This document shows, piece after piece, positions 1 through 64,000 of a DNA stretch of 64,000 nt. Made by a program: the position numbers and the translations under genes. This stretch comes from an uncultured Erythrobacter sp. (GTDB taxonomy: Bacteria > Pseudomonadota > Alphaproteobacteria > Sphingomonadales > Sphingomonadaceae), in the NCBI GenBank assembly GCA_947493165.1, contig CANLPY010000001.1, positions 682,001 to 746,000 on the forward strand, written 5' to 3'. Each line of letters starts with the position of its first letter. Within the stretch, counting starts at the first letter, position 1. A model generated the notes under the pieces. That model was given only the letters and a program-made list of their open reading frames with translations, did no database searches and was not told the origin of the DNA.

Positions 1-1
1 T

Positions 2-1012
2 CTCGCGGCAGATGCCGCCGGTCCGCTCGACAACCTGAGTTACGCTGATACTTCTGCAATGCCGTTTGAAAAGCCCGGAGGCAGCTTCCCCGGCTCTGCG
101 TTCTACTATTTGGCTGATCCACCAAAAGATGCGCTCGTTGCGCTGCCAACAATCGATCCGCTGGATACTGGCGCAGACGGCCGCGAAATCGGGGCGCTGA
201 TCGATGCAGGTCCCGCCGCAAACCCGTTCGCAAATCTTGGCAGCGGAACCAGCCATTCACGCGCAATGCAGTGCCTTTCGCAAGCAATCTATTATGAAGC
301 AGCAAGCGAAAGCGAAGCTGGCCAGCGCGCTGTTGCGCAAGTTGTGCTGAACCGGGTAGCACATTCGAGCTGGCCTGCCAGCGTTTGCGGCGTCGTATAT
401 CAGGGCTCTCAACGTTCTACCGGCTGTCAATTCACCTTCACTTGTGATGGCAGCCTGCGCCGTAACGCAAGTGCGGGCGGCATGGCCAAAGCGCGCCGGA
501 TCGCGTCAGAGGCGCTTTCTGGTAGCGTCTATTCGCCAATCGGCCTTGCCACACATTATCACACGCTTTGGGTGAACCCTTATTGGGCGAGTTCGCTTGA
601 TCACATCGGGACGGTCGGCGCCCACCGCTTTTATAAAAACCGTGGCCGCGCAGGGACGAAAGCTGCATTCTCGCAGCGCTATGCAGGGTACGAACCGAGC
701 GCCGCTAAGCCTGCGACGACATCTACAGATGCGCCACCTCTCGCGCCGCGCATCGATCCGGTTGGAGTGACGGCTGTGCCGACCAACACCAGCCAAACCC
801 GCGTAACCATGACACCGGGCCGCTCAGCAGCCGCGGCATCTGCCGCGAAGCCATCGACTCCAGATACGGCCTTGGCCAATCAAAGCTTGCGCGCCGCGGG
901 CCAGGTGAAAGCGCCATATTCTAACGCTGGCCAATGGAAAGACAGCGCTGCCGCTGCGCTTGCGAGCGAACAGGCCGCAAGAATTGAGGTCGAGGCCTTC
1001 GACGCCGAATAA
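2..1012 (+). CDS. Cell wall hydrolase, SleB-like (5' partial)
   Basis: The reading frame is open to the first bases of the window, so the true start lies upstream; the first internal ATG is at 59. From about residue 70 of that ATG the protein carries the Hydrolase_2/SleB signature: CLSQAIYYEAASES, VVLNRV, then CQFTFTCDG and a THYH segment. The glutamate in YYEA is the likely catalytic acid of this lytic transglycosylase/amidase-like family, which cuts peptidoglycan in the envelope. The C-terminal third (from about residue 205) is Ala/Pro/Thr-rich, probably a flexible linker or tail. The N-terminal export signal is not visible. Confidence 0.85.
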   Translation, partial: LAADAAGPLDNLSYADTSAMPFEKPGGSFPGSAFYYLADPPKDALVALPTIDPLDTGADGREIGALIDAGPAANPFANLGSGTSHSRAMQCLSQAIYYEAASESEAGQRAVAQVVLNRVAHSSWPASVCGVVYQGSQRSTGCQFTFTCDGSLRRNASAGGMAKARRIASEALSGSVYSPIGLATHYHTLWVNPYWASSLDHIGTVGAHRFYKNRGRAGTKAAFSQRYAGYEPSAAKPATTSTDAPPLAPRIDPVGVTAVPTNTSQTRVTMTPGRSAAAASAAKPSTPDTALANQSLRAAGQVKAPYSNAGQWKDSAAAALASEQAARIEVEAFDAE

Positions 1013-1202
1013 CCGTGCGAATGCTTTGCCATTCTCTTGGCTCGGCGACATCGCTGGAATTTCAGCCCCGAAGTCTGCGGGTTAACACGCTGGAAACCGT
1101 GTCCTCAAACGACCCTTTAGCGCATGATGTGTAGATGCAACCTCAACGATTGCAGATCGAAGGCGGTTTAAACCGAACCTTCAATGAGGACATACGCCCC
1201 CT

Positions 1203-1538
1203 ATGACCATTCATTTTGCCGCCGCACGCACGCCAGCTTGCTCACCTATTGCCCGAGCATTGGCCAAACGTGCAACAAGCCGTGCGGCCAATGACAATGG
1301 CGGCCTTGTGCCGAATGATGATGTACTAAAAGCAGCCTTGCGGCACTTTGGCGAACACGGGCTTAGCGCGGCGCGAGTGGCCCGCAGCAATGCGAAAGAC
1401 GCGTTTTTCGCAGGTGACAAGCAAGCTTACAATTGGTGGCTCAGCATAACGCGTACGCTCGACAAGCGGCTCGCCCAGCAGTTTGAACGTAAGATTGAGA
1501 GTCTTGGCTGCAAGGATGTGATCGACCCGATTGGCTAG
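1203..1538 (+). CDS. Conserved hypothetical protein, 111 aa
   Basis: ATG at 1203 follows a 190-base spacer. The protein has a short N-terminal segment ending in RAANDNGG, a turn common in sphingomonad proteins, then an alpha-helical body rich in Ala, Arg and Lys (AALRHFGEHGLSAARVARSNAKDAFF). No signal peptide or membrane segment is evident. I do not recognise a function. Codon use matches the flanking chromosomal genes. Confidence 0.6.
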   Translation: MTIHFAAARTPACSPIARALAKRATSRAANDNGGLVPNDDVLKAALRHFGEHGLSAARVARSNAKDAFFAGDKQAYNWWLSITRTLDKRLAQQFERKIESLGCKDVIDPIG

Positions 1539-1614
1539 ACCACAACTTTCAGGCCGTTTGCACGCTAAGTAGTGTGTTAACCGCAACTTGACCACTTGGG
1601 GTTAGGACACACCA

Positions 1615-3591
1615 ATGTCGAGCGTGGGCGGTACACTTTTGAAATTGCGGAGCCTATACGCTTCGAGGAAGCGCGCAGACCCGGTCTCTGCGCAGGTTCG
1701 CCGCACTTTGGTCGAAACACTTTACACACAGCCCTCCAGCCTCGCGATCGGAGCGTTCAATGGCATCGTCGCAACGGCGGTCGCGGCGTGGGTGGCTAAT
1801 CTCCAGATATTGTTTGTGGGTTGCCTCGCACTGACTGTGATTGCAATTGCTCGCGTGGCCGCCGCCTATGGTCTGTCGCCGGAAAGACGCGAAACCAGCA
1901 CCCGAACCCTAGAGCTGATCTATGAGATCGGGGCTTTTAGCTACGCATTCTTGCTCGGCGTGATTGCTGCAATGACGATCTGGTTTGATGCGAGCGCAGG
2001 AGTGGAAGTCCTGATGGTCTCCAATGCGCTTTGCTATGGCGTCGGCATCTGTGCTCGAAACGCCGGTCGTCCGCCGATCGCACTTGGGCAACTCACGCTG
2101 GTTTGCCTCCCCATCATGGCCGTGTCTTTTGTGATCGGTGACTTGGCCTTTCTCACACTATTGTTGACGCTGGCCCTACTCATACCGGCAATGATCTCTA
2201 TCACGATGAATGTTTATAAGGTCCTGTGCGATTCAATTGCTGCGGCAGAAACAAGTGCACAACTGGCTGAAAAGATGCAATCTTTGGCCCGCACTGATGT
2301 CGTCACGGGACTTTCTAACCGGGCCGGCCTAAATCATGCGATGGTCGAAACGATGATGTCGATAGACTCCGTCACTCGGCTAGCAATGTTCTGGATCGAC
2401 CTTGATCGCTTCAAAGAAGTGAACGATCTGCTGGGACACCCCATCGGGGACCGGGTGCTGGCCGAAGTTGCCCGGCGTTTGCGCGATCTTGCGCCTAAAA
2501 AGGCGACAGTTTCGCGCTTTGGCGGTGATGAGTTTGTGATTTGTTGCCAGATTGCTGACCGTAAAAACGCCGAGCAAATTGCCAGCGAAATTCACGCTGA
2601 AATCATGAGGCCGTTTCGAATCGATGGTGACCGCCTAGAAGTGCGCGCCTCCGTCGGCGTCGCTTTGCTCCCGGATGACGGCAGCGATGCCGACACGGTT
2701 ATGAAGTCAGCAGACTTAGCGCTCTATCATGCGAAGGTTCAAGGCCGGTCACAGACGTGTTTCTTTGACAAGAGCATGACCCGCAATCTTGTAAGGCGGC
2801 GCGAGATTGAAGGGGAGTTGCGCATGGCCTTGCAGCGCGACGAGCTGTCGGTGTTCTTCCAACCAATTCTTGATCTGGAAACCGGGAAAATCCGAGCCTT
2901 CGAAGCACTTGTACGCTGGTTCCACCCAGACAAAGGAGAGCTTCGTCCGGACGAGTTCATCCCTGTTGCTGAAGAATCTGGTGTGATCGTTACCTTGGGC
3001 AATTGGATCACTGTTCAAGCCGCACGGGCAGCTGCACAATGGCCAGAGGATATCAGCGTCGCGGTGAATCTTTCACCGCTTCAAATACGCGCGCCGGGTG
3101 CAGCACTGGGCATTAAGAACGCCTTGCGCGAAGCTAGCCTCGCCCCCTCCCGGCTAGAGTTGGAAGTCACGGAAAGCCTGTTCATCGACGATAATCACGC
3201 AACCGGCGCTTTCATTGAAGAACTGTCTGCAATTGGCGTGTCATTCGCGCTGGATGATTTTGGCACGGGCTATTCCTCGCTTGCCTATATCAACACCTTC
3301 CCATTCTCGAAAATCAAGGTCGATCGTAGCTTCGTGTCAGGGCCCAATGCTGGCCGTAAAAGCGATGCAATTATTCGTGCTGTGGCCGAAATGGGTTCCA
3401 CGCTTGGAATGGATATTGTTGCCGAAGGTCTGGAAACGGCCGAGCAAGTGCAGGCCGTACGCGCTGCTGGCTGCACCTTGGGTCAGGGTTATTACTTCAG
3501 CCGGGCAGTGCCCGATTACCTGGCTTCAATGCTGCTGACGCAAGAACGCGATCCCGATCATCAATCCAACAAATTGCGTAATCGTGGATAG
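1615..3591 (+). CDS. Membrane GGDEF-EAL cyclic-di-GMP protein
   Basis: A 658-residue protein. Residues about 45-205 hold five or six hydrophobic helices, so the sensor part is membrane-embedded. The GGDEF motif is intact at residues 303-307 (RFGGDEF), and the EAL motif (FEALVRW) is near 430, followed by the conserved NLSP, DDFGTGYSSL, KVDRSF and AEGLETAEQ blocks. Both diguanylate cyclase and phosphodiesterase activities are therefore possible. The RxxD inhibitory site expected just before GGDEF is absent, so product inhibition through it is unlikely. The spacer before ATG 1615 holds a weak ribosome site (GGTTAGGA). Confidence 0.92.
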   Translation: MSSVGGTLLKLRSLYASRKRADPVSAQVRRTLVETLYTQPSSLAIGAFNGIVATAVAAWVANLQILFVGCLALTVIAIARVAAAYGLSPERRETSTRTLELIYEIGAFSYAFLLGVIAAMTIWFDASAGVEVLMVSNALCYGVGICARNAGRPPIALGQLTLVCLPIMAVSFVIGDLAFLTLLLTLALLIPAMISITMNVYKVLCDSIAAAETSAQLAEKMQSLARTDVVTGLSNRAGLNHAMVETMMSIDSVTRLAMFWIDLDRFKEVNDLLGHPIGDRVLAEVARRLRDLAPKKATVSRFGGDEFVICCQIADRKNAEQIASEIHAEIMRPFRIDGDRLEVRASVGVALLPDDGSDADTVMKSADLALYHAKVQGRSQTCFFDKSMTRNLVRRREIEGELRMALQRDELSVFFQPILDLETGKIRAFEALVRWFHPDKGELRPDEFIPVAEESGVIVTLGNWITVQAARAAAQWPEDISVAVNLSPLQIRAPGAALGIKNALREASLAPSRLELEVTESLFIDDNHATGAFIEELSAIGVSFALDDFGTGYSSLAYINTFPFSKIKVDRSFVSGPNAGRKSDAIIRAVAEMGSTLGMDIVAEGLETAEQVQAVRAAGCTLGQGYYFSRAVPDYLASMLLTQERDPDHQSNKLRNRG

Positions 3592-3783
3592 TCGTTCGCT
3601 CTTAGAGACTGCAAATACGCCATAAGTTAAGTTGGGATGCTCGACATCACGCGCGCCCGCTCCTTGTCAAATTCACCTTATCGCTATTGCGAACTACTTG
3701 CATAAATAAGTGTAAATGCAGACGTTTTGGCGGTTGCATTCGCAATTATCCCCGCTTAGGTCAGAAATCATAAACGCAGGTGA

Positions 3784-5129
<1,346 letters not shown>

Positions 5130-5151
5130 ATCCGTAAGAGAGGCAAATTCA

Positions 5152-6042
5152 ATGTCGATCCTTATCAACAAAGATACCAAGGTCATCACCCAAGGGATGA
5201 CCGGCAACACCGGCACGTTCCATACCCAGCAAGCCATCGATTACGGCTCGCAAATGGTTGCTGGTGTTACTCCCGGAAAAGGCGGAACCGAGCATATCGG
5301 TGTGCCGCAGTTCAACACTGTGAGCGAAGCCAAGGCGGCTACCGGCGCGACAGCTTCGTGCATCTACGTCCCCCCACCCTTTGCAGCCGATGCGATTTGC
5401 GAAGCAATTGACGCAGAGGTTGAGCTTATCATCTGCATCACCGAAGGTATCCCCGTGCTCGACATGGTTCGCGCAAAGGCTGCGCTGACCGGCTCAAAAT
5501 CGCGCCTCATCGGCCCGAACTGCCCCGGCGTCCTCACGCCTGATGAATGCAAGATCGGCATCATGCCCGGCTCCATCTTCCAAAAAGGCAGCGTTGGGGT
5601 TGTCTCTCGCTCAGGCACGCTGACTTACGAAGCCGTGCATCAGACCACGATGGTTGGCCTTGGTCAGACCACTGCGGTTGGCATTGGCGGTGACCCGGTC
5701 AACGGCACCAACTTTATTGACGTGCTGGACCTGTTCCTCGACGACCCAGAGACCAAGTCGATGATCATGATCGGTGAAATTGGCGGCAGCGCGGAAGAAG
5801 AAGCGGCGGAATTCCTGAAGCAAGAAGCCGCCAAGGGCCGCAGCAAACCCACCGTTGGCTTTATCGCTGGCCGCACAGCACCTCCCGGTCGCCGCATGGG
5901 TCATGCCGGTGCGATCGTCTCGGGCGGCAAGGGCGGCGCGGATGATAAGATCGCGGCGATGGAAGATGCGGGCATCCGCGTCTCCCCTTCACCATCAGAA
6001 CTCGGCACTACGCTAGATGCGATGCTGAAGGAAATGGCGTAA
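5152..6042 (+). CDS. sucD: Succinyl-CoA ligase, alpha subunit
   Basis: The alpha subunit carries the CoA site and the phosphohistidine that links succinyl-CoA cleavage to NDP phosphorylation. The 296 residues start [18 protein letters not shown] with AGAGG-type ribosome site upstream (AAGAGAGG). [18 protein letters not shown] and the C-terminal [13 protein letters not shown] with the active-site His are present. The beta subunit sucC is not adjacent, so the complex must use a beta chain encoded elsewhere. Confidence 0.96.
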
Positions 6043-6103
6043 ACTTTCCGGCGCCCCCCGCTTTTGCAGGGGCTGCCTAACTCCTCCCCTTTGGAGAATG
6101 CCG

Positions 6104-8917
6104 ATGGGCAACGAACCGCAAGATTTCATTCCGCAAATGTCCGATCAAGAAGGCCCGCAGCCCGGACCATCTTGGGGCAATCCAAAGTGGCCGCTGAACG
6201 ACGGCGCATCAGCCGATGATCTGACGCAGGCGCTTGACCCGACCACGATGAAACTCGCGGTCGAAAAGGCATCTAAGAAAGCGGGCAAAGCGGTCGATGA
6301 GAAGGCGATCGAATACGCCTCAGACTTGTCCAACAAGGCGATGACGCTGGTCCGCCTCTACCGGGTGCGCGGTCATATGGCGGCGAACCTCGATCCGTTG
6401 GGCCTATCCGGCCATAATATGCCCGAAGACCTGACGCTGGAATTTCATGAGCTTGCGGGCAAGGAAAATGAGGAAGTGTACGTCGGCGGCGTGCTCGGTT
6501 TTGAGTGGACCACCGTTGGCGAATTGCATCAGGCGCTCAAGGCGACTTATTGCGGCAAGGTCGGCTTGGAATACATGCACATTGCCGACACCGAAGAGCG
6601 GCGGTTCCTGCAGGACAAGTTCGAAAGCCCCGGCGAGACGATCCAGTTTACCCCCGAAGGAAAGCGCGCAATTCTGGCCGCTGTTGTGCGCGGCGAGCAA
6701 TATGAAGCGTTCCTTGGCAAGAAATACGTCGGCACCAAGCGCTTCGGCCTAGACGGCGGGGAAAGCATGATCCCCGCGCTGGAAGCCGTGATTAAGAATG
6801 GCGGCGCCGCCGGTGTGCGTGAAATCATTTACGGCATGGCCCACCGCGGGCGTTTAAATGTGCTCGCGAACGTTATGGCCAAGCCATACAAGGTCATCTT
6901 CCACGAATTTTCCGGCGGCAGCGCCAATCCAGAAGACGTTGGCGGATCAGGCGATGTGAAATATCACCTCGGCACCAGCACCGACCGCAGCTTTGACGGG
7001 ATCGAAGTGCATATGTCACTCGTCCCCAACCCATCACACCTAGAAGCGGTCGATCCGGTTGTGCTGGGCAAGGCCCGCGCGCAGATGGCGGGGCGCGATG
7101 ATCTCGACGACAAAGATCAGGTTTTGCCCGTGCTCATCCACGGTGACGCGGCCTTTGCCGGGCAAGGCGTCGTTTGGGAAAGCCTCAGCCTGTCCGGCGT
7201 CAATGGCTATGACACCGGCGGCTGCTTGCATTTCATCATCAACAACCAGATCGGGTTCACTACCTCTCCCCGATTTGCGCGCAATTCGCCTTACCCATCT
7301 GATGTGGCGAAAGGCGTTCAGGCGCCGATCCTGCATGTGAATGGCGATGATCCAGAGGCAGTGACTTTCGCGTGCAAATTGGCGGTAGAATACCGCCAGA
7401 AATTCAAGCGCGATGTTGTCATCGACATGTGGTGCTATCGCCGGTTTGGCCACAATGAAGGCGATGAGCCCAAATTCACGCAGCCGCTGATGTATGATGC
7501 GATCAAGGGTCATCCAAAGGTCAGCGCGATCTATTCTGACCGGCTCATCAAAGAAGGGGTCATCGACGATGCCACTCTGGGTGAGCTGCAAGATGATTTC
7601 GTCAAAGAGCTGGACGGTGAATTTGAAGCGGCCAAAAGCTATAAGCCGAATGAGGCGGACTGGTTTGCGGGACGCTGGGCTGGCCTTAATAAGCCGGTTG
7701 ATCCCGAAACTGCGCGGCGCAACGCTGAAACAGCGATTGAAGACAAACAGTTCGACAGCTTGGGCCGGGTGCTTACCGAAGTTCCAGATGATCTTGAGAT
7801 TCACAAGACATTGGGCCGCGTGCTGAAGGCCAAGCAGGAAATGTTCTCAAGCGGCGAAGGCTTTGACTGGGCCACCGCAGAAGCGCTCGCATTCGGCAGC
7901 CTTGTGATGAGCGGATATGGCGTGCGACTTTCCGGCCAAGACAGTGGGCGCGGCACATTCAGCCAACGTCACGCGGTGTGGGTCGACCAAAAGACCGAAC
8001 GCAAATACATCCCTCTCACCACCCTGCCCCACGGCAAATTCGAAGTGTATGACAGCACTCTATCCGAATATGGTGTGCTAGGCTTTGAATATGGGTTTGC
8101 CATGGCAGATCCAAAATCACTGGTAATGTGGGAAGCGCAATTCGGCGATTTTGCCAATGGCGCGCAGATCATGATTGATCAGTTCATCGCCAGCGGAGAG
8201 GCAAAGTGGCTGCGGGCAAACGGCCTCGTCATGCTGCTTCCACACGGATATGAAGGCCAAGGGCCAGAGCATAGCTCAGCCCGGCTCGAACGCTTCCTGC
8301 AATTGTGCGCGAACGACAATATTCAGGTTTGCAATATCACGACGCCGGCAAACTATTTCCACGTGCTGCGACGCCAGATGTTGAGGCCGTTCCGCAAGCC
8401 GATGGTGATTATGACACCCAAAAGCTTACTGCGTCATCCAATGGCGAAAAGCCCGCGCGAGGAATTCACTGGCGATTGGCAGTTCAAACGGATCAAATCT
8501 GACCCCGCCATGGAGACAAACACGGCGGCGGATAAGAAAATCAAACGGCTCGTGCTGTGCAGCGGCAAGGTCGCCTACGACCTTATCGAAGCGCGCGACA
8601 ATGCTGGCTTGAAAGACGTATCCATTGTCCGCATCGAACAACTTTATCCCTTCCCTGGCGATCCATTGGCCGTGCGCCTTAAGCGGATGACCAAGCTCGA
8701 AGACGTCGTGTGGTGTCAGGAAGAACCCAAGAACAATGGGTCCTGGTTCTTCGTCAATGAACGGATTGAGGAATCGCTGGCCGCAGCTGGTTTTGACGGA
8801 AAGCGTCCGACCTATGCGGGCCGCGATGCAGCCGCATCGCCGGCAACTGGCCTCGCAAAACGACATGCTGAGCAACAAGAGGCGCTGGTAAATGCGGCTC
8901 TTGGGATCAAGAACTAA
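6104..8917 (+). CDS. sucA: 2-oxoglutarate dehydrogenase E1 component
   Basis: A thiamine-diphosphate decarboxylase that starts 2-oxoglutarate oxidation in the OGDH complex. Start 6104 is preferred over ATG 6098: TTTGGAG sits 7 bases before 6104 but touches 6098. At 937 residues it has the usual E1o length. GMAHRGRLNVLANV, the TPP-binding HGDAAFAGQG, the NNQIGFTT block and the C-terminal VVWCQEEPKNNGSW are all visible. The N-terminal 35 residues, rich in Pro, Gln and Asp, would contact E2. Operon with sucD and sucB. Confidence 0.96.
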   Translation: MGNEPQDFIPQMSDQEGPQPGPSWGNPKWPLNDGASADDLTQALDPTTMKLAVEKASKKAGKAVDEKAIEYASDLSNKAMTLVRLYRVRGHMAANLDPLGLSGHNMPEDLTLEFHELAGKENEEVYVGGVLGFEWTTVGELHQALKATYCGKVGLEYMHIADTEERRFLQDKFESPGETIQFTPEGKRAILAAVVRGEQYEAFLGKKYVGTKRFGLDGGESMIPALEAVIKNGGAAGVREIIYGMAHRGRLNVLANVMAKPYKVIFHEFSGGSANPEDVGGSGDVKYHLGTSTDRSFDGIEVHMSLVPNPSHLEAVDPVVLGKARAQMAGRDDLDDKDQVLPVLIHGDAAFAGQGVVWESLSLSGVNGYDTGGCLHFIINNQIGFTTSPRFARNSPYPSDVAKGVQAPILHVNGDDPEAVTFACKLAVEYRQKFKRDVVIDMWCYRRFGHNEGDEPKFTQPLMYDAIKGHPKVSAIYSDRLIKEGVIDDATLGELQDDFVKELDGEFEAAKSYKPNEADWFAGRWAGLNKPVDPETARRNAETAIEDKQFDSLGRVLTEVPDDLEIHKTLGRVLKAKQEMFSSGEGFDWATAEALAFGSLVMSGYGVRLSGQDSGRGTFSQRHAVWVDQKTERKYIPLTTLPHGKFEVYDSTLSEYGVLGFEYGFAMADPKSLVMWEAQFGDFANGAQIMIDQFIASGEAKWLRANGLVMLLPHGYEGQGPEHSSARLERFLQLCANDNIQVCNITTPANYFHVLRRQMLRPFRKPMVIMTPKSLLRHPMAKSPREEFTGDWQFKRIKSDPAMETNTAADKKIKRLVLCSGKVAYDLIEARDNAGLKDVSIVRIEQLYPFPGDPLAVRLKRMTKLEDVVWCQEEPKNNGSWFFVNERIEESLAAAGFDGKRPTYAGRDAAASPATGLAKRHAEQQEALVNAALGIKN

Positions 8918-8955
8918 TCGAATTCACCGCAACAACGCGTTGAGGAACAAAGAAT

Positions 8956-10176
8956 ATGGCAACTGAAATCACAGTCCCCGCTCTAGGCGAATCCGTCACC
9001 GAAGGCTCAATCGGCGAATGGCTTAAACAGCCCGGCGAAGCCGTCGCGGCGGACGAACCGATCGCAAGTCTTGAAACCGATAAGGTCGCGGTTGACGTGC
9101 CCTCACCCGTCGCTGGCGTTCTGACCGAGCACAAAGCCGCCGTTGGAGACACCGTAGAAGTGGGCGCAGTGATCGCGGTGATCGACGAAAGCGGTGAGGC
9201 GGCGCCTGCGGCCAAAACCGAAGCGAAGGCAGATACCCCTGCACCAGCGGCGAAGGCGGAAGCATCTGATGAGGTCCGCGATGCGGCACAAACGCTCTCA
9301 CCAGCCGTTCGCCGCGCCGTGCTTGAACACGGCGTCGACCCAACCACGATCAAAGGGACCGGCAAAGATGGCCGCCTGACGAAGGAAGATGTGCTCGCCG
9401 CAGCCAAGAATAAGAGCGATCCAGCCCCTGCTCCAGTAGCAGCCGCTTTAGCTGGCACTGCGCCTCCTGCTCATGGCCGGAATGACGAACGGGTAAAAAT
9501 GACCCGTATGCGCCAGACTATCGCCAAGCGGCTCAAAGGCGCTCAGACAGAAGCCGCGCTGCTCACCACGTTTAACGATGTGGACATGAGTGCAGTGATC
9601 GAAGCGCGCACAAAGTACAAAGATCTGTTCGCCAAGAAACATGACATCCGCTTGGGTTTCATGGGCTTTTTTGCAAAGGCTGCGTGCTTGGCGCTGAAAG
9701 ACGTGCCTAGCGTCAACGCCTATATCGAGGGCGATGAAATCGTTTATCACGACTATGTCGACATCTCCGTCGCTGTCAGCGCGCCGAATGGCCTTGTCGT
9801 TCCGGTTGTGCGCGATTGCGACAAGAAGGGCTTTGCCGACATTGAGAAGGACATTGCCGACTTTGGCAAGCGCGCCAAGGAAGGCACGTTGACCATGGAC
9901 GATATGACCGGCGGCACCTTCACCATTTCCAATGGCGGTGTGTTTGGCAGCCTTATGTCGACCCCAATCATCAACCCGCCGCAGTCTGCCGTTCTCGGCC
10001 TACACCGGATTGAGGATCGCCCGGTCGCAGTGAATGGCGAAGTCGTCATTCGCCCAATGATGTATATCGCGCTCAGCTATGACCACCGCTTGATCGACGG
10101 GCGCGAAGCCGTGACAGCACTGAAAATCATCAAGGAAGCAATCGAAGATCCGACCCGGATGCTGATTGATCTGTAA
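8956..10176 (+). CDS. sucB: Dihydrolipoyl succinyltransferase (E2o)
   Basis: Core of the 2-oxoglutarate dehydrogenase complex. The 406 residues hold one lipoyl domain with the lipoylated lysine at 43 ([13 protein letters not shown]), an Ala/Glu/Lys-rich linker (about 78-105), a peripheral subunit-binding domain ([16 protein letters not shown] to GRLTKEDVL, about 113-148), a second Ala/Pro linker, and the acyltransferase domain ending in [13 protein letters not shown] with His about 377 and Asp about 381. The start has AGGAACAAAGA upstream. Confidence 0.96.
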
Positions 10177-10186
10177 GGACACCCCA

Positions 10187-11593
10187 ATGACTGACCATTC
10201 ATACGATTACGACGTCCTTGTGATCGGCGCCGGGCCCGGCGGCTATGTTGCTGCAATCCGCGCTGCGCAGCTGGGTTTGAAAACCGCCTGCGTTGAGAGC
10301 CGTGAGACTTTGGGCGGCACGTGCCTCAACGTCGGGTGCATCCCATCCAAGGCGTTGCTGCATGGTTCTGAGCTATTCGAAGAAGCCGAAGGTGGCCACT
10401 TCGCAACCTGGGGCATTACGGCGAAGCCAAAGCTCGATCTGGGCGTGATGATGGCGGAAAAGGCCAAAGCCGTGGGTGAGCTGACCGGCGGAATCGAATT
10501 CCTCTTCAAAAAGAACAAAGTGACCTGGATTAAGGGTCATGCCGCGTTTGAAAACGCGCACACCGTTGATGTCGGCGGCGACAAGGTGTCCGCTAAAGAC
10601 ATCATCATCGCCACTGGCTCCAGCGTTACTCCCCTGCCGGGCGTAGAAGTCGACAATACAGCAAAACGGATCGTGGACAGCACCGGCGCGCTTGAACTCG
10701 AAGAAGTGCCAGAGCATCTCGTAGTGATCGGCGGCGGCGTAATCGGACTTGAACTTGGTTCGGTATGGCGCAGGCTGGGCGCAAAGGTCACTGTGATTGA
10801 ATTCCTCGACCAGCTCTTGCCTGGCATGGACGATGATGTTCGCAAAGAAGCGGGCAAGATCTTCAAGAAGCAGGGTATGGAGCTGATGCTTGGCCACAAG
10901 GTCACCGGCGCGAGAGCGAGCGCAAAGGGCGTATCGCTAACCGTCGAGAAAGCTGCTGGCGGCGACGAGCAAACGGTCAAAGCGAGCCACGTACTCGTCT
11001 CAATCGGTCGGCGTCCGAACACTGATGGCCTCGCGCTCGACAAGATCGGCATTGAAACCAACAAGCGCGGCCAGATTGAAGTTGGCCATGACTTCGGCAC
11101 AGGCGTTGATGGCGTCTGGGCAATCGGCGATTGCGTGCCCGGCCCGATGCTCGCGCACAAGGCCGAAGATGAAGGCATTGCCTGCGCAGAAAACGTCGCT
11201 GGCGAGACTGGTATCATCAATCACGATGTGATCCCGGGCGTGGTCTACACCATGCCGGAATTCGCCGATGTCGGCATGACCGAGGCGGCGGCGAAAGAAG
11301 CCGGCCATACGGTAAAGGTCGGCAAATTCCCGATGATGGCAAACAGCCGCGCAAAGGCAAACCGCGACACCGATGGCTTTGTGAAGATCGTAGCGGATGC
11401 AGAGACGGACCGCGTGCTGGGCGTGCATATCGTTGCCAGCCTGGCCGGTACAATGATCGCAGAAGCCGCGGTTGCGATGGAATTCGGCGCAACGTCCGAA
11501 GACATCGCCTACACCTGCCACGCGCACCCGACCCATGCAGAGGCCGTGAAAGAAGCGGCAATGGCGGTGCAAGGCAAGCCGATCCATATGTGA
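10187..11593 (+). CDS. lpdA: Dihydrolipoyl dehydrogenase (E3)
   Basis: FAD flavoenzyme that reoxidises lipoamide with NAD. ATG 10187 follows TAAGGACACCCC, which places a ribosome site on the sucB stop; an in-frame TTG at 10166 inside sucB is unlikely. The 468 residues show GAGPGGYVAAIRAAQLG (FAD), redox cysteines C46 and C51 in GGTCLNVGCIPSK, the NAD fold GGGVIGLELG, and the C-terminal AHPTHAEAVKEA with the His-Glu pair. It closes the mdh-lpd operon. Confidence 0.96.
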   Translation: MTDHSYDYDVLVIGAGPGGYVAAIRAAQLGLKTACVESRETLGGTCLNVGCIPSKALLHGSELFEEAEGGHFATWGITAKPKLDLGVMMAEKAKAVGELTGGIEFLFKKNKVTWIKGHAAFENAHTVDVGGDKVSAKDIIIATGSSVTPLPGVEVDNTAKRIVDSTGALELEEVPEHLVVIGGGVIGLELGSVWRRLGAKVTVIEFLDQLLPGMDDDVRKEAGKIFKKQGMELMLGHKVTGARASAKGVSLTVEKAAGGDEQTVKASHVLVSIGRRPNTDGLALDKIGIETNKRGQIEVGHDFGTGVDGVWAIGDCVPGPMLAHKAEDEGIACAENVAGETGIINHDVIPGVVYTMPEFADVGMTEAAAKEAGHTVKVGKFPMMANSRAKANRDTDGFVKIVADAETDRVLGVHIVASLAGTMIAEAAVAMEFGATSEDIAYTCHAHPTHAEAVKEAAMAVQGKPIHM

Positions 11594-11657
11594 TTGAATG
11601 TTTGCTCGCTCTCCCACTCGCCTCTAAATACGATGAGAGAGGGAGAGCGGACAACAC

Positions 11658-13031
11658 ATGGCCTATCCAACACTGACCGATAAACCCGGCGCGCTTGAAA
11701 CGGCTGCTGCTATTCGTGCTGGTGAAATGAGCCCGGCGGAGGCCGTGGATGCCGCGATCATCCGAATTGAGCATTTTGACGGCCATGTGAATGCGCTTGC
11801 CGTGCCGGATTTTGAGCGCGCTAGTGAAGCTGCTCGCGCGCTTGACGGGGTGACGCCGCGCCCAAAAGGCGACCCGAACTATCAGCCGCTGTTTGGCGTG
11901 CCGATGACGATCAAGGAAAGCTTTGATGTGGCGGGCCTGCAAAGCTGTTGGGGTCACAAGCGGTATGAAGGCAATATTGCGACGCGCGATGCCAAGCTGG
12001 TCGCACAACTGAAGGCGGCAGGGGCCATCATCATTGGCAAATCGAACGTCCCGCCAGACCTCACCGATTGGCAATCTAACAACCCGGTCTATGGTCGCAC
12101 TAACAATCCGCACGATCATAACCGTTCGCCGGGCGGCTCGTCAGGCGGTAGCGCGGCGGCAGTGGCGAGCGGGATGGTGCCTTGTGAGTTCGGAACAGAC
12201 ATTGGCGGGTCGGTGCGCGTGCCCGCGCATTTTTGCGGCATCTGGGGGCACAAAAGCTCTTGGGGCCTGATCAGCAAGCACGGCCATGACCACCCGGCAT
12301 TGACCTCTCTAGGGCCGGGCCGCGACGGCCATGACGGCGCCCTCTCCATTGCTGGACCGCTCGCGCGCAATGCACGCGACCTTGCCGTACTTATGAAAAT
12401 CGGCGCGCAGGTGCCACTGCGTGAAAACGCCAAACCGCTTAAGCACTGTCGTTTTCTAGCGATCACTGAATTTCCCGGCGCACCAATTGATGACAGCGTG
12501 CGCGCACCGATTGAAGCGGCGCTGAGCGCGCTGGCAGCTGAAGGCGTTCGTATCGACCGGACAAGCGATCTTGTGCCCGATCTCGCGTCGCAACAAGCCG
12601 ACTACCTACGGATGATGAACACCGCCATGTCACGGGGCGGCGCTGCCCCTAGTGGCAAACGTGCGAGCGCGGCTGACTGGTTCAATTTACTCGACAAGCA
12701 GGCGCGCAATGAATTGGCATGGGAGCATCTGTTTGAAACATACGACTTCGTGCTCGCGCCCCCTGCCCCGGTACTTGCCGTACCGCATCGGGAAGGCTCC
12801 GTTTTCGACAGCACGCTGAGCGTAAACGGCGAAGATATGTCGGCAGGCGCAGGCCTTGCGTGGGCAGGGATTGCCACCTTCCCCAATCTGCCAGCAACCG
12901 TCTTGCCCATTGGCGCAGGCACGGATTGCGGCGCTACCCTGCCGTGCGGAATGCAGGTTATGGGACCGCGTTGGTCTGATCTCGATTGCATCCATGCCGC
13001 CGAGGCAATAGGCGACGTGCTTCACGGCTAA
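11658..13031 (+). CDS. Amidase signature family hydrolase
   Basis: A 457-residue amidase. The Ser-cisSer-Lys triad is readable as Lys86 (MTIKES), Ser162 (PGGSSGGS) and Ser185 (TDIGGSVRVPA). The substrate is unknown; the family includes amide, urea and carbamate hydrolases. It is not the GatA subunit, since gatB/gatC are absent and the C-terminal half diverges. A 9-bp inverted repeat (11607-11615 with 11641-11649) overlaps its GA-rich ribosome site and could mask it. It is downstream of lpd with a 64-base gap. Confidence 0.88.
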   Translation: MAYPTLTDKPGALETAAAIRAGEMSPAEAVDAAIIRIEHFDGHVNALAVPDFERASEAARALDGVTPRPKGDPNYQPLFGVPMTIKESFDVAGLQSCWGHKRYEGNIATRDAKLVAQLKAAGAIIIGKSNVPPDLTDWQSNNPVYGRTNNPHDHNRSPGGSSGGSAAAVASGMVPCEFGTDIGGSVRVPAHFCGIWGHKSSWGLISKHGHDHPALTSLGPGRDGHDGALSIAGPLARNARDLAVLMKIGAQVPLRENAKPLKHCRFLAITEFPGAPIDDSVRAPIEAALSALAAEGVRIDRTSDLVPDLASQQADYLRMMNTAMSRGGAAPSGKRASAADWFNLLDKQARNELAWEHLFETYDFVLAPPAPVLAVPHREGSVFDSTLSVNGEDMSAGAGLAWAGIATFPNLPATVLPIGAGTDCGATLPCGMQVMGPRWSDLDCIHAAEAIGDVLHG

Positions 13032-13055
13032 GCCTTGGGCTAAGGATTCGACAAC

Positions 13056-13769
13056 ATGGCAGGTAAATCGTGGATGCAGCGGCCTATGGGCACGTTGGCC
13101 AAATGGCATATTTGGCTGGGTTGGCTCGTTGGCGTACCCATCGTCATGTGGCTCGCCACTGGCTTGTTCATGGTTTCCAAGCCCATCGAAGAGGTGCGCG
13201 GCAACCATTTGCGCGTGGATGTGCCTGAGCAGCCCCTGATCCTGCCCAATAGCGAACTTGCCAATCCAGTCACCGCGCTGAAAGAGATGCGCGCTGTGAT
13301 GCAGGATGGACGCGCGGTTGCGATCCTCACCGGTCTCGACGGGGCTGTCAGTCGAGTGGATATGTCCAGCGGCGAGACAATCGCCCCGCTCGACAGCGCA
13401 CAGGCGCGCACGATCGCAGCAAAGCGCATTGTTGGCGGTGACAAAGTCCGCTCCGTCACCTTTTTTGAAGCAAGCGAAGTCCCGTTTGACTTCCGACGCG
13501 AAATCCCTGTTTGGCAGGTCGCGCTGGAAGACGGTGCAAACGTCTATATCGGGCGTGACACTGGCGAGATTGAGGCGGTGCGCACCAACTGGTGGCGGTG
13601 GTTCGATTTCATGTGGGGGCTGCACATTATGGATCTGTCAGAGCGTGAGGATACGAGCCATCCGATCCTGATTGCCTTTGCCGCGCTAGGCCTGATCGGC
13701 GCCTTGCTTGGCACAATCCTTATGTTTCGACGCCGTAAAGTTCGCACGCTTAGTGAGCCTCGCGCATGA
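13056..13769 (+). CDS. PepSY-associated transmembrane protein
   Basis: A 237-residue protein with a helix near residues 14-38 (KWHIWLGWLVGVPIVMWL), a periplasmic middle part containing PepSY-like repeats, and a second helix near 205-226 (IAFAALGLIGALLGTILMF) with a basic C-terminal end. Family members often accompany iron-reductase or respiratory functions; none is adjacent here. ATG 13056 lies 24 bases after the amidase stop. It overlaps the next gene by 4 nt (ATGA). Confidence 0.75.
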   Translation: MAGKSWMQRPMGTLAKWHIWLGWLVGVPIVMWLATGLFMVSKPIEEVRGNHLRVDVPEQPLILPNSELANPVTALKEMRAVMQDGRAVAILTGLDGAVSRVDMSSGETIAPLDSAQARTIAAKRIVGGDKVRSVTFFEASEVPFDFRREIPVWQVALEDGANVYIGRDTGEIEAVRTNWWRWFDFMWGLHIMDLSEREDTSHPILIAFAALGLIGALLGTILMFRRRKVRTLSEPRA

Positions 13770-14431
13770 ATGAAGAGATTCTCACCCCGGTCCTCGACAT
13801 CCTCGACATTGCAGGCATCGCAGTGTTTGCGCTGTCAGGGGCAGTGATTGCGGCAAAGGAACGCCAGACCTTCGTCACAATGGCCTTTTTCGCGTTGGTG
13901 ACAGGCGTTGGCGGCGGAACCGTGCGCGATTTGTTGATCGAAGCGCCAGTGTTCTGGATTGCCGATCCATGGGTTGCTGGTGTGTGTTTGACCACGGCGC
14001 TAATCGCTTGGTTTACGCCAACCCGCATTTGGGAAGGCAAGCTGCTCGATCTGGCAGACGGCGTGGGGCTCACCGCCTATGCCGTTCTGGGCGCTGCCAA
14101 GGCGATGGCCTATGGAATTCCGCCGATTCCAGCGGCACTGATGGGGATCATCACCGGCTGTGTCGGCGGGATCATTCGCGACACTGTTGCAGGACGGCCA
14201 ACCATCATCATGCAGCCAGAGCTATACGTAACAGCCGCGGCCTTAAGCGCGGCCATGACGGTGGCGGGGATGCTTACCGCGCCGCTGGTAGGGCTGCCCG
14301 ATGCAGCTGTTTGGGGCATCGCTTTTGTCGCAGGTTTTGCCCTGCGCGCGGCCGCCGTCAAATGGGAGATCTCTTTGCCATCCTACCGTGACGATGAAAT
14401 CGCCAGCCCAAACCAAAACGGAACTGAGTAA
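13766..14431 (+). CDS. TRIC cation channel family membrane protein (UPF0126)
   Basis: The 221 residues hold about seven helices and two internally repeated halves, each with the family motif GxGGxxRD: GVGGGTVRDLL near 50 and GCVGGIIRDTVAGRP near 135. Bacterial TRIC homologues form trimeric potassium-permeable channels in the inner membrane. The last 20 residues are polar. Translation is coupled to the PepSY gene by the ATGA overlap. It converges on the gene at 14468. Confidence 0.88.
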   Translation: MNEEILTPVLDILDIAGIAVFALSGAVIAAKERQTFVTMAFFALVTGVGGGTVRDLLIEAPVFWIADPWVAGVCLTTALIAWFTPTRIWEGKLLDLADGVGLTAYAVLGAAKAMAYGIPPIPAALMGIITGCVGGIIRDTVAGRPTIIMQPELYVTAAALSAAMTVAGMLTAPLVGLPDAAVWGIAFVAGFALRAAAVKWEISLPSYRDDEIASPNQNGTE

Positions 14432-14467
14432 CAACCCAGTCCCGCTTCACATTTGGTTTTGTGCGGT

Positions 14468-15292
14468 TTAGCCGCCGAGATCTTCATCAACGGCTTCACC
14501 CGGCAATGGACCGCCTGGATAGGCTGGCTGCGCCGAAGCCTCTGGTTCCGCACGAACAGGCTGTGCTTGATAAGCGACATCCGTGCTACCTGTACCGTGG
14601 GCGCGTCGTGCATTTGCATAGCGATCATCGGTCCACTGGCGATCTTCGACCGCATCGGCCGATGCGCCTGAGAAAACGCCACCGAAATTCACATCACTCA
14701 CGCGGCCATCATTGCCGATGCGGCAAGTGAAACGGTCGCCATTGTAAAGCGAGCCTTGGACAGTCCAACCCTCGCCCGAGCGGTCAACGCTATCGACGCC
14801 CTCCACTCGCACATCGCGCTCGATCTGATTCACGCATTGAGAGACGGCATTATCGATGCCCGAGCCCCCACCAAAGCGCCCATCCCCGCGGCGATTGTCG
14901 CGCCGGTCATTATCGCGCCGGTCATTGTCGCGATAGTTGCGATCACGGTCGCGGTAATCATAGTCTCGGCCGCGCCGATCACGCTTATTCTTTGATGCTG
15001 CATTCGCGATAGCTGCAATGCCGCCTAGGATTAGGACACCGGCGACCACATCACCTGTTCTCACACGGCCGCGATGGCGGCGGTATCCGCGATAACGGCG
15101 ATAGCGGTGGTGCTCAGCCACTTCGGCAGCAGGTGAGAAGATGTCGAACGCCGGATCGCTCTCAAACGCGTTGCTTGTCAGGGCGATCGGCGCGGCGGCG
15201 GTTTGCAGCTGTGCAGCAGAGGCGGGAGCGGCTGCAACAGCTCCAGCTGCTGCCATCCCGGCGAACGCGCCAAATAGTTTTGTTTGGGCCAT
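14468..15292 (-). CDS. Secreted Arg/Asp/Tyr-rich glycine-zipper protein, copy 1
   Basis: The start at 15292 is chosen because GGAGGGAG precedes it and a clean signal peptide follows (MAQTKLFGAFAGMAAAG, cleavage after an ASA motif). The frame is open further upstream to 15343. The mature 274-residue product has a Tyr/Arg cluster, a glycine-rich hydrophobic segment (GDVVAGVLILGGIAAIANA), a low-complexity Arg/Asp/Tyr/Asn stretch, and a C-terminal domain with two cysteines (SQCVNQIE and FTCRIG). It is paralogous to the next gene (15420-15974). Function unknown; probably periplasmic or outer-membrane-associated. Confidence 0.75.
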   Translation of the reverse strand: MAQTKLFGAFAGMAAAGAVAAAPASAAQLQTAAAPIALTSNAFESDPAFDIFSPAAEVAEHHRYRRYRGYRRHRGRVRTGDVVAGVLILGGIAAIANAASKNKRDRRGRDYDYRDRDRNYRDNDRRDNDRRDNRRGDGRFGGGSGIDNAVSQCVNQIERDVRVEGVDSVDRSGEGWTVQGSLYNGDRFTCRIGNDGRVSDVNFGGVFSGASADAVEDRQWTDDRYANARRAHGTGSTDVAYQAQPVRAEPEASAQPAYPGGPLPGEAVDEDLGG

Positions 15293-15419
15293 AATAGCTC
15301 CCTCCTGTTTGAGTGAGCGGCCACCAATCGCTCTGGTATGCATAAACCGATAGGCGGTCCAGGCTTACATTCGCCTGAACCGCCCTGTGGTGGTCAGTGG
15401 GGCCTGTCAGACCCTATTC

Positions 15420-15974
15420 TTAACGCAGGCCGCGAATTTTGCGGAAGTTGACCTGCGGGCGGTTGCCGCGTTCGACAAAGCAGGTGAACCTGCCGCGATC
15501 CGAATAACCGCGTCCGTATCCACGACCGCCTTCAACTTGGATGCGGCCTTTGACGCGGAAGCCATAACGGGTCCGTTCAACATCCCGAATGTCGGTCACG
15601 TCGGCGTAGCGGAAGCCTCCGAAACGGCGTGCCTGACGTTCGGCGGTGCGAACACAGCGCTCAACTGCCCGGCGCGGATTGCCTCGGTTGAAGCTCGCGC
15701 GGTGGTTGTAACCGCGATCATATCCGCGGCTTCCGCGATAATTGCGGTCTCCGCGATAGCGGCGGTCGCGGTGGTTGTACCGGTCCTTCTTGTCAAAGGC
15801 GCCTGCCACAGCGGCAATCCCGCCAATAATCAGAGCGCCTGCGATCACATCATCGGCATCAATCTTGTCATCATAGTCGCGGGCCTGCGCTGGAGCAGCT
15901 GTTGCAAGGGCCATCGCGCCTGCCGCGACAGTCCCGAGCGTGCCCTTGGCCAATGTGTTGGTCAATTTCGTCAT
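15420..15974 (-). CDS. Secreted Arg/Tyr-rich glycine-zipper protein, copy 2
   Basis: A 184-residue paralogue of the gene at 14468 in the same orientation, 127 bases upstream of it. Signal peptide (LGTVAAGAMALATAAPAQA), glycine-rich segment DDVIAGALIIGGIAAVAGA, Arg/Tyr/Gly low-complexity region (RYRGDRNYRGSRGYDRGY) and a C-terminal domain with the paired cysteines (VERCVRTAE, RFTCFVE) follow in the same order as in copy 1. The shared order points to tandem duplication. Function unknown. Confidence 0.75.
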   Translation of the reverse strand: MTKLTNTLAKGTLGTVAAGAMALATAAPAQARDYDDKIDADDVIAGALIIGGIAAVAGAFDKKDRYNHRDRRYRGDRNYRGSRGYDRGYNHRASFNRGNPRRAVERCVRTAERQARRFGGFRYADVTDIRDVERTRYGFRVKGRIQVEGGRGYGRGYSDRGRFTCFVERGNRPQVNFRKIRGLR

Positions 15975-16130
15975 GGGGGTATCATCCTCGGGTTGGAGCC
16001 TGAGCGGGATGCCCCGGCTTCGAAAACCCTTATGGCTGATTCGCCCTGTGCTTTGTCTGACTAGCCTTTGCAGCGGACGTTCAGAAAACTACGTCCTTAT
16101 ATGAACATCGCCAATTCTACCTACGGTGGA

Positions 16131-17525
16131 TCAATCGAGCGCAGCCAGCACATCACGCGTAAATGCTGCGATATCAAACCGCGTTCCCACCATATCTTCG
16201 CCGCGCCGTACGATCACAACATCTCGTGAAGGCACGACGACGACATATTGCCCGCGATTGCCGCGCGCGGCGAAGGCATCGTCGGGAATGCCTTCAAATG
16301 CGTTTCCTTCAGGGCGGCGGAACGTCCACCACCCTGCGCCATAGCCCCAATCGGTCCCTTCAGGCTGCGGGCCGGACGGGTCGGAGACGTATTCGCGCCA
16401 GCCTTCGGGGAGAATTCGGGTTCCGTCTTCGACCAGGCCATTATCCAGATAAAGCTCACCTAGAAGAGCCAGATCATGCGCAGTCGACCAAACTTGCGAT
16501 GAAAGGACGTAATTTCTTCCGCGCCAATCGGTTTCTGCAATCGTGTCGTTCATCCCTATCTCGGCAAACAATTCAGATGGCGGATGGTCCTCAAAAGTGC
16601 CTGCAATCGCACGAATTGCGGCCAGCGTATCATTGTTAGCATAGCGATATACGGTGCCCGGCGTGTGGATCAGTGACCAGTTTTGAGCCCGTTCGTCGAC
16701 CGTAGTCCCACCCCAGTAAAGTGGATCGGTGCGATTGCCTAGCGTATCGGAATAGCGACCGGAAGCCATGCGCAGAACTTGATCAATTGTGATTTCATCG
16801 CGAGGATCGCTACGACCCAAACCCAAACCAGCGCTCGAAACAACATTGGCATCGCCTCTATAGACTGCGGCCCCAATCACAGTCGCGGCAATACTCTTTG
16901 CGACAGACCATGTGCGCTGCGGGGTGAAAAGGCTAAAGCCTGAAGTTGTCTCCCAATCGACAGGCTGGCCATTCTGACGCACGATAACTGCTGTTGTTCG
17001 CGATCCGTCTCCATACGTACCATCGAATGCCGCATCTAGCACCGCGTTGGTCGCCGATTGCGGGGCGGACGGAACAGTAAATCCGGCAGGGGCGGGGTCA
17101 AAATCTGGTAGGTGCGCTGGTATCAGTTCGATAAATTGATAACCGACAGGATAAACTCTGCATCCTGAACCGGGTATATTTATCGCAATGCGCGGCCGCA
17201 TATCGTCGTCCCATGTGACCTCGACATATTTGACGCGAGCGCCCCTTGATTCTTTAGCGCGTACTATCTGAAACGGCATGTCGCGGATAATTTCGTCCAG
17301 CGGTGCCTGGATGCCCGTTAATTCCCACTCGTGCACACTCTGCGCCGTTCTCGCGGTTCCTGCCGCTTCAGCGCTGGAAATCGCGCTGCACAGCATCAAC
17401 GCCTTATACCCAGCCGCCAATGCTCGATCATAACGCGCATCCAAGCGCTCTTGCGCTGTTTGAGCGGTTGCGGGAACGGAGATAGCGAGCGCCGCGCCGG
17501 CGGCTGCGAATAGAAGTTTGTGCAT
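16131..17525 (-). CDS. Serine hydrolase, beta-lactamase family (class C-like)
   Basis: Start 17525 gives a typical signal peptide (MHKLLFAAAGAALAIS, cleavage near TAQ at 20-23). An N-terminal domain of about 150 residues precedes the serine-hydrolase fold. The nucleophile motif SVAK is at 207-210, and the Tyr motif (YRYANND) follows about 90 residues later, with GYGAGWW-type sequence near the end. Likely a periplasmic esterase or peptidase rather than a resistance beta-lactamase, because it has the long N-terminal domain. It stands alone behind the ribosomal terminator. Confidence 0.82.
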   Translation of the reverse strand: MHKLLFAAAGAALAISVPATAQTAQERLDARYDRALAAGYKALMLCSAISSAEAAGTARTAQSVHEWELTGIQAPLDEIIRDMPFQIVRAKESRGARVKYVEVTWDDDMRPRIAINIPGSGCRVYPVGYQFIELIPAHLPDFDPAPAGFTVPSAPQSATNAVLDAAFDGTYGDGSRTTAVIVRQNGQPVDWETTSGFSLFTPQRTWSVAKSIAATVIGAAVYRGDANVVSSAGLGLGRSDPRDEITIDQVLRMASGRYSDTLGNRTDPLYWGGTTVDERAQNWSLIHTPGTVYRYANNDTLAAIRAIAGTFEDHPPSELFAEIGMNDTIAETDWRGRNYVLSSQVWSTAHDLALLGELYLDNGLVEDGTRILPEGWREYVSDPSGPQPEGTDWGYGAGWWTFRRPEGNAFEGIPDDAFAARGNRGQYVVVVPSRDVVIVRRGEDMVGTRFDIAAFTRDVLAALD

Positions 17526-17571
17526 CGTCGTGAACTCTAACCCGCCCTCGCCCGAGATCAAGCGTCCAAAC

Positions 17572-17602
17572 AAAAAGGGCCAGCGGATCAATCCGCCAGC
17601 CC
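17572..17602 (-). terminator. Rho-independent terminator after rplQ
   Basis: On the minus strand an 11-bp perfect stem (arms 17592-17602 and 17577-17587, loop TTGA) is followed by TTTTTG and TTT. It lies 25 bases behind the rplQ stop and ends the whole ribosomal block. Confidence 0.88.
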
Positions 17603-17627
17603 TTCGTTTGTTCTTGAATAGAAGCGC

Positions 17628-18056
17628 TTACGCAGCCACTTCCTCATCGTCATATTCGTTAGCCATGACAGGACCGCTGTCCTGACCCTTGGCAGCTTCA
17701 TCACGCTCAACAAGTTCGATGATGGCGAGTTGTGCGCTATCGCTGGCACGATAGCCAGCCTTGATGATGCGGGTATAGCCACCCTCACGGTCGCTATAAC
17801 GCTCTGCCAAAACGTCAAACAGCTTCTTAAGCTGTGTTTCGTCGAGCAGGCGCGATTGCGCGAGACGGCGATTTGAAAGACCGCCACGCTTTGCCAGCGT
17901 GATCAGTTTCTCGATATACGGACGCAGTTCCTTCGCCTTTGGCAAAGTGGTGCTGATTTGCTCGTGCTTAATCAGAGCAGCCGCCATGTTGCGGAACAGA
18001 GCCTTACGGTGGCCCGACTTACGGCTCAGCTTACGCTGTGAAATTCCGTGACGCAT
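17628..18056 (-). CDS. rplQ: 50S ribosomal protein L17
   Basis: The 142 residues open [20 protein letters not shown], the family signature, and contain [19 protein letters not shown]17 binds domain III of 23S rRNA near the exit tunnel. A C-terminal acidic extension (about 117-142) goes past the roughly 115-120-residue core, as often seen in alphaproteobacteria. Last gene of the alpha operon, 93 bases behind rpoA. Confidence 0.97.
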
Positions 18057-18149
18057 TGTATCTTCCTTCGTGTTTGTAAGGGGCCCGTATCAGGTAGCCC
18101 GGTACTGGCGGCGCTTTCTCAATCGAGAGGTGCGCCGCCTGAACCCATT

Positions 18150-19205
18150 TTAGCCCAGCAACTCTTGCTCAAGCTTCTTGGCCATTTCTTCGATGTTCTC
18201 TGGTGGCCAGCCTGGAATGTCCATGCCAAGGCGCAGACCCATGCTGGAGAGAACTTCCTTGATCTCATTAAGAGACTTGCGGCCAAAGTTTGGTGTACGC
18301 AGCATCTCGGCTTCGGTCTTTTGAACCAGATCGCCGATGTAGATGATGTTGTCGTTCTTGAGGCAGTTCGCAGAACGCACCGACAATTCCAGCTCGTCGA
18401 CCTTTTTGAGAAGGTAACGGTTAAGCTGGTTCGCATCGTCTTCTTGCGGCTGAGCGGCCTGACCGATCATTGCCGACTGCGGCTGAGGAATGCCGTCTTC
18501 GAAGTGGACGAACAGTGTTAGCTGGTCCTGAAGGATGCGCGCAGCATATGCCACAGCGTCTTCAGGCGTGACGGTGCCGTCTGTTTCGACCGTCAGTGAC
18601 AGCTTGTCATAGTCGAGCTCTTGACCAACACGGGCGTTCTCAACCTTATAGCTCACCTGACGGACAGGCGAATACAGGCTGTCGACCGGTATCAGGCCAA
18701 TAGGCGCATCTGCCGGACGATTCTGAACCGCTGGTGAGTACCCTTTGCCAACGTCAGCGGTCAGCTCCATGTTGAGCGTCGCGCCTTCATCCAAGTGACA
18801 CAGGACCAAGTCTTTGTTCATCACTTCAATGTCGCCAGAAACGGCGATATCGCCAGCCTTAACTTCAGCAGGACCGGTTGCGGAAAGCTGCAAACGCTTG
18901 GCGCCCTCGCCTTCCATCTTCAACGCGATTTGCTTCACGTTGAGGACTATGTCGGTGACATCTTCACGCACACCGGCGAGAGATGAGAATTCATGCAGCA
19001 CATTCTCGATCTTGATCGAGGTAATTGCCGCGCCCTGAAGCGAGGAAAGCAGTACACGGCGCAGCGCATTGCCGAGCGTAAGACCGAAGCCGCGTTCGAG
19101 CGGTTCAGCGACAAACGTCGTCTTGCGGTTCTTGTCGCCGCCTTCCTTGATTTCGAGAGCGTTGGGTTTCTTTAGTTCCTGCCAGTTCTTCGTATTGACG
19201 GACAT
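18150..19205 (-). CDS. rpoA: RNA polymerase alpha subunit
   Basis: 351 residues. The N-terminal domain shows [21 protein letters not shown] (dimerisation), and the C-terminal domain shows [11 protein letters not shown] with the UP-element/activator-contacting arginine, and [21 protein letters not shown]. Between them is an acidic linker (QPQEDDANQ). It assembles the core polymerase. Co-directional with rpsK and rplQ in the alpha operon. Confidence 0.98.
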
Positions 19206-19326
19206 GGATTTCCCCTAATTCGCTATTCAGCGGTTCAAAATATGGCGGGCCTTAGCGCGGGCGAATGCGTTTTGGGCCGCCTTGAGTAGGTCCGACAGTC
19301 ACGAGCGACCACCGAACGGGAGCGGT

Positions 19327-19719
19327 TTAGACGCGGCGCCGCTTAGACGGGCGCACGCCATTGTGCGGGATCGGCGTAACATCACGGATTGAGGTGATGT
19401 TGAAGCCAACAGCAGCGAGACCGCGCAATGCGCTCTCACGGCCAGAGCCTGGACCTTTTACTTCGACTTCCAGCGTACGTACGCCGTGATCGGCGGCTTT
19501 CTTGCCGGCATCATCAGCAGCAACCTGAGCTGCATAAGGGGTCGATTTACGACTACCCTTAAAGCCCATGGCGCCTGCGCTAGACCAACTGATCGCGTTG
19601 CCTTGGGCATCGGTGATCGTGATCATAGTGTTGTTAAAACTGGCGTTGATGTGAGCAACACCGCTGCTGATATTTTTTCTGTCGCGGCGTCTTACTTTGC
19701 CGCCTGGTTCGCGTGCCAT
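19327..19719 (-). CDS. rpsK: 30S ribosomal protein S11
   Basis: 130 residues. [18 protein letters not shown] and the C-terminal [16 protein letters not shown] are diagnostic. S11 forms the 30S platform and contacts the mRNA near the E site. It follows rpsM by 70 bases in the alpha operon. The start is ATG with a downstream conserved basic tract ([12 protein letters not shown]). Confidence 0.97.
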
Positions 19720-19789
19720 TTCTCGTATTCCTCTTGAAAGGGGATGAAGGGAAAAGCGTGCAGAAAACCCAATTGCTTGGGCCTGCTAC

Positions 19790-20158
19790 TTACTTCTTCT
19801 TCCCAGCAATCGGCTTGGCCTTACCCTTGCGGGTACGGGCGTTGGTGTGCGTGCGCTGACCGCGAACGGGAAGGCCATTACGATGGCGCAAACCGCGATA
19901 GGTCCGCAAATCCATCAGGCGCTTGATGTTCATCGCAGTGTTACGACGAAGATCACCTTCAACACTGTAGTCTTCATCGATCGTCTCACGGATGCGCAGA
20001 ACTTCCTCATCGGTAAGGTCTTGCACACGTGCGGCGTGATCAATGCCAAGCTTGTCGGCGATTTTCACGGCAGTCGTGCGACCAATCCCGTGAATATATG
20101 TGAGCGCGATAATAACGCGCTTATTTGTGGGGATGTTTACCCCGGCAATACGAGCCAC
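19790..20158 (-). CDS. rpsM: 30S ribosomal protein S13
   Basis: 122 residues. The start is GTG at 20158, preceded by GGAG six bases upstream; the protein opens [49 protein letters not shown] marks the family's C-terminal rRNA- and tRNA-contacting tail. First gene of the alpha operon, after a 369-base leader that holds a U-tailed hairpin. gdhA, not secY or adk, lies directly upstream. Confidence 0.97.
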
Positions 20159-20280
20159 TTAATTCTCCATGCTCCACAGGGACTTGGGCACGTTAGGCAC
20201 CCTCACCCTATCTCAACGCTCTTATTCGCAATGTTCGATGTTGCCACTGTGCAAAATCCCAATGGGCTTGAGCACTGAAA

Positions 20281-20329
20281 CAACAAAAGTCCGGATTGGC
20301 AAACGCTGGAGCGTCGCCCTGCCGGACTT
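20281..20329 (-). terminator. U-tailed hairpin in the rpsM leader (terminator or attenuator)
   Basis: Perfect 8-bp inverted repeat (20287-20294 with 20322-20329) enclosing a 5-bp inner hairpin (ACGCT/AGCGT). On the minus strand the last stem bases run into TTTTGTTGTTT. It lies between gdhA and rpsM. If rpsM is transcribed from a promoter near 20415-20443 it would be an attenuator; otherwise it ends gdhA transcription. Confidence 0.5.
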
Positions 20330-20414
20330 GGTTCGAACATGTCGAATAAAGCGCGCGCTTAAGGCGATTCGACGCAGACGTCAACCGCTAGCAACGCAAC
20401 CCTGACCGAGCGCC

Positions 20415-20443
20415 CGATATGGTGCCTCCTTCGATCAGGTCAA
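20415..20443 (-). promoter_or_regulatory. Possible promoter of the alpha operon
   Basis: On the minus strand TTGACC (20438-20443) is followed after 17 bases by ATATCG (20415-20420). The -35 matches the consensus well and the -10 only in part. A second weaker pair (TTGACG/TAAGCG, 17-base spacing) lies at 20356-20384. Inferred only from hexamers and the need for a promoter behind gdhA. Confidence 0.3.
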
Positions 20444-20527
20444 GGGAAGCTATATCAGGCCGCGCCGAAGGTCAAAATGTAGCTTTGGGCAACGACGACA
20501 AACCTGCTCGCAATGGCCACAAATGCG

Positions 20528-21895
20528 CTACATCACACCAAAGGCTAGCATCGCGTCGGCCACCTTTTTGAAGCCCGCAATATTCGCTCCTTTCACGTAG
20601 TCGACATATTCGCCGTTTTTGGCTTCACCATCACCGCCGTGTTCGACGCATTTATCGTGAATGTCGCTCATAAGCCCGGTCAGCATGTCGTGAAGCTTTT
20701 CATGTTCCCAGCTGATGCGCTCAGAATTTTGGCTCATTTCTAGCCCAGATACCGCAACCCCTCCCGCATTCGCAGCTTTGCCGGGCCCGTACATAATCTC
20801 AGCATTGTGAAAGACCTTCACCGCTTTCAAAGTTGAAGGCATATTCGCCCCTTCAGCGACTGCTATAACGCCATTGCCGACAAGGGCTTTTGCACCCTCC
20901 TCCTCCAATTCGTTCTGAGTAGCGCATGGCAGCGCGCAATCTGCCTCGACATGCCAAGGGCGTTTGTCCTCGTGGAATTCGGCGCCGCTAAATTCATCGG
21001 CATACTCGCTGATCCGTCCACTACGGTTAAGCTTCAGATCTTTGATCCACTCCAGCTTCTCCTCATCAATTCCATCAGGATCATGGATGAAGCCATCAGA
21101 ATCCGAAAGCGTAAGCACTTTGCCGCCAAGTTCGCGGAATTTTTCTGCGGCATGCAGCGCGACATTGCCCGATCCAGAGATAACTGCCGACTTGCCTTCG
21201 ATGCTTTCATCGCGGTGCCGCAACATGTTGCACAGGAAATAGACCGCGCCATAGCCTGTGGCCTCTGGGCGCATTTTGGAGCCGCCATATTCCTGCCCCT
21301 TGCCGGTCAGCACCCCTTCCCAGCGATTGGTAATGCGTTTGTATTGGCCAAACATATAGCCGATCTCGCGGCTGCCGACACCTATATCCCCGGCGGGCAC
21401 ATCAATATCTGGCCCGATGTGCCGGCACAACTCAGTCATGAAGCTCTGGCAAAACCGCATAACTTCACTGTCTGATTTGCCGCGTGGATCAAAATTGGAC
21501 CCGCCCTTCGCTCCGCCCATCGGCAGGCCAGTTAGCGAGTTCTTGAAGGTCTGCTCAAATGCGAGGAATTTGAGCACGCTTTCATTGACTGTCGGGTGAA
21601 ACCTGATGCCACCTTTATATGGCCCAATGGCGTTGTTGTTTTGCACCCGCCATCCGCGCTGGACGTGAACCTTATGGTCATCGTCTTCCCAGCATACACG
21701 AAACGAGACGATCCGATCAGGCTCTGTGATCCGGCGCAAAATTCGCGCCTCGTGGTATTCTTCCTTGTCGGCAATGAACTCGTAAACGTCTTGAGCCACC
21801 TCCTGCACAGCTTGGATGAACTCGGTTTGTCCTTCATTGCGCTTCTTCACGCCATCCAAAAATTCCTCGAGCGAAACGTGATCCGATACTGCCAT
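20528..21895 (-). CDS. gdhA: NADP-specific glutamate dehydrogenase
   Basis: 455 residues, the usual size of the hexameric small GDH. It interconverts 2-oxoglutarate plus ammonia and glutamate. LPMGGAKGGSNFDPRGKSD with the catalytic lysine, DVPAGDIGVGSREIGYMFGQYKR, and the Rossmann motif SGSGNVALHAAEK are visible. It is inserted in the ribosomal block between adk and rpsM, 28 bases after the SRPBCC gene. That placement could tie nitrogen assimilation to growth rate if they share transcription, which is an inference. Confidence 0.95.
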   Translation of the reverse strand: MAVSDHVSLEEFLDGVKKRNEGQTEFIQAVQEVAQDVYEFIADKEEYHEARILRRITEPDRIVSFRVCWEDDDHKVHVQRGWRVQNNNAIGPYKGGIRFHPTVNESVLKFLAFEQTFKNSLTGLPMGGAKGGSNFDPRGKSDSEVMRFCQSFMTELCRHIGPDIDVPAGDIGVGSREIGYMFGQYKRITNRWEGVLTGKGQEYGGSKMRPEATGYGAVYFLCNMLRHRDESIEGKSAVISGSGNVALHAAEKFRELGGKVLTLSDSDGFIHDPDGIDEEKLEWIKDLKLNRSGRISEYADEFSGAEFHEDKRPWHVEADCALPCATQNELEEEGAKALVGNGVIAVAEGANMPSTLKAVKVFHNAEIMYGPGKAANAGGVAVSGLEMSQNSERISWEHEKLHDMLTGLMSDIHDKCVEHGGDGEAKNGEYVDYVKGANIAGFKKVADAMLAFGVM

Positions 21896-21923
21896 GCGTC
21901 ATACTCCTGTGACGCAGCGCGGC

Positions 21924-22610
21924 TCACTTGCCGTCGGCCATCGCGTCTATAGCATCTTGGACGCTTGGCGCCTCAGTCGGTTCCGCATCTGTGTCAGCTG
22001 AACCGTCGCTTTCTGTTTCATTTGGCTCCGAACTTTCATCACCCTCGGAGATACTTTCCGGTCCAGAAACGCGGCCAAGCCCTTCTGCCAAACCGGAAAG
22101 TTGCTGCGTCATCACCCCATCAACCGCTTCAGAGATCTGACCAATTTCATAGCGCATGGAGCCACCGACATTATACTCCCACACGATCTTTGTGCCTTCA
22201 TCCACTTCGCTGATGGCAATGGTGAGAATACCGATAACAGGCTCGCTTTGGAGAGGCCCAAGCGCGCCCTGCATCCTCAAGGCGGTTTCCGGATAGGATT
22301 GGATAATCCGCATGTGTTCCACGCTGCCTTCCAGCGTGATCTTCGCAGGATCGGGATCCTCGGGGATCTTTTCGCAAAAACAGCCGCCCGCTTGCGGGAC
22401 AAGAGTAAGGTTGGCCGCATCACCGGACCAGGTGTGGGCAGACTTCCACCACCGCGCCGGAGAAATAAGAGCCAGCCAAACCGCCTTCGGAGCAGCCTCA
22501 ACCACAGCTTCATCGCGCGTCACAAATCCGCTGTCGCTGGTTGATACAACTTCGGCGGATAGGGGTTGAACAGCGGCACATGCTGCCAGTGCTGCCAAGA
22601 TTGCACGCAT
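21924..22610 (-). CDS. Secreted SRPBCC-fold protein
   Basis: 228 residues. A signal peptide (MRAILAALAACAAVQPLSA) precedes an SRPBCC/START-like domain (VVEAAPKAVWLALISPARWWKSAHTWSG; MRYEIGQISEAVDG). The C-terminal 50 residues are Ser/Glu/Asp-rich and probably disordered. Ligand unknown. Lies between adk and gdhA on the same strand, so it was probably inserted together with gdhA. Confidence 0.75.
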   Translation of the reverse strand: MRAILAALAACAAVQPLSAEVVSTSDSGFVTRDEAVVEAAPKAVWLALISPARWWKSAHTWSGDAANLTLVPQAGGCFCEKIPEDPDPAKITLEGSVEHMRIIQSYPETALRMQGALGPLQSEPVIGILTIAISEVDEGTKIVWEYNVGGSMRYEIGQISEAVDGVMTQQLSGLAEGLGRVSGPESISEGDESSEPNETESDGSADTDAEPTEAPSVQDAIDAMADGK

Positions 22611-22689
22611 TGATCTGTCTCCTCGTATGGAGGATCTTTAAGCGATGCCGGGAATGGGCGTAAAGAGGCGAATGCCCCGAAAACTGGCC

Positions 22690-23334
22690 TTAGGCGAGAA
22701 CCGCATCGATCGCCGTTGCCACTTCACCGATGCCAGCCATGCCGTCTACGCGTGTCACAATACCGCGAGTTTCATAGCCCGGCAGGATCGGCGCAGTCTC
22801 AGCGCGATAGACACTCATGCGATGACGTACGGTTTCTTCGTTATCGTCAGGGCGGCGCTTAAACTCAGTACAGCCGCACGTATCGCAAACGCCTTCTTTC
22901 GCAGGGGCATTGGCGGTGTCGTGATACAGCGCACCGCAATTCGCACAAGAAAAACGGCCAGTGATGCGCTCGACCAGTGCGTCTTCATCAACACTCAGCT
23001 CAACGACATGGTCAAGGCTGCGGTTGTGCTTTGCAAGGATGCTATCGAGTGTTTCCGCTTGAGAAGCAGTGCGCGGATAGCCATCAAAGATTGCGCCGGT
23101 TTCCGCATCCATCGCAGCAAGCTCAGCGTCAATCAGATCGGCAACGATGTCGTCGGAAACCAATCCGCCCGCGTCCATCACAGCCTTTGCTTTGAGGCCG
23201 ACGGGCGTTCCCGCCTTCACAGCCGCGCGAAGCATATCGCCGGTGGACAATTGCTTCATGCCGTGGCGTTCAACCAAGCCAGCACTCTGTGTGCCCTTAC
23301 CCGCGCCCGGAGGGCCCAGAAGAATGATGTTCAT
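22690..23334 (-). CDS. adk: Adenylate kinase
   Basis: 214 residues. P-loop GPPGAGKGTQS at 7-17, and the lid region carries four cysteines (CANCG ... CDTCGC), the zinc-binding lid type. FDGYPRTASQAE is the AMP-binding part. It balances AMP, ADP and ATP. It follows secY by 35 bases, as in many spc operons. Confidence 0.97.
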   Translation of the reverse strand: MNIILLGPPGAGKGTQSAGLVERHGMKQLSTGDMLRAAVKAGTPVGLKAKAVMDAGGLVSDDIVADLIDAELAAMDAETGAIFDGYPRTASQAETLDSILAKHNRSLDHVVELSVDEDALVERITGRFSCANCGALYHDTANAPAKEGVCDTCGCTEFKRRPDDNEETVRHRMSVYRAETAPILPGYETRGIVTRVDGMAGIGEVATAIDAVLA

Positions 23335-23369
23335 CGCAAATTCCCCTGATTACCGACTGAGCGCAAGGA

Positions 23370-24734
23370 TTAGCGCTTACGGCCCTTAAGTTTCGCCTTC
23401 TTGATAAGGTCACCGTACTGGTGCGCCAAGAGGTGCGATTGCACTTGGCTGATCGTGTCCACGGTCACGTTGACAACAATCAGCAAACTCGTTCCGCCAA
23501 GGAACAGCGGCAAACCTGTCTGGCGGATGACATACTCTGGCAGCACGCAGACAATCGCCAGATAGAGTGCGCCGACCACGGTGATGCGCGTTAGGACATA
23601 TTCCAGATAGTCCGCCGTGCGTTTACCCGGACGAATGCCCGGAATAAAGCCGCCGTTTTTCTTCAAATTCTCCGCCGTCTCTTCCGGGTTAAACACAACC
23701 GCAGTGTAGAAGAAGCAGAAGAAGATAATGCCCAGCGCATAAAGCGTCAGATAAATCCACTGACCCGGCTGCAGATAGAAATTCAACTGCTGCACAAATC
23801 CGCCTGTGGCGCTGTCTACTGCGCCTGGTGCGCCAGCAAATTGCGTAATTGTTAGCGGCAACAGCAACAGCGAGCTGGCGAAGATCGGAGGAATCACGCC
23901 TGCAGTGTTCAGCTTTAGCGGCAGGTGAGAGCTATCGGCCTGCATAACGCCGCGCTGCGTCGCGCGCTTTGGATATTGGATCAGCAAACGCCGCTGCGCT
24001 CTCTCAACGAAGGAAATCACGACGATCAGGATCACGACCATGATCATGAAGCCAATGATAAGACCCGGTGCGATCGAACCCGTTCGGCCACCTTCGAAAA
24101 GATTGGAAACAAACGTCGGGAACTGGGCGACAATGCCGGCCATAATGATCAACGAAACACCGTTGCCGATCCCGCGCGATGTGATCTGCTCACCCAGCCA
24201 CAGCAGGAACATAGTCCCGCCAACTAGGCTGATCACTGCTCCGACACGGAACATATAGCCCGGATTGACGACCGCTTGCAGACCGCTTTGCGCGCCAAAA
24301 CTTTCAAGGCCCGCAGCCAGGAACCAACCCTGAATCACGCACAGGAACACCGTACCGTACCGAGTGTATTGATTTAGCTTTTGACGGCCCGTTGCGCCTT
24401 CTTTCTTCAGCGCAGCCAGCGTCGGGTGCAAGGCAGATGCCATCTGCACCACAATCGACGCGGTAATATAAGGCATAACGCCGAGCGCGATGAGGCTCAT
24501 CCGCTCAAGGCTGCCGCCCGAAAATGTATTGAAGAGATCAAGAATGCCGCCGCGCGTTTGATCATACAGCGTTTCTAGGATCAACGGATTGACCCCCGGC
24601 AGCGGAACAAAGCTCAAAAAGCGGAAGACAATAAGCGCACCGATTGTGAACCAGATGCGCTGGCGCAGCTCGGTGGCTTTCGAAAAATTCGCGAGGCTCA
24701 TATTGCTCGCAATGCTGTCGGCGCGTGATGCCAT
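23370..24734 (-). CDS. secY: Protein translocase subunit SecY
   Basis: 454 residues with ten predicted helices, the channel of the Sec translocon. Helix 1 and the plug region (FVPLPGVNPLILETL), AGIIPPIFASSLLLLP and the loop NPEETAENLKKNGGFIPGIRPG are family hallmarks. It has the normal spc-operon position between rplO and adk. Confidence 0.97.
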   Translation of the reverse strand: MASRADSIASNMSLANFSKATELRQRIWFTIGALIVFRFLSFVPLPGVNPLILETLYDQTRGGILDLFNTFSGGSLERMSLIALGVMPYITASIVVQMASALHPTLAALKKEGATGRQKLNQYTRYGTVFLCVIQGWFLAAGLESFGAQSGLQAVVNPGYMFRVGAVISLVGGTMFLLWLGEQITSRGIGNGVSLIIMAGIVAQFPTFVSNLFEGGRTGSIAPGLIIGFMIMVVILIVVISFVERAQRRLLIQYPKRATQRGVMQADSSHLPLKLNTAGVIPPIFASSLLLLPLTITQFAGAPGAVDSATGGFVQQLNFYLQPGQWIYLTLYALGIIFFCFFYTAVVFNPEETAENLKKNGGFIPGIRPGKRTADYLEYVLTRITVVGALYLAIVCVLPEYVIRQTGLPLFLGGTSLLIVVNVTVDTISQVQSHLLAHQYGDLIKKAKLKGRKR

Positions 24735-24876
24735 GTCTAAATATCGATCCTAGCGTCTGACTTGTCAGCCGATTTACTGGCCGGCCGACCCCCGCCGGCT
24801 CAAAGTCGTGAACTCAGGCAGGATAGATAGGGAGCGAGGGGCCGATTGTCGAACCCCCCGCGCGCTATTTACCGAT

Positions 24877-25383
24877 TTATTCAGCTTTCGCCTTGGTTTT
24901 TGAAGGCTTGGACGATGGCTTTTTCACCTCGACCACTTCGACGCTGCCGCCTGCCTTCTCAACCGCTTCAACCGCACCCTTGGATGCGCCAGCTACGACG
25001 AACTTGACCTTCGCCTTAAGTTCACCCTTACCCAGCAAACGAACGCCGTCTTTGCCGCCGCGGATCAGACCTGCATCGCGCAGAGCTGCTTCGTCGACAG
25101 TCTTCTTACCGTCCAACGATTTGGCGTCGATGAACTTTTGGACCATGCCAATGTTCACTTCAGCGAAGTCTTTGCCGAACGGATTGTTGAAGCCACGCTT
25201 TGGCAGGCGCATGTGAAGCGGCATTTGGCCGCCCTCAAAGCCCTTGATCGCAACCCCGGACCGACTCTTTTGACCTTTTTGGCCACGCGCTGCGGTTTTG
25301 CCTTTGCCAGAACCGATCCCGCGGCCCTTGCGCATGCGCCCTTTACGGGCACCTTCATTGTCACGGATGTCATTGAGATTCAT
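24877..25383 (-). CDS. rplO: 50S ribosomal protein L15
   Basis: 168 residues from ATG 25383 ([20 protein letters not shown]). The GTG at 25392 would add MQI, which homologues lack. The Gly-rich basic N-terminus ([22 protein letters not shown]) is diagnostic. A C-terminal Lys/Ser/Ala tail (about 150-168) extends the core. 142 bases upstream of secY. Confidence 0.96.
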
Positions 25384-25479
25384 AATTTGCACTCGCTTTC
25401 GCTTTTGCCAGCCCTCGCAGAGACGGGGTCACGCGCTGAAAGAATGAGGCCCCGCATAATGCGAGGCCCCGAATTTTGT

Positions 25480-25665
25480 TTAGTCGACCACTTGGACAAG
25501 ATGCGGGATCTTTGCGATCGCACCGCGAACTTCAGGGGTATCCTGACGTGTCACAACTTTGTGCATCTTGTTGAGCCCAAGACCGATCAGAATCTTGCGC
25601 TGGCTTTCTGGACGACGGATCGGCGAACCGATCTGCTTGATCGTTACTGTTTTCTTATCAGCCAT
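25480..25665 (-). CDS. rpmD: 50S ribosomal protein L30
   Basis: 61 residues ([39 protein letters not shown]), a normal L30. The stop is followed by direct repeats of GAGGCCCCG in the spacer towards rplO. Gap of 5 bases from rpsE. Confidence 0.96.
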
Positions 25666-25670
25666 TGATC

Positions 25671-26522
25671 TTACTCCGCGATTGCTGCGGCGTCGGCTTC
25701 AGCCTCGGCCTTGTCAGCGCCGCCGCGACCAAGCAGGTCAGCGACTTTCTTACCGCGACGCTGAGCAACAGACTTTGGTGAAGTCTGATTGACCAGAGCG
25801 TCAAAAGTGGCGCGGATCATATTGTACGGGTTCGACGTGCCAACCGACTTGGTCACAACGTCGGCAACGCCGAGGCTCTCAAACACGGCACGCATCGGAC
25901 CACCGGCAATAATACCGGTACCCGGAGGCGCTGTGCGAACGGTCACCTTGCCAGCGCCGAAACGGCCCTTGGCGTCGTGGTGCAAAGTGCGGCCCTCTTT
26001 CAGAGCGACACGGATCATCTTCTTACGTGCAGCAGCGGTCGCTTTAGTGATCGCTTCTGGCACTTCCCGGGCCTTACCCTTGCCAAAGCCAACACGGCCC
26101 TGACCGTCACCAACTACGACGAGTGCAGCAAAGCCAAAACGCTTACCACCCTTCACCGTCTTAGAAACGCGGTTGATGTGAACCAGCTTCTCGATGATGC
26201 CATCATCTTCTTCTTCGCGCTTACCGCGGCGATTATCACGGCCACCACGGCCACGTCCGCCGCCGCGATTGTCGCGGCCACCACCGCCACGTCCACCGCG
26301 ACCTTGCTTCGGTGCTTCGGTAGGAGCAGCTTCGGTCTTAGCAGGCGCTACGGCAGGCTTTTCTGCATCACCATCGGCAGCCGATTGATTGTCAGCAGCT
26401 TCCGATGGGGTTTCAGCAACAGCAGGTGTTTCCACTTCTACTTTGGCCTCTTCCGCCGGAGCAGCAGTCTCTGCGACCTTGGCTTCTTCAGCCGGTGCTT
26501 CAGTTTTCTTGTCGTCAGCCAT
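25671..26522 (-). CDS. rpsE: 30S ribosomal protein S5 with long N-terminal extension
   Basis: 283 residues against about 165-175 in most bacteria. The S5 core begins near residue 107 ([31 protein letters not shown]). Before it, residues 1-70 are Ala/Glu/Pro-rich and acidic, and about 72-101 are an RGG-type tract ([16 protein letters not shown]). [13 protein letters not shown] and the C-terminal half are intact. The extension is likely disordered and may bind RNA or proteins; sphingomonad S5s are known to be long. Confidence 0.95.
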
Positions 26523-26524
26523 AA

Positions 26525-26869
26525 TCAGAACTCCAGCCCGCCTTCGCGGGCGGCATCGGCCAGCGCTTTCACGCGGCCATGAAACAGGAACCCGCCGCGA
26601 TCGAACACGACAGTGGTAACGCCAGCCTTCTTGGCAGCAGCGGCAATGTCCTTGCCAACCTGCGTAGCGGCATCGACATTTGCGCCAGACTTCTTAGCGC
26701 CAAGAGTTGAAGCAGCTGCGACCGTGCGGCCTTCAGCATCATCAATGACCTGAGCGTAGATGTGACGGCCCGTGCGGTGCACGGAAAGGCGCGCCTTGCC
26801 ACCACCACGCGAACGAAGCGCAGTGCGGACCCGACGACGGCGGCGTTCAAACAGGGAAAGCTTTGCCAT
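26525..26869 (-). CDS. rplR: 50S ribosomal protein L18
   Basis: 114 residues from ATG 26869 ([20 protein letters not shown]). The frame extends upstream to 26983 but only inside rpl[25 protein letters not shown] is the family C-terminus that binds 5S rRNA. One base separates it from the rplF stop. Confidence 0.96.
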
Positions 26870-26870
26870 C

Positions 26871-27404
26871 TTACTTCTTCTTCCCTTCCTTGCGGAAGAC
26901 ATACTCGCCGCGATACTTGATACCCTTGCCCTTATAAGGTTCAGGCTTGCGCCAGCGGCGAATTTCCGCGGCAAGTTGACCAACGGCCTGCTTGTCCATG
27001 CCAGAAATTTCGACCGTGGTCTGATCGGGCGTTTTAACTTCGATACCTTCAGGCACGTCGATGTTCACATCGTGACTGAAACCGAGTTCAAGCTTGAGCG
27101 ACTTGCCCTGAGCTTTCGCGCGGTAACCAACACCGGAAATTTCCAACGTCTTGGTGAAGCCTTCAGTCACACCTTCAACCAGGTTCGAAACCAGCGTGCG
27201 CTGCATACCCCAGAAAGAGCGTGCCTGCTTGCTGTCATTCGCCGGGTTGACCTGAATCTCGTCGCCCTCGACCTTATAAGAAATGAGGTCAGACAGACCC
27301 ATAGTGAGAGTGCCCTTCGGCCCCTTCACGCTCAGCGTGCCATTGTCGATGCTGGCGGTCACCCCATTGGGGATCGCAACAGCTTTTTTGCCAATGCGGC
27401 TCAT
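26871..27404 (-). CDS. rplF: 50S ribosomal protein L6
   Basis: 177 residues. [15 protein letters not shown] at the start and [23 protein letters not shown] at the end are diagnostic of L6, which sits near the factor-binding site. Its ATG shares one base with the rpsH TGA (TGATG). Confidence 0.97.
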
Positions 27405-27799
27405 CAGAACACCTCCGCCAGCACTTCGCCACCGACATTGCTCTCACGCGCTTCATTATCCGAAAGCACACCGCGAGGCGTCGAGACGATGGTGATGCCG
27501 AGGCCATTGCGGACAGTCGGAAGCTCTTTCGAACCCGAATAGACGCGGCGGCCAGGCTTAGAGACGCGGGAAACGTGCTTGATAGCAGGTTCGCCCTCGA
27601 AATATTTCAGTTCAATCCGCAGTGCTGGATGCTTGCCCGAGCCATCTTCACTGTAGCCACGGATGTAGCCTTCGCGTTGAAGCACTTCGAGAACGTTTGC
27701 ACGCAGTTTGGACGCCGGCGAAAGGACAGAATCCTTCTTCGCCTGCTGCCCGTTGCGGATACGGGTGAGCATGTCACCCAATGGATCAGTCATAGCCAT
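27404..27799 (-). CDS. rpsH: 30S ribosomal protein S8
   Basis: 131 residues. [14 protein letters not shown] and [20 protein letters not shown] mark S8, a primary 16S rRNA binder and, in enterobacteria, the spc-operon translational repressor. Overlaps rplF by one base. Confidence 0.97.
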
Positions 27800-27810
27800 C
27801 AGTCAGATCC

Positions 27811-28116
27811 TCACCAGCTCGACTTTGTAAGGCCTGGGATCAGACCTTTATTGCCGAGGTTGCGCAGTTCGATACGGTTGATGCCGAACTTGCGATAATA
27901 GCCGCGTGGGCGACCGGTGGTGGCGCAACGATTGCGGACCCGTGTTGGGTTCGCATTGCGCGGGAGTTCCGCCATCTTCAGACGTGCGATCAAACGCTCA
28001 CTCTCTTCAAGTGAGGTATCATCCGCAATCGCCTTAAGCTTAGCGTACTTGTCTGCGTATTTCTTAACGAGCTTCTTGCGACGCTCGTTTTTGTTAATCG
28101 AACTCAGTTTCGCCAT
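27811..28116 (-). CDS. rpsN: 30S ribosomal protein S14 (zinc-free long form)
   Basis: 101 residues from ATG 28116 ([15 protein letters not shown]). The frame extends beyond rplE but that is not used. [19 protein letters not shown] carries one cysteine rather than the CxxC pairs of the zinc form, so this is the long C-minus type. Confidence 0.96.
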
Positions 28117-28156
28117 TGGACTTAAGCTCTCTTCTCTAATCGTTGTGACAACTGGC

Positions 28157-28744
28157 TCACGCCGCTGCCTTTTCTTCCGACGAATTGGCTTCACCCTGGA
28201 AAGGGAAACCGAACAAACGCAGCAATTCGCGCGCTTCTTCATCCGTCTTAGCGGTGGTGGTGACAATGATATCCATGCCGCGCACCGTATCGATCTTGTC
28301 ATAGCTGATCTCAGGGAACACGATTTGCTCCTTAAGGCCCATTGCATAGTTGCCGCGTCCATCGAACGACTTTGCATTCAGCCCGCGAAAGTCGCGGATG
28401 CGTGGCATTGCAATAGTGACAAGACGGTCGATGAATTCGAACATACGATCACGCCGCAAGGTCACCTTGCAACCGATCGGCATGCCTTCGCGCAGTTTAA
28501 ACTGAGCGATCGACTTCTTCGCCTTGGTGATTACTGGCTTTTGACCAGCAATCAGGGTCATTTCACCAGCAGCGATCTGGACTTTTTTCTTGTCCTGGCT
28601 CGCCTCGCCCACACCCATGTTGAGCGTGATTTTCTCGATCTTTGGCACTTCAAGGCGGTTCGTATAACCGAACTTCTCGGTCATTGCCTTGACGATTTCG
28701 TCGTCAAACTTGGCCTTGAGGCGCGGAGTGTAGCTATCAGCCAT
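28157..28744 (-). CDS. rplE: 50S ribosomal protein L5
   Basis: 195 residues. ATG 28744 ([15 protein letters not shown]) has GGAG upstream; the GTG at 28759 adds five residues foreign to the family. [13 protein letters not shown] and [18 protein letters not shown] are hallmarks. L5 binds 5S rRNA and the P-site tRNA. The start overlaps the rplX end by 8 bases. A short C-terminal tail is added (SSEEKAAA). Confidence 0.96.
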
Positions 28745-29057
28745 CGATAGTTTCTCCACTTTTCACAGCAACGCGCACCTTCTTGCCGTCCTTTTCTTCG
28801 AAACGGACGCGGGTAGGCTTGCCATCCTTCGGGTCTGCCAAAGCAACCTTACAAATGTGCATCGGCGCTTCAAAGCGATCGATCCCACCTTGCGGGTTTG
28901 TCTGGCTCGGCTTGCGGTGGCGGGCAGCCACGTTGATACCTTCGACAACGATCTTGCCATCTTTTGGCATGACCTTTTGGACGGTGCCGGTGCGGCCCTT
29001 ATCCTTGCCCGAAAGCACGACGACGCTGTCGCCCTTCTTAATCTTAGCAGCAGGCAT
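28737..29057 (-). CDS. rplX: 50S ribosomal protein L24
   Basis: 106 residues from ATG 29057, which shares a base with the rplN stop (TGATG). [22 protein letters not shown] is the KOW motif. L24 starts 50S assembly. Confidence 0.96.
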
Positions 29058-29425
29058 CACAGCACCTCCGGCGCGAGCGAAATAATCTTCATGAAGCCAC
29101 GGCCGCGAAGTTCGCGTACCACTGGGCCAAAGATACGAGTGCCGATTGGCTCTTCGCTCTTGTTCACAAGAACCGCAGCGTTGCTATCGAAACGGATCAC
29201 GCTGCCATCTGGGCGGCGAACATCTTTTTTCGTACGCACGATGACAGCGCGATGAACATCACCCTTCTTCACCTTTGCGCGCGGCTGAGCTTCCTTGACG
29301 GAAACCACGATCACGTCGCCAACGGAGGCAAACCGGCGCTTAGACCCGCCCAGCACTTTAATGCACTGAACGCGCTTTGCGCCGCTATTGTCCGCGACGT
29401 CGAGATTGGATTGCATCTGGATCAT
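29057..29425 (-). CDS. rplN: 50S ribosomal protein L14
   Basis: 122 residues. [21 protein letters not shown] and FGPVVRELR are diagnostic. It starts 105 bases behind rpsQ, the widest gap inside the spc part, where no hairpin stands out. Confidence 0.97.
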
Positions 29426-29530
29426 AGATCCGGTTCCTTCTCTTGGCTTGCCGAGACACCCGAAATTGACCGGGGCAAGGCAGTTCCTGTGTCGATCAAA
29501 TCCCGATGGATCAAATCAACGACTAAATAA

Positions 29531-29821
29531 TCAGTTACCCGCCGCCTCTACATCGAGATCAGCTTCGACCGCTTGCGTCCCGCCTGCGACGACCCGGTCC
29601 TTAACGGCCCAGGTCTTGGTTTTGGAGATCGGTTTAGTCTCCTCAATCCGCACAACGTCACCAACGGTGAATTCGTTCTTGTCGTCGTGAGCGTGATACT
29701 TCTTCGAACGACGGATGATTTTCCCGTAAAGCGGGTGCTTCACCTTGCGCTCAACCTTCACAGTCACGGTTTTATCGGTCTTGTCGGAGGTGACGGTCCC
29801 GATCAGAATACGTTTCGGCAT
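29531..29821 (-). CDS. rpsQ: 30S ribosomal protein S17
   Basis: 96 residues. [19 protein letters not shown] and [18 protein letters not shown] mark S17. The tail ([15 protein letters not shown]) is a little longer than usual. Confidence 0.96.
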
Positions 29822-29831
29822 TGTCTACTCC

Positions 29832-30044
29832 TTAAGCCTTTGCAGCAGCAGCGGCCGCTGCACGCTCATTCTGCAGCGTCTTGATCTGAGCAATGCTGCG
29901 ACGAACAACTTTGATCCGAGCTGGCGCTTCAAGCTGGTTGGTCGCAGCTTGAAACCGCAGATTGTACTGTTCACGCTTGAGCTCAGTTAGCTCAGCGGAC
30001 AGCTGGTCATCGGTTTTGGTACGAAGATCTTCTACGTTCGCCAT
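29832..30044 (-). CDS. rpmC: 50S ribosomal protein L29
   Basis: 70 residues. LRTKTDDQLSAELTELKREQYNLRF and RRSIAQIKTLQNE are L29 motifs; an Ala-rich C-terminal end follows. Shares one base with the rplP stop. Confidence 0.96.
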   Translation of the reverse strand: MANVEDLRTKTDDQLSAELTELKREQYNLRFQAATNQLEAPARIKVVRRSIAQIKTLQNERAAAAAAAKA

Positions 30045-30478
30045 TACCGGCCTCCCAGGTGAGAGGTGTCACCCAAACGGGCAACAACCTTGGTCTTGAT
30101 CGGCAACTTCATCGCAGCGCGCTCAAAAGCAAGCGCGGCAAGTGGGCCGGGAACACCATCGAGTTCAAACAGGATACGGCCCGGCTTTACGCGAGCAGCC
30201 CAGTATTCGACAGAACCCTTACCTTTACCTTGACGGACTTCAGCAGGCTTCTTCGACACAGGCACATCAGGGAACACGCGGATCCACAGACGGCCTTGAC
30301 GACGCATTGCGCGAGTAATCGCACGACGAGCCGCTTCGATCTGACGCGCGGTCAGACGCTCAGGCTCAAGCGCCTTCAAGCCATACGAACCAAAATTCAA
30401 AGTCGTGCCACCTTTGGCATTACCATGAATCTTGCCCTTAAAGGCCTTGCGGTATTTGGTTTTCTTAGGTTGCAGCAT
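30044..30478 (-). CDS. rplP: 50S ribosomal protein L16
   Basis: 144 residues. [46 protein letters not shown] and VLFELDGV-type segments ([10 protein letters not shown]) are diagnostic. L16 contacts the A-site tRNA elbow. Confidence 0.97.
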
Positions 30479-30507
30479 TTTCTCTACCTATCTCAGCGTT
30501 CCTGGCC

Positions 30508-31203
30508 TTAGCGAGCCGGACGGACGCCGGAAGTCTGCGCTTCCATCATCAAACGGTCATGTGCCGTTGGATCGTGAGCAAGAATTTCACCCTTAAAGAT
30601 CCAGCACTTGATGCCGATGATCCCGTAAGCGGTCAGCGCCTCGGTTTCGGCATAATCGATATTTGCACGCAGCGTGTGCAGCGGCACTCGGCCTTCACGG
30701 TACCACTCAACGCGAGCGATCTCCGCTCCGCCAAGACGACCACCACAGGTGATCTTGATACCTTCGGCGCCAAGACGCAGCGCCGATTGCACGGCACGCT
30801 TCATAGCACGGCGGAAAGCCACACGGCGGATCAGCTGATCTGCAACACCTTGAGCGACGAGCTTAGCGTCGATTTCCGGCTTGCGGATCTCAACGATGTT
30901 CAGCTTCACTTCGCTCTCAGTCATCGTGGCCAGCTTCGAACGCAGTTTCTCAATGTCCGCACCCTTCTTGCCGATGATAACACCGGGACGGGCTGCATAA
31001 ATCGAAATGCGGCACAGTTTAGCCGGACGTTCAATCACCACCTTAGAGATCGCGGCTTGCGGCAGCGACTTGATGATGAACTTGCGGATCTCAATATCTT
31101 CCTTGAGCAGCGCGGCATAATCACGCCCTTCGGCGTACCAGCGGCTGTCCCAGGTGCGGTTGATCTGCAGGCGCAGACCGATCGGATTGCTCTTCTGGCC
31201 CAT
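30508..31203 (-). CDS. rpsC: 30S ribosomal protein S3
   Basis: 231 residues. [20 protein letters not shown] at the start, the KH domain ([16 protein letters not shown]) and [14 protein letters not shown] are hallmarks. S3 lines the mRNA entry channel. One base from the rplV stop. Confidence 0.97.
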
Positions 31204-31204
31204 C

Positions 31205-31582
31205 TTACGCCTCTTCCTCTTCGCGAACTACGATGCGCAGCTTGCTGAATGGCTTCAGGATTCGGGTCGATTTACCACGGCCACGTGTGTGGAACCGCTT
31301 CATGGTAATCGCCTTACCGACCGAAGCCTCAGCGACGACAAGCGCGTCGACGTCGAGATTGTGGTTGTTTTCCGCATTAGCGATCGCAGATGCGAGAACT
31401 TTTGTCGCATCTTTGGCCATCGCCTTTTTCGAGAAGGTGAGGATGTTCAAAGCCTCTTCCACCTTCTTGCCGCGAATTTGCTGCGCAACGAGGTTTAGCT
31501 TTTGCGCCGAACCACGGATCGTGGTGCCGACAGCCAAAGCTTCGTTATCGCCTACACGACGAGGGGATTTTGCCTTACCCAT
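31205..31582 (-). CDS. rplV: 50S ribosomal protein L22
   Basis: 125 residues. [22 protein letters not shown] and [22 protein letters not shown] mark L22, which lines the exit tunnel. The start shares a base with the rpsS stop. Confidence 0.96.
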
Positions 31583-31857
31583 TAGCGCTTACCCTTCTTG
31601 TCGGCAGCATGACCTGGGAAGGTGCGCGTCGGAGCGAACTCACCAAGTTTATGCCCGACCATTTCCTCGGAAACCGAGACGGGAATGAATTTGTGACCGT
31701 TGTAGACGTTGAACGTCAGACCAACGAACTGCGGGAGGATCGTGGAGCGACGCGACCAAGTCTTGATCGGCTTGCTGCCACTTTGTTCCTGTGCGTCCTC
31801 TGCCTTCTTCAGAAGGCTGAGCTCGACGAACGGACCTTTCCAGACGGAACGTGCCAT
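31582..31857 (-). CDS. rpsS: 30S ribosomal protein S19
   Basis: 91 residues. [39 protein letters not shown] and [18 protein letters not shown] are diagnostic of S19. Confidence 0.97.
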
Positions 31858-31863
31858 CGTGTC

Positions 31864-32700
31864 TTACCTCTTCTTCTTGGCGTGGCGCGAACGGATAATC
31901 ATCTTGTCCGTCTGCTTGTTCTTGCGAGTGCGGGCACCCTTTGTCGGCTTGCCCCATGGAGTAACCGGGTGACGGCCACCACTGGTGCGGCCTTCACCAC
32001 CACCATGCGGGTGATCGACAGGGTTCTTAGCAACACCGCGTGTCAGCGGCTTAATGCCCATCCAACGGCGACGACCGGCCTTGCCCAGATTTTGGTTCTG
32101 GTTGTCAGGGTTAGAAACCGCGCCAACCGTACCCATGCAATCAGAACGCAGGTAACGCTGCTCACCGGAGTTGAGACGCACGATCACCATTCCGCGGTCA
32201 CGACCGACGAGCTGGACATAAGCGCCAGCAGAGCGAGCAATTTGACCACCCTTACCCGGCTTCATCTCAACATTGTGGCAAATCGTGCCAACTGGCATTT
32301 GACCCAGAAGCATGGCGTTGCCAGGCTTCGTATCGGTCTTTTCCGCTGCAATCACAGTATCACCAACATCAAGCCGCTGCGGGCAAATGATATAGGCTTG
32401 CTCACCGTCCTCATACTTGATGAGAGCGATGAACGCCGTGCGGTTCGGGTCATACTCGATCCGCTCGACGGTAGCAGGAACATCCCACTTCCGGCGCTTG
32501 AAATCGATGAAGCGGTACTTTTGCTTGTGTCCGCCGCCAATGCCACGCGAAGTGACATGACCTTTGTTGTTCCGGCCACCGGTTTTTCGCTTGCCTTCCG
32601 TGAGCGACTTGACCGGCTTACCTTTCCAAAGGCTGGTCTTGTCGACAAGAATAAGGCCGCGCCGTGCGGGGCTCGTCGGTTTATAGTTCTTGAGTGCCAT
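31864..32700 (-). CDS. rplB: 50S ribosomal protein L2
   Basis: 278 residues. [34 protein letters not shown] and the C-terminal [14 protein letters not shown] loop, which reaches the peptidyl transferase centre, are present. Confidence 0.98.
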
Positions 32701-32708
32701 GATCCGCC

Positions 32709-33017
32709 TCAGATACCGCTGGTGATATCGATCATTTCACCCTCAGCGAGGGTGACGACCGCTTTTTTCACGTCGATGCGCTTGTAAGGTTTACCCTTCC
32801 AGCGCTTGGTTTTGCCTTTGGCCACGATCACGTTCACGCCTTTGACTTTCTTGTCATAGATCGCTTCAACCGCTTCTTTGATCTGCGGCTTAGTCGCGCC
32901 GAGCGCCACCTTGAAAACAACCGCATTGTTCTCAGAGAGAAGTGTAGACTTCTCCGTGATGTGCGGTGCCAAGATCACGTCGTAGTGACGGGCATCAATT
33001 TCTTGCTTTTTAGCCAT
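32709..33017 (-). CDS. rplW: 50S ribosomal protein L23
   Basis: 102 residues. [18 protein letters not shown] and [18 protein letters not shown] mark L23, the dock for trigger factor and SRP at the tunnel exit. Overlaps the rplD end by 8 bases. Confidence 0.96.
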
Positions 33018-33633
33018 TGAAGCGCGCCTCCAGCTTTTCGACAGCGTCCTTGGTGAGGACCAGCGTGTCGTGGTTCAAAATGTCATAGACATTGGCGCCC
33101 GCTGCCGGGAGCACGTTGAGACCTGGCAGGTTGCCAGCAGCTTTCTTGAAGCCATCGTCAACGCTCTCACCGTCAATCACCAAGACTTTGCCGGCCCAGC
33201 CAGCTTTGTCGAGGTGACCCTTGAGCACCTGTGTCTTCGCTTCCTTCATGCCGAGGCTATCGACAATGACGAGGCCGTCTTTTGCCTTGGTCGAAAGCGC
33301 CATCTTCAATCCGAGAGCGCGAACCTTCTTGTTCAGTGACTGGTTGAAGTCACGCTTACGAGCACCGTGTGCTTTACCACCGCCGATGAAGATCGGAGCA
33401 GAACGAGCGCCATGTCGCGCCCCACCCGAACCCTTTTGCGGGCCGTGCTTCTTACCGGTACGGGCCACGTCCGAACGCTCACGCGTTGGACGAGCGGTCG
33501 CACGGCGATTTTCCAACTGCCAGGTAACAACCCGGTGCAAGATGTCCGCGCGAGGGGTCACACCAAAAACGTCATCGTTCAATTCGATGTCGCCTGAAGC
33601 CTTCCCGTCGATTTTCTGGACTTTGACTTTCAT
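33010..33633 (-). CDS. rplD: 50S ribosomal protein L4
   Basis: 207 residues from ATG 33633 ([14 protein letters not shown]); the longer frame upstream lies inside rpl[27 protein letters not shown] is split here by short spacing but is the L4 loop that enters the exit tunnel. In enterobacteria L4 represses the S10 operon through its leader. Confidence 0.96.
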
Positions 33634-33637
33634 GGTC

Positions 33638-34483
33638 TCAGCCCTCCTTATTTTCGTCGCTAGAAGGCGCATCGCCCTCAGCTGCTGGTGTTTCAGCAGG
33701 CGCTTCAGCCGGAGCCTCTGCAGGCGCTGCATCAGCTTCTGCTGGAACTGCGGCTTCTTCTGCAGGAGCGTCAACAGGCGCCTCAGCTTCCTGCTTTGGA
33801 GCAGCGGTGTCGATTACAGCGCCCGGGAACGGCAGGTTATCAGGCAGCTTGAGCTTTACAGAGTCGCGAACTAGCAGCCAGCCATTCTTCGAACCGGGGA
33901 CAGAACCCTTAATGAAGAGCAAACCACGATCAGCGTCCGTGCGAACCACTTCAAGGTTTTGCTGGGTACGCTGACGGTCACCCATGTGACCCGCCATCTT
34001 CTTACCCTTAAACACCCGACCCGGATCCTGACGGTTACCCGTCGAACCGTGCGAACGGTGAGAGATCGAAACACCGTGGGTGGCGCGCAAACCGCCAAAG
34101 CCCCAACGTTTCATGGCGCCGGCAAAGCCCTTACCCTGAGTGTGACCGGTGATGTCGACCTTTTGGCCAGCCAGGAAGTGATCGGCGCTGATAGTAGCGC
34201 CAACAGGGACAAGACCCTCTTCGCTTTCGACCCGGAATTCAGCAACCTGCTTCTTCAGCGCGACTTCCGCTTTCGCGAAGTGCTCACGCTGTGGCTTGGC
34301 TACATTCTTTTGTTTCGCAGTGCCCGCACCCAGCTGAACGGCGAAATAGCCGTCACGCTCTGCGGTGCGGTGTGAGACAACCTGACAATCTTCAAGAGCA
34401 AGAACGGTCACTGGTACATGACGTCCATCCTCCTGAAACAGGCGGGTCATCCCGACTTTCTTTGCGATCACGCCAGTGCGCAT
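33638..34483 (-). CDS. rplC: 50S ribosomal protein L3 with acidic C-terminal tail
   Basis: 281 residues from ATG 34483 ([20 protein letters not shown]); the upstream open frame has no ribosome site. The core contains [13 protein letters not shown] and [21 protein letters not shown]3s are usually 205-215 residues; here residues about 229-281 add an Ala/Glu/Pro-rich tail. The gene is preceded by an unusually long, 307-base spacer from rpsJ. Confidence 0.95.
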
Positions 34484-34790
34484 CGTCAAAACTCCTAAAC
34501 AGAGGCACAAAGGGCCCATCCCCAAGTGCTTGCGGAACCGCCAATTTGGCAGAACCATTCAACCCAATTTTATGCATCGCCCCGTCCGGGCTGAGTGCTC
34601 GCGCAGCCACATGGCCGCTTGAGCGAGACGGGGGACGCAGACCCGGATCAATGTTCTTAAAAGAACCCCCGGCGGTATCCCTATGTCTTGCTGCGCAATC
34701 CCACCTTGGAAATGGCAGCGGAGCCATAAGAGCTCCAAAATCCTCTGACCCGCTTTACGCCCTGCCAGATGGGCGGCCGATCAAGCTTGC
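34484..34790. other. Long spacer between rpsJ and rplC
   Basis: 307 bases with no gene. In most bacteria these genes are nearly adjacent. It holds a short palindrome (GTTCTT/AAGAAC near 34652-34665). No clear promoter was recognised. Confidence 0.6.
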
Positions 34791-34806
34791 TTAGGCGAGC
34801 TTGATC
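34779..34806 (-). other. 12-bp hairpin spanning the rpsJ stop codon
   Basis: Arms 34779-34790 and 34795-34806, loop 34791-34794; the only imperfection is one G-U pair. The rpsJ stop codon lies in the loop and stem. No U-tract follows, so it is not an intrinsic terminator. A processing or mRNA-stability element is possible. Confidence 0.55.
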
Positions 34807-35102
34807 TCAACATTCACACCAGCAGCCAGATCGAGCTTCATCAGAGCATCAACTGTCTGGGCGTTTGGCTGCACGATATCGAGCAACCTCTTGTAAGTGC
34901 GCACCTCAAACTGCTCGCGCGACTTCTTGTCGATGTGCGGGCCGCGGTTCACGGTGAACTTCTCGATGCGCGTTGGCATTGGAATGGGGCCACGAATAAG
35001 AGCGCCAGTCCGGCGCGCTGTCTCTGCAATCTCACCAGTTGCCTGATCGAGAACGCGGTGATCGAACGCCTTGAGGCGAATACGAATATTCTGAGCTTCC
35101 AT
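34791..35102 (-). CDS. rpsJ: 30S ribosomal protein S10
   Basis: 103 residues. [20 protein letters not shown] and the Arg-rich loop ([21 protein letters not shown]) are diagnostic. First gene of the S10 operon, behind a U-tailed hairpin. S10 is also the NusB partner in antitermination. Confidence 0.97.
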
Positions 35103-35147
35103 TACCTATACCAATGCGAAAGAGCCAAAGAGGTTTTTACACCCCTC

Positions 35148-35202
35148 AAAAAAAAGAAAAGGCCCGCCCCGCTTATCTCCGGATTTCCCGGAACGGGCGG
35201 CC
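35148..35202 (-). terminator. U-tailed hairpin just before rpsJ (possible S10 attenuator)
   Basis: On the minus strand a GC-rich, branched stem (GGCCGCCC at one end, GGGCGGGCC at the other, and an inner CCGG/CCGG hairpin) runs into TTTTCTTTTTTTT (35148-35160). Only 45 bases lie between the U-run and the rpsJ start, so a full promoter hardly fits behind it. Confidence 0.7.
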
Positions 35203-35247
35203 TTACAAAATTGCGTTGCCGTGAACGAATCCTCGGCTATGACCGCG

Positions 35248-35276
35248 CGTATACGGAGGCAGCGCCTCTGTTGCAA
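35248..35276 (-). promoter_or_regulatory. Candidate S10-operon promoter
   Basis: On the minus strand TTGCAA (35271-35276) is followed after exactly 17 bases by TATACG (35248-35253). Each hexamer matches four of six consensus positions. It lies between the tuf terminator and the U-tailed hairpin, so a leader of about 140 bases would carry that hairpin. Confidence 0.4.
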
Positions 35277-35358
35277 CCCCTGAATTGAGGTGGCGAGCGA
35301 ACGTCACATTTTTGTCGGCAATCTCCGCATGCGCCGAAACTGCCCTCTCATCAAAATA

Positions 35359-35386
35359 GCCCGGCTCTCACAGTAGAGAACCGGGC
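35359..35386 (-). terminator. Terminator of tuf
   Basis: 11-bp stem with one G-U pair (arms 35359-35369 and 35376-35386, loop of six) followed on the minus strand by TATTTTG. The complementary strand also has a T-run (CAATTTTT), so it may work in both directions. Confidence 0.75.
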
Positions 35387-35425
35387 CAATTTTTCGTCAG
35401 AAGCGCCGCGAGGACGCTGTTGAAA

Positions 35426-36616
35426 TTACTTGGTGATCTTAGCAACCACGCCCGAACCAACGGTACGGCCGCCTTCGCGGATAGCGAAGCGAAGACCTTG
35501 GTCCATAGCGATTGGAGCAATCAGCTTAACGTTGATCGTCACGTCATCGCCCGGCATGACCATTTCAGTGCCCTCAGGGAGAACAACTTCACCGGTCACG
35601 TCAGTGGTACGGAAGTAGAATTGTGGACGGTAGTTCGCGAAGAATGGCGTGTGACGGCCACCTTCATCCTTCGAAAGAACGTAAACGTTCGCTTCGAATT
35701 CAGTGTGCGGACTAACCGAACCAGGCTTACAAAGAACCTGACCACGCTCAACTTCTTCACGAGCAACGCCGCGGATCAGCGCACCAATGTTATCGCCAGC
35801 CTCACCCGAGTCGAGCAGCTTGCGGAACATTTCAACACCGGTAACGGTCGTCTTGGTGGTGTCCTTGATGCCAACGATTTCAACTTCGTCGCCAACGTTG
35901 ACCTTACCAGTTTCAACACGGCCGGTCACAACAGTACCGCGACCAGAGATTGAGAACACGTCTTCAATCGGCATCAGGAAGTCCTGATCAACCGGACGGT
36001 CTGGCTGCGGGATGTGCTCATCAACAGAAGCCATCAAAGCCTTGATTGAGTCAGCACCGATTTCAGGATCACGGCCTTCAAGAGCAGCCAGAGCTGAACC
36101 CTTGGTGATCGCGATGTTATCACCATCAAAGCCATATTCGCTGAGCAGTTCGCGAACTTCGAGTTCAACGAGCTCAAGAATTTCCTCATCGTCGACCTGA
36201 TCAACCTTGTTCATGTAGACAACAAGAGCCGGAACACCGACCTGACGAGCAAGCAAGATGTGCTCACGTGTCTGAGGCATTGGGCCGTCAGCTGCGTTCA
36301 CAACTAGGATAGCGCCGTCCATTTGCGCCGCACCAGTTATCATGTTCTTAACATAGTCAGCGTGGCCCGGGCAGTCGACGTGCGCATAGTGGCGCGCAGC
36401 AGTTTCGTACTCAACGTGGGCGGTAGAGATTGTGATCCCGCGCTCGCGCTCTTCAGGGGCTTTGTCGATGTTTGCAAAGTCGACAGCTTCGCCGCCTGAT
36501 TCTTCTGCCATCACTTTGGTGATTGCAGCAGTCAGAGTGGTCTTACCATGGTCAACGTGACCGATGGTGCCGATGTTGCAGTGCGGTTTGTTCCGCTCAA
36601 ATTTTTCCTTCGCCAT
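35426..36616 (-). CDS. tuf: Elongation factor Tu
   Basis: 396 residues. [15 protein letters not shown] (P-loop), [21 protein letters not shown] and NKVD G-motifs are intact, with the C-terminal [19 protein letters not shown]. It delivers aminoacyl-tRNA to the ribosome. Follows fusA by 91 bases. Confidence 0.98.
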
Positions 36617-36657
36617 GTCTCGTCTTTACCTTCTATCTGAATTGAATTCTTACGGGG

Positions 36658-36688
36658 AAAAGGCGCGCCCGATGAATCAGGCGCCGCC
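36658..36688 (-). terminator. Hairpin with short U-run between fusA and tuf
   Basis: Eight base pairs with a bulged G (GGCG-G-CGCC against GGCGCGCC, arms 36680-36688 and 36662-36669) followed on the minus strand by TTTTCCCC. The U-run is short, so termination would be partial; it could set the fusA-to-tuf ratio. Confidence 0.4.
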
Positions 36689-36707
36689 CCTAGCCCTTGC
36701 TGCTTGG

Positions 36708-38837
36708 TTAAGCAAGCTTCTCTTTGACTTCCTGTGCAACACTGGCCGGCACTTCGTCGTAATGACTGAACTGCATGGTGTACTGCGCACGGCCCTGACT
36801 GAACGAGCGAAGCTCATTCACGTAACCGAACATATTGGCCAGTGGAACAAACGCCTCAACCGCTTGAGCATTACCGCGGCTGTCAGTGCCTTGGATTTGC
36901 CCGCGGCGACTGTTGAGATCGCCGATAACGTCACCAAGATAATCTTCTGGCGTCACCACTTCAACCTTCATGACTGGCTCGAGCAGTTTGATACCGCCAC
37001 GCTCCGCTGCTTCACGCATCGCGCCTTTACCGCAGATTTCGAACGCCACGGTAGAGGAGTCGACATCGTGGAAGGCACCATCGGTCAGGTGAATGGTGAA
37101 ATCGATGATCGGGAAGCCGATGAGATAGCCGCTATCGGCTTGCTCACGGATGCCCTTCTCCAGCGACGGAATGTATTCCTTAGGAATGTTACCGCCCTTG
37201 ATGCTGTCCTCAAACACAATGCCCTGACCACGTTCACCCGGAGTGAAAGTCGCCTTGGCACGGGCAAACTGCCCGGTACCGCCAGACTGCTTCTTGTGAG
37301 TGTAGTCAACGTCGATCGCACGACCGAGCGATTCCCGATATGCAACTTGCGGCGCACCAACATTCGCTTCGACCTTGAACTCGCGCTTCATACGGTCAAC
37401 GAGAATGTCGAGGTGAAGTTCACCCATACCCTTGATGATTGTTTGGCCAGATTCGTGGTCAGTCGTGACACGGAAGCTTGGATCTTCAGCAGCCAGACGA
37501 TTAAGCGCAACGCCCATCTTCTCTTGGTCAGCTTTAGTCTTTGGCTCCACAGACAGCTCAATAACTGGATCTGGGAATTCCATCCGTTCTAGCACAATTG
37601 GGTGTGCAGGATCACAAAGGGTATCACCAGTGGTAGTTGCCTTCATACCCGCCAGCGCAACGATATCGCCAGCAAAGGCCTCTTCAATGTCCTTACGGTC
37701 ATTCGAGTGCATCTCGAGGATACGGCCGATCTTTTCTTTCTTGCCCTTCACTGAATTGAGGACAGTACCCTTTGTGAGTTCGCCGGAATAGATGCGGGTA
37801 AAGGTGAGCGAGCCAACGAATGGATCGTTCATGACCTTGAACGCCAATGCCGCGAAAGGCACTGCATCGTCGGACGCGCGCGAATCTTCCTCGTCGCTAT
37901 CAGGCTTAACACCCTTAATCGCTTCCACGTCGAGCGGGCTCGGCATGTAGTCGACAACAGCGTCGAGCAGAGGCTGAACACCCTTATTCTTAAACGCCGA
38001 GCCGCAAAGCACGGGAACGAAACTCTGGTTGAGCGTACCCTTACGGATCAACTTCTTCAGCGTAACCGCATCAGGCTCAGTGCCTTCAAGGTATGCTTCC
38101 ATCACGTCATCGTCCTGCTCAACAGCAAGCTCGATCAGCTTTTCACGGTATTCAGCCGCTTCATCGGCCATATCGGAAGGAATATCGCCATAAACGTATT
38201 CCGCACCAAGATCTTCGTTCTTCCACGTGATCGAGCGCTGATTAACTAGGTCAACAAGACCCGTCAGATCGGCTTCAATACCGATCGGGAGATACAACAC
38301 GGCAGGTGTCGCACCGAGGCGTTCGATAATCGAGTTCACGCAGTACTTAAAGTCGGCACCAGTACGGTCTAATTTATTGATAAAGCACATCCGTGGAACT
38401 TTGTACTTATCGGCCTGGCGCCAGACGGTTTCGGACTGAGGTTCAACCCCAGCAACTCCGTCAAAACACGCAACCGCGCCATCAAGCACACGAAGCGAAC
38501 GCTCAACCTCAATCGTGAAGTCAACGTGGCCCGGCGTATCAATGATGTTGATCCGGTGTTCAGGCGTCTGACGAAGCTCCTTAGGATCACCCTTTGGATC
38601 CATCGTAGGATCTTCCGGGTTCCAAAAACAGGTCGTCGCAGCGGACGTAATCGTGATCCCGCGCTCCTGCTCTTGCTCCATCCAGTCCATCGTCGCCGCG
38701 CCATCATGCACTTCGCCGATTTTGTAGGACTTACCCGTGTAATACAGGATACGTTCGGTGGTGGTCGTCTTACCAGCATCGATGTGAGCCATGATGCCAA
38801 TGTTGCGGTACCGCTCTAGCGGATATTCGCGTGCCAT
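36708..38837 (-). CDS. fusA: Elongation factor G
   Basis: 709 residues from ATG 38837, nine bases after GGAG; ATG 38843 adds MK and lies too close to that site. [34 protein letters not shown] and NKLDRTGAD are G motifs. It catalyses translocation on the ribosome. Between rpsG and tuf as in a classic str operon. Confidence 0.97.
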
Positions 38838-38864
38838 TTTCATATTCTCCGTGAGAGGATCAAT

Positions 38865-39335
38865 TTACCAGCGATAGTGCGAGAACGCGCGGTTCGCATC
38901 GGCCATCCGGTGCGTATCTTCGCGCTTCTTAACCGCATTGCCGCGATTGTTGGCCGCATCCATCAGCTCACCCGAAAGGCGCGCTGACATGGTGGTTTCA
39001 GGACGACCGCGAGCAGCCGTAATCATCCAGCGGATCGCAAGCGCCTGAGCGCGCTCTGGGCGCACTTCAACCGGCACCTGATAGGTCGCCCCGCCAACAC
39101 GGCGGCTGCGAACTTCGACCTGCGGCTTGATGTTGTTCAGCGCATCATGGAACACTTGAATAGGATCAGTCTTGGCCTTGGCCTCAACCGTATCAAGCGC
39201 TGAATAAACAATACCTTCTGCGGTGGACTTCTTACCATCCAGCATCAGGTTGTTCATGAACTTCGACAAAACCTGATCACCAAACTTGGGATCGGGAAGG
39301 ATAACCCGCTTTTCGGGTCTACGACGACGTGACAT
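38865..39335 (-). CDS. rpsG: 30S ribosomal protein S7
   Basis: 156 residues from ATG 39335 ([20 protein letters not shown]); the frame upstream is not coding. [26 protein letters not shown] is diagnostic. S7 nucleates the 30S head. Confidence 0.97.
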
Positions 39336-39390
39336 ATTTCTTAACTCCTTCGGAGTGCGGCAAACCCATCCGGGTCTGCCTTGCCGCTCC

Positions 39391-39455
39391 AGCCCTCTTC
39401 CCCACCCGGCCACCCAAAGGATGCCTTGTAAGGCGTCCGGGTGGGGAAGAGGGCT
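39391..39455. other. 19-bp inverted repeat, hairpin 1 of the rpsL-rpsG spacer
   Basis: Arms 39391-39409 and 39437-39455 are perfectly complementary (19 bp). The 27-base loop holds a 5-bp hairpin (GCCTT/AAGGC). No U-tract follows on either strand. Confidence 0.75.
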
Positions 39456-39490
39456 GTTACAGCGTTGAGTTCCTAATCCGGCTCCGGTCT

Positions 39491-39546
39491 GCTCCCCTAC
39501 CCTTCTGCCCTTGCGGAATAATTTCCGGGTGGAAGGGTGGGGGAGC
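39491..39546. other. 14-bp inverted repeat, hairpin 2 of the rpsL-rpsG spacer
   Basis: Arms 39491-39504 and 39533-39546 pair over 14 bp with one G-U or A-C position. Loop of 28 bases. No U-tract. Confidence 0.7.
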
Positions 39547-39550
39547 GGGC

Positions 39551-39588
39551 CGGTGCCGTAGCCCTAGGCGGATGCCTAGGGCGCACCG
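39551..39588. other. Two-part hairpin 3 of the rpsL-rpsG spacer
   Basis: A 9-bp perfect stem (39561-39569 with 39574-39582) is enclosed by a 6-bp stem (39551-39556 with 39583-39588). It ends one base before the rpsL stop codon region. Confidence 0.7.
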
Positions 39589-39589
39589 A

Positions 39590-39961
39590 TTACTTCGGAC
39601 GCTTCGCGCCGTACTTCGAACGGCTCTGCTTGCGATCCTTGACCCCTTGCGTGTCGAGCACGCCGCGCAGCACATGATAGCGCACGCCGGGAAGATCGCG
39701 CACACGGCCGCCGCGGATCAGCACAACGCTGTGTTCCTGCAGGTTGTGGCCCTCGCCCGGAATATAGGAGATGACTTCGCGGCTGTTCGTCAGGCGCACC
39801 TTGGCAACCTTACGCAGAGCGGAGTTCGGCTTCTTTGGAGTCGTTGTATAAACGCGTGTGCAAACGCCGCGCTTTTGCGGGTTCGCCTCCATCGCAGGGA
39901 CCTTGGACTTGGCCTTCTGCGGAACGCGGCCCTTGCGGACCAGCTGGTTAATCGTAGGCAT
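39590..39961 (-). CDS. rpsL: 30S ribosomal protein S12
   Basis: 123 residues. [13 protein letters not shown] keeps the lysine (K42/K43 pair) whose replacement gives streptomycin resistance, and [14 protein letters not shown] keeps the aspartate modified by RimO. S12 guards decoding accuracy. First gene of the str operon. Confidence 0.98.
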
Positions 39962-40119
39962 TGAATACCTTCACCTTTTATTCTGATCCGGCGGGATTAC
40001 CGGATCAGGACGCCCCTTCGCAGGCGCGGAACCGGCTGCCGCTTCCGCATGAAGGGGCTCGGTCCTGGCCGCTGAGGCAGGCACTTGGCTGGTCAGGTGA
40101 AGTGGATGTCTGCGCCGCC

Positions 40120-40145
40120 GTCATCCCCGACTTGATCCGGGATCC
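40120..40145. repeat. Short intergenic repeat of the GTCATCCCCGACTTGATC type
   Basis: The 26 bases 40120-40145 start GTCATCCCCGAC and end CCGGGATCC, with ATCC/GGAT ends that can pair. I recognise this pattern as a frequent palindromic intergenic repeat in alphaproteobacterial genomes; only one copy is in this window. Confidence 0.5.
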
Positions 40146-40274
40146 AGCGAGATAAGACACCGCCGAAAGGCGGCGCTCCCTTGCGCAAACTGAAACACTC
40201 CACCCGGTAACAAAGCACCGGGTTACTTTGACGGCCGCCCCAACCCTTCTGAAAAACAACAGAAGAGCAAATAG

Positions 40275-40302
40275 AAAAGGCCTAGCTCAAGCGAGCGAGG
40301 CC
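40275..40302 (-). terminator. U-tailed hairpin in the rpsL leader
   Basis: On the minus strand GGCCTCGCTC-GCTT-GAGCTAGGCC (9 of 10 pairs) is followed by TTTTCTAT. It lies about 315 bases upstream of rpsL. Either the terminator of read-through from beyond or an attenuator. Confidence 0.55.
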
Positions 40303-40307
40303 TCCGG

Positions 40308-40407
40308 GACTTAACCGGCAATGTTCAGCTCTATTTGGCCGGGGTTGGTTTGATCCAACGTCCCGGATGTGCGCGCCTTTAGCGGGGGAGTGAGTGGGGG
40401 TCAAGGG
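40308..40407. repeat. Direct repeat copy A flanking the toxin-antitoxin module
   Basis: The first 38 bases (40308-40345) are identical to 41052-41089. A variable hairpin follows (GTTGG/CCAAC), then a conserved GCGCGCCTTTAGCGGGGG and GGGGGTCAAGG. On the minus strand TTGACC (40399-40404) and TAAAGG (40376-40381) are 17 bases apart, a possible rpsL promoter. Confidence 0.75.
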
Positions 40408-40422
40408 TGATGCAGTGCATCA
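40408..40422. promoter_or_regulatory. Operator-like palindrome upstream of the antitoxin gene
   Basis: TGATGCA and TGCATCA are perfect inverted repeats around a single G. It lies 100 bases upstream of the antitoxin start, where an autoregulatory operator would be plausible. The link is positional only. Confidence 0.3.
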
Positions 40423-40521
40423 TGGAAACCGGACCATAGACACCCCACATTAACCTGGCGAAGCTATAACGATTGACAATTGGGGCGAGACCCGCGACCT
40501 TTACGCACTGAGGTAAAGCCA

Positions 40522-40656
40522 ATGAACACGCTGTTGAAACAAAATGTAAAGGCAAATGCGCCGGTTCGAAAGACTGATCGCAAGCCTTCCGCGCGTGAAA
40601 TGCACGACCGCGTAAAGCAGCGCTTTCCCAAGGTGATGGCACGCCTTGCCGAGTGA
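40522..40656 (+). CDS. Small antitoxin-like protein, 44 aa
   Basis: ATG 40522 follows GAGGTAAAG. The 44 residues end KPSAREMHDRVKQRFPKVMARLAE, a helical basic pattern typical of short proteins preceding Doc/Fic toxins in sphingomonads. TTGACA at 40473 could serve as its -35 hexamer. The stop is 6 bases before the toxin ATG. Antitoxin role is inferred from size and position. Confidence 0.6.
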   Translation: MNTLLKQNVKANAPVRKTDRKPSAREMHDRVKQRFPKVMARLAE

Positions 40657-40662
40657 GCCGCT

Positions 40663-41041
40663 ATGACTCCCCTCGGAGCTAATCGTTGAATTCAACGAGC
40701 TGGCGGTTGCTGAGACCGGCGAGCCGCATGGACTATTGAATGAAGCTGGCCTGGAAAGCGCGCTCGCTCGGCCGGTAAACTACTGGCATTATGGAGAAAC
40801 CGACGCCGTTGTTCTGGCCGTCACGTTGATGGTTGGTATCGGCCAAAACCATCCATTTCTGCAGGGCAACAAACGCTGCGCCTTCGCCGCTGCGGACTAC
40901 TTTCTCTATCTCAACGGCTACGATCTTAACATTCCAGACACGATCGATCTGGCGGATTTTGTCTGCGATGTCATCACAGGCGAGGTTAGCCAGCAACGTC
41001 TGGTTGAGGTTCTGTGGGATTATGTCCAGACAATAGAGTAA
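40663..41041 (+). pseudogene. Doc/Fic-type toxin, frameshifted after residue 3
   Basis: Translation from ATG 40663 stops after 8 codons. Removing one C from the CCCC run at 40669-40672 restores an open frame of about 125 residues (MTPSELIVEFNELAVAETG, then NEAGLESALARP), the usual Doc length. The Fic motif HPFLQGNKR is intact, so the family assignment is firm. No ATG or GTG start exists in the toxin frame upstream of the conserved part; the first start-like codon is TTG at 40736. Inactivated toxin, programmed slip or sequence error are all possible. Confidence 0.72.
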
Positions 41042-41051
41042 AAGCTTCAGT

Positions 41052-41154
41052 GACTTAACCGGCAATGTTCAGCTCTATTTGGCCGGGGTGTGCACGCAGC
41101 ACGCCTCGGATGAGCGCGCCTTTAGCGGGGGGGGGGCGGCGCGGGGGTCAAGGG
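41052..41154. repeat. Direct repeat copy B flanking the toxin-antitoxin module
   Basis: Second copy of the repeat at 40308-40407, in the same orientation. Its variable hairpin is different in sequence but also self-complementary (GTGC/GCAC). The G-run is longer, widening the minus-strand TTGACC-TAAAGG spacing from 17 to 21 bases, so a promoter there would be weak. Confidence 0.75.
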
Positions 41155-41265
41155 GAACAAAGGCCGCGTTGGTCAACTGAGCAAGTTTCCACACCTGACA
41201 GTGTAGCTCACTTGGCAGGCACCCAACACGCATTTATAAGGAACACTTGAAGAACAGGGGCCAAA

Positions 41266-42576
41266 ATGCACGAAACGCTGAAAGAAATTCGAAACTCTCT
41301 GGAAACTTTAGCAACTGCTATCGATGATAATAGTACTCATAATTCATCTTATGGAGTCCAGTCAGGCAATTGGGCTTTTCCATGCCTGTCCAGCATGGAG
41401 TTAAGTGCATATGTAAACCGGATAAAGACATCTATCGATACGTTCGGGAAAGATACGCTCAATGAACTTTCAAAAAGATTAGCTACATACCCAAGCCGAA
41501 TTGAGTTTTTGACGGAGAGTACAGTACCAAACCTGGAGGCAAACCCTCAACAGGCCATCCCAGCGCTTCTCTTCACTCTTAATGGGTTAGAACAAGCTTT
41601 AGAACCAAACCTAAAGGGCGACCCAAATCGGGAAGCTATAAAAAGAGTAAAGAACCTAAACACGAGACTTCGAAGCCGAGAAGCCCAGTTAAATGAGATT
41701 GAACCCAAGTTCGACGACCTAGACGGTAAGATTGCGCTAATCGAGAATGCACACAGCGCAGCTGATCAATTGCCGACTGATCTCGAAGCGCTACAAGAAG
41801 CCAGAGCAAACATTAATCAAATCCACACTGAGGTGGAAGCCAATCGAAAACTAATCGAGGACGCGCTGACGAAAGCAAACGAGGTATCGGAGAGTCTTAG
41901 GGAAAGCGATACCAACGCCCAATTGGTACTAACTCGTTGCGAGACGGCTTATTCAGCCGCAACCAGCGTTGGCCTCGCGGCCGCATTTTCGGATCGGTCG
42001 CGTACTCTAGGTTGGTCGGTATGGGTTTGGACAGCTCTATTGATTGCCGCATTGGCCATTGCTGGCTTGCTCGGATTTTGGAGGATCCAAGAGCTTGCTC
42101 AAACAATTTCAGATAGCACGGCCAGCGACGCAAAAACGGCACTACAATTCCTGCTTTCGCTCTTGTCCGTCGGTGCGCCTATTTGGTTTGCTTGGCTCGC
42201 CACAAGACAAATTGGCCAGCGATTCAGAATTGCGGAGGACTACGCATTTAAGGCATCTGTTTCACAAGCCTACGAGGGGTATCGGAGAGAGGCAGCGCGG
42301 ATTGATGCAGACATGGAACAAGAACTACTCGGTTCAGCATTGGCGCGCCTCGACGAACAGCCGTTGAGGCTTGTCGAGCCCGAAACTCATAGCAGCCCAC
42401 TAACTGAACTGACTGGGTCGCCTGTGGTAAAACAAGCTTTGGAGACCATTCCAAATTTTGCCGGCAAAATCAGAGATTTTGCGTCTTCGAGTTTGGAAAC
42501 CGCGCGCCACGGAGAGACACATCGTAAATCTCCCCAAAAAGCGCCATCAGAGATTCCCGAGGACTCGGAAGAATGA
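41266..42576 (+). CDS. Coiled-coil protein with two membrane helices, unknown
   Basis: 436 residues. About 125-225 are heptad-like and charged (coiled coil); two hydrophobic helices lie at about 250-271 and 292-312; the soluble C-terminal part contains RFRIAEDYAFKASVSQAYEGYRREAARID and ends in an acidic, Ser/Pro-rich tail. I do not recognise a named family. The DNA is visibly more AT-rich than the neighbouring housekeeping genes, suggesting transfer. It stands alone between two toxin-antitoxin-like modules, a typical place for defence or stress genes. ATG 41266 has only a weak GGGG site. Confidence 0.75.
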   Translation: MHETLKEIRNSLETLATAIDDNSTHNSSYGVQSGNWAFPCLSSMELSAYVNRIKTSIDTFGKDTLNELSKRLATYPSRIEFLTESTVPNLEANPQQAIPALLFTLNGLEQALEPNLKGDPNREAIKRVKNLNTRLRSREAQLNEIEPKFDDLDGKIALIENAHSAADQLPTDLEALQEARANINQIHTEVEANRKLIEDALTKANEVSESLRESDTNAQLVLTRCETAYSAATSVGLAAAFSDRSRTLGWSVWVWTALLIAALAIAGLLGFWRIQELAQTISDSTASDAKTALQFLLSLLSVGAPIWFAWLATRQIGQRFRIAEDYAFKASVSQAYEGYRREAARIDADMEQELLGSALARLDEQPLRLVEPETHSSPLTELTGSPVVKQALETIPNFAGKIRDFASSSLETARHGETHRKSPQKAPSEIPEDSEE

Positions 42577-42664
42577 GCTTGTAAGACGCATCAGTCCCCA
42601 AACGGGCAATACAGAACCAGCTTAGCGATAAACCTAACCACTCCGGGTCAGCAGCCTAGCGCTA

Positions 42665-42709
42665 TGACGCTTGGTGCTTTGTCACTGGCTTGGTGGCCGA
42701 GCACGGCGC
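42665..42709. repeat. 45-bp direct repeat, left copy
   Basis: TGACGCTTGGTGC ... CACTGGCTTGGTGG ... GAGCACGGCGC matches 43690-43733 with few differences. The two copies bracket the XRE and 92-residue genes. Confidence 0.65.
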
Positions 42710-42719
42710 ATCGCGCCAT

Positions 42720-43040
42720 TTAGTGCTCGCTCAACAGTTCAATTTCTTTGCCGTCTTTCAGACGCACAATTACGTGCAGCACACCTTGATCGCCTACCAA
42801 CTCACGCAGAGTGGACAACGAAGGGTCAGACTTAGTCTCGATCTTTGATACGTTCGATTGGCTTGTTGCCAGCCGTTGCGCGGCTTCAGCTTGGGAAAGC
42901 TCCAAAGCACCACGCAACTCTCTAAAGCTAGAGACCTGCGCACGAAAACCATCTCGATACTCATTATATTTCTTTAGATCGTCTCCTTCCCATTCAGGCC
43001 TCCAATCGACCGTTTTTCGGCCGATATTGGACTTACTCAT
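42720..43040 (-). CDS. XRE-family HTH regulator (HigA-like)
   Basis: 106 residues from ATG 43040, which has AAGGAG directly upstream; a longer frame to 43070 exists. The helix-turn-helix is FRELRGALELSQAEAAQRLATSQSNVSKIE, followed by STLRELVGDQG and a short beta-rich end (LHVIVRLKDGKEIEL) of the type found in HigA antitoxins. It lies 19 bases behind the 92-residue gene. Probably an autoregulating antitoxin. Confidence 0.75.
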   Translation of the reverse strand: MSKSNIGRKTVDWRPEWEGDDLKKYNEYRDGFRAQVSSFRELRGALELSQAEAAQRLATSQSNVSKIETKSDPSLSTLRELVGDQGVLHVIVRLKDGKEIELLSEH

Positions 43041-43059
43041 AATACTCCTTACTAACCGC

Positions 43060-43338
43060 CTATTGATCACTAAGGGTCAAGAAATTCTCGGCAGGCTGGC
43101 GGATAACAAAATGGCTCCAGTCCATCCTCAGCTTCATCCAAAAATTCAACTCGTCGATCGTATCTGCGGCTGTCAAATTCGCACCATCAATGATGCAGTT
43201 CGAAGCAGCGAGAACCGTTTCAACGGACATTTCGCGCAAGGATTGCACAAACGCCGAAAAATAAATTTGATCCTCTGGGCTCCAGTTCATAACCTTCCGG
43301 TAAAGGGTGAGTGTCAACTCAACCTGGCACGTCTCCAT
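43060..43338 (-). CDS. Unknown 92-aa protein paired with XRE regulator
   Basis: METCQVELTLTLYRKVMNW, then a helical middle (SAFVQSLREMSVETVLAASN) and DELNFWMKLRMDWSHFVI. It comes first in a two-gene unit with the XRE gene, the order used by HigB-HigA. But it lacks the RelE/HigB conserved basic residues and is not recognised. It may be a new toxin type or another partner. Confidence 0.5.
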   Translation of the reverse strand: METCQVELTLTLYRKVMNWSPEDQIYFSAFVQSLREMSVETVLAASNCIIDGANLTAADTIDELNFWMKLRMDWSHFVIRQPAENFLTLSDQ

Positions 43339-43563
43339 TATTACTTCTCCTAAGGGGTCGGCTTGGCCTTAAGGCCAATCTCATAGGTTTTTTCATCGTA
43401 TTCTCCATTTCGATCTCTTCTACTATTCTACTGTTTTAACTCTTTACTTCTCTACTCGACACTTTTTCACTTTTTCACTTTTCAAACTGCTCGAATGAGC
43501 AATTCCAATATGGAATATTCCGTTTTGGAATGCAAGCCTTTTCTGCCACGCCATTCTTTGTTG

Positions 43564-43640
43564 CCCCTCAAACGCCGGGCGCGACGCATCCGCGTCGCTT
43601 GGCTCTCCTCGCATAAGCTCGGGCGGGCGTGCGCCCTTGC
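43564..43640 (+). repeat. Palindromic repeat family, copy 1
   Basis: Begins CCCCTCAAACGCC, contains GACGCATCCGCGTC (self-complementary), CTCGCATAAGCTCGGGCGGGCGTGCGC. Related to 43982, 44124 and, inverted, 45305. Confidence 0.65.
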
Positions 43641-43689
43641 GGTCCGCTGGTCGCGGACCGGACCATTCCCGGCCAACGGCCTGAAACTC

Positions 43690-43733
43690 TGACGCTTGGT
43701 GCCTTATCATTGGCTTGGTCGCGGAGCACGGCG
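43690..43733. repeat. 45-bp direct repeat, right copy
   Basis: Partner of 42665-42709; TGACGCTTGGTGCCTTATCA and GGCTTGGTCGCGGAGCACGG. A copy of the CGCAAGGGCC-type sequence follows. Confidence 0.65.
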
Positions 43734-43849
43734 CGCAGCGCCGCAAGGGCCTCTGTCCTCAAGTAGCGAAGCGGTAGGACAACAAAGACGCCCGCCCGCA
43801 GCGGAGTCGAAGACGGCCAAAGGCCACCCGACCTTCAGGTCGCATGAGC

Positions 43850-43880
43850 GAGGATATCGCAGCACGGATGTGCTGCGGAA
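43850..43880 (+). repeat. Hairpin repeat GCAGCAC-GGAT-GTGCTGC, copy a
   Basis: GAGGATATCGC precedes a perfect 7-bp hairpin (GCAGCAC/GTGCTGC). Near-identical to 45404-45437. Confidence 0.65.
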
Positions 43881-43981
43881 CACAAAAACTTATCTCCTCT
43901 TGGTTCACCTCATCGAGATTGCGCCCAGCCTCTTGGTGCCACCCACCAATCTCGCGCCCAGACGCCAGAGTTATTTGTTTC

Positions 43982-44086
43982 GCCTCAAGCGCCGGCGTTC
44001 GCATCCGCTCACTTGGCTATCCTCGCATAAGCTCGGGCGGGCGTGCGCCCTTGCGGGCCTGCGGCCCGTGCTCCGCGACCAAGCCA
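43982..44086 (+). repeat. Palindromic repeat family, copy 2
   Basis: Same order of blocks as copy 1. Bases 44015-44039 are the exact reverse complement of 45333-45357. The tail 44053-44086 (GCGGGCCTGCGGCCCG then TGCTCCGCGACCAAGCCA) recurs at 44181-44214. Confidence 0.7.
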
Positions 44087-44123
44087 GAAACCATTTTCCT
44101 GCTTCGCTGTTTTTTGCTTTGGT

Positions 44124-44214
44124 CCCTCAAGCGCCGGGCGCGACGCATCCGCGTCACTTGGCTTTCGGCCTAACTGGCCGGCGGGCCTGCGGCCCGTGCT
44201 CCGCGACCAAGCCA
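44124..44214 (+). repeat. Palindromic repeat family, copy 3
   Basis: CCCTCAAGCGCCGGGCGCG and GACGCATCCGCGTC as in copy 1, but the CTCGCATAAGC block is replaced; the tail at 44181-44214 is identical to that of copy 2. Confidence 0.65.
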
Positions 44215-44324
44215 CCGGCTTGGCGCTGAAATTCAAAATCCATTTTCCTACTGCCCCTGCATCGGCCTAAGCCGCTCGTCCAAACACGAATGGACCTAAG
44301 CCCGCCAGCAGTCAGGAGCCGCAC

Positions 44325-44531
44325 TTGAGCCAAACCTCTCACCTTCCCCCATTGGGCCGCTGTGGCCCGCCGCCCGGCCACGGCCCGGCCATCACCTCTT
44401 GCCGCGAGTGGCAGAGCCATATTGACGCTGGCCGCATCGGGGAGCCGCATAGGCGCGATCCCAAAATGCTCGCGCGGCACGCCCACAATGAGCTGCTCCT
44501 GTGCGGGCCACGGGTTGACCGGATCTGGTGA
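44325..44531 (+). CDS. Small hypothetical protein, 68 aa
   Basis: TTG start at 44325 with CAGGAG well placed upstream. Codons are strongly GC3-biased as in neighbouring genes. The product contains REWQSHIDAGRIGEPHRRD and HAHNELLLCGPRVDRIW. No family is recognised. It precedes the 214-residue gene by 109 bases on the same strand. The alternative is chance in GC-rich DNA. Confidence 0.4.
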   Translation: MSQTSHLPPLGRCGPPPGHGPAITSCREWQSHIDAGRIGEPHRRDPKMLARHAHNELLLCGPRVDRIW

Positions 44532-44640
44532 GGGATACTTGGCGCTATGCGGATGGCTGGCACCAAGAACGACCGAGTTTTTTGTTTGCGAGCTGGCTCG
44601 GCTGCGCCTCGCAACCATTCCAAGCCAGTAAGGTTGTGCC

Positions 44641-45285
44641 ATGAAAAACAAACGCGCCATTTCGCATCAGGCCACATCCGCCATCGCCTTTACGGGCGCT
44701 GCGCCCTCGCCCGGTGATCCGCTGCTCGATTTCACCCCGGTTCCGCACACCCGCCCTCGCCGCAATTCCATCACCCCTGACCTCCAGCGAGAATTCATTG
44801 CGCAGCTCGCCGCCACTGGCATCGTCAGCCAAGCGGCGCGGCGGATCGGCAAATCACTCGAAGCGATCTACAAATTGCGCGCGCGGCCCGGTGCAGAGGG
44901 CTTTCGCGCGGCGTGGGAGGCGGCGCTTGACCGCGGTGTTGCCCGGCTGGAGGACTGCGCGCTCACCCGCGCGATTGAGGGGGAGGAGCGGATGGTCGTC
45001 TCCTCCGGCAAAGTGCTGGGCACAGAGACCCGCCATAATGAGGCGCTGGTGATGTTCTTCCTGCGGGGCCGTTTGCCGCATCGCTATGGTTCGGGGGAGC
45101 TGCGCCCCGGCCATCCGGCCTACGAAGCGCTCAAGGCGGAGCTGCGCGCGGAATGGGAGGCGGAGCAACATGCCGGGCGCTACAGCGAGGCAAACCGCGC
45201 GGCGAACCTGCAATTCTTCGCCGACCTGCGCGAGAGGTGGAAGAAGGAATGGGAATTGGAGAGAAAGAGGGAGATTGAACGGTAG
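44641..45285 (+). CDS. Hypothetical HTH-containing protein, 214 aa
   Basis: SITPDLQREFIAQLAATGIVSQAARRIGKSLEAIYKLR reads as a helix-turn-helix; a helical middle follows (LEDCALTRAIEGEER, ETRHNEALVMFFLRGRL) and the end is Glu/Arg/Trp-rich. The pattern resembles phage terminase small subunits and sphingomonad conserved proteins. No phage structural genes are near, so a terminase role is doubtful. Confidence 0.65.
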   Translation: MKNKRAISHQATSAIAFTGAAPSPGDPLLDFTPVPHTRPRRNSITPDLQREFIAQLAATGIVSQAARRIGKSLEAIYKLRARPGAEGFRAAWEAALDRGVARLEDCALTRAIEGEERMVVSSGKVLGTETRHNEALVMFFLRGRLPHRYGSGELRPGHPAYEALKAELRAEWEAEQHAGRYSEANRAANLQFFADLRERWKKEWELERKREIER

Positions 45286-45304
45286 CTGGCTTGGAATGGT
45301 TCGA

Positions 45305-45395
45305 CGCCGCAGGCGTCGCAAGCGCGACTGCGCGCCCGAGCTTATGCGAGGATAGCCGAGCGAACGGATGTGAGCGCTGGCGTTTGAAGCCAAAC
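45305..45395 (-). repeat. Palindromic repeat family, copy 4 (inverted)
   Basis: Bases 45333-45357 are the exact reverse complement of 44015-44039. The element continues to GCTGGCGTTTGAAG, the complement of the family's start. Just before, GACGCC/GGCGTC forms a small palindrome. Confidence 0.7.
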
Positions 45396-45403
45396 AAAAA
45401 CAT

Positions 45404-45437
45404 GAGGATATCGCGAGCACGGATGTGCTGCGGGAAA
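45404..45437 (+). repeat. Hairpin repeat, copy b
   Basis: GAGGATATCGCGAGCACGGA then TGTGCTGCGGG, a near-copy of 43850-43880 with a slightly damaged stem. Confidence 0.6.
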
Positions 45438-45465
45438 CAAACAAACCAAATTTTCTACAAAAATT

Positions 45466-45550
45466 TGGTGCCCCTGGCCCGACTCGAACGGGCACTCCGT
45501 TAGGAACTCGATTTTGAGTCGAGCGCGTCTACCAATTCCACCACAGGGGC
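45466..45550 (-). tRNA. tRNA-Leu (anticodon CAA)
   Basis: 85 bases on the minus strand including an encoded CCA (45466-45468). Acceptor stem GCCCCTG/CAGGGGC, discriminator A. Anticodon stem CTCGA/TCGAG with loop CTCAAAA gives anticodon CAA, which reads UUG. The variable arm is long, as in class II tRNAs, and the T-loop TTCGAGT is present. The repeat-rich accessory stretch starts right at its 3' end. Confidence 0.95.
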
Positions 45551-45603
45551 ACGCCTATCGTGAAGCGCGCCTGTTAGCCGCGCCCCGCTCTCACATCAAG
45601 AGC

Positions 45604-46422
45604 CTACTTCAACGAGTTCGCGAGCAGCTTGTGCAGCTTTGAATGCAGGCCGTTGTTCGCCGCCAGCACTTGCGCAGAATGGACCGGCTGTGACCGGCCG
45701 CGAAAGTCAGACACAAATCCGCCAGCCTCACGGATCAGCAAGCATCCCGCCGCTGTGTCCCAATCATTCAGCCCGCTTTCCCAGAACCCGTCATAGCGCC
45801 CCTGCGCAACATAAGCCATATCGAGCGAGGCCGCGCCGAACCGGCGAATACCGGCGACTTCTGGGCCGATGGCTCCAAAAATGCGGCTCCATTCGGCAAA
45901 GTCGCCGTGGCCGGCAAACGGAATGCCGGTGGCAATCAGGGAATCGCTCAATTGCGAGCGCGCCGACACGCGCAAACGCGCATCCATCAACCACGCCCCG
46001 CGGGTTTTCTCCGCCCAATAGGTCTGATCATTGACCGGGTGATAGATCACCGCAGCGGTCACATCACCCCAGCCTTTGCCGTCCAGCGTAGGCTCTTGCA
46101 CCGCAATAGAAATCGCGAAATGCGGGATACCGTGCAGAAAATTGCTCGTCCCATCCAAGGGATCGATAATCCAGCGCGGCATTCCGGGATCGCCTTCGAT
46201 AATGCCAGCCTCTTCCAGCACAAAGCCCCAGCCGGGCCGCGCACTCAGCAGCTCATCATAGAGGATGCGCTCAGAGCGCATATCCGCCTTGGACACGAAA
46301 TCCGCTGGCCCCTTGCGGCTCACCTGAAGGTGCTCAACCTCGCCAAAATCACGGCGCAAACGCCCGCCCGCTTTACGCGCAGCGCGTTCCATCACGCGGA
46401 TCAGGCCTGAAAACATCGACAT
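45604..46422 (-). CDS. Inositol monophosphatase family protein
   Basis: 272 residues. Metal site 1 is EE at 70-71 and DPLDGTSNF (D87, D90), and the C-terminal metal aspartate is in GLNDWDTAAGCLLIREAGG. The family dephosphorylates inositol-1-phosphate and related sugar phosphates; SuhB members also act in rRNA antitermination. Substrate not decidable here. Six bases after the efp stop on the same strand. Confidence 0.9.
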   Translation of the reverse strand: MSMFSGLIRVMERAARKAGGRLRRDFGEVEHLQVSRKGPADFVSKADMRSERILYDELLSARPGWGFVLEEAGIIEGDPGMPRWIIDPLDGTSNFLHGIPHFAISIAVQEPTLDGKGWGDVTAAVIYHPVNDQTYWAEKTRGAWLMDARLRVSARSQLSDSLIATGIPFAGHGDFAEWSRIFGAIGPEVAGIRRFGAASLDMAYVAQGRYDGFWESGLNDWDTAAGCLLIREAGGFVSDFRGRSQPVHSAQVLAANNGLHSKLHKLLANSLK

Positions 46423-46428
46423 AGACGC

Positions 46429-46992
46429 TTAGCTCGCTTTTCCGACGTAAGTCTGCTCGTAAACATCCACAATGATGCGCGTGCCGCTGCCAATATGCGG
46501 CGGAACCATAATCCGCACACCATTATCGAGCACGGCTGGTTTATAGCTGGAAGAGGCGGTCTGCCCCTTAACCACCGCATCGGCTTCAACAATTTCAGCC
46601 TCGATTTGCGCAGGCAGCTGCACCGAAATCGGCTTTTCCTCCCACAATTCCAGCATCACCTGCATCCCGTCCTGCAAGAATGGGCGGGCATCGCCCAGCA
46701 GATCGGATGGCAGCATGATCTGTTCGTAATTCACCTGATCCATGAACACGAGCATATCGCCGTCTTCGTACAGGAATTGATAGTCCGCCGTATCAAGACG
46801 CACTTTTTCAACGCTGTCAGCGCTGCGAAAACGCACGTTGGTTTTCCGCCCGTCTTCCAGGTTCTTCATCTCAACCTGCATATACGCCCCGCCCTTGCCG
46901 GGCTGCGTGTGCTGGATCTTGGCAACTTTCCAGATGCCTTTTTCATATTCGATGATGTTACCGGGACGGATATCAACGCCGCTGATTTTCAT
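46429..46992 (-). CDS. efp: Elongation factor P
   Basis: 187 residues, three beta-barrel domains. [18 protein letters not shown] starts the KOW-like domain; the conserved loop lysine is K33 (QPGKGGAY), so modification at that place is possible; the C-terminal domain has [17 protein letters not shown]. It relieves stalling at polyproline. Confidence 0.96.
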
Positions 46993-47166
46993 GGGGCTAG
47001 CTGCCTTCGTTTGGGAATATTAGGAGCGCAGGCGCGAATGCATGCCCGGCTTGTGGATGCGCGCATAGCGGAGCCTTCAGGCGAGGTAAAGCAGCGCACG
47101 CATACAGCCGATTTAAGGTTAACCCAGTGGTAGTCTTACCGGCCACCTGATAAACACGTGAGCATA

Positions 47167-47574
47167 ATGAAAATGCGCTATATTCTTACCCTTACCGCGA
47201 TTGCGGCTGCCGTTGCGGCAACCTCTCCGCAAGTGCGCGGACAAGACACCGGTCAAAGCACCGGCGGCGGTATGCTGTCGACTATGCCGCAGGGCAATTA
47301 TGAATGCGCCCTGCCCGGCGATGCCGCCAGCGCTGCCTATGATGTTGTCCCCGGCGGAGAATTCCGGCTTGGCGCAGCATCGAGCTATATCAGTCCCAAA
47401 GGCACGGGCGTGTATCTGTTACGCGGCGATGTGCTGACCTTTACGCGCGGTCCCAAGAAAGGCGAACGCTACCGCCGGATCGGCGCGAACCAGCTGCAAA
47501 AAATCGATGCAAACGGCGGTAGAACAAAGGTTCTTTGCACACGGCTAGGCGCAAATCGCTTTAGCGAAGACTAG
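47167..47574 (+). CDS. Small secreted hypothetical protein, 135 aa
   Basis: ATG 47167 (MKMRYILT) is preferred; the frame opens at GTG 47158. A signal peptide (ILTLTAIAAAVAATSPQVRG) is followed by a short domain with two cysteines (YECALPG and VLCTRLG), which may form a disulphide. Divergent from efp and of unknown function. Confidence 0.65.
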   Translation: MKMRYILTLTAIAAAVAATSPQVRGQDTGQSTGGGMLSTMPQGNYECALPGDAASAAYDVVPGGEFRLGAASSYISPKGTGVYLLRGDVLTFTRGPKKGERYRRIGANQLQKIDANGGRTKVLCTRLGANRFSED

Positions 47575-47767
47575 CGCCGCAGCCAGTCCGAATGGCTATT
47601 CCAGTATGCCCGGTTCCCATAGGTGCAATGGGCGTTTGTAAGTCTGAAACTGAGGTGGAAGCGGACATTTCATCAAATGTTCGCAACCGCCAAAGCTTAA
47701 GGTCTTATAGCATTAGGAATTTATACTGATCAGCTATGCTACTTGCTTTTCTGAAAGTGAGAAGCAG

Positions 47768-48124
47768 ATGATTACCTTTAATGTTAGTGATGAAATCGGT
47801 ACCGCCCCGAGGACACCGGCGTTGGAATGGTCATGGACGGGCTTGCAGTCATGCACAGCAAGATTGCTGATCGAAGAGCGCATCCGCGTCGAATTCGAAA
47901 GGGTCGCGCAAAATGTACCGGCCTCAGACTTTTTCGCCGAACTATCGGGCGGGCTCGATGGTTATGTCGATAAGATCATTGAGAAAGCTCTCGCAGCTTT
48001 TAGCGCTGGAAAGCTGCTCCTCATCGTCAATGATAAGCAAGTCTCCAGTCTCGACGAGATGATCCCAATTCAAGAGAGCAACAATGCCGTTTTTCTAAGA
48101 ATTGTGCCATTGCGGGGAGGTTAG
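47768..48124 (+). CDS. MoaD/ubiquitin-like protein ending in LRGG, 118 aa
   Basis: ATG 47768 has GTGAGAAG upstream. A beta strand at the start (MITFNVSDE), a helix (TARLLIEERIRVEFERVAQN), an inserted loop-helix (SDFFAELSGGLDGYVDKIIEKAL), then LLLIVNDKQVSSLDEMIPI and FLRIVPLRGG. The last part follows the MoaD/ThiS pattern (LLVAVNG...), where the C-terminal Gly-Gly is activated by an E1-like enzyme. Seen: the sequence ends exactly in LRGG. Inferred: a beta-grasp modifier or sulphur carrier. Its last codons (CGG GGA GGT) also form the ribosome site of the next gene, so GG might be kept for that reason. First gene of a three-gene operon. Confidence 0.7.
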   Translation: MITFNVSDEIGTAPRTPALEWSWTGLQSCTARLLIEERIRVEFERVAQNVPASDFFAELSGGLDGYVDKIIEKALAAFSAGKLLLIVNDKQVSSLDEMIPIQESNNAVFLRIVPLRGG

Positions 48125-48127
48125 ACT

Positions 48128-49984
48128 ATGGGGCTTATCGACGATTTTTGGCCAGATCGAAATGAGGTGCCCGAATACGAGAAATTTCTCGACAGCTTTG
48201 GCAGTCGTCTTTCGCGCCCATTCAGCACATTTTCCTACGAGGCGCGTCATGTGGTTGATGCGCTTGAAAGATTGAGTGAGCCAGAGCGGGAATCTTTGTT
48301 TTTGTCGATGCAGGGCTATCATCTTTCCGCGGACGAACTCTCCTACCACTGTCGCGAGGAATTTGCTGCTCTGTTGGACTGCCTCCTGCGCGCGGGTCTT
48401 CCGGCCACTCTCCCAGTGTTAGATCTGCTGATCAAGATACTCCATGAACCAGCAAATGGGTATCGCGGATACTACCGTTTTTTGCGAGTGGGGCCTTACT
48501 TGGCAGAAATCGCTGAAGCGGGTTATCACTTCTCCCGCGAGCAGAAGGATCGCCTCGGCAAACTAGCGCGAAAACTAGAGAAGCGAGTCGACAAATCTTA
48601 TACGAGAGACGAGCAGAACAAGCTGTTGCGGCTAATCAAACAGCTCGATGGACACGCTGAAACGCCTGCGGCTGATCTCGGCACCAAGCGGCAGTTGGTA
48701 GAGGCGTTCTTAAAGTTTGAGCGATCACCGAACCACTTTCGTCCACTGCCGGAAAATATCGAATTTTGGTGCAGCTTTCTCGATCTTGTTTCTGATAAGA
48801 CACAGCTTTTGAAACAAGAAATTGCTTCCAAAGAAGCGAAATGGTTGGTTGATGAAGATGCGTTCCATGCGCGCTTTCGTTCGGTCGCTGACGTACCTAT
48901 CGAATTTGGTTTCTGGCGTTCGGAAAGTTTGGCGTACGGCCATATTGACGGGCGGAACTTTGCCTACTTACTTAAGCCGGAAAAGGAAGATCGCAGGGAT
49001 CCAGTCCTTCCACGTATTCCATACGAAACTCTCCTTCAGCTGAGGGAGGAATTAGAACCTCTGGCTGACCATGATTGGTCTCAGCCTTGGATGCCAGGGG
49101 CAGAAATTTTGATTGGGCAACGATCAGACAACGACATCGAATTACTCATGATGTTGAGCGAGGCGAAGGCAGGACCAAAACCGCCAGCAAAATGGGGCAA
49201 ACAGGTCCAAAAACTAATTGCGGAGATTGGAGCCGAGGAAATCCGCCTGCGCTTCGCGCAATGGCTAAGAATATTTTGCCGGCCCGGCTTCAACGACGTG
49301 ACGATTGAACAACTTTCTGACTGTCACACTCGAGCGTTGCACGCGCAAACGTTTAATCTACTCTTTCCGCATTGGAAAAACCTGAAAAGCGAGGATATCG
49401 AGTCATTAGCCGAGTGGGTTGGATTGGCCGCATCTGGATATGTCCAGTCGACTCGTGTTTCGATTGACGGCTTCTTCCAACACCATAGTACCATGTTGAG
49501 TGAAAGTGAGCGAAAGCAATTCTTCGCTCCACTCGGATCGCAGGGTGATGAAAGCTGCAGCGCCTATTATGGATTATTTCGTTATCTAGATGCTGAACGG
49601 TTTGATCTCGGCAATGCCTATCGCCGCCCCTATGTTTTCCCTTCACTCAAGAATGAAAACACATTGCGCGCGGTCACTTGGCTACTTGGTGATGTGCCTA
49701 CTCCGGGAAACGTGTCTCTGCTGGAAGACATGGTGATGGCCTCAACCGGAGTCAAAAACAGTGACCGATATCGTTCGCGCAGTGCAGCTAACGCTGCAAT
49801 CACAAGTCTTGGCAGGATTGGCACAGCCGAAGCTTTACATGCACTTGGACGCTTGAGGCGCTCGATCAAAGACAAGTCAATCGGCAATACAGTGCAAAAG
49901 GCGATCAACAAGCTCGCCGAAATGCACAGTGTCGAGCCTGACGATATCGCCGAACAGAGCCTGCCTGATTATGGCCTCGACTAA
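48128..49984 (+). CDS. HEAT-like N-terminal half of a DUF4132 protein, 618 aa
   Basis: ATG 48128 lies 3 bases after the previous stop, with GGGGAGG eight bases upstream. All-helical protein with HEAT-like repeats, clearest at the end (AANAAITSLGRIGTAEALHALGRLR). It ends VEPDDIAEQSLPDYGLD, which in full-length DUF4132 proteins is the linker just before the DUF4132 domain. No catalytic motif is seen. Its stop overlaps the next start by 14 bases. The DNA is less GC-rich than surrounding genes. Confidence 0.8.
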   Translation: MGLIDDFWPDRNEVPEYEKFLDSFGSRLSRPFSTFSYEARHVVDALERLSEPERESLFLSMQGYHLSADELSYHCREEFAALLDCLLRAGLPATLPVLDLLIKILHEPANGYRGYYRFLRVGPYLAEIAEAGYHFSREQKDRLGKLARKLEKRVDKSYTRDEQNKLLRLIKQLDGHAETPAADLGTKRQLVEAFLKFERSPNHFRPLPENIEFWCSFLDLVSDKTQLLKQEIASKEAKWLVDEDAFHARFRSVADVPIEFGFWRSESLAYGHIDGRNFAYLLKPEKEDRRDPVLPRIPYETLLQLREELEPLADHDWSQPWMPGAEILIGQRSDNDIELLMMLSEAKAGPKPPAKWGKQVQKLIAEIGAEEIRLRFAQWLRIFCRPGFNDVTIEQLSDCHTRALHAQTFNLLFPHWKNLKSEDIESLAEWVGLAASGYVQSTRVSIDGFFQHHSTMLSESERKQFFAPLGSQGDESCSAYYGLFRYLDAERFDLGNAYRRPYVFPSLKNENTLRAVTWLLGDVPTPGNVSLLEDMVMASTGVKNSDRYRSRSAANAAITSLGRIGTAEALHALGRLRRSIKDKSIGNTVQKAINKLAEMHSVEPDDIAEQSLPDYGLD

Positions 49985-51383
49985 ATCTACAAAATCAGCT
50001 GCAGAGCTTCCAATTGGTGATTGGCAAGCAAGGGTTGCGCTGGATGTGGACGGTAAGCCGTTCGCACGATATGTTTCAACTGATGGTGCAGTTCATAAAC
50101 GACTGCCTCGTAAGATCAAACAATTGGCCACGCGCTCGCAGCTTCGGGCGTTAGATAAACGGCTCACGGATATTAAGTCTGCTCAGCTAGAAGCCCGCAA
50201 ACGGCTTGAACAGACGTATCGTAACGGCCGCGAATGGGCACTGGCTGATTGGCAAGACCGATACCAGAAGCAACCCTTGATGCGGCGCATGACCGAAAGA
50301 CTAATCTGGGAATTGCACCACCCTACCAAGTCGGCCAAGCTAGCCTTGGGTACTGCTCCGGAATTGACCGGGCTTGATGGAAACCCAGTACCAATCTCTG
50401 ACGATGACTACAGAATTAGACTGTGGCACCCAGCAAACACAGCTGCTAACGTCGCTAGCCAATGGCGTAGAGCATTGCTTGAAAAGGAAATCAGGCAGCC
50501 CCTTTGGCAAGCATGGCGACCAGTTTACTCGCTAACCGATCCTGAAAAGAGGACTGCTCTATATTCTAATCGGTTTGCAGGGTTGCTGTTGTCCCAACCA
50601 GTCTTCGTCCGTGTCCTTCGCAACCGCGGTTGGGAGCTTAAAAGCCGTATGAAGTGGGACGACGATCCGAGCCAGAAGCTCGCCAAGCCCGCGCGTCTAA
50701 TGCTTCCAAGCTGCGGCCTTATTGCAGAGTATTGGGGACGAGGAGCAGGCAGCTTTCAAACGGGCCACGAGTATGGAGCCCCAAATTTCGAGTACTTCGC
50801 CACATCCCAAATTAGGTTCTACAACACGAGCGAAGATAGTGCGGCCGGGGCGGTATCCGTTCCACTTTCCGAGGTTCCCCTTCGGGCATTTTGTGAAGCA
50901 ATGTTCGACATTGAACTCGCAACAGGACTTTCAGTTACAGGCTTGGACCAGCATTGGTCTGATCCCGGATTGAACGTCGATTTACCACTCAAGAATATCG
51001 ACATTGTTGCTGGTCAATTGGATAATTCAGTTGACCGCCTTTCGCCCGGAGAGCTGGGAAAAATCCGCATAGAATTGCTAAAGTGGCTCATTCCACGTTT
51101 GGCCATTGCTGAAAAACTCGAACTCCATGGCCATAATCTGAAAGTGCGAGGCAAATGGCACGATTATGAAATCCACACAGGCAACGCAGCTGTGCGAATA
51201 GTCGGCTTAAACAGACACCTTTGCATAGTGACCGGTGGAAATTCTGGCCTAGCATCCACAGTAACGCTGCCTTTCGCAGGAGACGATATTTTGGCCATTC
51301 TGCTCTCAAAAGCTCACATGCTCGCCGACGAAAATACTATCAAAGACCCTTCGATTCTTGCGCAATTGCCAAAGCCAAAATAG
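49971..51383 (+). CDS. DUF4132 domain protein, 470 aa
   Basis: ATG 49971 (MASTKSTKSAAELPIGDW) is chosen over 49929: it lies in the last codons of the upstream gene and removes residues unlike the family. The DUF4132 pattern is readable: RLEQTYRNGREWALADWQDRY, LMRRMTERLIWEL, then RLWHPANT and the QPLWQAWRPVYSLT block. E. coli YehI/MolR carry the same domain, with unknown function. Fused partners (WGR, MoxR, VWA) are absent here. The frame is +1 relative to the preceding gene. Confidence 0.82.
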   Translation: MASTKSTKSAAELPIGDWQARVALDVDGKPFARYVSTDGAVHKRLPRKIKQLATRSQLRALDKRLTDIKSAQLEARKRLEQTYRNGREWALADWQDRYQKQPLMRRMTERLIWELHHPTKSAKLALGTAPELTGLDGNPVPISDDDYRIRLWHPANTAANVASQWRRALLEKEIRQPLWQAWRPVYSLTDPEKRTALYSNRFAGLLLSQPVFVRVLRNRGWELKSRMKWDDDPSQKLAKPARLMLPSCGLIAEYWGRGAGSFQTGHEYGAPNFEYFATSQIRFYNTSEDSAAGAVSVPLSEVPLRAFCEAMFDIELATGLSVTGLDQHWSDPGLNVDLPLKNIDIVAGQLDNSVDRLSPGELGKIRIELLKWLIPRLAIAEKLELHGHNLKVRGKWHDYEIHTGNAAVRIVGLNRHLCIVTGGNSGLASTVTLPFAGDDILAILLSKAHMLADENTIKDPSILAQLPKPK

Positions 51384-51684
51384 CGCTTGGAGGTTTTTTG
51401 ACTTCGATCTGACGCGGGAAAGAAGCAACTGCCCGTCACATTGTGGCAGCAAATGGGTCGTTTGCGGAAAGTCCGTTTTCGGGCGCAATCGCTTTAGCTA
51501 GCAGTGGCAGCGTCGTGCCACGCCTTCGGTTCTTTTCCGCAAAATTGATCTTCTCTTTATGCCGCAAGGCAACCAATCAGCCACAACGGCAATTTCGTAT
51601 AAGACCTAAGGACAATCTGGACTGTATTTTGAGCGCGCATTCTTGCAAAATTCCTCTACAGCGGGCGGCGAGAGGAATTCGCGT
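51384..51684. other. Spacer with no gene
   Basis: 301 bases between the DUF4132 operon and the RimB-like gene. No gene, tRNA or clear terminator is seen; a T-run (TTTTTTG) occurs just after the DUF4132 stop without a strong stem. Confidence 0.55.
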
Positions 51685-52158
51685 ATGTCTGTGACATCAC
51701 CTTTGACTGTTGTCGGCTGGCGCGAGCTGGTCGATCTGCCGCAGCTGGCTTTGACAGGCGTGCCAGCCAAAATTGACACCGGCGCGCGAACATCATCACT
51801 CCATGCGCATGTTCTTGAAGAATTTCAGCGCGATGGGGAAAGCTTTGTCAGGTTCGCGGTTGATTGGAACGATATCCGCCACGAATGCGAAGCGATCCAC
51901 GTCGATGTGCGCGGGATCACAAGTTCAAACGGAGAGACCCAGCGGCGCTATGTCATAAAGACCCCGCTAGCTATCGGCGGAACGCAAGTTCGCGCGGAAA
52001 TAAGTTTAGCCGACAGGTCAGACATGCAATTTCCGATGTTGATTGGCCGGTCCTCGCTGCGCCGCCGCTTTCTTGTCGATAGCGGCCGTTCATGGCTGCA
52101 AACCCCAACGAAACGCACCTCCCTTGCCCCCGAACCAGATTTGGAACCACCGCAATGA
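51685..52158 (+). CDS. RimB-like ATP-dependent zinc protease (retropepsin fold)
   Basis: 157 residues from ATG 51685 after AGAGGA; the frame is open upstream but without a site. [13 protein letters not shown] with the aspartic protease-like D31-T-G, and the C-terminal [16 protein letters not shown], mark the RimB/PF05618 family. In Pseudomonas this protein is encoded with RimK and counters its glutamylation. Overlaps rimK by ATGA. Confidence 0.86.
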
Positions 52159-53060
52159 AAATCGCAATGCTTGCTCGCAACCCCAACCTCTATTCGCATA
52201 AAAGAATGGTGGAGGCGGCCGAACAGCGCGGGCACACGCTCGATATTCTCAACACCACGCGCTGCACCGTTAACATCGCGAGCCACCGTCCCACTGTGAT
52301 GTACAAAGGCGAAACGCTTAGCGGCTATGAAGCCGTGATCCCGCGTATTGGCGCATCGATCACCAGTTATGGCCTCGCTGTTCTGCGACAGTTTGAAATG
52401 GGCGGCGTGTGGCCGCTTAATGAAAGCGTCGCCATCGGCAGAAGCCGCGACAAGCTGCGCTCAACGCAGATTATGGCAAAGCACGGCCTTGGCCTGCCGC
52501 TGACATCATATGCCAATGATCCCAAGGCGGCTGAGGAAATCATTAAAGCGGTCAACGGTCCGCCGGTTGTGATCAAACTGCTGGAAGGAACGCAGGGGAT
52601 CGGCGTCGTTCTGGCGGAAACTCTTAAAGGCGGCGCGTCGATCATTGAGGCGTTTCGCGGCGCCAATATTGCGATTATGGTGCAGGAATTCATCAAGGAA
52701 GCCGGCGGTTCAGACATTCGCTGTCTCGTCGTGGGCGGCAAGGTCGTGGCCGCGATGAAACGGCAGGGAGCCGAAGGCGAGTTCCGCTCTAACTTGCACC
52801 GCGGCGGCAGCGCCGAATTGATCAAAATCACGCCAGAAGAACGCTCCACCGCCGTTCGTGCGGCTAAGGTCATGGGCCTGAATGTGTGCGGCGTTGATTT
52901 GCTAAGGGCTAATCATGGCCCAGTCATTATGGAGGTCAATTCTTCGCCAGGCCTTGAGGGTATCGAAAATGCGACGGGCAAGGACATCGCTGGGATGATC
53001 ATCGATTTTCTGCAGGAAAACGCCAAGCCGGGAAAGACAAAGACTCGTGGCAAAGGATAA
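52155..53060 (+). CDS. rimK: RimK-family ATP-grasp glutamate ligase
   Basis: 301 residues from ATG 52155 (MKIAMLARN), which overlaps the previous stop. ATP-grasp motifs [14 protein letters not shown] and [21 protein letters not shown] are intact. RimK adds glutamates to the C-terminus of ribosomal protein S6. Start 52092 would add 21 residues inside rimB. Operon with the neighbours. Confidence 0.92.
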
Positions 53061-54126
53061 AGTAGGCGCCGGGACGAGCCGCGATTCAAAGCGCGCTCCG
53101 TTTGAAATCGGCGGCCAAACAATTGCTGCCGGCACGGCCGCAACCGTTCAATTGCCGATCAGCCGGCTATCCACTCATACTGAGATAAACCTGCCGGTTC
53201 GCGTCATGCATGGGCGAAAGCCCGGCCCGGTCTTGTTCGTGAGTGCCGGGGTGCACGGCGATGAAATCATTGGCGTTGAAGTCATCAGAAGGCTGCTAGC
53301 CAAGGTGCAACTCAGACGCTTAAGCGGCACGCTCATCTGCATCCCTGTGGTGAACGTTTTTGGGTTTATCCAGCATCAGCGATATCTGCCTGATCGGCGT
53401 GACCTTAATCGCTGTTTCCCCGGCTCTGCGACGGGATCATTGGCCTCTCAACTGGCTCATGTGTTCACCTCAGAAATACTTGAGCGCAGCGACTTTGGGA
53501 TCGATTTGCATTCAGCGGCGATCCATCGCACCAACTACCCGCAAATCCGCGTGAGTGATGACCGTCCAAAAGCTCAGGAATTGGCCGCTGCGTTTGCGCC
53601 GCCCGCTATCATCACATCGCCGCTCAGGCCTGGATCGCTGCGCGCTTCGGCCTTGGATGCGGGAACCGATGTGCTTTTGTTTGAGGCCGGCGAAGGTCTC
53701 CGGTTTGATGAATTCGCCATTCGCGCCGGCTTGAAAGGCATCTTGCGGGTCATGGTGCACCTGGGGATGCGCCCTGCTTCTGCATCGCTGGTGCCACGCG
53801 TCGAACCAATTCAATCGAACAAGAGCGGCTGGGTAAGAGCGCCTGAAGGCGGCATATTTCGGGCCAAGAAAAAGGCTGGTGATCTGGTGCGTGCCGATGA
53901 GGTCTTAGGCGTGGTGTCTGACCCATTTGGAGATGTTGACATACCAGTGACTTCAAACCGAGACGGCCTAATTATTGGCGCGGCGGTGCTGCCGGTGGTC
54001 AACATGGGAGACGCTTTGATGCACATTGCCCAAGTCCGCCGAGTTGAAACCGCCGCTCTGCGCTTGGATCAGATCGAAGACGATACTTTGTCTGATCCCA
54101 TGCTGGATGAAGATGAGCTGCTCTAA
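53047..54126 (+). CDS. Succinylglutamate desuccinylase/aspartoacylase family protein
   Basis: 359 residues; GTG start at 53047 inside rimK (14-base overlap). Zinc ligands H70 and E73 (GVHGDE) and H155 (DLHSA) are present, with the arginine-rich [10 protein letters not shown] typical of M14-like deacylases. The C-terminal 100 residues form a lipoyl-like/barrel domain ([21 protein letters not shown]). Its target may be an N-acyl or glutamyl product linked to RimK action; this is inference from the operon. Confidence 0.88.
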
Positions 54127-54181
54127 GATGTAACTTTGCGCCACGCATTTGGCCCAAAGGTTCGCAATAGTTTTTTGGTGC

Positions 54182-54841
54182 TCAGCCCGCGACGAACCGT
54201 TCGACATTCTTACGTGTGCCGGAGATAATTAAAAGATCGCCCAGCTCAATTTGCGTGTGGGGTTGGGCGTATTCGAAATCTTTGGTCGGGCGTTTTACCC
54301 CTACCACGGTGACTCCACTCACCTTGCGAATATCGCTCTGCCCAAGGGTCTGCCCAGCCAGTCGGTTCGGTGTGACCATTTTGGCAATCGCAAAATCATC
54401 GTCAAATTCAATGTAATCGATCATCTTTCCGCTGAGAATATGAGCAACCCGCTCACCCATCCGCGCTTCGGGATACAGCACGTTGGTCGCGCCCGTGCGT
54501 TCGAGAATACGCCCGTGGTTATCATTGATCGCTTTCGACCATATTTGCGGCACACCAAGGTCAGATAGAGCAAGAGTTACAAGCACGCTTGCCTCCATAT
54601 CACTGCCAATGCCGACCACAGCAGCTTCGAAATCCTGAACCCCAAACCTGCGCAAGGTTTCAATATCTGTCGCATCCGCCTCGATACACTGAGTGAGGGT
54701 TTCGGCCATCGCCTGAACACATTCAGCATCGCTATCGACGCCCAGCACCTCATGCCCCATCCGGTTCAATGATTTGGCAACCGCTTGCCCAAATCGACCA
54801 AGGCCGACGACTAAGACCGGCTTTCTGTTGCTAACCGACAA
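54182..54841 (-). CDS. TrkA/KtrA-type potassium-transport regulator
   Basis: 219 residues from a TTG start at 54841, seven bases after GGAGAA; an open frame to 54886 exists. RCK-N Rossmann motif VGLGRFGQAVAKSLNRMGHEVLGVD, then RCK-C (QIELGDLLIISG). NAD(H)/ATP binding gates the transporter. Overlaps the upstream ktrB end by 11 bases. Confidence 0.9.
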   Translation of the reverse strand: MSVSNRKPVLVVGLGRFGQAVAKSLNRMGHEVLGVDSDAECVQAMAETLTQCIEADATDIETLRRFGVQDFEAAVVGIGSDMEASVLVTLALSDLGVPQIWSKAINDNHGRILERTGATNVLYPEARMGERVAHILSGKMIDYIEFDDDFAIAKMVTPNRLAGQTLGQSDIRKVSGVTVVGVKRPTKDFEYAQPHTQIELGDLLIISGTRKNVERFVAG

Positions 54842-56303
54842 TTGGATTCTCCTCTGGATAACGATAGCTGCGGCGCGCCGCGCCAAGAGCCAGTGCGGTG
54901 GCCACCGTTATTGTGCCGACACGGCCAACAAACATGAGTACGATAATCACCAGCTGGCCCACCACTGGCAGGTCGCCCGTAATGCCGGTTGAAAGACCGA
55001 CGGTTGAGAACGCCGAAATGGCTTCAAACAATACGTCTGAGAGCGAATGCGGTGTCACCACCAGCAAGATCGACGTGCCGACTGTGATCAGCATCAACGC
55101 CAAAACGACGACCGAAAGCGCTTGACGCTCAACATCTTGATGGACCCTGCGTCCAAACAAAACGGCATCGCGTTGGCCGCGAACCTCCGATGCGACAACA
55201 ACCAACAGCAGTACAAAGGTGGTGATCTTGATCCCGCCAGCGGTGCCGGCACTGCCTCCACCGATAAACATCAGCAGATAATTGCCCATCAGCGTTTCAT
55301 CGCGAAAACTGCCAACATCCAAACTGTTAAAGCCGGCGGTGCGCGGCATGACCGAGTGAAAGGCTGCGTTGAGTGATTTGCCCGCAACATTCATCGGGCC
55401 GAGGGTATCGGGGTTGCTCCACTCTGCGGCCAGAATTCCAATCCACCCGGCAACAAGCAGGACCAGCGTTCCTGTGACGGTGATTTTCGAGTGCAAAGTC
55501 CATTTACGGAACGCGAAGGGACGGCTGCGCAATTCCTGCATGACAGGAAAACCGAGCGCCGTGATGATCACTGCGATCATAATCGGGCCAAGGATAAGAA
55601 CATCGCCCTGAAAGCCCATCAAGCTATCAGAATAGGTTGAAAAACCGGCATTGTTGAACGCGCTTACGGCTTGGAAAAGGCCGTTCCACAAAGCCTCTCC
55701 CCAATCATATTCATAAGCAAAGCGCAGTCTCAAAGTGAGGATCAACGTAACTATCGCTTCAACGATCAACGTGATCGCCAAGACAAGCTTTAAGACAGAT
55801 TTGGCGTCGCCGATTTCCAGCCTGCTCCGCTCAACTTGGGTCGCCATCCGGTCGCGCAGTCCGAATGTTCGACCAGCGACAAGCCCAAGCAAGGTAGCCG
55901 CAGTCATTATGCCTAAGCCGCCGACCTGAAACAGTAACAAGATCACACCCTGCCCAAAGCCTGACCAATAGGTCGGCGTGTCGACTACGATCAGGCCAGT
56001 TACCGCCACCGCCGAGGTAGAGGTAAAGAAAGCAGTCATGAACGGCGCAGCTCCATCCCCCGCCCGCGAGACTGGTAACAAGAGCAATAGCGTCCCGACC
56101 GCGATCGCACACAAGAACAAGATCGGTATTAGTCGAGTAGGGTTTTGCAGGACGGCGGCTTTCTTCACGATTTGAGCGGCCAATATCGAGCATACGCATA
56201 TTGGCAAAGCAATAGGCAAGCCGTGCAACGATGCACCATAAAGCGCAAGCTTAACAATCGGTTTTGAATGACCCTCGAGCCTGACCGTCCCCAAGCAGCG
56301 CAT
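54831..56303 (-). CDS. TrkH/KtrB-type potassium transporter
   Basis: 490 residues with about ten helices and four selectivity loops (SAVAVTGLIVVDT; AFNNAGFSTY; MPRTAGFNSLD; AFSTVGLSTG). The family core begins near residue 55; the true start may be downstream of 56303, as no ribosome site is seen there. The KtrA partner is directly downstream. Confidence 0.9.
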   Translation of the reverse strand: MRCLGTVRLEGHSKPIVKLALYGASLHGLPIALPICVCSILAAQIVKKAAVLQNPTRLIPILFLCAIAVGTLLLLLPVSRAGDGAAPFMTAFFTSTSAVAVTGLIVVDTPTYWSGFGQGVILLLFQVGGLGIMTAATLLGLVAGRTFGLRDRMATQVERSRLEIGDAKSVLKLVLAITLIVEAIVTLILTLRLRFAYEYDWGEALWNGLFQAVSAFNNAGFSTYSDSLMGFQGDVLILGPIMIAVIITALGFPVMQELRSRPFAFRKWTLHSKITVTGTLVLLVAGWIGILAAEWSNPDTLGPMNVAGKSLNAAFHSVMPRTAGFNSLDVGSFRDETLMGNYLLMFIGGGSAGTAGGIKITTFVLLLVVVASEVRGQRDAVLFGRRVHQDVERQALSVVVLALMLITVGTSILLVVTPHSLSDVLFEAISAFSTVGLSTGITGDLPVVGQLVIIVLMFVGRVGTITVATALALGAARRSYRYPEENPIVG

Positions 56304-56518
56304 CGCTTCGCCCGGCTATAGTCGCTCAACGAGACAGCCTGCACAGCACAGCCATCGCGACCAACGCGCCCTTTAAGATTTGCAGCGCACGAACTTCCTC
56401 CGATTTGACTTTACCTTCGTATCAAATGCTCAGAAGGTGCGGCGAGCAACAAGATTTCTTGCGATGGGGGAGCCGGAAAAACCGGCCCAGTATCGACATG
56501 AAGCTCTGGGAGAAATTG

Positions 56519-58042
56519 ATGGCCGAAGCGACTGTGCAAGCACCGACAAATGCTGCTCCAGCATCTGAAGGTTTTGGAACCCCCGGATATCGCGCTTACG
56601 TTCTCAGCGCATTGCTTGTCGTTTATATATTCAATTTCATCGACCGCACGATCATCAATATACTGACCGAGCCGATTAAGCTCACCTTTGGTCTTGAAGA
56701 TTGGCAGATGGGTCTGCTTGGCGGGCCCGCCTTTGCAGTGCTTTACACCTTTATCGGCATTCCGATCGCGCGCGGAGCAGAACGGTATAACCGTGTGCTG
56801 ATTATCTCAGCTGCGGTCGCGGTGTGGAGCTTGTTTACCGCGCTTTGCGGCTTTGCAATGTCCTTTATGATGCTGTTCCTATTCCGCATCGGCGTCAGCA
56901 TTGGAGAGGCGGGCTGCACGCCGCCAGCGCAATCGCTTATCGCGGATTATTTCAAGCCATCACGCCGCGCGACGGCGGTTTCCATCTACGCCTTGGGCGT
57001 GCCACTGGGCGGGATGCTGGCATCGATCTTTGGCGGTCAATTGGCCGGATTAGACGGCGCGCAATATGGCGCGTGGGTCAATGCCATCGGGATTGGCGGC
57101 TTGTTTGGTGATCTCGACTGGACTCAGGTTGAAGGATGGCGGGTCGCGTTTGTTGTGTGCGGCGTTCCGGGCCTGCTTTTGTCGCTGATCGTTTGGCGCA
57201 GCGTCAAAGAACCGCCGCGTGGCTACACCGATCCAAAGGCTCTTCAGGGGTTGGAGAAAGCCAGCTTTAAAGAAGCGTTGGCTGTGTTGGCGAAAAAACC
57301 AGCTTACCGGCACATTGTGTTCGGCGCGACGCTAGCCTCTTTTGTTGGGTATGGCGTGGGCCAATTCACCACATCATTCCTGCTGCGCACCCACGGCCTG
57401 ACCATCCAGCAGGCATCGATACTGTACGGCGTGGTGCTGGGATTGATGGCCGCGATTGGGGTGTTCAGTTCCGGCTGGCTGGCCGACAAGATGTCGCAGA
57501 AATATCCCAATGCGCTGTCGTGGCTCCCTGCGATTGGCATGGGGCTGTCCGTGCCGCTCTACGCCTTTGGCTTTTTGATGCCAAACCTGTGGTGGGCTGT
57601 CCCGGCGCTGATGATCGCGGCGATGATCCACTATTTCTATCTTGGGCCAATGTATGCGGTATCTGGCGGCGTCGTTGACAGCCGGATGCGCGCCACATCG
57701 GTTGCGATCACTTTGTTTGTGGTCAACCTGCTGGGTTACGGCCTTGGCCCGCCTATTATCGGTGTGCTTTCAACCTACCTCAAGACGATGTTCCTCGACG
57801 GGCAAAGCCTTGGCCTGACGCTGGAGGCCTGCAAACCGCTCATCGCGCTTACACCTGATGCGAAAGCGCTGTTGGCCGGCGCTGAGCTGCAGGCAGTTGA
57901 CGCTTGCACCAGCGCGGAGGCGCGCGGGCTGCAATGGTCGATCGTAATCTTCAGCTGCATCTATGGCTGGGCTGCGCTGCACTATCTACTGGCAGGCCGC
58001 ACGCTTCAGCGCGACATGGTCGCCAACACATCTGAAGCCTGA
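56519..58042 (+). CDS. MFS transporter (spinster-like)
   Basis: 507 residues from ATG 56519, seven bases after GGGAG; ATG 56405 and 56498 lack a site. Twelve helices. FIDRTIINILTEPIK at helix 1 and GVSIGEAGCTPPAQSLIADYF at helix 4-5 are typical of the sphingomonad spinster-like group. Substrate unknown. A strong terminator follows. Confidence 0.88.
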   Translation: MAEATVQAPTNAAPASEGFGTPGYRAYVLSALLVVYIFNFIDRTIINILTEPIKLTFGLEDWQMGLLGGPAFAVLYTFIGIPIARGAERYNRVLIISAAVAVWSLFTALCGFAMSFMMLFLFRIGVSIGEAGCTPPAQSLIADYFKPSRRATAVSIYALGVPLGGMLASIFGGQLAGLDGAQYGAWVNAIGIGGLFGDLDWTQVEGWRVAFVVCGVPGLLLSLIVWRSVKEPPRGYTDPKALQGLEKASFKEALAVLAKKPAYRHIVFGATLASFVGYGVGQFTTSFLLRTHGLTIQQASILYGVVLGLMAAIGVFSSGWLADKMSQKYPNALSWLPAIGMGLSVPLYAFGFLMPNLWWAVPALMIAAMIHYFYLGPMYAVSGGVVDSRMRATSVAITLFVVNLLGYGLGPPIIGVLSTYLKTMFLDGQSLGLTLEACKPLIALTPDAKALLAGAELQAVDACTSAEARGLQWSIVIFSCIYGWAALHYLLAGRTLQRDMVANTSEA

Positions 58043-58069
58043 GGCGCTAAGAAAACCAATCGGTGGAAG

Positions 58070-58101
58070 GCCGCCTTGCTTGAAAAGAGCAAGGCGGCTT
58101 T
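58070..58101 (+). terminator. Terminator after the MFS gene
   Basis: 11-bp perfect stem (58070-58080 with 58088-58098) with a 7-base loop, followed by TTTACCC on the plus strand. The U-run is short. Lies between convergent genes. Confidence 0.65.
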
Positions 58102-58125
58102 ACCCGCGCACAGCATAGATCGCGG

Positions 58126-58758
58126 CTAACGCATTACCTTGGCAAACGCTTCTATCGCAGCGACTTCATCGCCGTTCCAAACCGCGCCTGACACAGCGAG
58201 AAAGTCTGCGCCCGCCTCAATCAAAGGCTCGCAATTGTCGGGCGTGACCCCTCCAATCGCAACGCAGGGGATTTCAAACAATCCAGCCCAAAACGCAATC
58301 ACGCCCACCTCAGGTCGCTCAGCGTCCCCTTTGTCCTTGGTGGTCGAAGGGAAGAACGCGCCGAACGCGACATAATCCGCACCAGCCTCACCCGCTTCCA
58401 TCGCGAGGTGTTTGGATGCGTGGCAGGTGACGCCGATCTGCGCATCTCTACCCAGTTCTTCGCGGGCTTCTTTCACATCGCCATCGCCCTGCCCCAGATG
58501 CACGCCGTCCGCCTTCAGCCGTTTGGCCAATGGCACGCTGTCATTGACGATGAAGGCAACATCATGCGCGGCGCAAATCTCTTGCAGCGGCGCAGCCAGC
58601 GTGGCTGCCTCATGCTGGTCCAGCCCCTTAACGCGGAACTGGAAAGCCGTGACAAGCCCGTCACTCGCTGCGAGCGCGCGCTCGAGCCGCTGGGGGAATG
58701 CGCCGCCAACGTCGAGCGGTGAGATCAGGTAAAGCTGAGCCGGTGTTTTAGATGACAT
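58126..58758 (-). CDS. thiE: Thiamine phosphate synthase
   Basis: 210 residues. FIVNDSVPLAKRLKADGVHLGQGD, YVAFGAFFPSTTKD, CVAIGGVTPDN and FLAVSGAVW follow the ThiE order. It couples the thiazole and pyrimidine moieties. The usual SxH is replaced by TCHAS. End of the minus-strand sugar cluster, 51 bases after the aldolase. Confidence 0.88.
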   Translation of the reverse strand: MSSKTPAQLYLISPLDVGGAFPQRLERALAASDGLVTAFQFRVKGLDQHEAATLAAPLQEICAAHDVAFIVNDSVPLAKRLKADGVHLGQGDGDVKEAREELGRDAQIGVTCHASKHLAMEAGEAGADYVAFGAFFPSTTKDKGDAERPEVGVIAFWAGLFEIPCVAIGGVTPDNCEPLIEAGADFLAVSGAVWNGDEVAAIEAFAKVMR

Positions 58759-58809
58759 GAGCCGCGCTTTAATCGCACGCGGCCTTCACGCCAATCCCTC
58801 TTGTGGGGA

Positions 58810-59700
58810 TCAGCCCGCTACGCTGGCGGTGCAGATCTTATCAATTGCCTTGCCCAGCACATCGTCAAATTCGGCATCGCTTTGGCCAGCGCGCAAATCC
58901 TGCAATAGGCCGCGGCTGAAGCTGGCGATCATACCAGGGTTTTGCGCCAATCGTTCGCACGCATCATCGGTTGAAAAACCACCTGAAAGCGCGACCACGC
59001 GCAGCACATTGGGGTGCGCGATCGCTGGCGCATAAAGCCCAGCCTCGACCGGCAGCGACAATTTCAGCATAACCTTGCGGCCAGTCGGCAGTGCATCGAG
59101 ACCTTTCATGATCTCCGTCAGCAAAATCTGCTCACCTTCGGCCCGATCATCGGCCGTAATGTCAAATTCTGGCTCCAGCATGGGGACCAGACCCGCATCC
59201 GCGATCTGGTTACCGACCGCGAATTGCTGCGCCACAACCGCCGCGATTCCGGTAGGGTTGGCTGACTTAATGACAGAGCGCATTTTCGTGCCGAACATGC
59301 CGTTCGCGACTGATTTTTCGAGCAGCGCTGGCAGTTTATCGAGCGGCTTCATCATCTGCGCCCCGTCGACTTCGTCGGCCAAACCCTGATCGACTTTGAT
59401 AAACGGCACAATGCCGCGCTCTTTCAAGGCATCGGCGGTTGAGGCACCCTCAACCTCGCTATCCATCGTGCGCTCAAATAGAATTGCACCGATCACCTTG
59501 CCGCTGGCAAAACTCGGCGCGGTGATCACGCGGGTGCGCATTTCGTGGATCTTGGCGAACATCTCCGCCTCTCCCGACCACGCATCTTCAGACAGGCCAT
59601 AGCCGCTCAGCGCCTTTGGCGTGGAGCCACCGGATTGGTCGAGGGCCGCGATAAAGCCATCACCAGTGGCGATTTTTGCGGTCATTTCATCGAAAGTCAT
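58810..59700 (-). CDS. Fructose-bisphosphate aldolase, class I
   Basis: 296 residues. The Schiff-base lysine is K213 (GRKVMLKLSLP). ALDQSGGSTPKAL at the N-terminus is diagnostic of the bacterial class I group. Cleaves fructose-1,6-bisphosphate. It belongs to the tkt-gap-pgk cluster on the minus strand. Confidence 0.94.
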   Translation of the reverse strand: MTFDEMTAKIATGDGFIAALDQSGGSTPKALSGYGLSEDAWSGEAEMFAKIHEMRTRVITAPSFASGKVIGAILFERTMDSEVEGASTADALKERGIVPFIKVDQGLADEVDGAQMMKPLDKLPALLEKSVANGMFGTKMRSVIKSANPTGIAAVVAQQFAVGNQIADAGLVPMLEPEFDITADDRAEGEQILLTEIMKGLDALPTGRKVMLKLSLPVEAGLYAPAIAHPNVLRVVALSGGFSTDDACERLAQNPGMIASFSRGLLQDLRAGQSDAEFDDVLGKAIDKICTASVAG

Positions 59701-59781
59701 CAGGTGTTCCCTGTTTTATGCATAGCTATGCAAAAGCGCGTTGGTGAGGCGTTTAGCCAGCGTTTGCACATGCTGCAATGG

Positions 59782-60237
59782 TCAAGCGGGACGTTTACCC
59801 AGCCGCCGGATGATCCCGGTAAAGCTAAGCGCGGGCTTACCATCGCCGGTAATCAATCCGCGCACGAAGATCGTCTTGCCGCCGCCGCGCGTAACCTCTC
59901 CGCGGGCCTCAACCAATGCGCCCTCTTCCACCGCGCCCAGAAAGTCGCCTGACAGGTTCATGGTGACGGCATTGTCACCGTTCAGTTCATCCGTGGCGAT
60001 GCCGAACAGGGCAAAATCCGCAAAGGTCAGTATGCAGCCGCCGTGCATAAAGCCGGCACCGTTCATATGCCGCTTTTCCGCGCGAAAAGCAGAGAGATAG
60101 CTGCCATCGGCCTGACGCAGCATGAAGAACGGCCCCGATTGCGTCTCAAACGCATCGTGGTTCCAATGGTACCATCCAGCAAATTCGCCATCGGTGCATT
60201 CAATCGCCCCGCCATATCCGTATTCGGTATCACTCAT
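59782..60237 (-). CDS. PaaI-type thioesterase
   Basis: 151 residues with the hotdog-fold motif GFMHGGCILTFADFALFG and RGLITGDGKPALSFTG. An acyl-CoA thioesterase of unknown substrate. It lies between the NTF2-like gene (7 bases) and the aldolase (81 bases) in the sugar cluster. Confidence 0.85.
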   Translation of the reverse strand: MSDTEYGYGGAIECTDGEFAGWYHWNHDAFETQSGPFFMLRQADGSYLSAFRAEKRHMNGAGFMHGGCILTFADFALFGIATDELNGDNAVTMNLSGDFLGAVEEGALVEARGEVTRGGGKTIFVRGLITGDGKPALSFTGIIRRLGKRPA

Positions 60238-60244
60238 CGGTCCA

Positions 60245-60673
60245 TCAGTTCCACAATTGCAGTTGTTGGATCGCAGCAGGCAGGATTTCTTCCGGGTCTG
60301 TGCGCGAAAGGCTGCGTTCGGCCAATTTCCAGCCGCGCTTGATCTTGCCCCGGCGCCACATATCCGTCAGCCAAAATTGCCCTTCCCAATCGCGCCCGCC
60401 GATCCGCATTTCCAGATCAACCCCGGCCGCAAACCAAACGCAGGCACCGTGTTGGCGCACGATGACTTCACGAAAGCGATAGGAAGAACACGCCAGCCGC
60501 CCCTCTGCCGCTTCAAGAAAGCTGGGCCGGTCAAGCAATTGCGACCGCTCTGCCCCGACAATCATCATGAAATCGCGGCGCAAAACTTTGCGCAGATCGC
60601 TGTTGTCGCGCCTTATCCACGCGCGCATCAGGCGGTGCTCTAGCGTCTCTATACTGGTGGCAATGTCAGCCAT
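60245..60673 (-). CDS. NTF2-like (DUF4440) protein
   Basis: 142 residues from ATG 60673 (MADIATSIETLEHRL); the frame is open to 60724 inside pgk. The pattern of helix then beta (FMMIVGAERSQLLDR; EGQFWLTDMWRR) fits the SnoaL/DUF4440 group. No enzyme activity can be named. Two bases after the pgk stop. Confidence 0.75.
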   Translation of the reverse strand: MADIATSIETLEHRLMRAWIRRDNSDLRKVLRRDFMMIVGAERSQLLDRPSFLEAAEGRLACSSYRFREVIVRQHGACVWFAAGVDLEMRIGGRDWEGQFWLTDMWRRGKIKRGWKLAERSLSRTDPEEILPAAIQQLQLWN

Positions 60674-60675
60674 TT

Positions 60676-61878
60676 TTACGCCGAAAGCGCCGCGACACCC
60701 GGCAATTGCTTGCCTTCCATCCATTCGAGGAACGCGCCGCCTGCTGTGGAGATATAGGTCACATCACCCGTGACGCCCGCCTGAGCCAGAGCAGCGACAG
60801 TATCGCCCCCGCCCGCGACCGAAATCAACGAGCCTTCCTGCGTTAGCGCGGCGACATGCCGGGCCAGCGCCATCGTCGCGGTGTCGAACGGTTCGGTTTC
60901 AAACGCGCCCAAAGGGCCGTTCCACACGAGTGTGCGGCAAGTTTTTAGCACGTCGGCCAGCGCTTCTGTGGCGTTCGGGCCAATGTCCAAGATCATCTCA
61001 TCTTCAGCCACCTCATGCACGTTGCAGGTGCGCAAGGAGGCCGGGTTTGCGGCGAACTCTTTCGCCACCACGACATCATAGGGCAGATGAACCGTGCAAC
61101 TGGCGCGGTCCGCTTCATCCATGATCTTCGAAGCGGTGTCCGTTAGATCATGCTCGCACAAAGATTTGCCAACGTTCACTCCGCGCGCTGCAAGAAAGGT
61201 GTTAGCCATGCCGCCGCCAATAATCAGATGCTGCACTCTGCCCACAAGGTTTTGCAGAACGTCTAGTTTGGTCGAAACCTTTGCCCCGCCAACGACGGCT
61301 GCAACGGGAGTTTCGGGGTTGCCCAAAGCGCTATCGAGTGCGGCCAGCTCGCGCTCCATCGCGCGCCCAGCATAGGCGGGCAGATGCATCGCAATCCCCT
61401 CGGTCGTCGCATGGGCGCGGTGCGCGGCTGAAAAGGCATCATTGACGTAGAAATCTCCGTGCGCAGCAATGCTTTGCGCAAAGTTGGGATCATTCGCCTC
61501 TTCGCCCGGCCAAAACCGCACATTGTCGAGCAGTCCAATATCGCCGGGACGCAGGATGCCGATGCTCTGTTCCACCACAGGGCCAGCTACCTCTGGAATG
61601 AACATAAGCTCTTTACCCAGCACCCCTTCAACATCGCCCACGACCATGCTGGTCGACAGCGCCGAATGCCGTTTACCGCCGGGCCGCCCAAAGTGTGCGA
61701 GCAATAGCACCTTGGCGCCCTTGTCCGACAGTTCGAGAATGGTCGGCTTCACCGCCTCCACCCGCGTAACATCGCTGGCTGATCCGCCATTCATCGGCAG
61801 GTTCAGGTCAACGCGCACAAGCGCGACCTTACCGGTCAGATCGGCGGGCAGATCGTCGAGTGTTTTGAAGGCGGGCAT
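60676..61878 (-). CDS. pgk: Phosphoglycerate kinase
   Basis: 400 residues. VALVRVDLNLPM, LAHFGRPGGKR, GGAKVSTKLDVLQNL and the ATP site SVAGGGDTVAAL are intact. Interconverts 1,3-bisphosphoglycerate and 3-phosphoglycerate. Ten bases after gap. Confidence 0.97.
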   Translation of the reverse strand: MPAFKTLDDLPADLTGKVALVRVDLNLPMNGGSASDVTRVEAVKPTILELSDKGAKVLLLAHFGRPGGKRHSALSTSMVVGDVEGVLGKELMFIPEVAGPVVEQSIGILRPGDIGLLDNVRFWPGEEANDPNFAQSIAAHGDFYVNDAFSAAHRAHATTEGIAMHLPAYAGRAMERELAALDSALGNPETPVAAVVGGAKVSTKLDVLQNLVGRVQHLIIGGGMANTFLAARGVNVGKSLCEHDLTDTASKIMDEADRASCTVHLPYDVVVAKEFAANPASLRTCNVHEVAEDEMILDIGPNATEALADVLKTCRTLVWNGPLGAFETEPFDTATMALARHVAALTQEGSLISVAGGGDTVAALAQAGVTGDVTYISTAGGAFLEWMEGKQLPGVAALSA

Positions 61879-61888
61879 TACAGGTTCC

Positions 61889-62896
61889 TTACAGGAATTT
61901 TGCCATCACACCGGCGGTGTCGATCATGCGGTTAGAGAAACCCCACTCGTTGTCGTACCAGCTGACCACACGGGCAAGCTTGCCCTCCATCACGCTGGTT
62001 TCGAGGCTGTCCACGGTGGAGCTGGCCGGGTGGTGATTAAAGTCGCTGCTGACCAGAGGATCGGCGGTGTAATCAAGAACGCCCTTCATCGGGCCATCCG
62101 CAGCCGCTTTGAGAGCAGCATTGAGTTCTTCAGCCGACGTATCGCGGCCCGGCGTGAACACCAGATCCACAAGGCTAACGTTCGGGGTCGGCACGCGGAC
62201 GGATGAGCCATCCAGCTTGCCCGCCAGTTCCGGCAGCACCAGACCAACCGCGCGCGCTGCGCCCGTGGTGGTCGGGATCATGTTCTGCGCGCCGCCGCGT
62301 GCCCGGCGCATATCGCTGTGCATTTGATCCAGCATGCGCTGATCATTGGTGTAGCTGTGGATCGTGGTCATGAAACCGCGCTCAATGCCCACCAGATCGT
62401 TCAGCACCTTGGCAACTGGCGACAGGCAGTTGGTGGTGCAGCTGGCGTTGGAGACGATTACATCGTCCGCTGTCAGCACATCGTGGTTTACGCCGTAGAC
62501 GACGGTGGCGGACACGTTCTTAGCCGGGGCAGAGATCAGCACCCGCTTTGCGCCGGCCGCCAAGTGAGGGCGGCACGCCTCATCGCTTTGGAAAAACCCG
62601 GTGCATTCCAGCACGATGTCGATGCCTTGCTCGCCATGCGGCAGATTGGCCGGATCACGCTCTGAGGTGACAGCAATGCTCTTGCCGTTCACCACCATCG
62701 CGCCATCAGCGACTTCTACCGTACCGGGAAAGCGGCCATGGGTGGAATCGTATTGGAACAGAAGCGCGTTTGATTTGGTATCGGCCAGATCATTGATCGA
62801 GACCAATTCCAGATTATCGTCACTGCGCTCCAGAATAGCGCGCGCCACCAGCCGTCCAATACGGCCAAATCCATTGATTGCTACTTTGATCGCCAT
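61889..62896 (-). CDS. gap: Glyceraldehyde-3-phosphate dehydrogenase
   Basis: 335 residues. [15 protein letters not shown] (NAD), SINDL with the Asp that favours NAD, and the active-site Cys153 in [12 protein letters not shown], plus the C-terminal [14 protein letters not shown]. Between tkt (18 bases) and pgk. Confidence 0.97.
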
Positions 62897-62914
62897 GAGA
62901 GGGGTAACTCCTGC

Positions 62915-64000
62915 TTATCCGTTTAGTTTGTTCAAAATCTGCGGGACAATAGCGTCCGCAGTTAAGCCGTAATGCGCAAACAAATCCTTGGCCGGGGCCG
63001 ATGCGCCGAACGTATCGATCCCGATATTCAGCCCATCATTGCCTGTGTATTTCTGCCAGCCAAATGTGCTGCCTGCTTCTAGCGAAACTTTCAGGCAATC
63101 GGCAGGGCATACGTCTGCGCGGTAATCATCGTCCTGTTCGTCAAACAATTCTGCACAAACCATTGAGACAACGTCTGCACCAATCCCTTGCGCTTCAAGC
63201 TGCTCTGCGCATTCTGCCGCCAGGTGAACTTCACTGCCCGTGGCGATCAACACCACTTTGCGGTCTGATCCGGCTGCTTTGGTGCGGTATCCACCGCGCA
63301 GCGACATATTCTCACCCGCGTCAGCCAGGCGCTGCTGCGGCAGACCCTGACGGGTAAGCGCGAGGATTGTCGGACGGTCAGGCTGTTCTAACGCAGCTTG
63401 CCAGCATTCGGCGGTCTCAACCGCATCGCATGGACGCATCACCAGCAAATTCGGCATAGCTCGCAACGAAGCGAGATGTTCAACTGGTTGGTGCGTCGGG
63501 CCATCTTCGCCCAGGCCGATGCTATCATGCGTCATCACATAAATCACACGCGCTTGCTGCAAAGCAGACAGGCGGATCGCGCCGCGCGCATAATCAGTGA
63601 AGACGAGGAATGTGCCGCCATAAGGAATAACGCCGCCGTGCAGCGCCATACCGTTCATGGCCGCAGCCATGCCAAACTCACGAATGCCGTAATAGACATA
63701 GCGTCCAGAGTAATCATCGGCGCTAAATGCCTCGATACCGCCTGCCTTGGTGTTGTTTGATCCGGTCAGATCGGCGCTGCCACCGATTGTATCGGGCAAC
63801 CGCGGGTTAATATCTGCGAGCGCCATTTCGCTCGCCTTGCGGGTCGCAACACCAACCGGCTCTGCCAGCAAGCCTGCTATAAAGTCCTGCATACCAGTGG
63901 TCGCAGGCAATTCGCCCGCCATCCGGCGCGTGAATTCGGCCTTGTGCTCAGATGCATCCATGCGCGTCTGCCATGCGCCATGTGCATCGCGCCCCATATC
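62915..64000 (-). CDS. tkt: Transketolase (N-terminal part outside window)
   Basis: The frame is open to the window end; about 362 of the usual 650-670 residues are seen. This is the C-terminal part: GGSADLTGSNNTK, IREFGMAAAMNGMALHGG and GEDGPTHQPVEHLASLRA are the pyrimidine-domain motifs. Transfers two-carbon units in the pentose phosphate pathway; first seen gene of the sugar cluster. Confidence 0.95.
   Translation of the reverse strand, partial: DMGRDAHGAWQTRMDASEHKAEFTRRMAGELPATTGMQDFIAGLLAEPVGVATRKASEMALADINPRLPDTIGGSADLTGSNNTKAGGIEAFSADDYSGRYVYYGIREFGMAAAMNGMALHGGVIPYGGTFLVFTDYARGAIRLSALQQARVIYVMTHDSIGLGEDGPTHQPVEHLASLRAMPNLLVMRPCDAVETAECWQAALEQPDRPTILALTRQGLPQQRLADAGENMSLRGGYRTKAAGSDRKVVLIATGSEVHLAAECAEQLEAQGIGADVVSMVCAELFDEQDDDYRADVCPADCLKVSLEAGSTFGWQKYTGNDGLNIGIDTFGASAPAKDLFAHYGLTADAIVPQILNKLNG

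Follow-up and report, generated by a model that had tools for sequence, protein, structure and literature searches.

A small ubiquitin-like protein recurrently paired with DUF4132-DUF7737 proteins across bacterial phyla

We found that a small ubiquitin-like protein (Ubl) with a bare C-terminal Gly-Gly is encoded next to a DUF4132-DUF7737 protein across many bacterial phyla, and that this pairing is not local to the window, the 64,000-nucleotide stretch of an uncultured Erythrobacter sp. contig (CANLPY010000001.1) analyzed here. The arrangement goes far beyond chance, and in several lineages the Gly-Gly tail of the Ubl and a conserved cysteine of DUF7737 (Cys418) have been lost together. Judged from sequence, this co-loss points to a chemistry of the tail, and its occurrence in separate lineages suggests a novel mode of dealing with a ubiquitin-like protein; data on a Deinococcus pair point to a stress response. 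We propose, with a probability of roughly 0.5, a minimal ubiquitin-like system in which the partner would use its DUF7737 cysteine to engage the Gly-Gly end, possibly with a role in stress responses.

Results

The locus in the window comprises three genes, and all of its features lie on the + strand. Gene 1 (47768..48124) encodes the 118-aa Ubl, which ends in FLRIVPLRGG directly before a TAG stop, the codons of the terminal Gly117-Gly118 lying at 48116..48121. Three bases separate it from gene 2 (48128..49984, 618 aa), the N-terminal half of a DUF4132 protein with a weak HEAT-like character. Gene 3 (49971..51383, 470 aa), the C-terminal half, holds DUF4132, a YugN-like region and DUF7737, and starts at the ATG at 49971, overlapping gene 2 by 14 bases. 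Coordinates and sequence agree with the three tightly coupled genes and the LRGG end described in the initial annotation. An in-frame GTG at 49929 offers an alternative start for gene 3, giving 484 aa.

The AF2 model of gene 1 (pLDDT 91.9, pTM 0.85) predicts with high confidence a beta-grasp topology in the order strands 2-10 and 16-23, helix 31-47, and strands 83-87, 98-100 and 104-111. MoaD and ubiquitin are among its best structural matches (Z about 6.5-7.8, rmsd 2.2-3.5); MoaD is the top Foldseek match and also ties for the top VIA row, and VIA gives Z 7.8 over 80/84 residues to 5mpo_B. Model and matches bear out the earlier description of gene 1 as MoaD/ubiquitin-like. At the level of sequence, gene 1 had no match above cut-off among the Pfam or NCBIfam profiles, no match to ThiS (PF02597) at E <= 1, and no curated family that we could find. 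Among the 68 rows of the Ubl alignment A3, from which 12 near-copies or partial Ubls of 80 were left out, weak ThiS matches occurred in three members (best E 0.0067) and a weak Urm1_like match in one, and the 68-row profile found no Ubl among PDB sequences, with one match at E 0.84. Of these analyses, structure prediction alone settled the Ubl fold. Gly-Gly is the exact C-terminal end in 77 of 79 Ubl homologues, the other two ending in GS (L054, LKGS) and GGIR (L089), so that the bare tail is indeed conserved; two Ubl tails found later lack a terminal GG (SGRLW in Bacteroides and LAGA in Verrucomicrobiota).

Gene 3 matches both DUF4132 (PF13569, 50085..50633; E 2.4e-35, 122.5 bits) and DUF7737 (PF24879, 51060..51368; E 7.2e-25, 87.4 bits), with cut-offs of 27, the latter being a domain found in Ubl-linked proteins. 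In profile comparison the last ~100 residues of gene 2 are homologous to the stretch directly N-terminal of DUF4132 in many fused relatives, and we therefore regard genes 2 and 3 as split halves; in most relatives the two form a single fused protein. Of the split HEAT-DUF4132 protein proposed earlier, the split thus stands, but the HEAT label is weak (HEAT_2, E 0.019, below cut-off). The AF2 model of the 470 residues of gene 3 (pLDDT 90.0, pTM 0.89) retrieved nothing at E 0.001 or better when searched whole with Foldseek. Its best VIA rows reach Z 6.8, a middling score at which residues 196-322 (50556..50936) resemble the YugN-like solved structures 2r5x and 2pww. The DUF7737 part of the model runs helix, strands, Cys418, helices, which we take to be a local resemblance to an E2 motif, and the low VIA rows include, amid unrelated proteins, Atg10 (Z 3.1, 2.9), a CENP complex chain (3.8) and Knl1 (3.2), all presumably UBC/RWD folds. 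An hhalign comparison of DUF7737 with a profile of four yeast E2s, a test of low power, gave no signal, and no E2 was among the matches of the DUF7737 profile to PDB sequences and Pfam families. Cys418 (gene 3 numbering, codon 51222..51224), the candidate partner of the Gly-Gly tail, is kept in 75 of the 76 rows of alignment A4, and Lys447 of DUF7737 (codon 51309..51311) in 76/76.

In a neighbourhood survey of 80 named loci, the best of 207 tblastn matches to a query that included DUF7737 and so over-represents the DUF7737 branch, the Ubl gene adjoins the DUF4132 gene in 75 loci from 11 phyla; seven rows that were copies of other loci (L001-L005, L008, L017) had been dropped. The Ubl lies on another contig in four of the five other genomes. 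In 66 of 67 loci with the Ubl first, the gap to its partner is -4 to +58 nt, measured to whichever start codon lies closest to the Ubl stop, which makes the values lean small; the order is reversed, with the Ubl second, in four loci. The three-gene order of the window is also seen in genome G211 (Ubl 58% identical, gene 3 about 60%), and Rhodoblastus acidophilus (L022) encodes the Ubl, three HEAT-type genes and DUF4132. The small gene thus recurs with DUF4132 genes, and since a beta-grasp fold is predicted, the Gly-Gly is conserved and the pairing recurs, the functional link put forward in the initial annotation is strongly supported.

The linkage holds at the level of the domain. Of the DUF4132 ORFs, 80 carry DUF7737 and have a Ubl gene in their locus, 15 lack both, six have DUF7737 only and three are N-terminal halves of split genes. 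Scan patterns lay in DUF4132, and neither the Ubl nor Cys418 was a criterion of selection; in the contig profile scan gene 3 alone gave nothing and an alignment query gave matches. Across 296 genomes of the order Sphingomonadales, where DUF4132 has six loci, the at least four Ubl loci are the same as the four DUF7737 loci, and the Ubl is patchy (at least 3 of 296 genomes), these counts being lower bounds from up to 14 scored candidates per genome (up to 10 in the other scan). The DUF4132 ORFs that lack DUF7737 form a separate supported clade in a tree that includes 11 of the 15 (L019 and three L021 ORFs were left out). D. ficus (L108), which does have a Ubl, is marked Ubl-less in the tree only because ORFs below 150 aa were excluded. 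Distances among Ubls and among their partners correlate (r 0.78, 63 pairs), compared with at most 0.33 in 2000 permutations.

Tail and cysteine are lost together in several groups. The Verrucomicrobiota combine the Ubl tail LAGA with a Cys-to-Phe change in DUF7737, Bacteroides combines SGRLW with Cys-to-Ala, and Acetobacter has no Ubl in the locus and again Cys-to-Phe. A tree test rejected a single clade for the Verrucomicrobiota and Bacteroides losses (p-AU 0.011), and we therefore consider these two losses separate. Exceptions are L085, which keeps an LVGG tail with Leu in place of the cysteine, and L054 (LKGS) and L089 (GG plus IR), in which the tail is altered but the cysteine retained. 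Few rows make up the co-loss set, and they are related to one another; each DUF7737 domain is counted once, L032 and L075 giving two each, and L118-L120, with partial or distant partners, are not counted.

Around the pair, no E1, E2, JAB, RING or protease gene recurs in neighbour clustering or in a Pfam scan of 136 neighbouring proteins (best 25 of 112 families listed, the other 87 matching at most one neighbour each). That set, also used in the PADLOC scan, was called by a simple longest-ORF method and holds no more than one protein on each side of a locus. Cofactor, tRNA-thiolation, rhodanese and cysteine desulphurase families likewise do not recur in the neighbour scans, and there is no third conserved gene among the 25 largest neighbour clusters. 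Several large clusters reflect chromosomal context common to related genera, for example Streptomyces. PADLOC gave no match below E 0.036 at the window locus (best ZorC, at E 0.036) and only scattered matches, one of the DndA type, among the 136 neighbours, where no defence-island context was seen; the viral contigs and phages searched held no copies. We found nothing in favour of a defence role. Occasional copies occur in a plasmid collection.

LexA-type boxes are at background level upstream of 75 Ubl genes (0 or 1 match per pattern), and SOS regulation outside Deinococcus was accordingly rejected. Deinococcus radiodurans DRA0165-DRA0166 (SEP068184) is a member with the same pair, a Ubl with an LAGG end and a DUF4132-DUF7737 protein, and differs in that DUF5724 takes the place of the shorter HEAT-like region in its N-terminal part. 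The pair belongs to the RDR regulon, and according to PMC8533742 the rise of DRA0166 is MMC- and IrrE-dependent. PMC9650054 calls DR_A0165 Deinococcus-only, which is contradicted by the homologues in 11 further phyla. It also reports no RDRM for this gene, which is contradicted by the RDRM-like sites that a motif scan placed upstream in 4/4 Deinococcus loci and also by PMC8533742. As reported in this literature (PMC8533742/PMC9650054), deletion of DR_A0165 leads to higher H2O2 survival, and a co-IP of this protein brought down 157 others and an interaction with Trx1 was found; DRA0166 is not named among them in the passages considered.

Discussion

In the minimal ubiquitin-like system that we propose, gene 1 would supply a beta-grasp Ubl translated with a free Gly-Gly end, and genes 2 and 3 its dedicated partner, in which DUF7737 would bind the Ubl and engage the C-terminal glycine via Cys418, most likely in a covalent intermediate such as a thioester. 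Target selection would probably fall to the HEAT-like N-terminal part, and the glycine might be activated by a housekeeping MoeB/ThiF-type enzyme or by the DUF4132 domain itself. Because DNA damage induces the Deinococcus pair, we infer that the likely role, also beyond Deinococcus, would be to modify or control proteins under stress. Several observations count against this proposal: L085 has the tail without the cysteine, and L054 and L089 the cysteine with an altered tail; no recurring E1-like neighbour accounts for glycine activation; DUF7737 gives no E2 signal, in the low-power hhalign test or among PDB and Pfam matches; the DR_A0165 co-IP list, in the passages considered, does not name DRA0166; and the reported deletion phenotype is by itself no sign of modification. 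Tentatively, and with the odds against it, the proposal can be taken further: DUF7737 would be a Ubl-transfer domain not recognised before, dependent on its cysteine and resembling E2s in role and perhaps in fold, and HEAT-DUF4132-DUF7737 an all-in-one enzyme that charges the co-encoded Ubl, selects targets and conjugates it to them, possibly with DUF4132 as a non-ThiF activator, in a pan-bacterial system used under stress without a dedicated E1.

The Ubl might instead be a non-covalent stable subunit or plug of HEAT-DUF4132-DUF7737, with the Gly-Gly threading into a Cys418 pocket and no transfer chemistry, an explanation that we regard as doubtful though worth taking seriously. It would fit the lack of an activating enzyme in the operon and the near-constant pairing; a buried contact would also make tail and cysteine co-vary, and L085, L054 and L089 each have one of the two intact. 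However, an exact terminal Gly-Gly with nothing after it is a hallmark of activated Ubls, and mere contact poorly explains its presence in 77/79 homologues. Mere adjacency, in which two unrelated genes hitch-hike in an operon, is effectively refuted by the span of the pairing (11 phyla plus Deinococcota), the reversed order in four loci, the Ubl on another contig in 4/5 exceptions, the domain-level linkage and the co-loss.

The patchy spread bears on two further explanations. A distribution of at least 3 among the 296 Sphingomonadales genomes is unsuited to a cofactor route and argues against a sulphur carrier of the MoaD/ThiS/Urm1 kind, an improbable reading in which a housekeeping E1-like enzyme would make the Ubl thiocarboxylate and DUF4132-DUF7737 would use the sulphur with Cys418 taking part. 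No cofactor, tRNA-thiolation, rhodanese or desulphurase family recurs, the DndA-type PADLOC match being the one of its kind in 136 neighbours. MoaD as top Foldseek match (VIA Z 7.8 to 5mpo_B), the weak ThiS matches in 3/68 members, the one ThiF-family enzyme gene of the window genome, which lies elsewhere than this locus, and the tie by name of DUF4132 to molybdate via MolR all favour the sulphur route. Patchiness across phyla and the plasmid copies would also suit a conflict system, phage-defence or toxin-antitoxin-like, that uses the Ubl; the PADLOC results, the lack of copies in viral contigs and phages and the regulation of the Deinococcus pair by DNA damage make this very improbable.

Among known systems, gene 1 has its beta-grasp fold and bare C-terminal Gly-Gly in common with MoaD, ThiS and Urm1, but differs in a helical insert that comes after the main helix and before the next strand, in its weak family hits (ThiS 3/68, Urm1_like 1/68) and in its dedicated DUF4132-DUF7737 partner, no E1-like enzyme or synthase partner being seen in the operon. 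Prokaryotic Ubl-conjugation operons (E1/E2/JAB/RING, including those with MoxR-vWA-FtsH), as described in PMC7159879, likewise place a bacterial Ubl in a conserved neighbourhood, whereas no E1, E2, JAB or RING gene recurs around this pair. The MoxR/DUF5682 and WGR (MolR/YehI) types of DUF4132 protein have that domain in common with the partner described here, and some also have HEAT repeats, but none of the 15 such ORFs carries DUF7737 or has a Ubl gene in its locus.

For two uncharacterised domains, DUF7737 and the DUF4132 branch that bears it, this supplies a partner that can be tested and a candidate for the active residue. Should the Gly-Gly end be charged onto the partner, this would be a bacterial Ubl system without a linked E1 or E2 and would bear on the origin of Ubl conjugation. 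The pairing also links a Deinococcus operon induced by radiation, the small protein of which is reported as genus-specific in PMC9650054, to a family in 11 further phyla. With the Deinococcus pair the question can be put to the test today in a harmless laboratory bacterium, as DR_A0165 has already been deleted and DRA0166 already tagged in published work (PMC8533742 and PMC9650054).

A ubiquitin-like protein beside a split DUF4132 protein

The window operon consists of three tightly coupled open reading frames (ORFs) on the forward strand, as originally described: gene 1 (47768-48124, 118 aa), which encodes a small ubiquitin-like protein (Ubl) ending in VPLRGG, gene 2 (48128-49984, 618 aa), and gene 3 (ATG 49971-51383, 470 aa). 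Three bases separate genes 1 and 2, and genes 2 and 3 overlap by 14. Gene 3 has forward-strand profile matches to DUF4132 (50085-50633) and DUF7737 (51060-51368). In many fused homologues, the segment directly preceding DUF4132 is matched by a profile built on gene 2 together with its relatives; genes 2 and 3 are therefore the split form of a usually single protein, which bears out the initial annotation's description of them as halves of a DUF4132 architecture. Of the HEAT-DUF4132 label, the DUF4132 part stands in gene 3, and the HEAT assignment of gene 2 is weak in profile searches. Genome G211 and Rhodoblastus acidophilus also have the split form, and their rows form one supported group with the window in the DUF4132-region tree (100/99). 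At the Rhodoblastus locus (L022, 1453-8395), three HEAT-type paralogues come after Ubl, and then a DUF4132-DUF7737 protein. The operon adjoining that of the window (51691-54126) encodes a RimB-like aspartic peptidase, a RimK-type glutamate ligase, and an AstE/AspA-type deacylase, and was not seen as a repeated neighbour of the Ubl pair.

Family profile searches returned no curated match for gene 1. Its AlphaFold2 model (68-row alignment; pLDDT 91.9, pTM 0.85) has the beta-grasp order of elements plus two additional helices (residues 54-79). The top Foldseek match was MoaD (5mpo, E 8e-3), and no match reached E 0.001. Of the 50 rows listed, about half were ubiquitin- or MoaD-type chains; the remainder were mainly chains of PI3-kinase and domains of the staphylococcal superantigen-like or Eap type. 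In VIA, MoaD scored Z 7.8 with 80 of 84 residues aligned, level with a U11 snRNP chain, and ubiquitin scored about 6.5-7 (70-78 residues, 2.2-3.1 A), values that are middling by general standards. Since most VIA rows are ubiquitin-type and span the whole target domain, we regard the ubiquitin/MoaD-type beta-grasp fold, initially proposed from sequence, as established by prediction. The bare C-terminal Gly-Gly noted at the outset is kept in homologues: 77 of 79 end exactly in GG (L017 and L023 in this count are one locus) and 53 in PLVGG, the exceptions ending in KGS (L054) and GGIR (L089).

Recurrent pairing with the DUF7737 branch

At least four loci in three genomes of the order sample (296 genomes) carry relatives of gene 1, and at all four that were found (window, L006, L007, L008) Ubl lies directly 5' of the DUF4132 gene or its N-terminal half, this half being the downstream neighbour at the two split loci. 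In the phylum sample (398 genomes), at least three genomes encode Ubl, each with a DUF4132 gene adjoining or, for the window, the other half of one. When public genomes were scanned with a profile of the DUF4132 alignment, 80 named loci were obtained (the best 80 of 207), and in 75 of them a Ubl gene adjoins the DUF4132 gene. Where Ubl comes first (n = 67), the nearest start codon follows at a distance of -4 to +58 nt in 66 loci and of 216 nt in one; the order is reversed in four (L034, L057, L087, L091). The five named loci without Ubl comprise three at a contig edge (L045, L051, L066), one on a 4-kb contig (L073), and one with real flanks (L101); whole-genome searches found Ubl on another contig in four of these five, and in Paludisphaera soli (L101) it lies beside a different DUF4132-DUF7737 gene. 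Named hosts with a Ubl belong to Pseudomonadota, Actinomycetota, Chloroflexota, Cyanobacteriota, Planctomycetota, Verrucomicrobiota, Acidobacteriota, Armatimonadota, Bacteroidota, Myxococcota, and Calditrichota, to which Deinococcota is added. Over 63 pairs, the distances among Ubl proteins track those among DUF4132 proteins (Pearson 0.78, against 0.33 for the highest of 2000 permutations), a correlation to which common species history contributes. Given this frequency and range of hosts, the pairing is not due to chance; both the original observation and its central inference of a functional link hold up, and the phenomenon is far wider than the window. Neighbour clustering (25 largest clusters) and a Pfam scan of 136 neighbours revealed no other gene recurring beside the pair across the family. 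Duplicate DUF4132-DUF7737 genes, tandem or divergent, occur at L032 (2768-8347), L045 (3-4138), and L075 (2442-8191), those of L032 and L075 beside a single Ubl. One Ktedonobacter genome (G686) has three Ubl matches, with large partners at two loci (L136 and L137; 1706- and 1617-aa ORFs).

DUF7737 is the mark of the Ubl-linked DUF4132 branch. In the order sample, DUF4132 occurs at six loci and DUF7737 at four, exactly those with Ubl. Among fetched DUF4132 ORFs, DUF7737 and a Ubl at the same locus go together in 80, and both are missing in 15. Six further ORFs have DUF7737 but no Ubl at their locus (L045 twice, L051, L066, L073, L101), and three that lack DUF7737 come from Ubl loci where the gene is split, each being the N-terminal half. 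Seven proteins without DUF7737 were scanned, giving WGR in two, HEAT in three, and neither in two. Also in this group, MoxR-type AAA genes adjoin L009, L010, L018, and L020, and DUF5682 genes adjoin L009 and L012. One supported clade of the DUF4132-region tree holds 11 of the 15 ORFs lacking both DUF7737 and Ubl; a long-branch Burkholderia row without DUF7737 (L111) is placed outside it. At this plasmid locus (2859-5340), a 724-aa DUF4132 protein is preceded by a 104-aa ORF with an 8-base overlap, annotated as a transcriptional regulator; the locus annotation shows no Ubl. In the AlphaFold2 model of gene 3 (76-row alignment; pLDDT 90.0, pTM 0.89), residues 196-322 resemble YugN-like structures (Z 6.8).

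Joint changes of the Ubl tail and the DUF7737 cysteine

Across 76 DUF7737 rows, Lys447, Asp459, and Gln465 (gene 3 numbering) are invariant, and Cys418 and His402 are each kept in 75. Outside this set, a Bacteroides finegoldii plasmid pair combines a Ubl ending in SGRLW with Cys->Ala, and an Acetobacter plasmid protein with no Ubl in the locus has Cys->Phe and Lys->Arg. In the Bacteroides pair (L106, 2084-7601), the partner is a DUF5724-DUF4132-DUF7737 protein, and a rhomboid protease gene lies just 5'. Close to the Acetobacter DUF4132-DUF7737 gene (L107, 3777-6575) is a gene pair encoding an HTH protein and a BrnT-type toxin. In a Verrucomicrobiota genome (G674), one Ubl ends in PLVGG and a second in LAGA; the partner of the latter was then examined for cysteine loss, and Cys->Phe was found. 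This pair (L122, 2712-8239, minus strand) has a 1709-aa partner ORF that groups with DUF5724-type proteins in the tree, where its sister, a Ktedonobacter row, has both LVGG and the cysteine. Four Deinococcus loci have an LAGG tail and the cysteine. Constraining the Bacteroides and Verrucomicrobiota rows together was rejected (p-AU 0.011), which suggests that tail and cysteine were lost together twice, separately. Where a Ubl was at hand, 85 DUF7737 domains had Cys and GG, two Cys with another tail (L054, L089), one GG without Cys (L085), and two neither; the one-sided Fisher p of 0.0044 (0.0003 with Acetobacter entered as lacking GG) is indicative only, because the rows are related. The Ubl end and the DUF7737 cysteine thus seem to work together, and this is our main clue to mechanism.

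We propose that DUF7737 engages the Gly-Gly end of Ubl via Cys418, most likely covalently. The HEAT-like part of the partner would select targets, and Ubl would be activated either by a housekeeping ThiF-type enzyme or by DUF4132. One ThiF-type enzyme and two ThiS-type matches are present in the genome of the window, which is 99.99% complete. Against a simple E2 reading of DUF7737 stand a profile comparison of low power with four E2s, which showed no similarity, and the weakness of the structural hints. Rival readings of the pair are that Ubl is a non-covalent subunit of its partner, that it is a sulphur carrier, or that the two genes form a conflict system.

The Deinococcus pair

All four Deinococcus loci are preceded by a site close to the consensus of RDRM (the motif of the Deinococcus RDR regulon); it departs from the consensus at three positions in D. 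ficus and at a single position in the other three loci. The D. radiodurans locus (L105) has the order trxC, a 134-aa hypothetical protein ending in LAGG, and a 1626-aa DUF5724-DUF4132-DUF7737 protein. We identified it as DRA0165-DRA0166 because both the Trx1 gene (DR_A0164) and the motif lie upstream. This pair is targeted by DdrO and has a motif at -83, and mitomycin C raises tagged DRA0166 in wild type and not in an irrE mutant (PMC8533742). Gamma irradiation and H2O2 raise DR_A0165, and cells survive H2O2 better when it is deleted; the protein is bound by Trx1 and has a predicted MoaD-like structure (PMC9650054). A Ubl modification system in D. radiodurans has been raised as speculation (PMC8832034). 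Our literature search, which covered few subscription journals or bioRxiv preprints, found no paper treating the Ubl-DUF4132 pair as a family and nothing relevant for DUF7737 or DUF5724. In the earlier study, DR_A0165 was found only in Deinococcus, with RDRM not seen (PMC9650054). In contrast, the Ubl family is pan-bacterial, and an RDRM-like site precedes the Deinococcus pairs.
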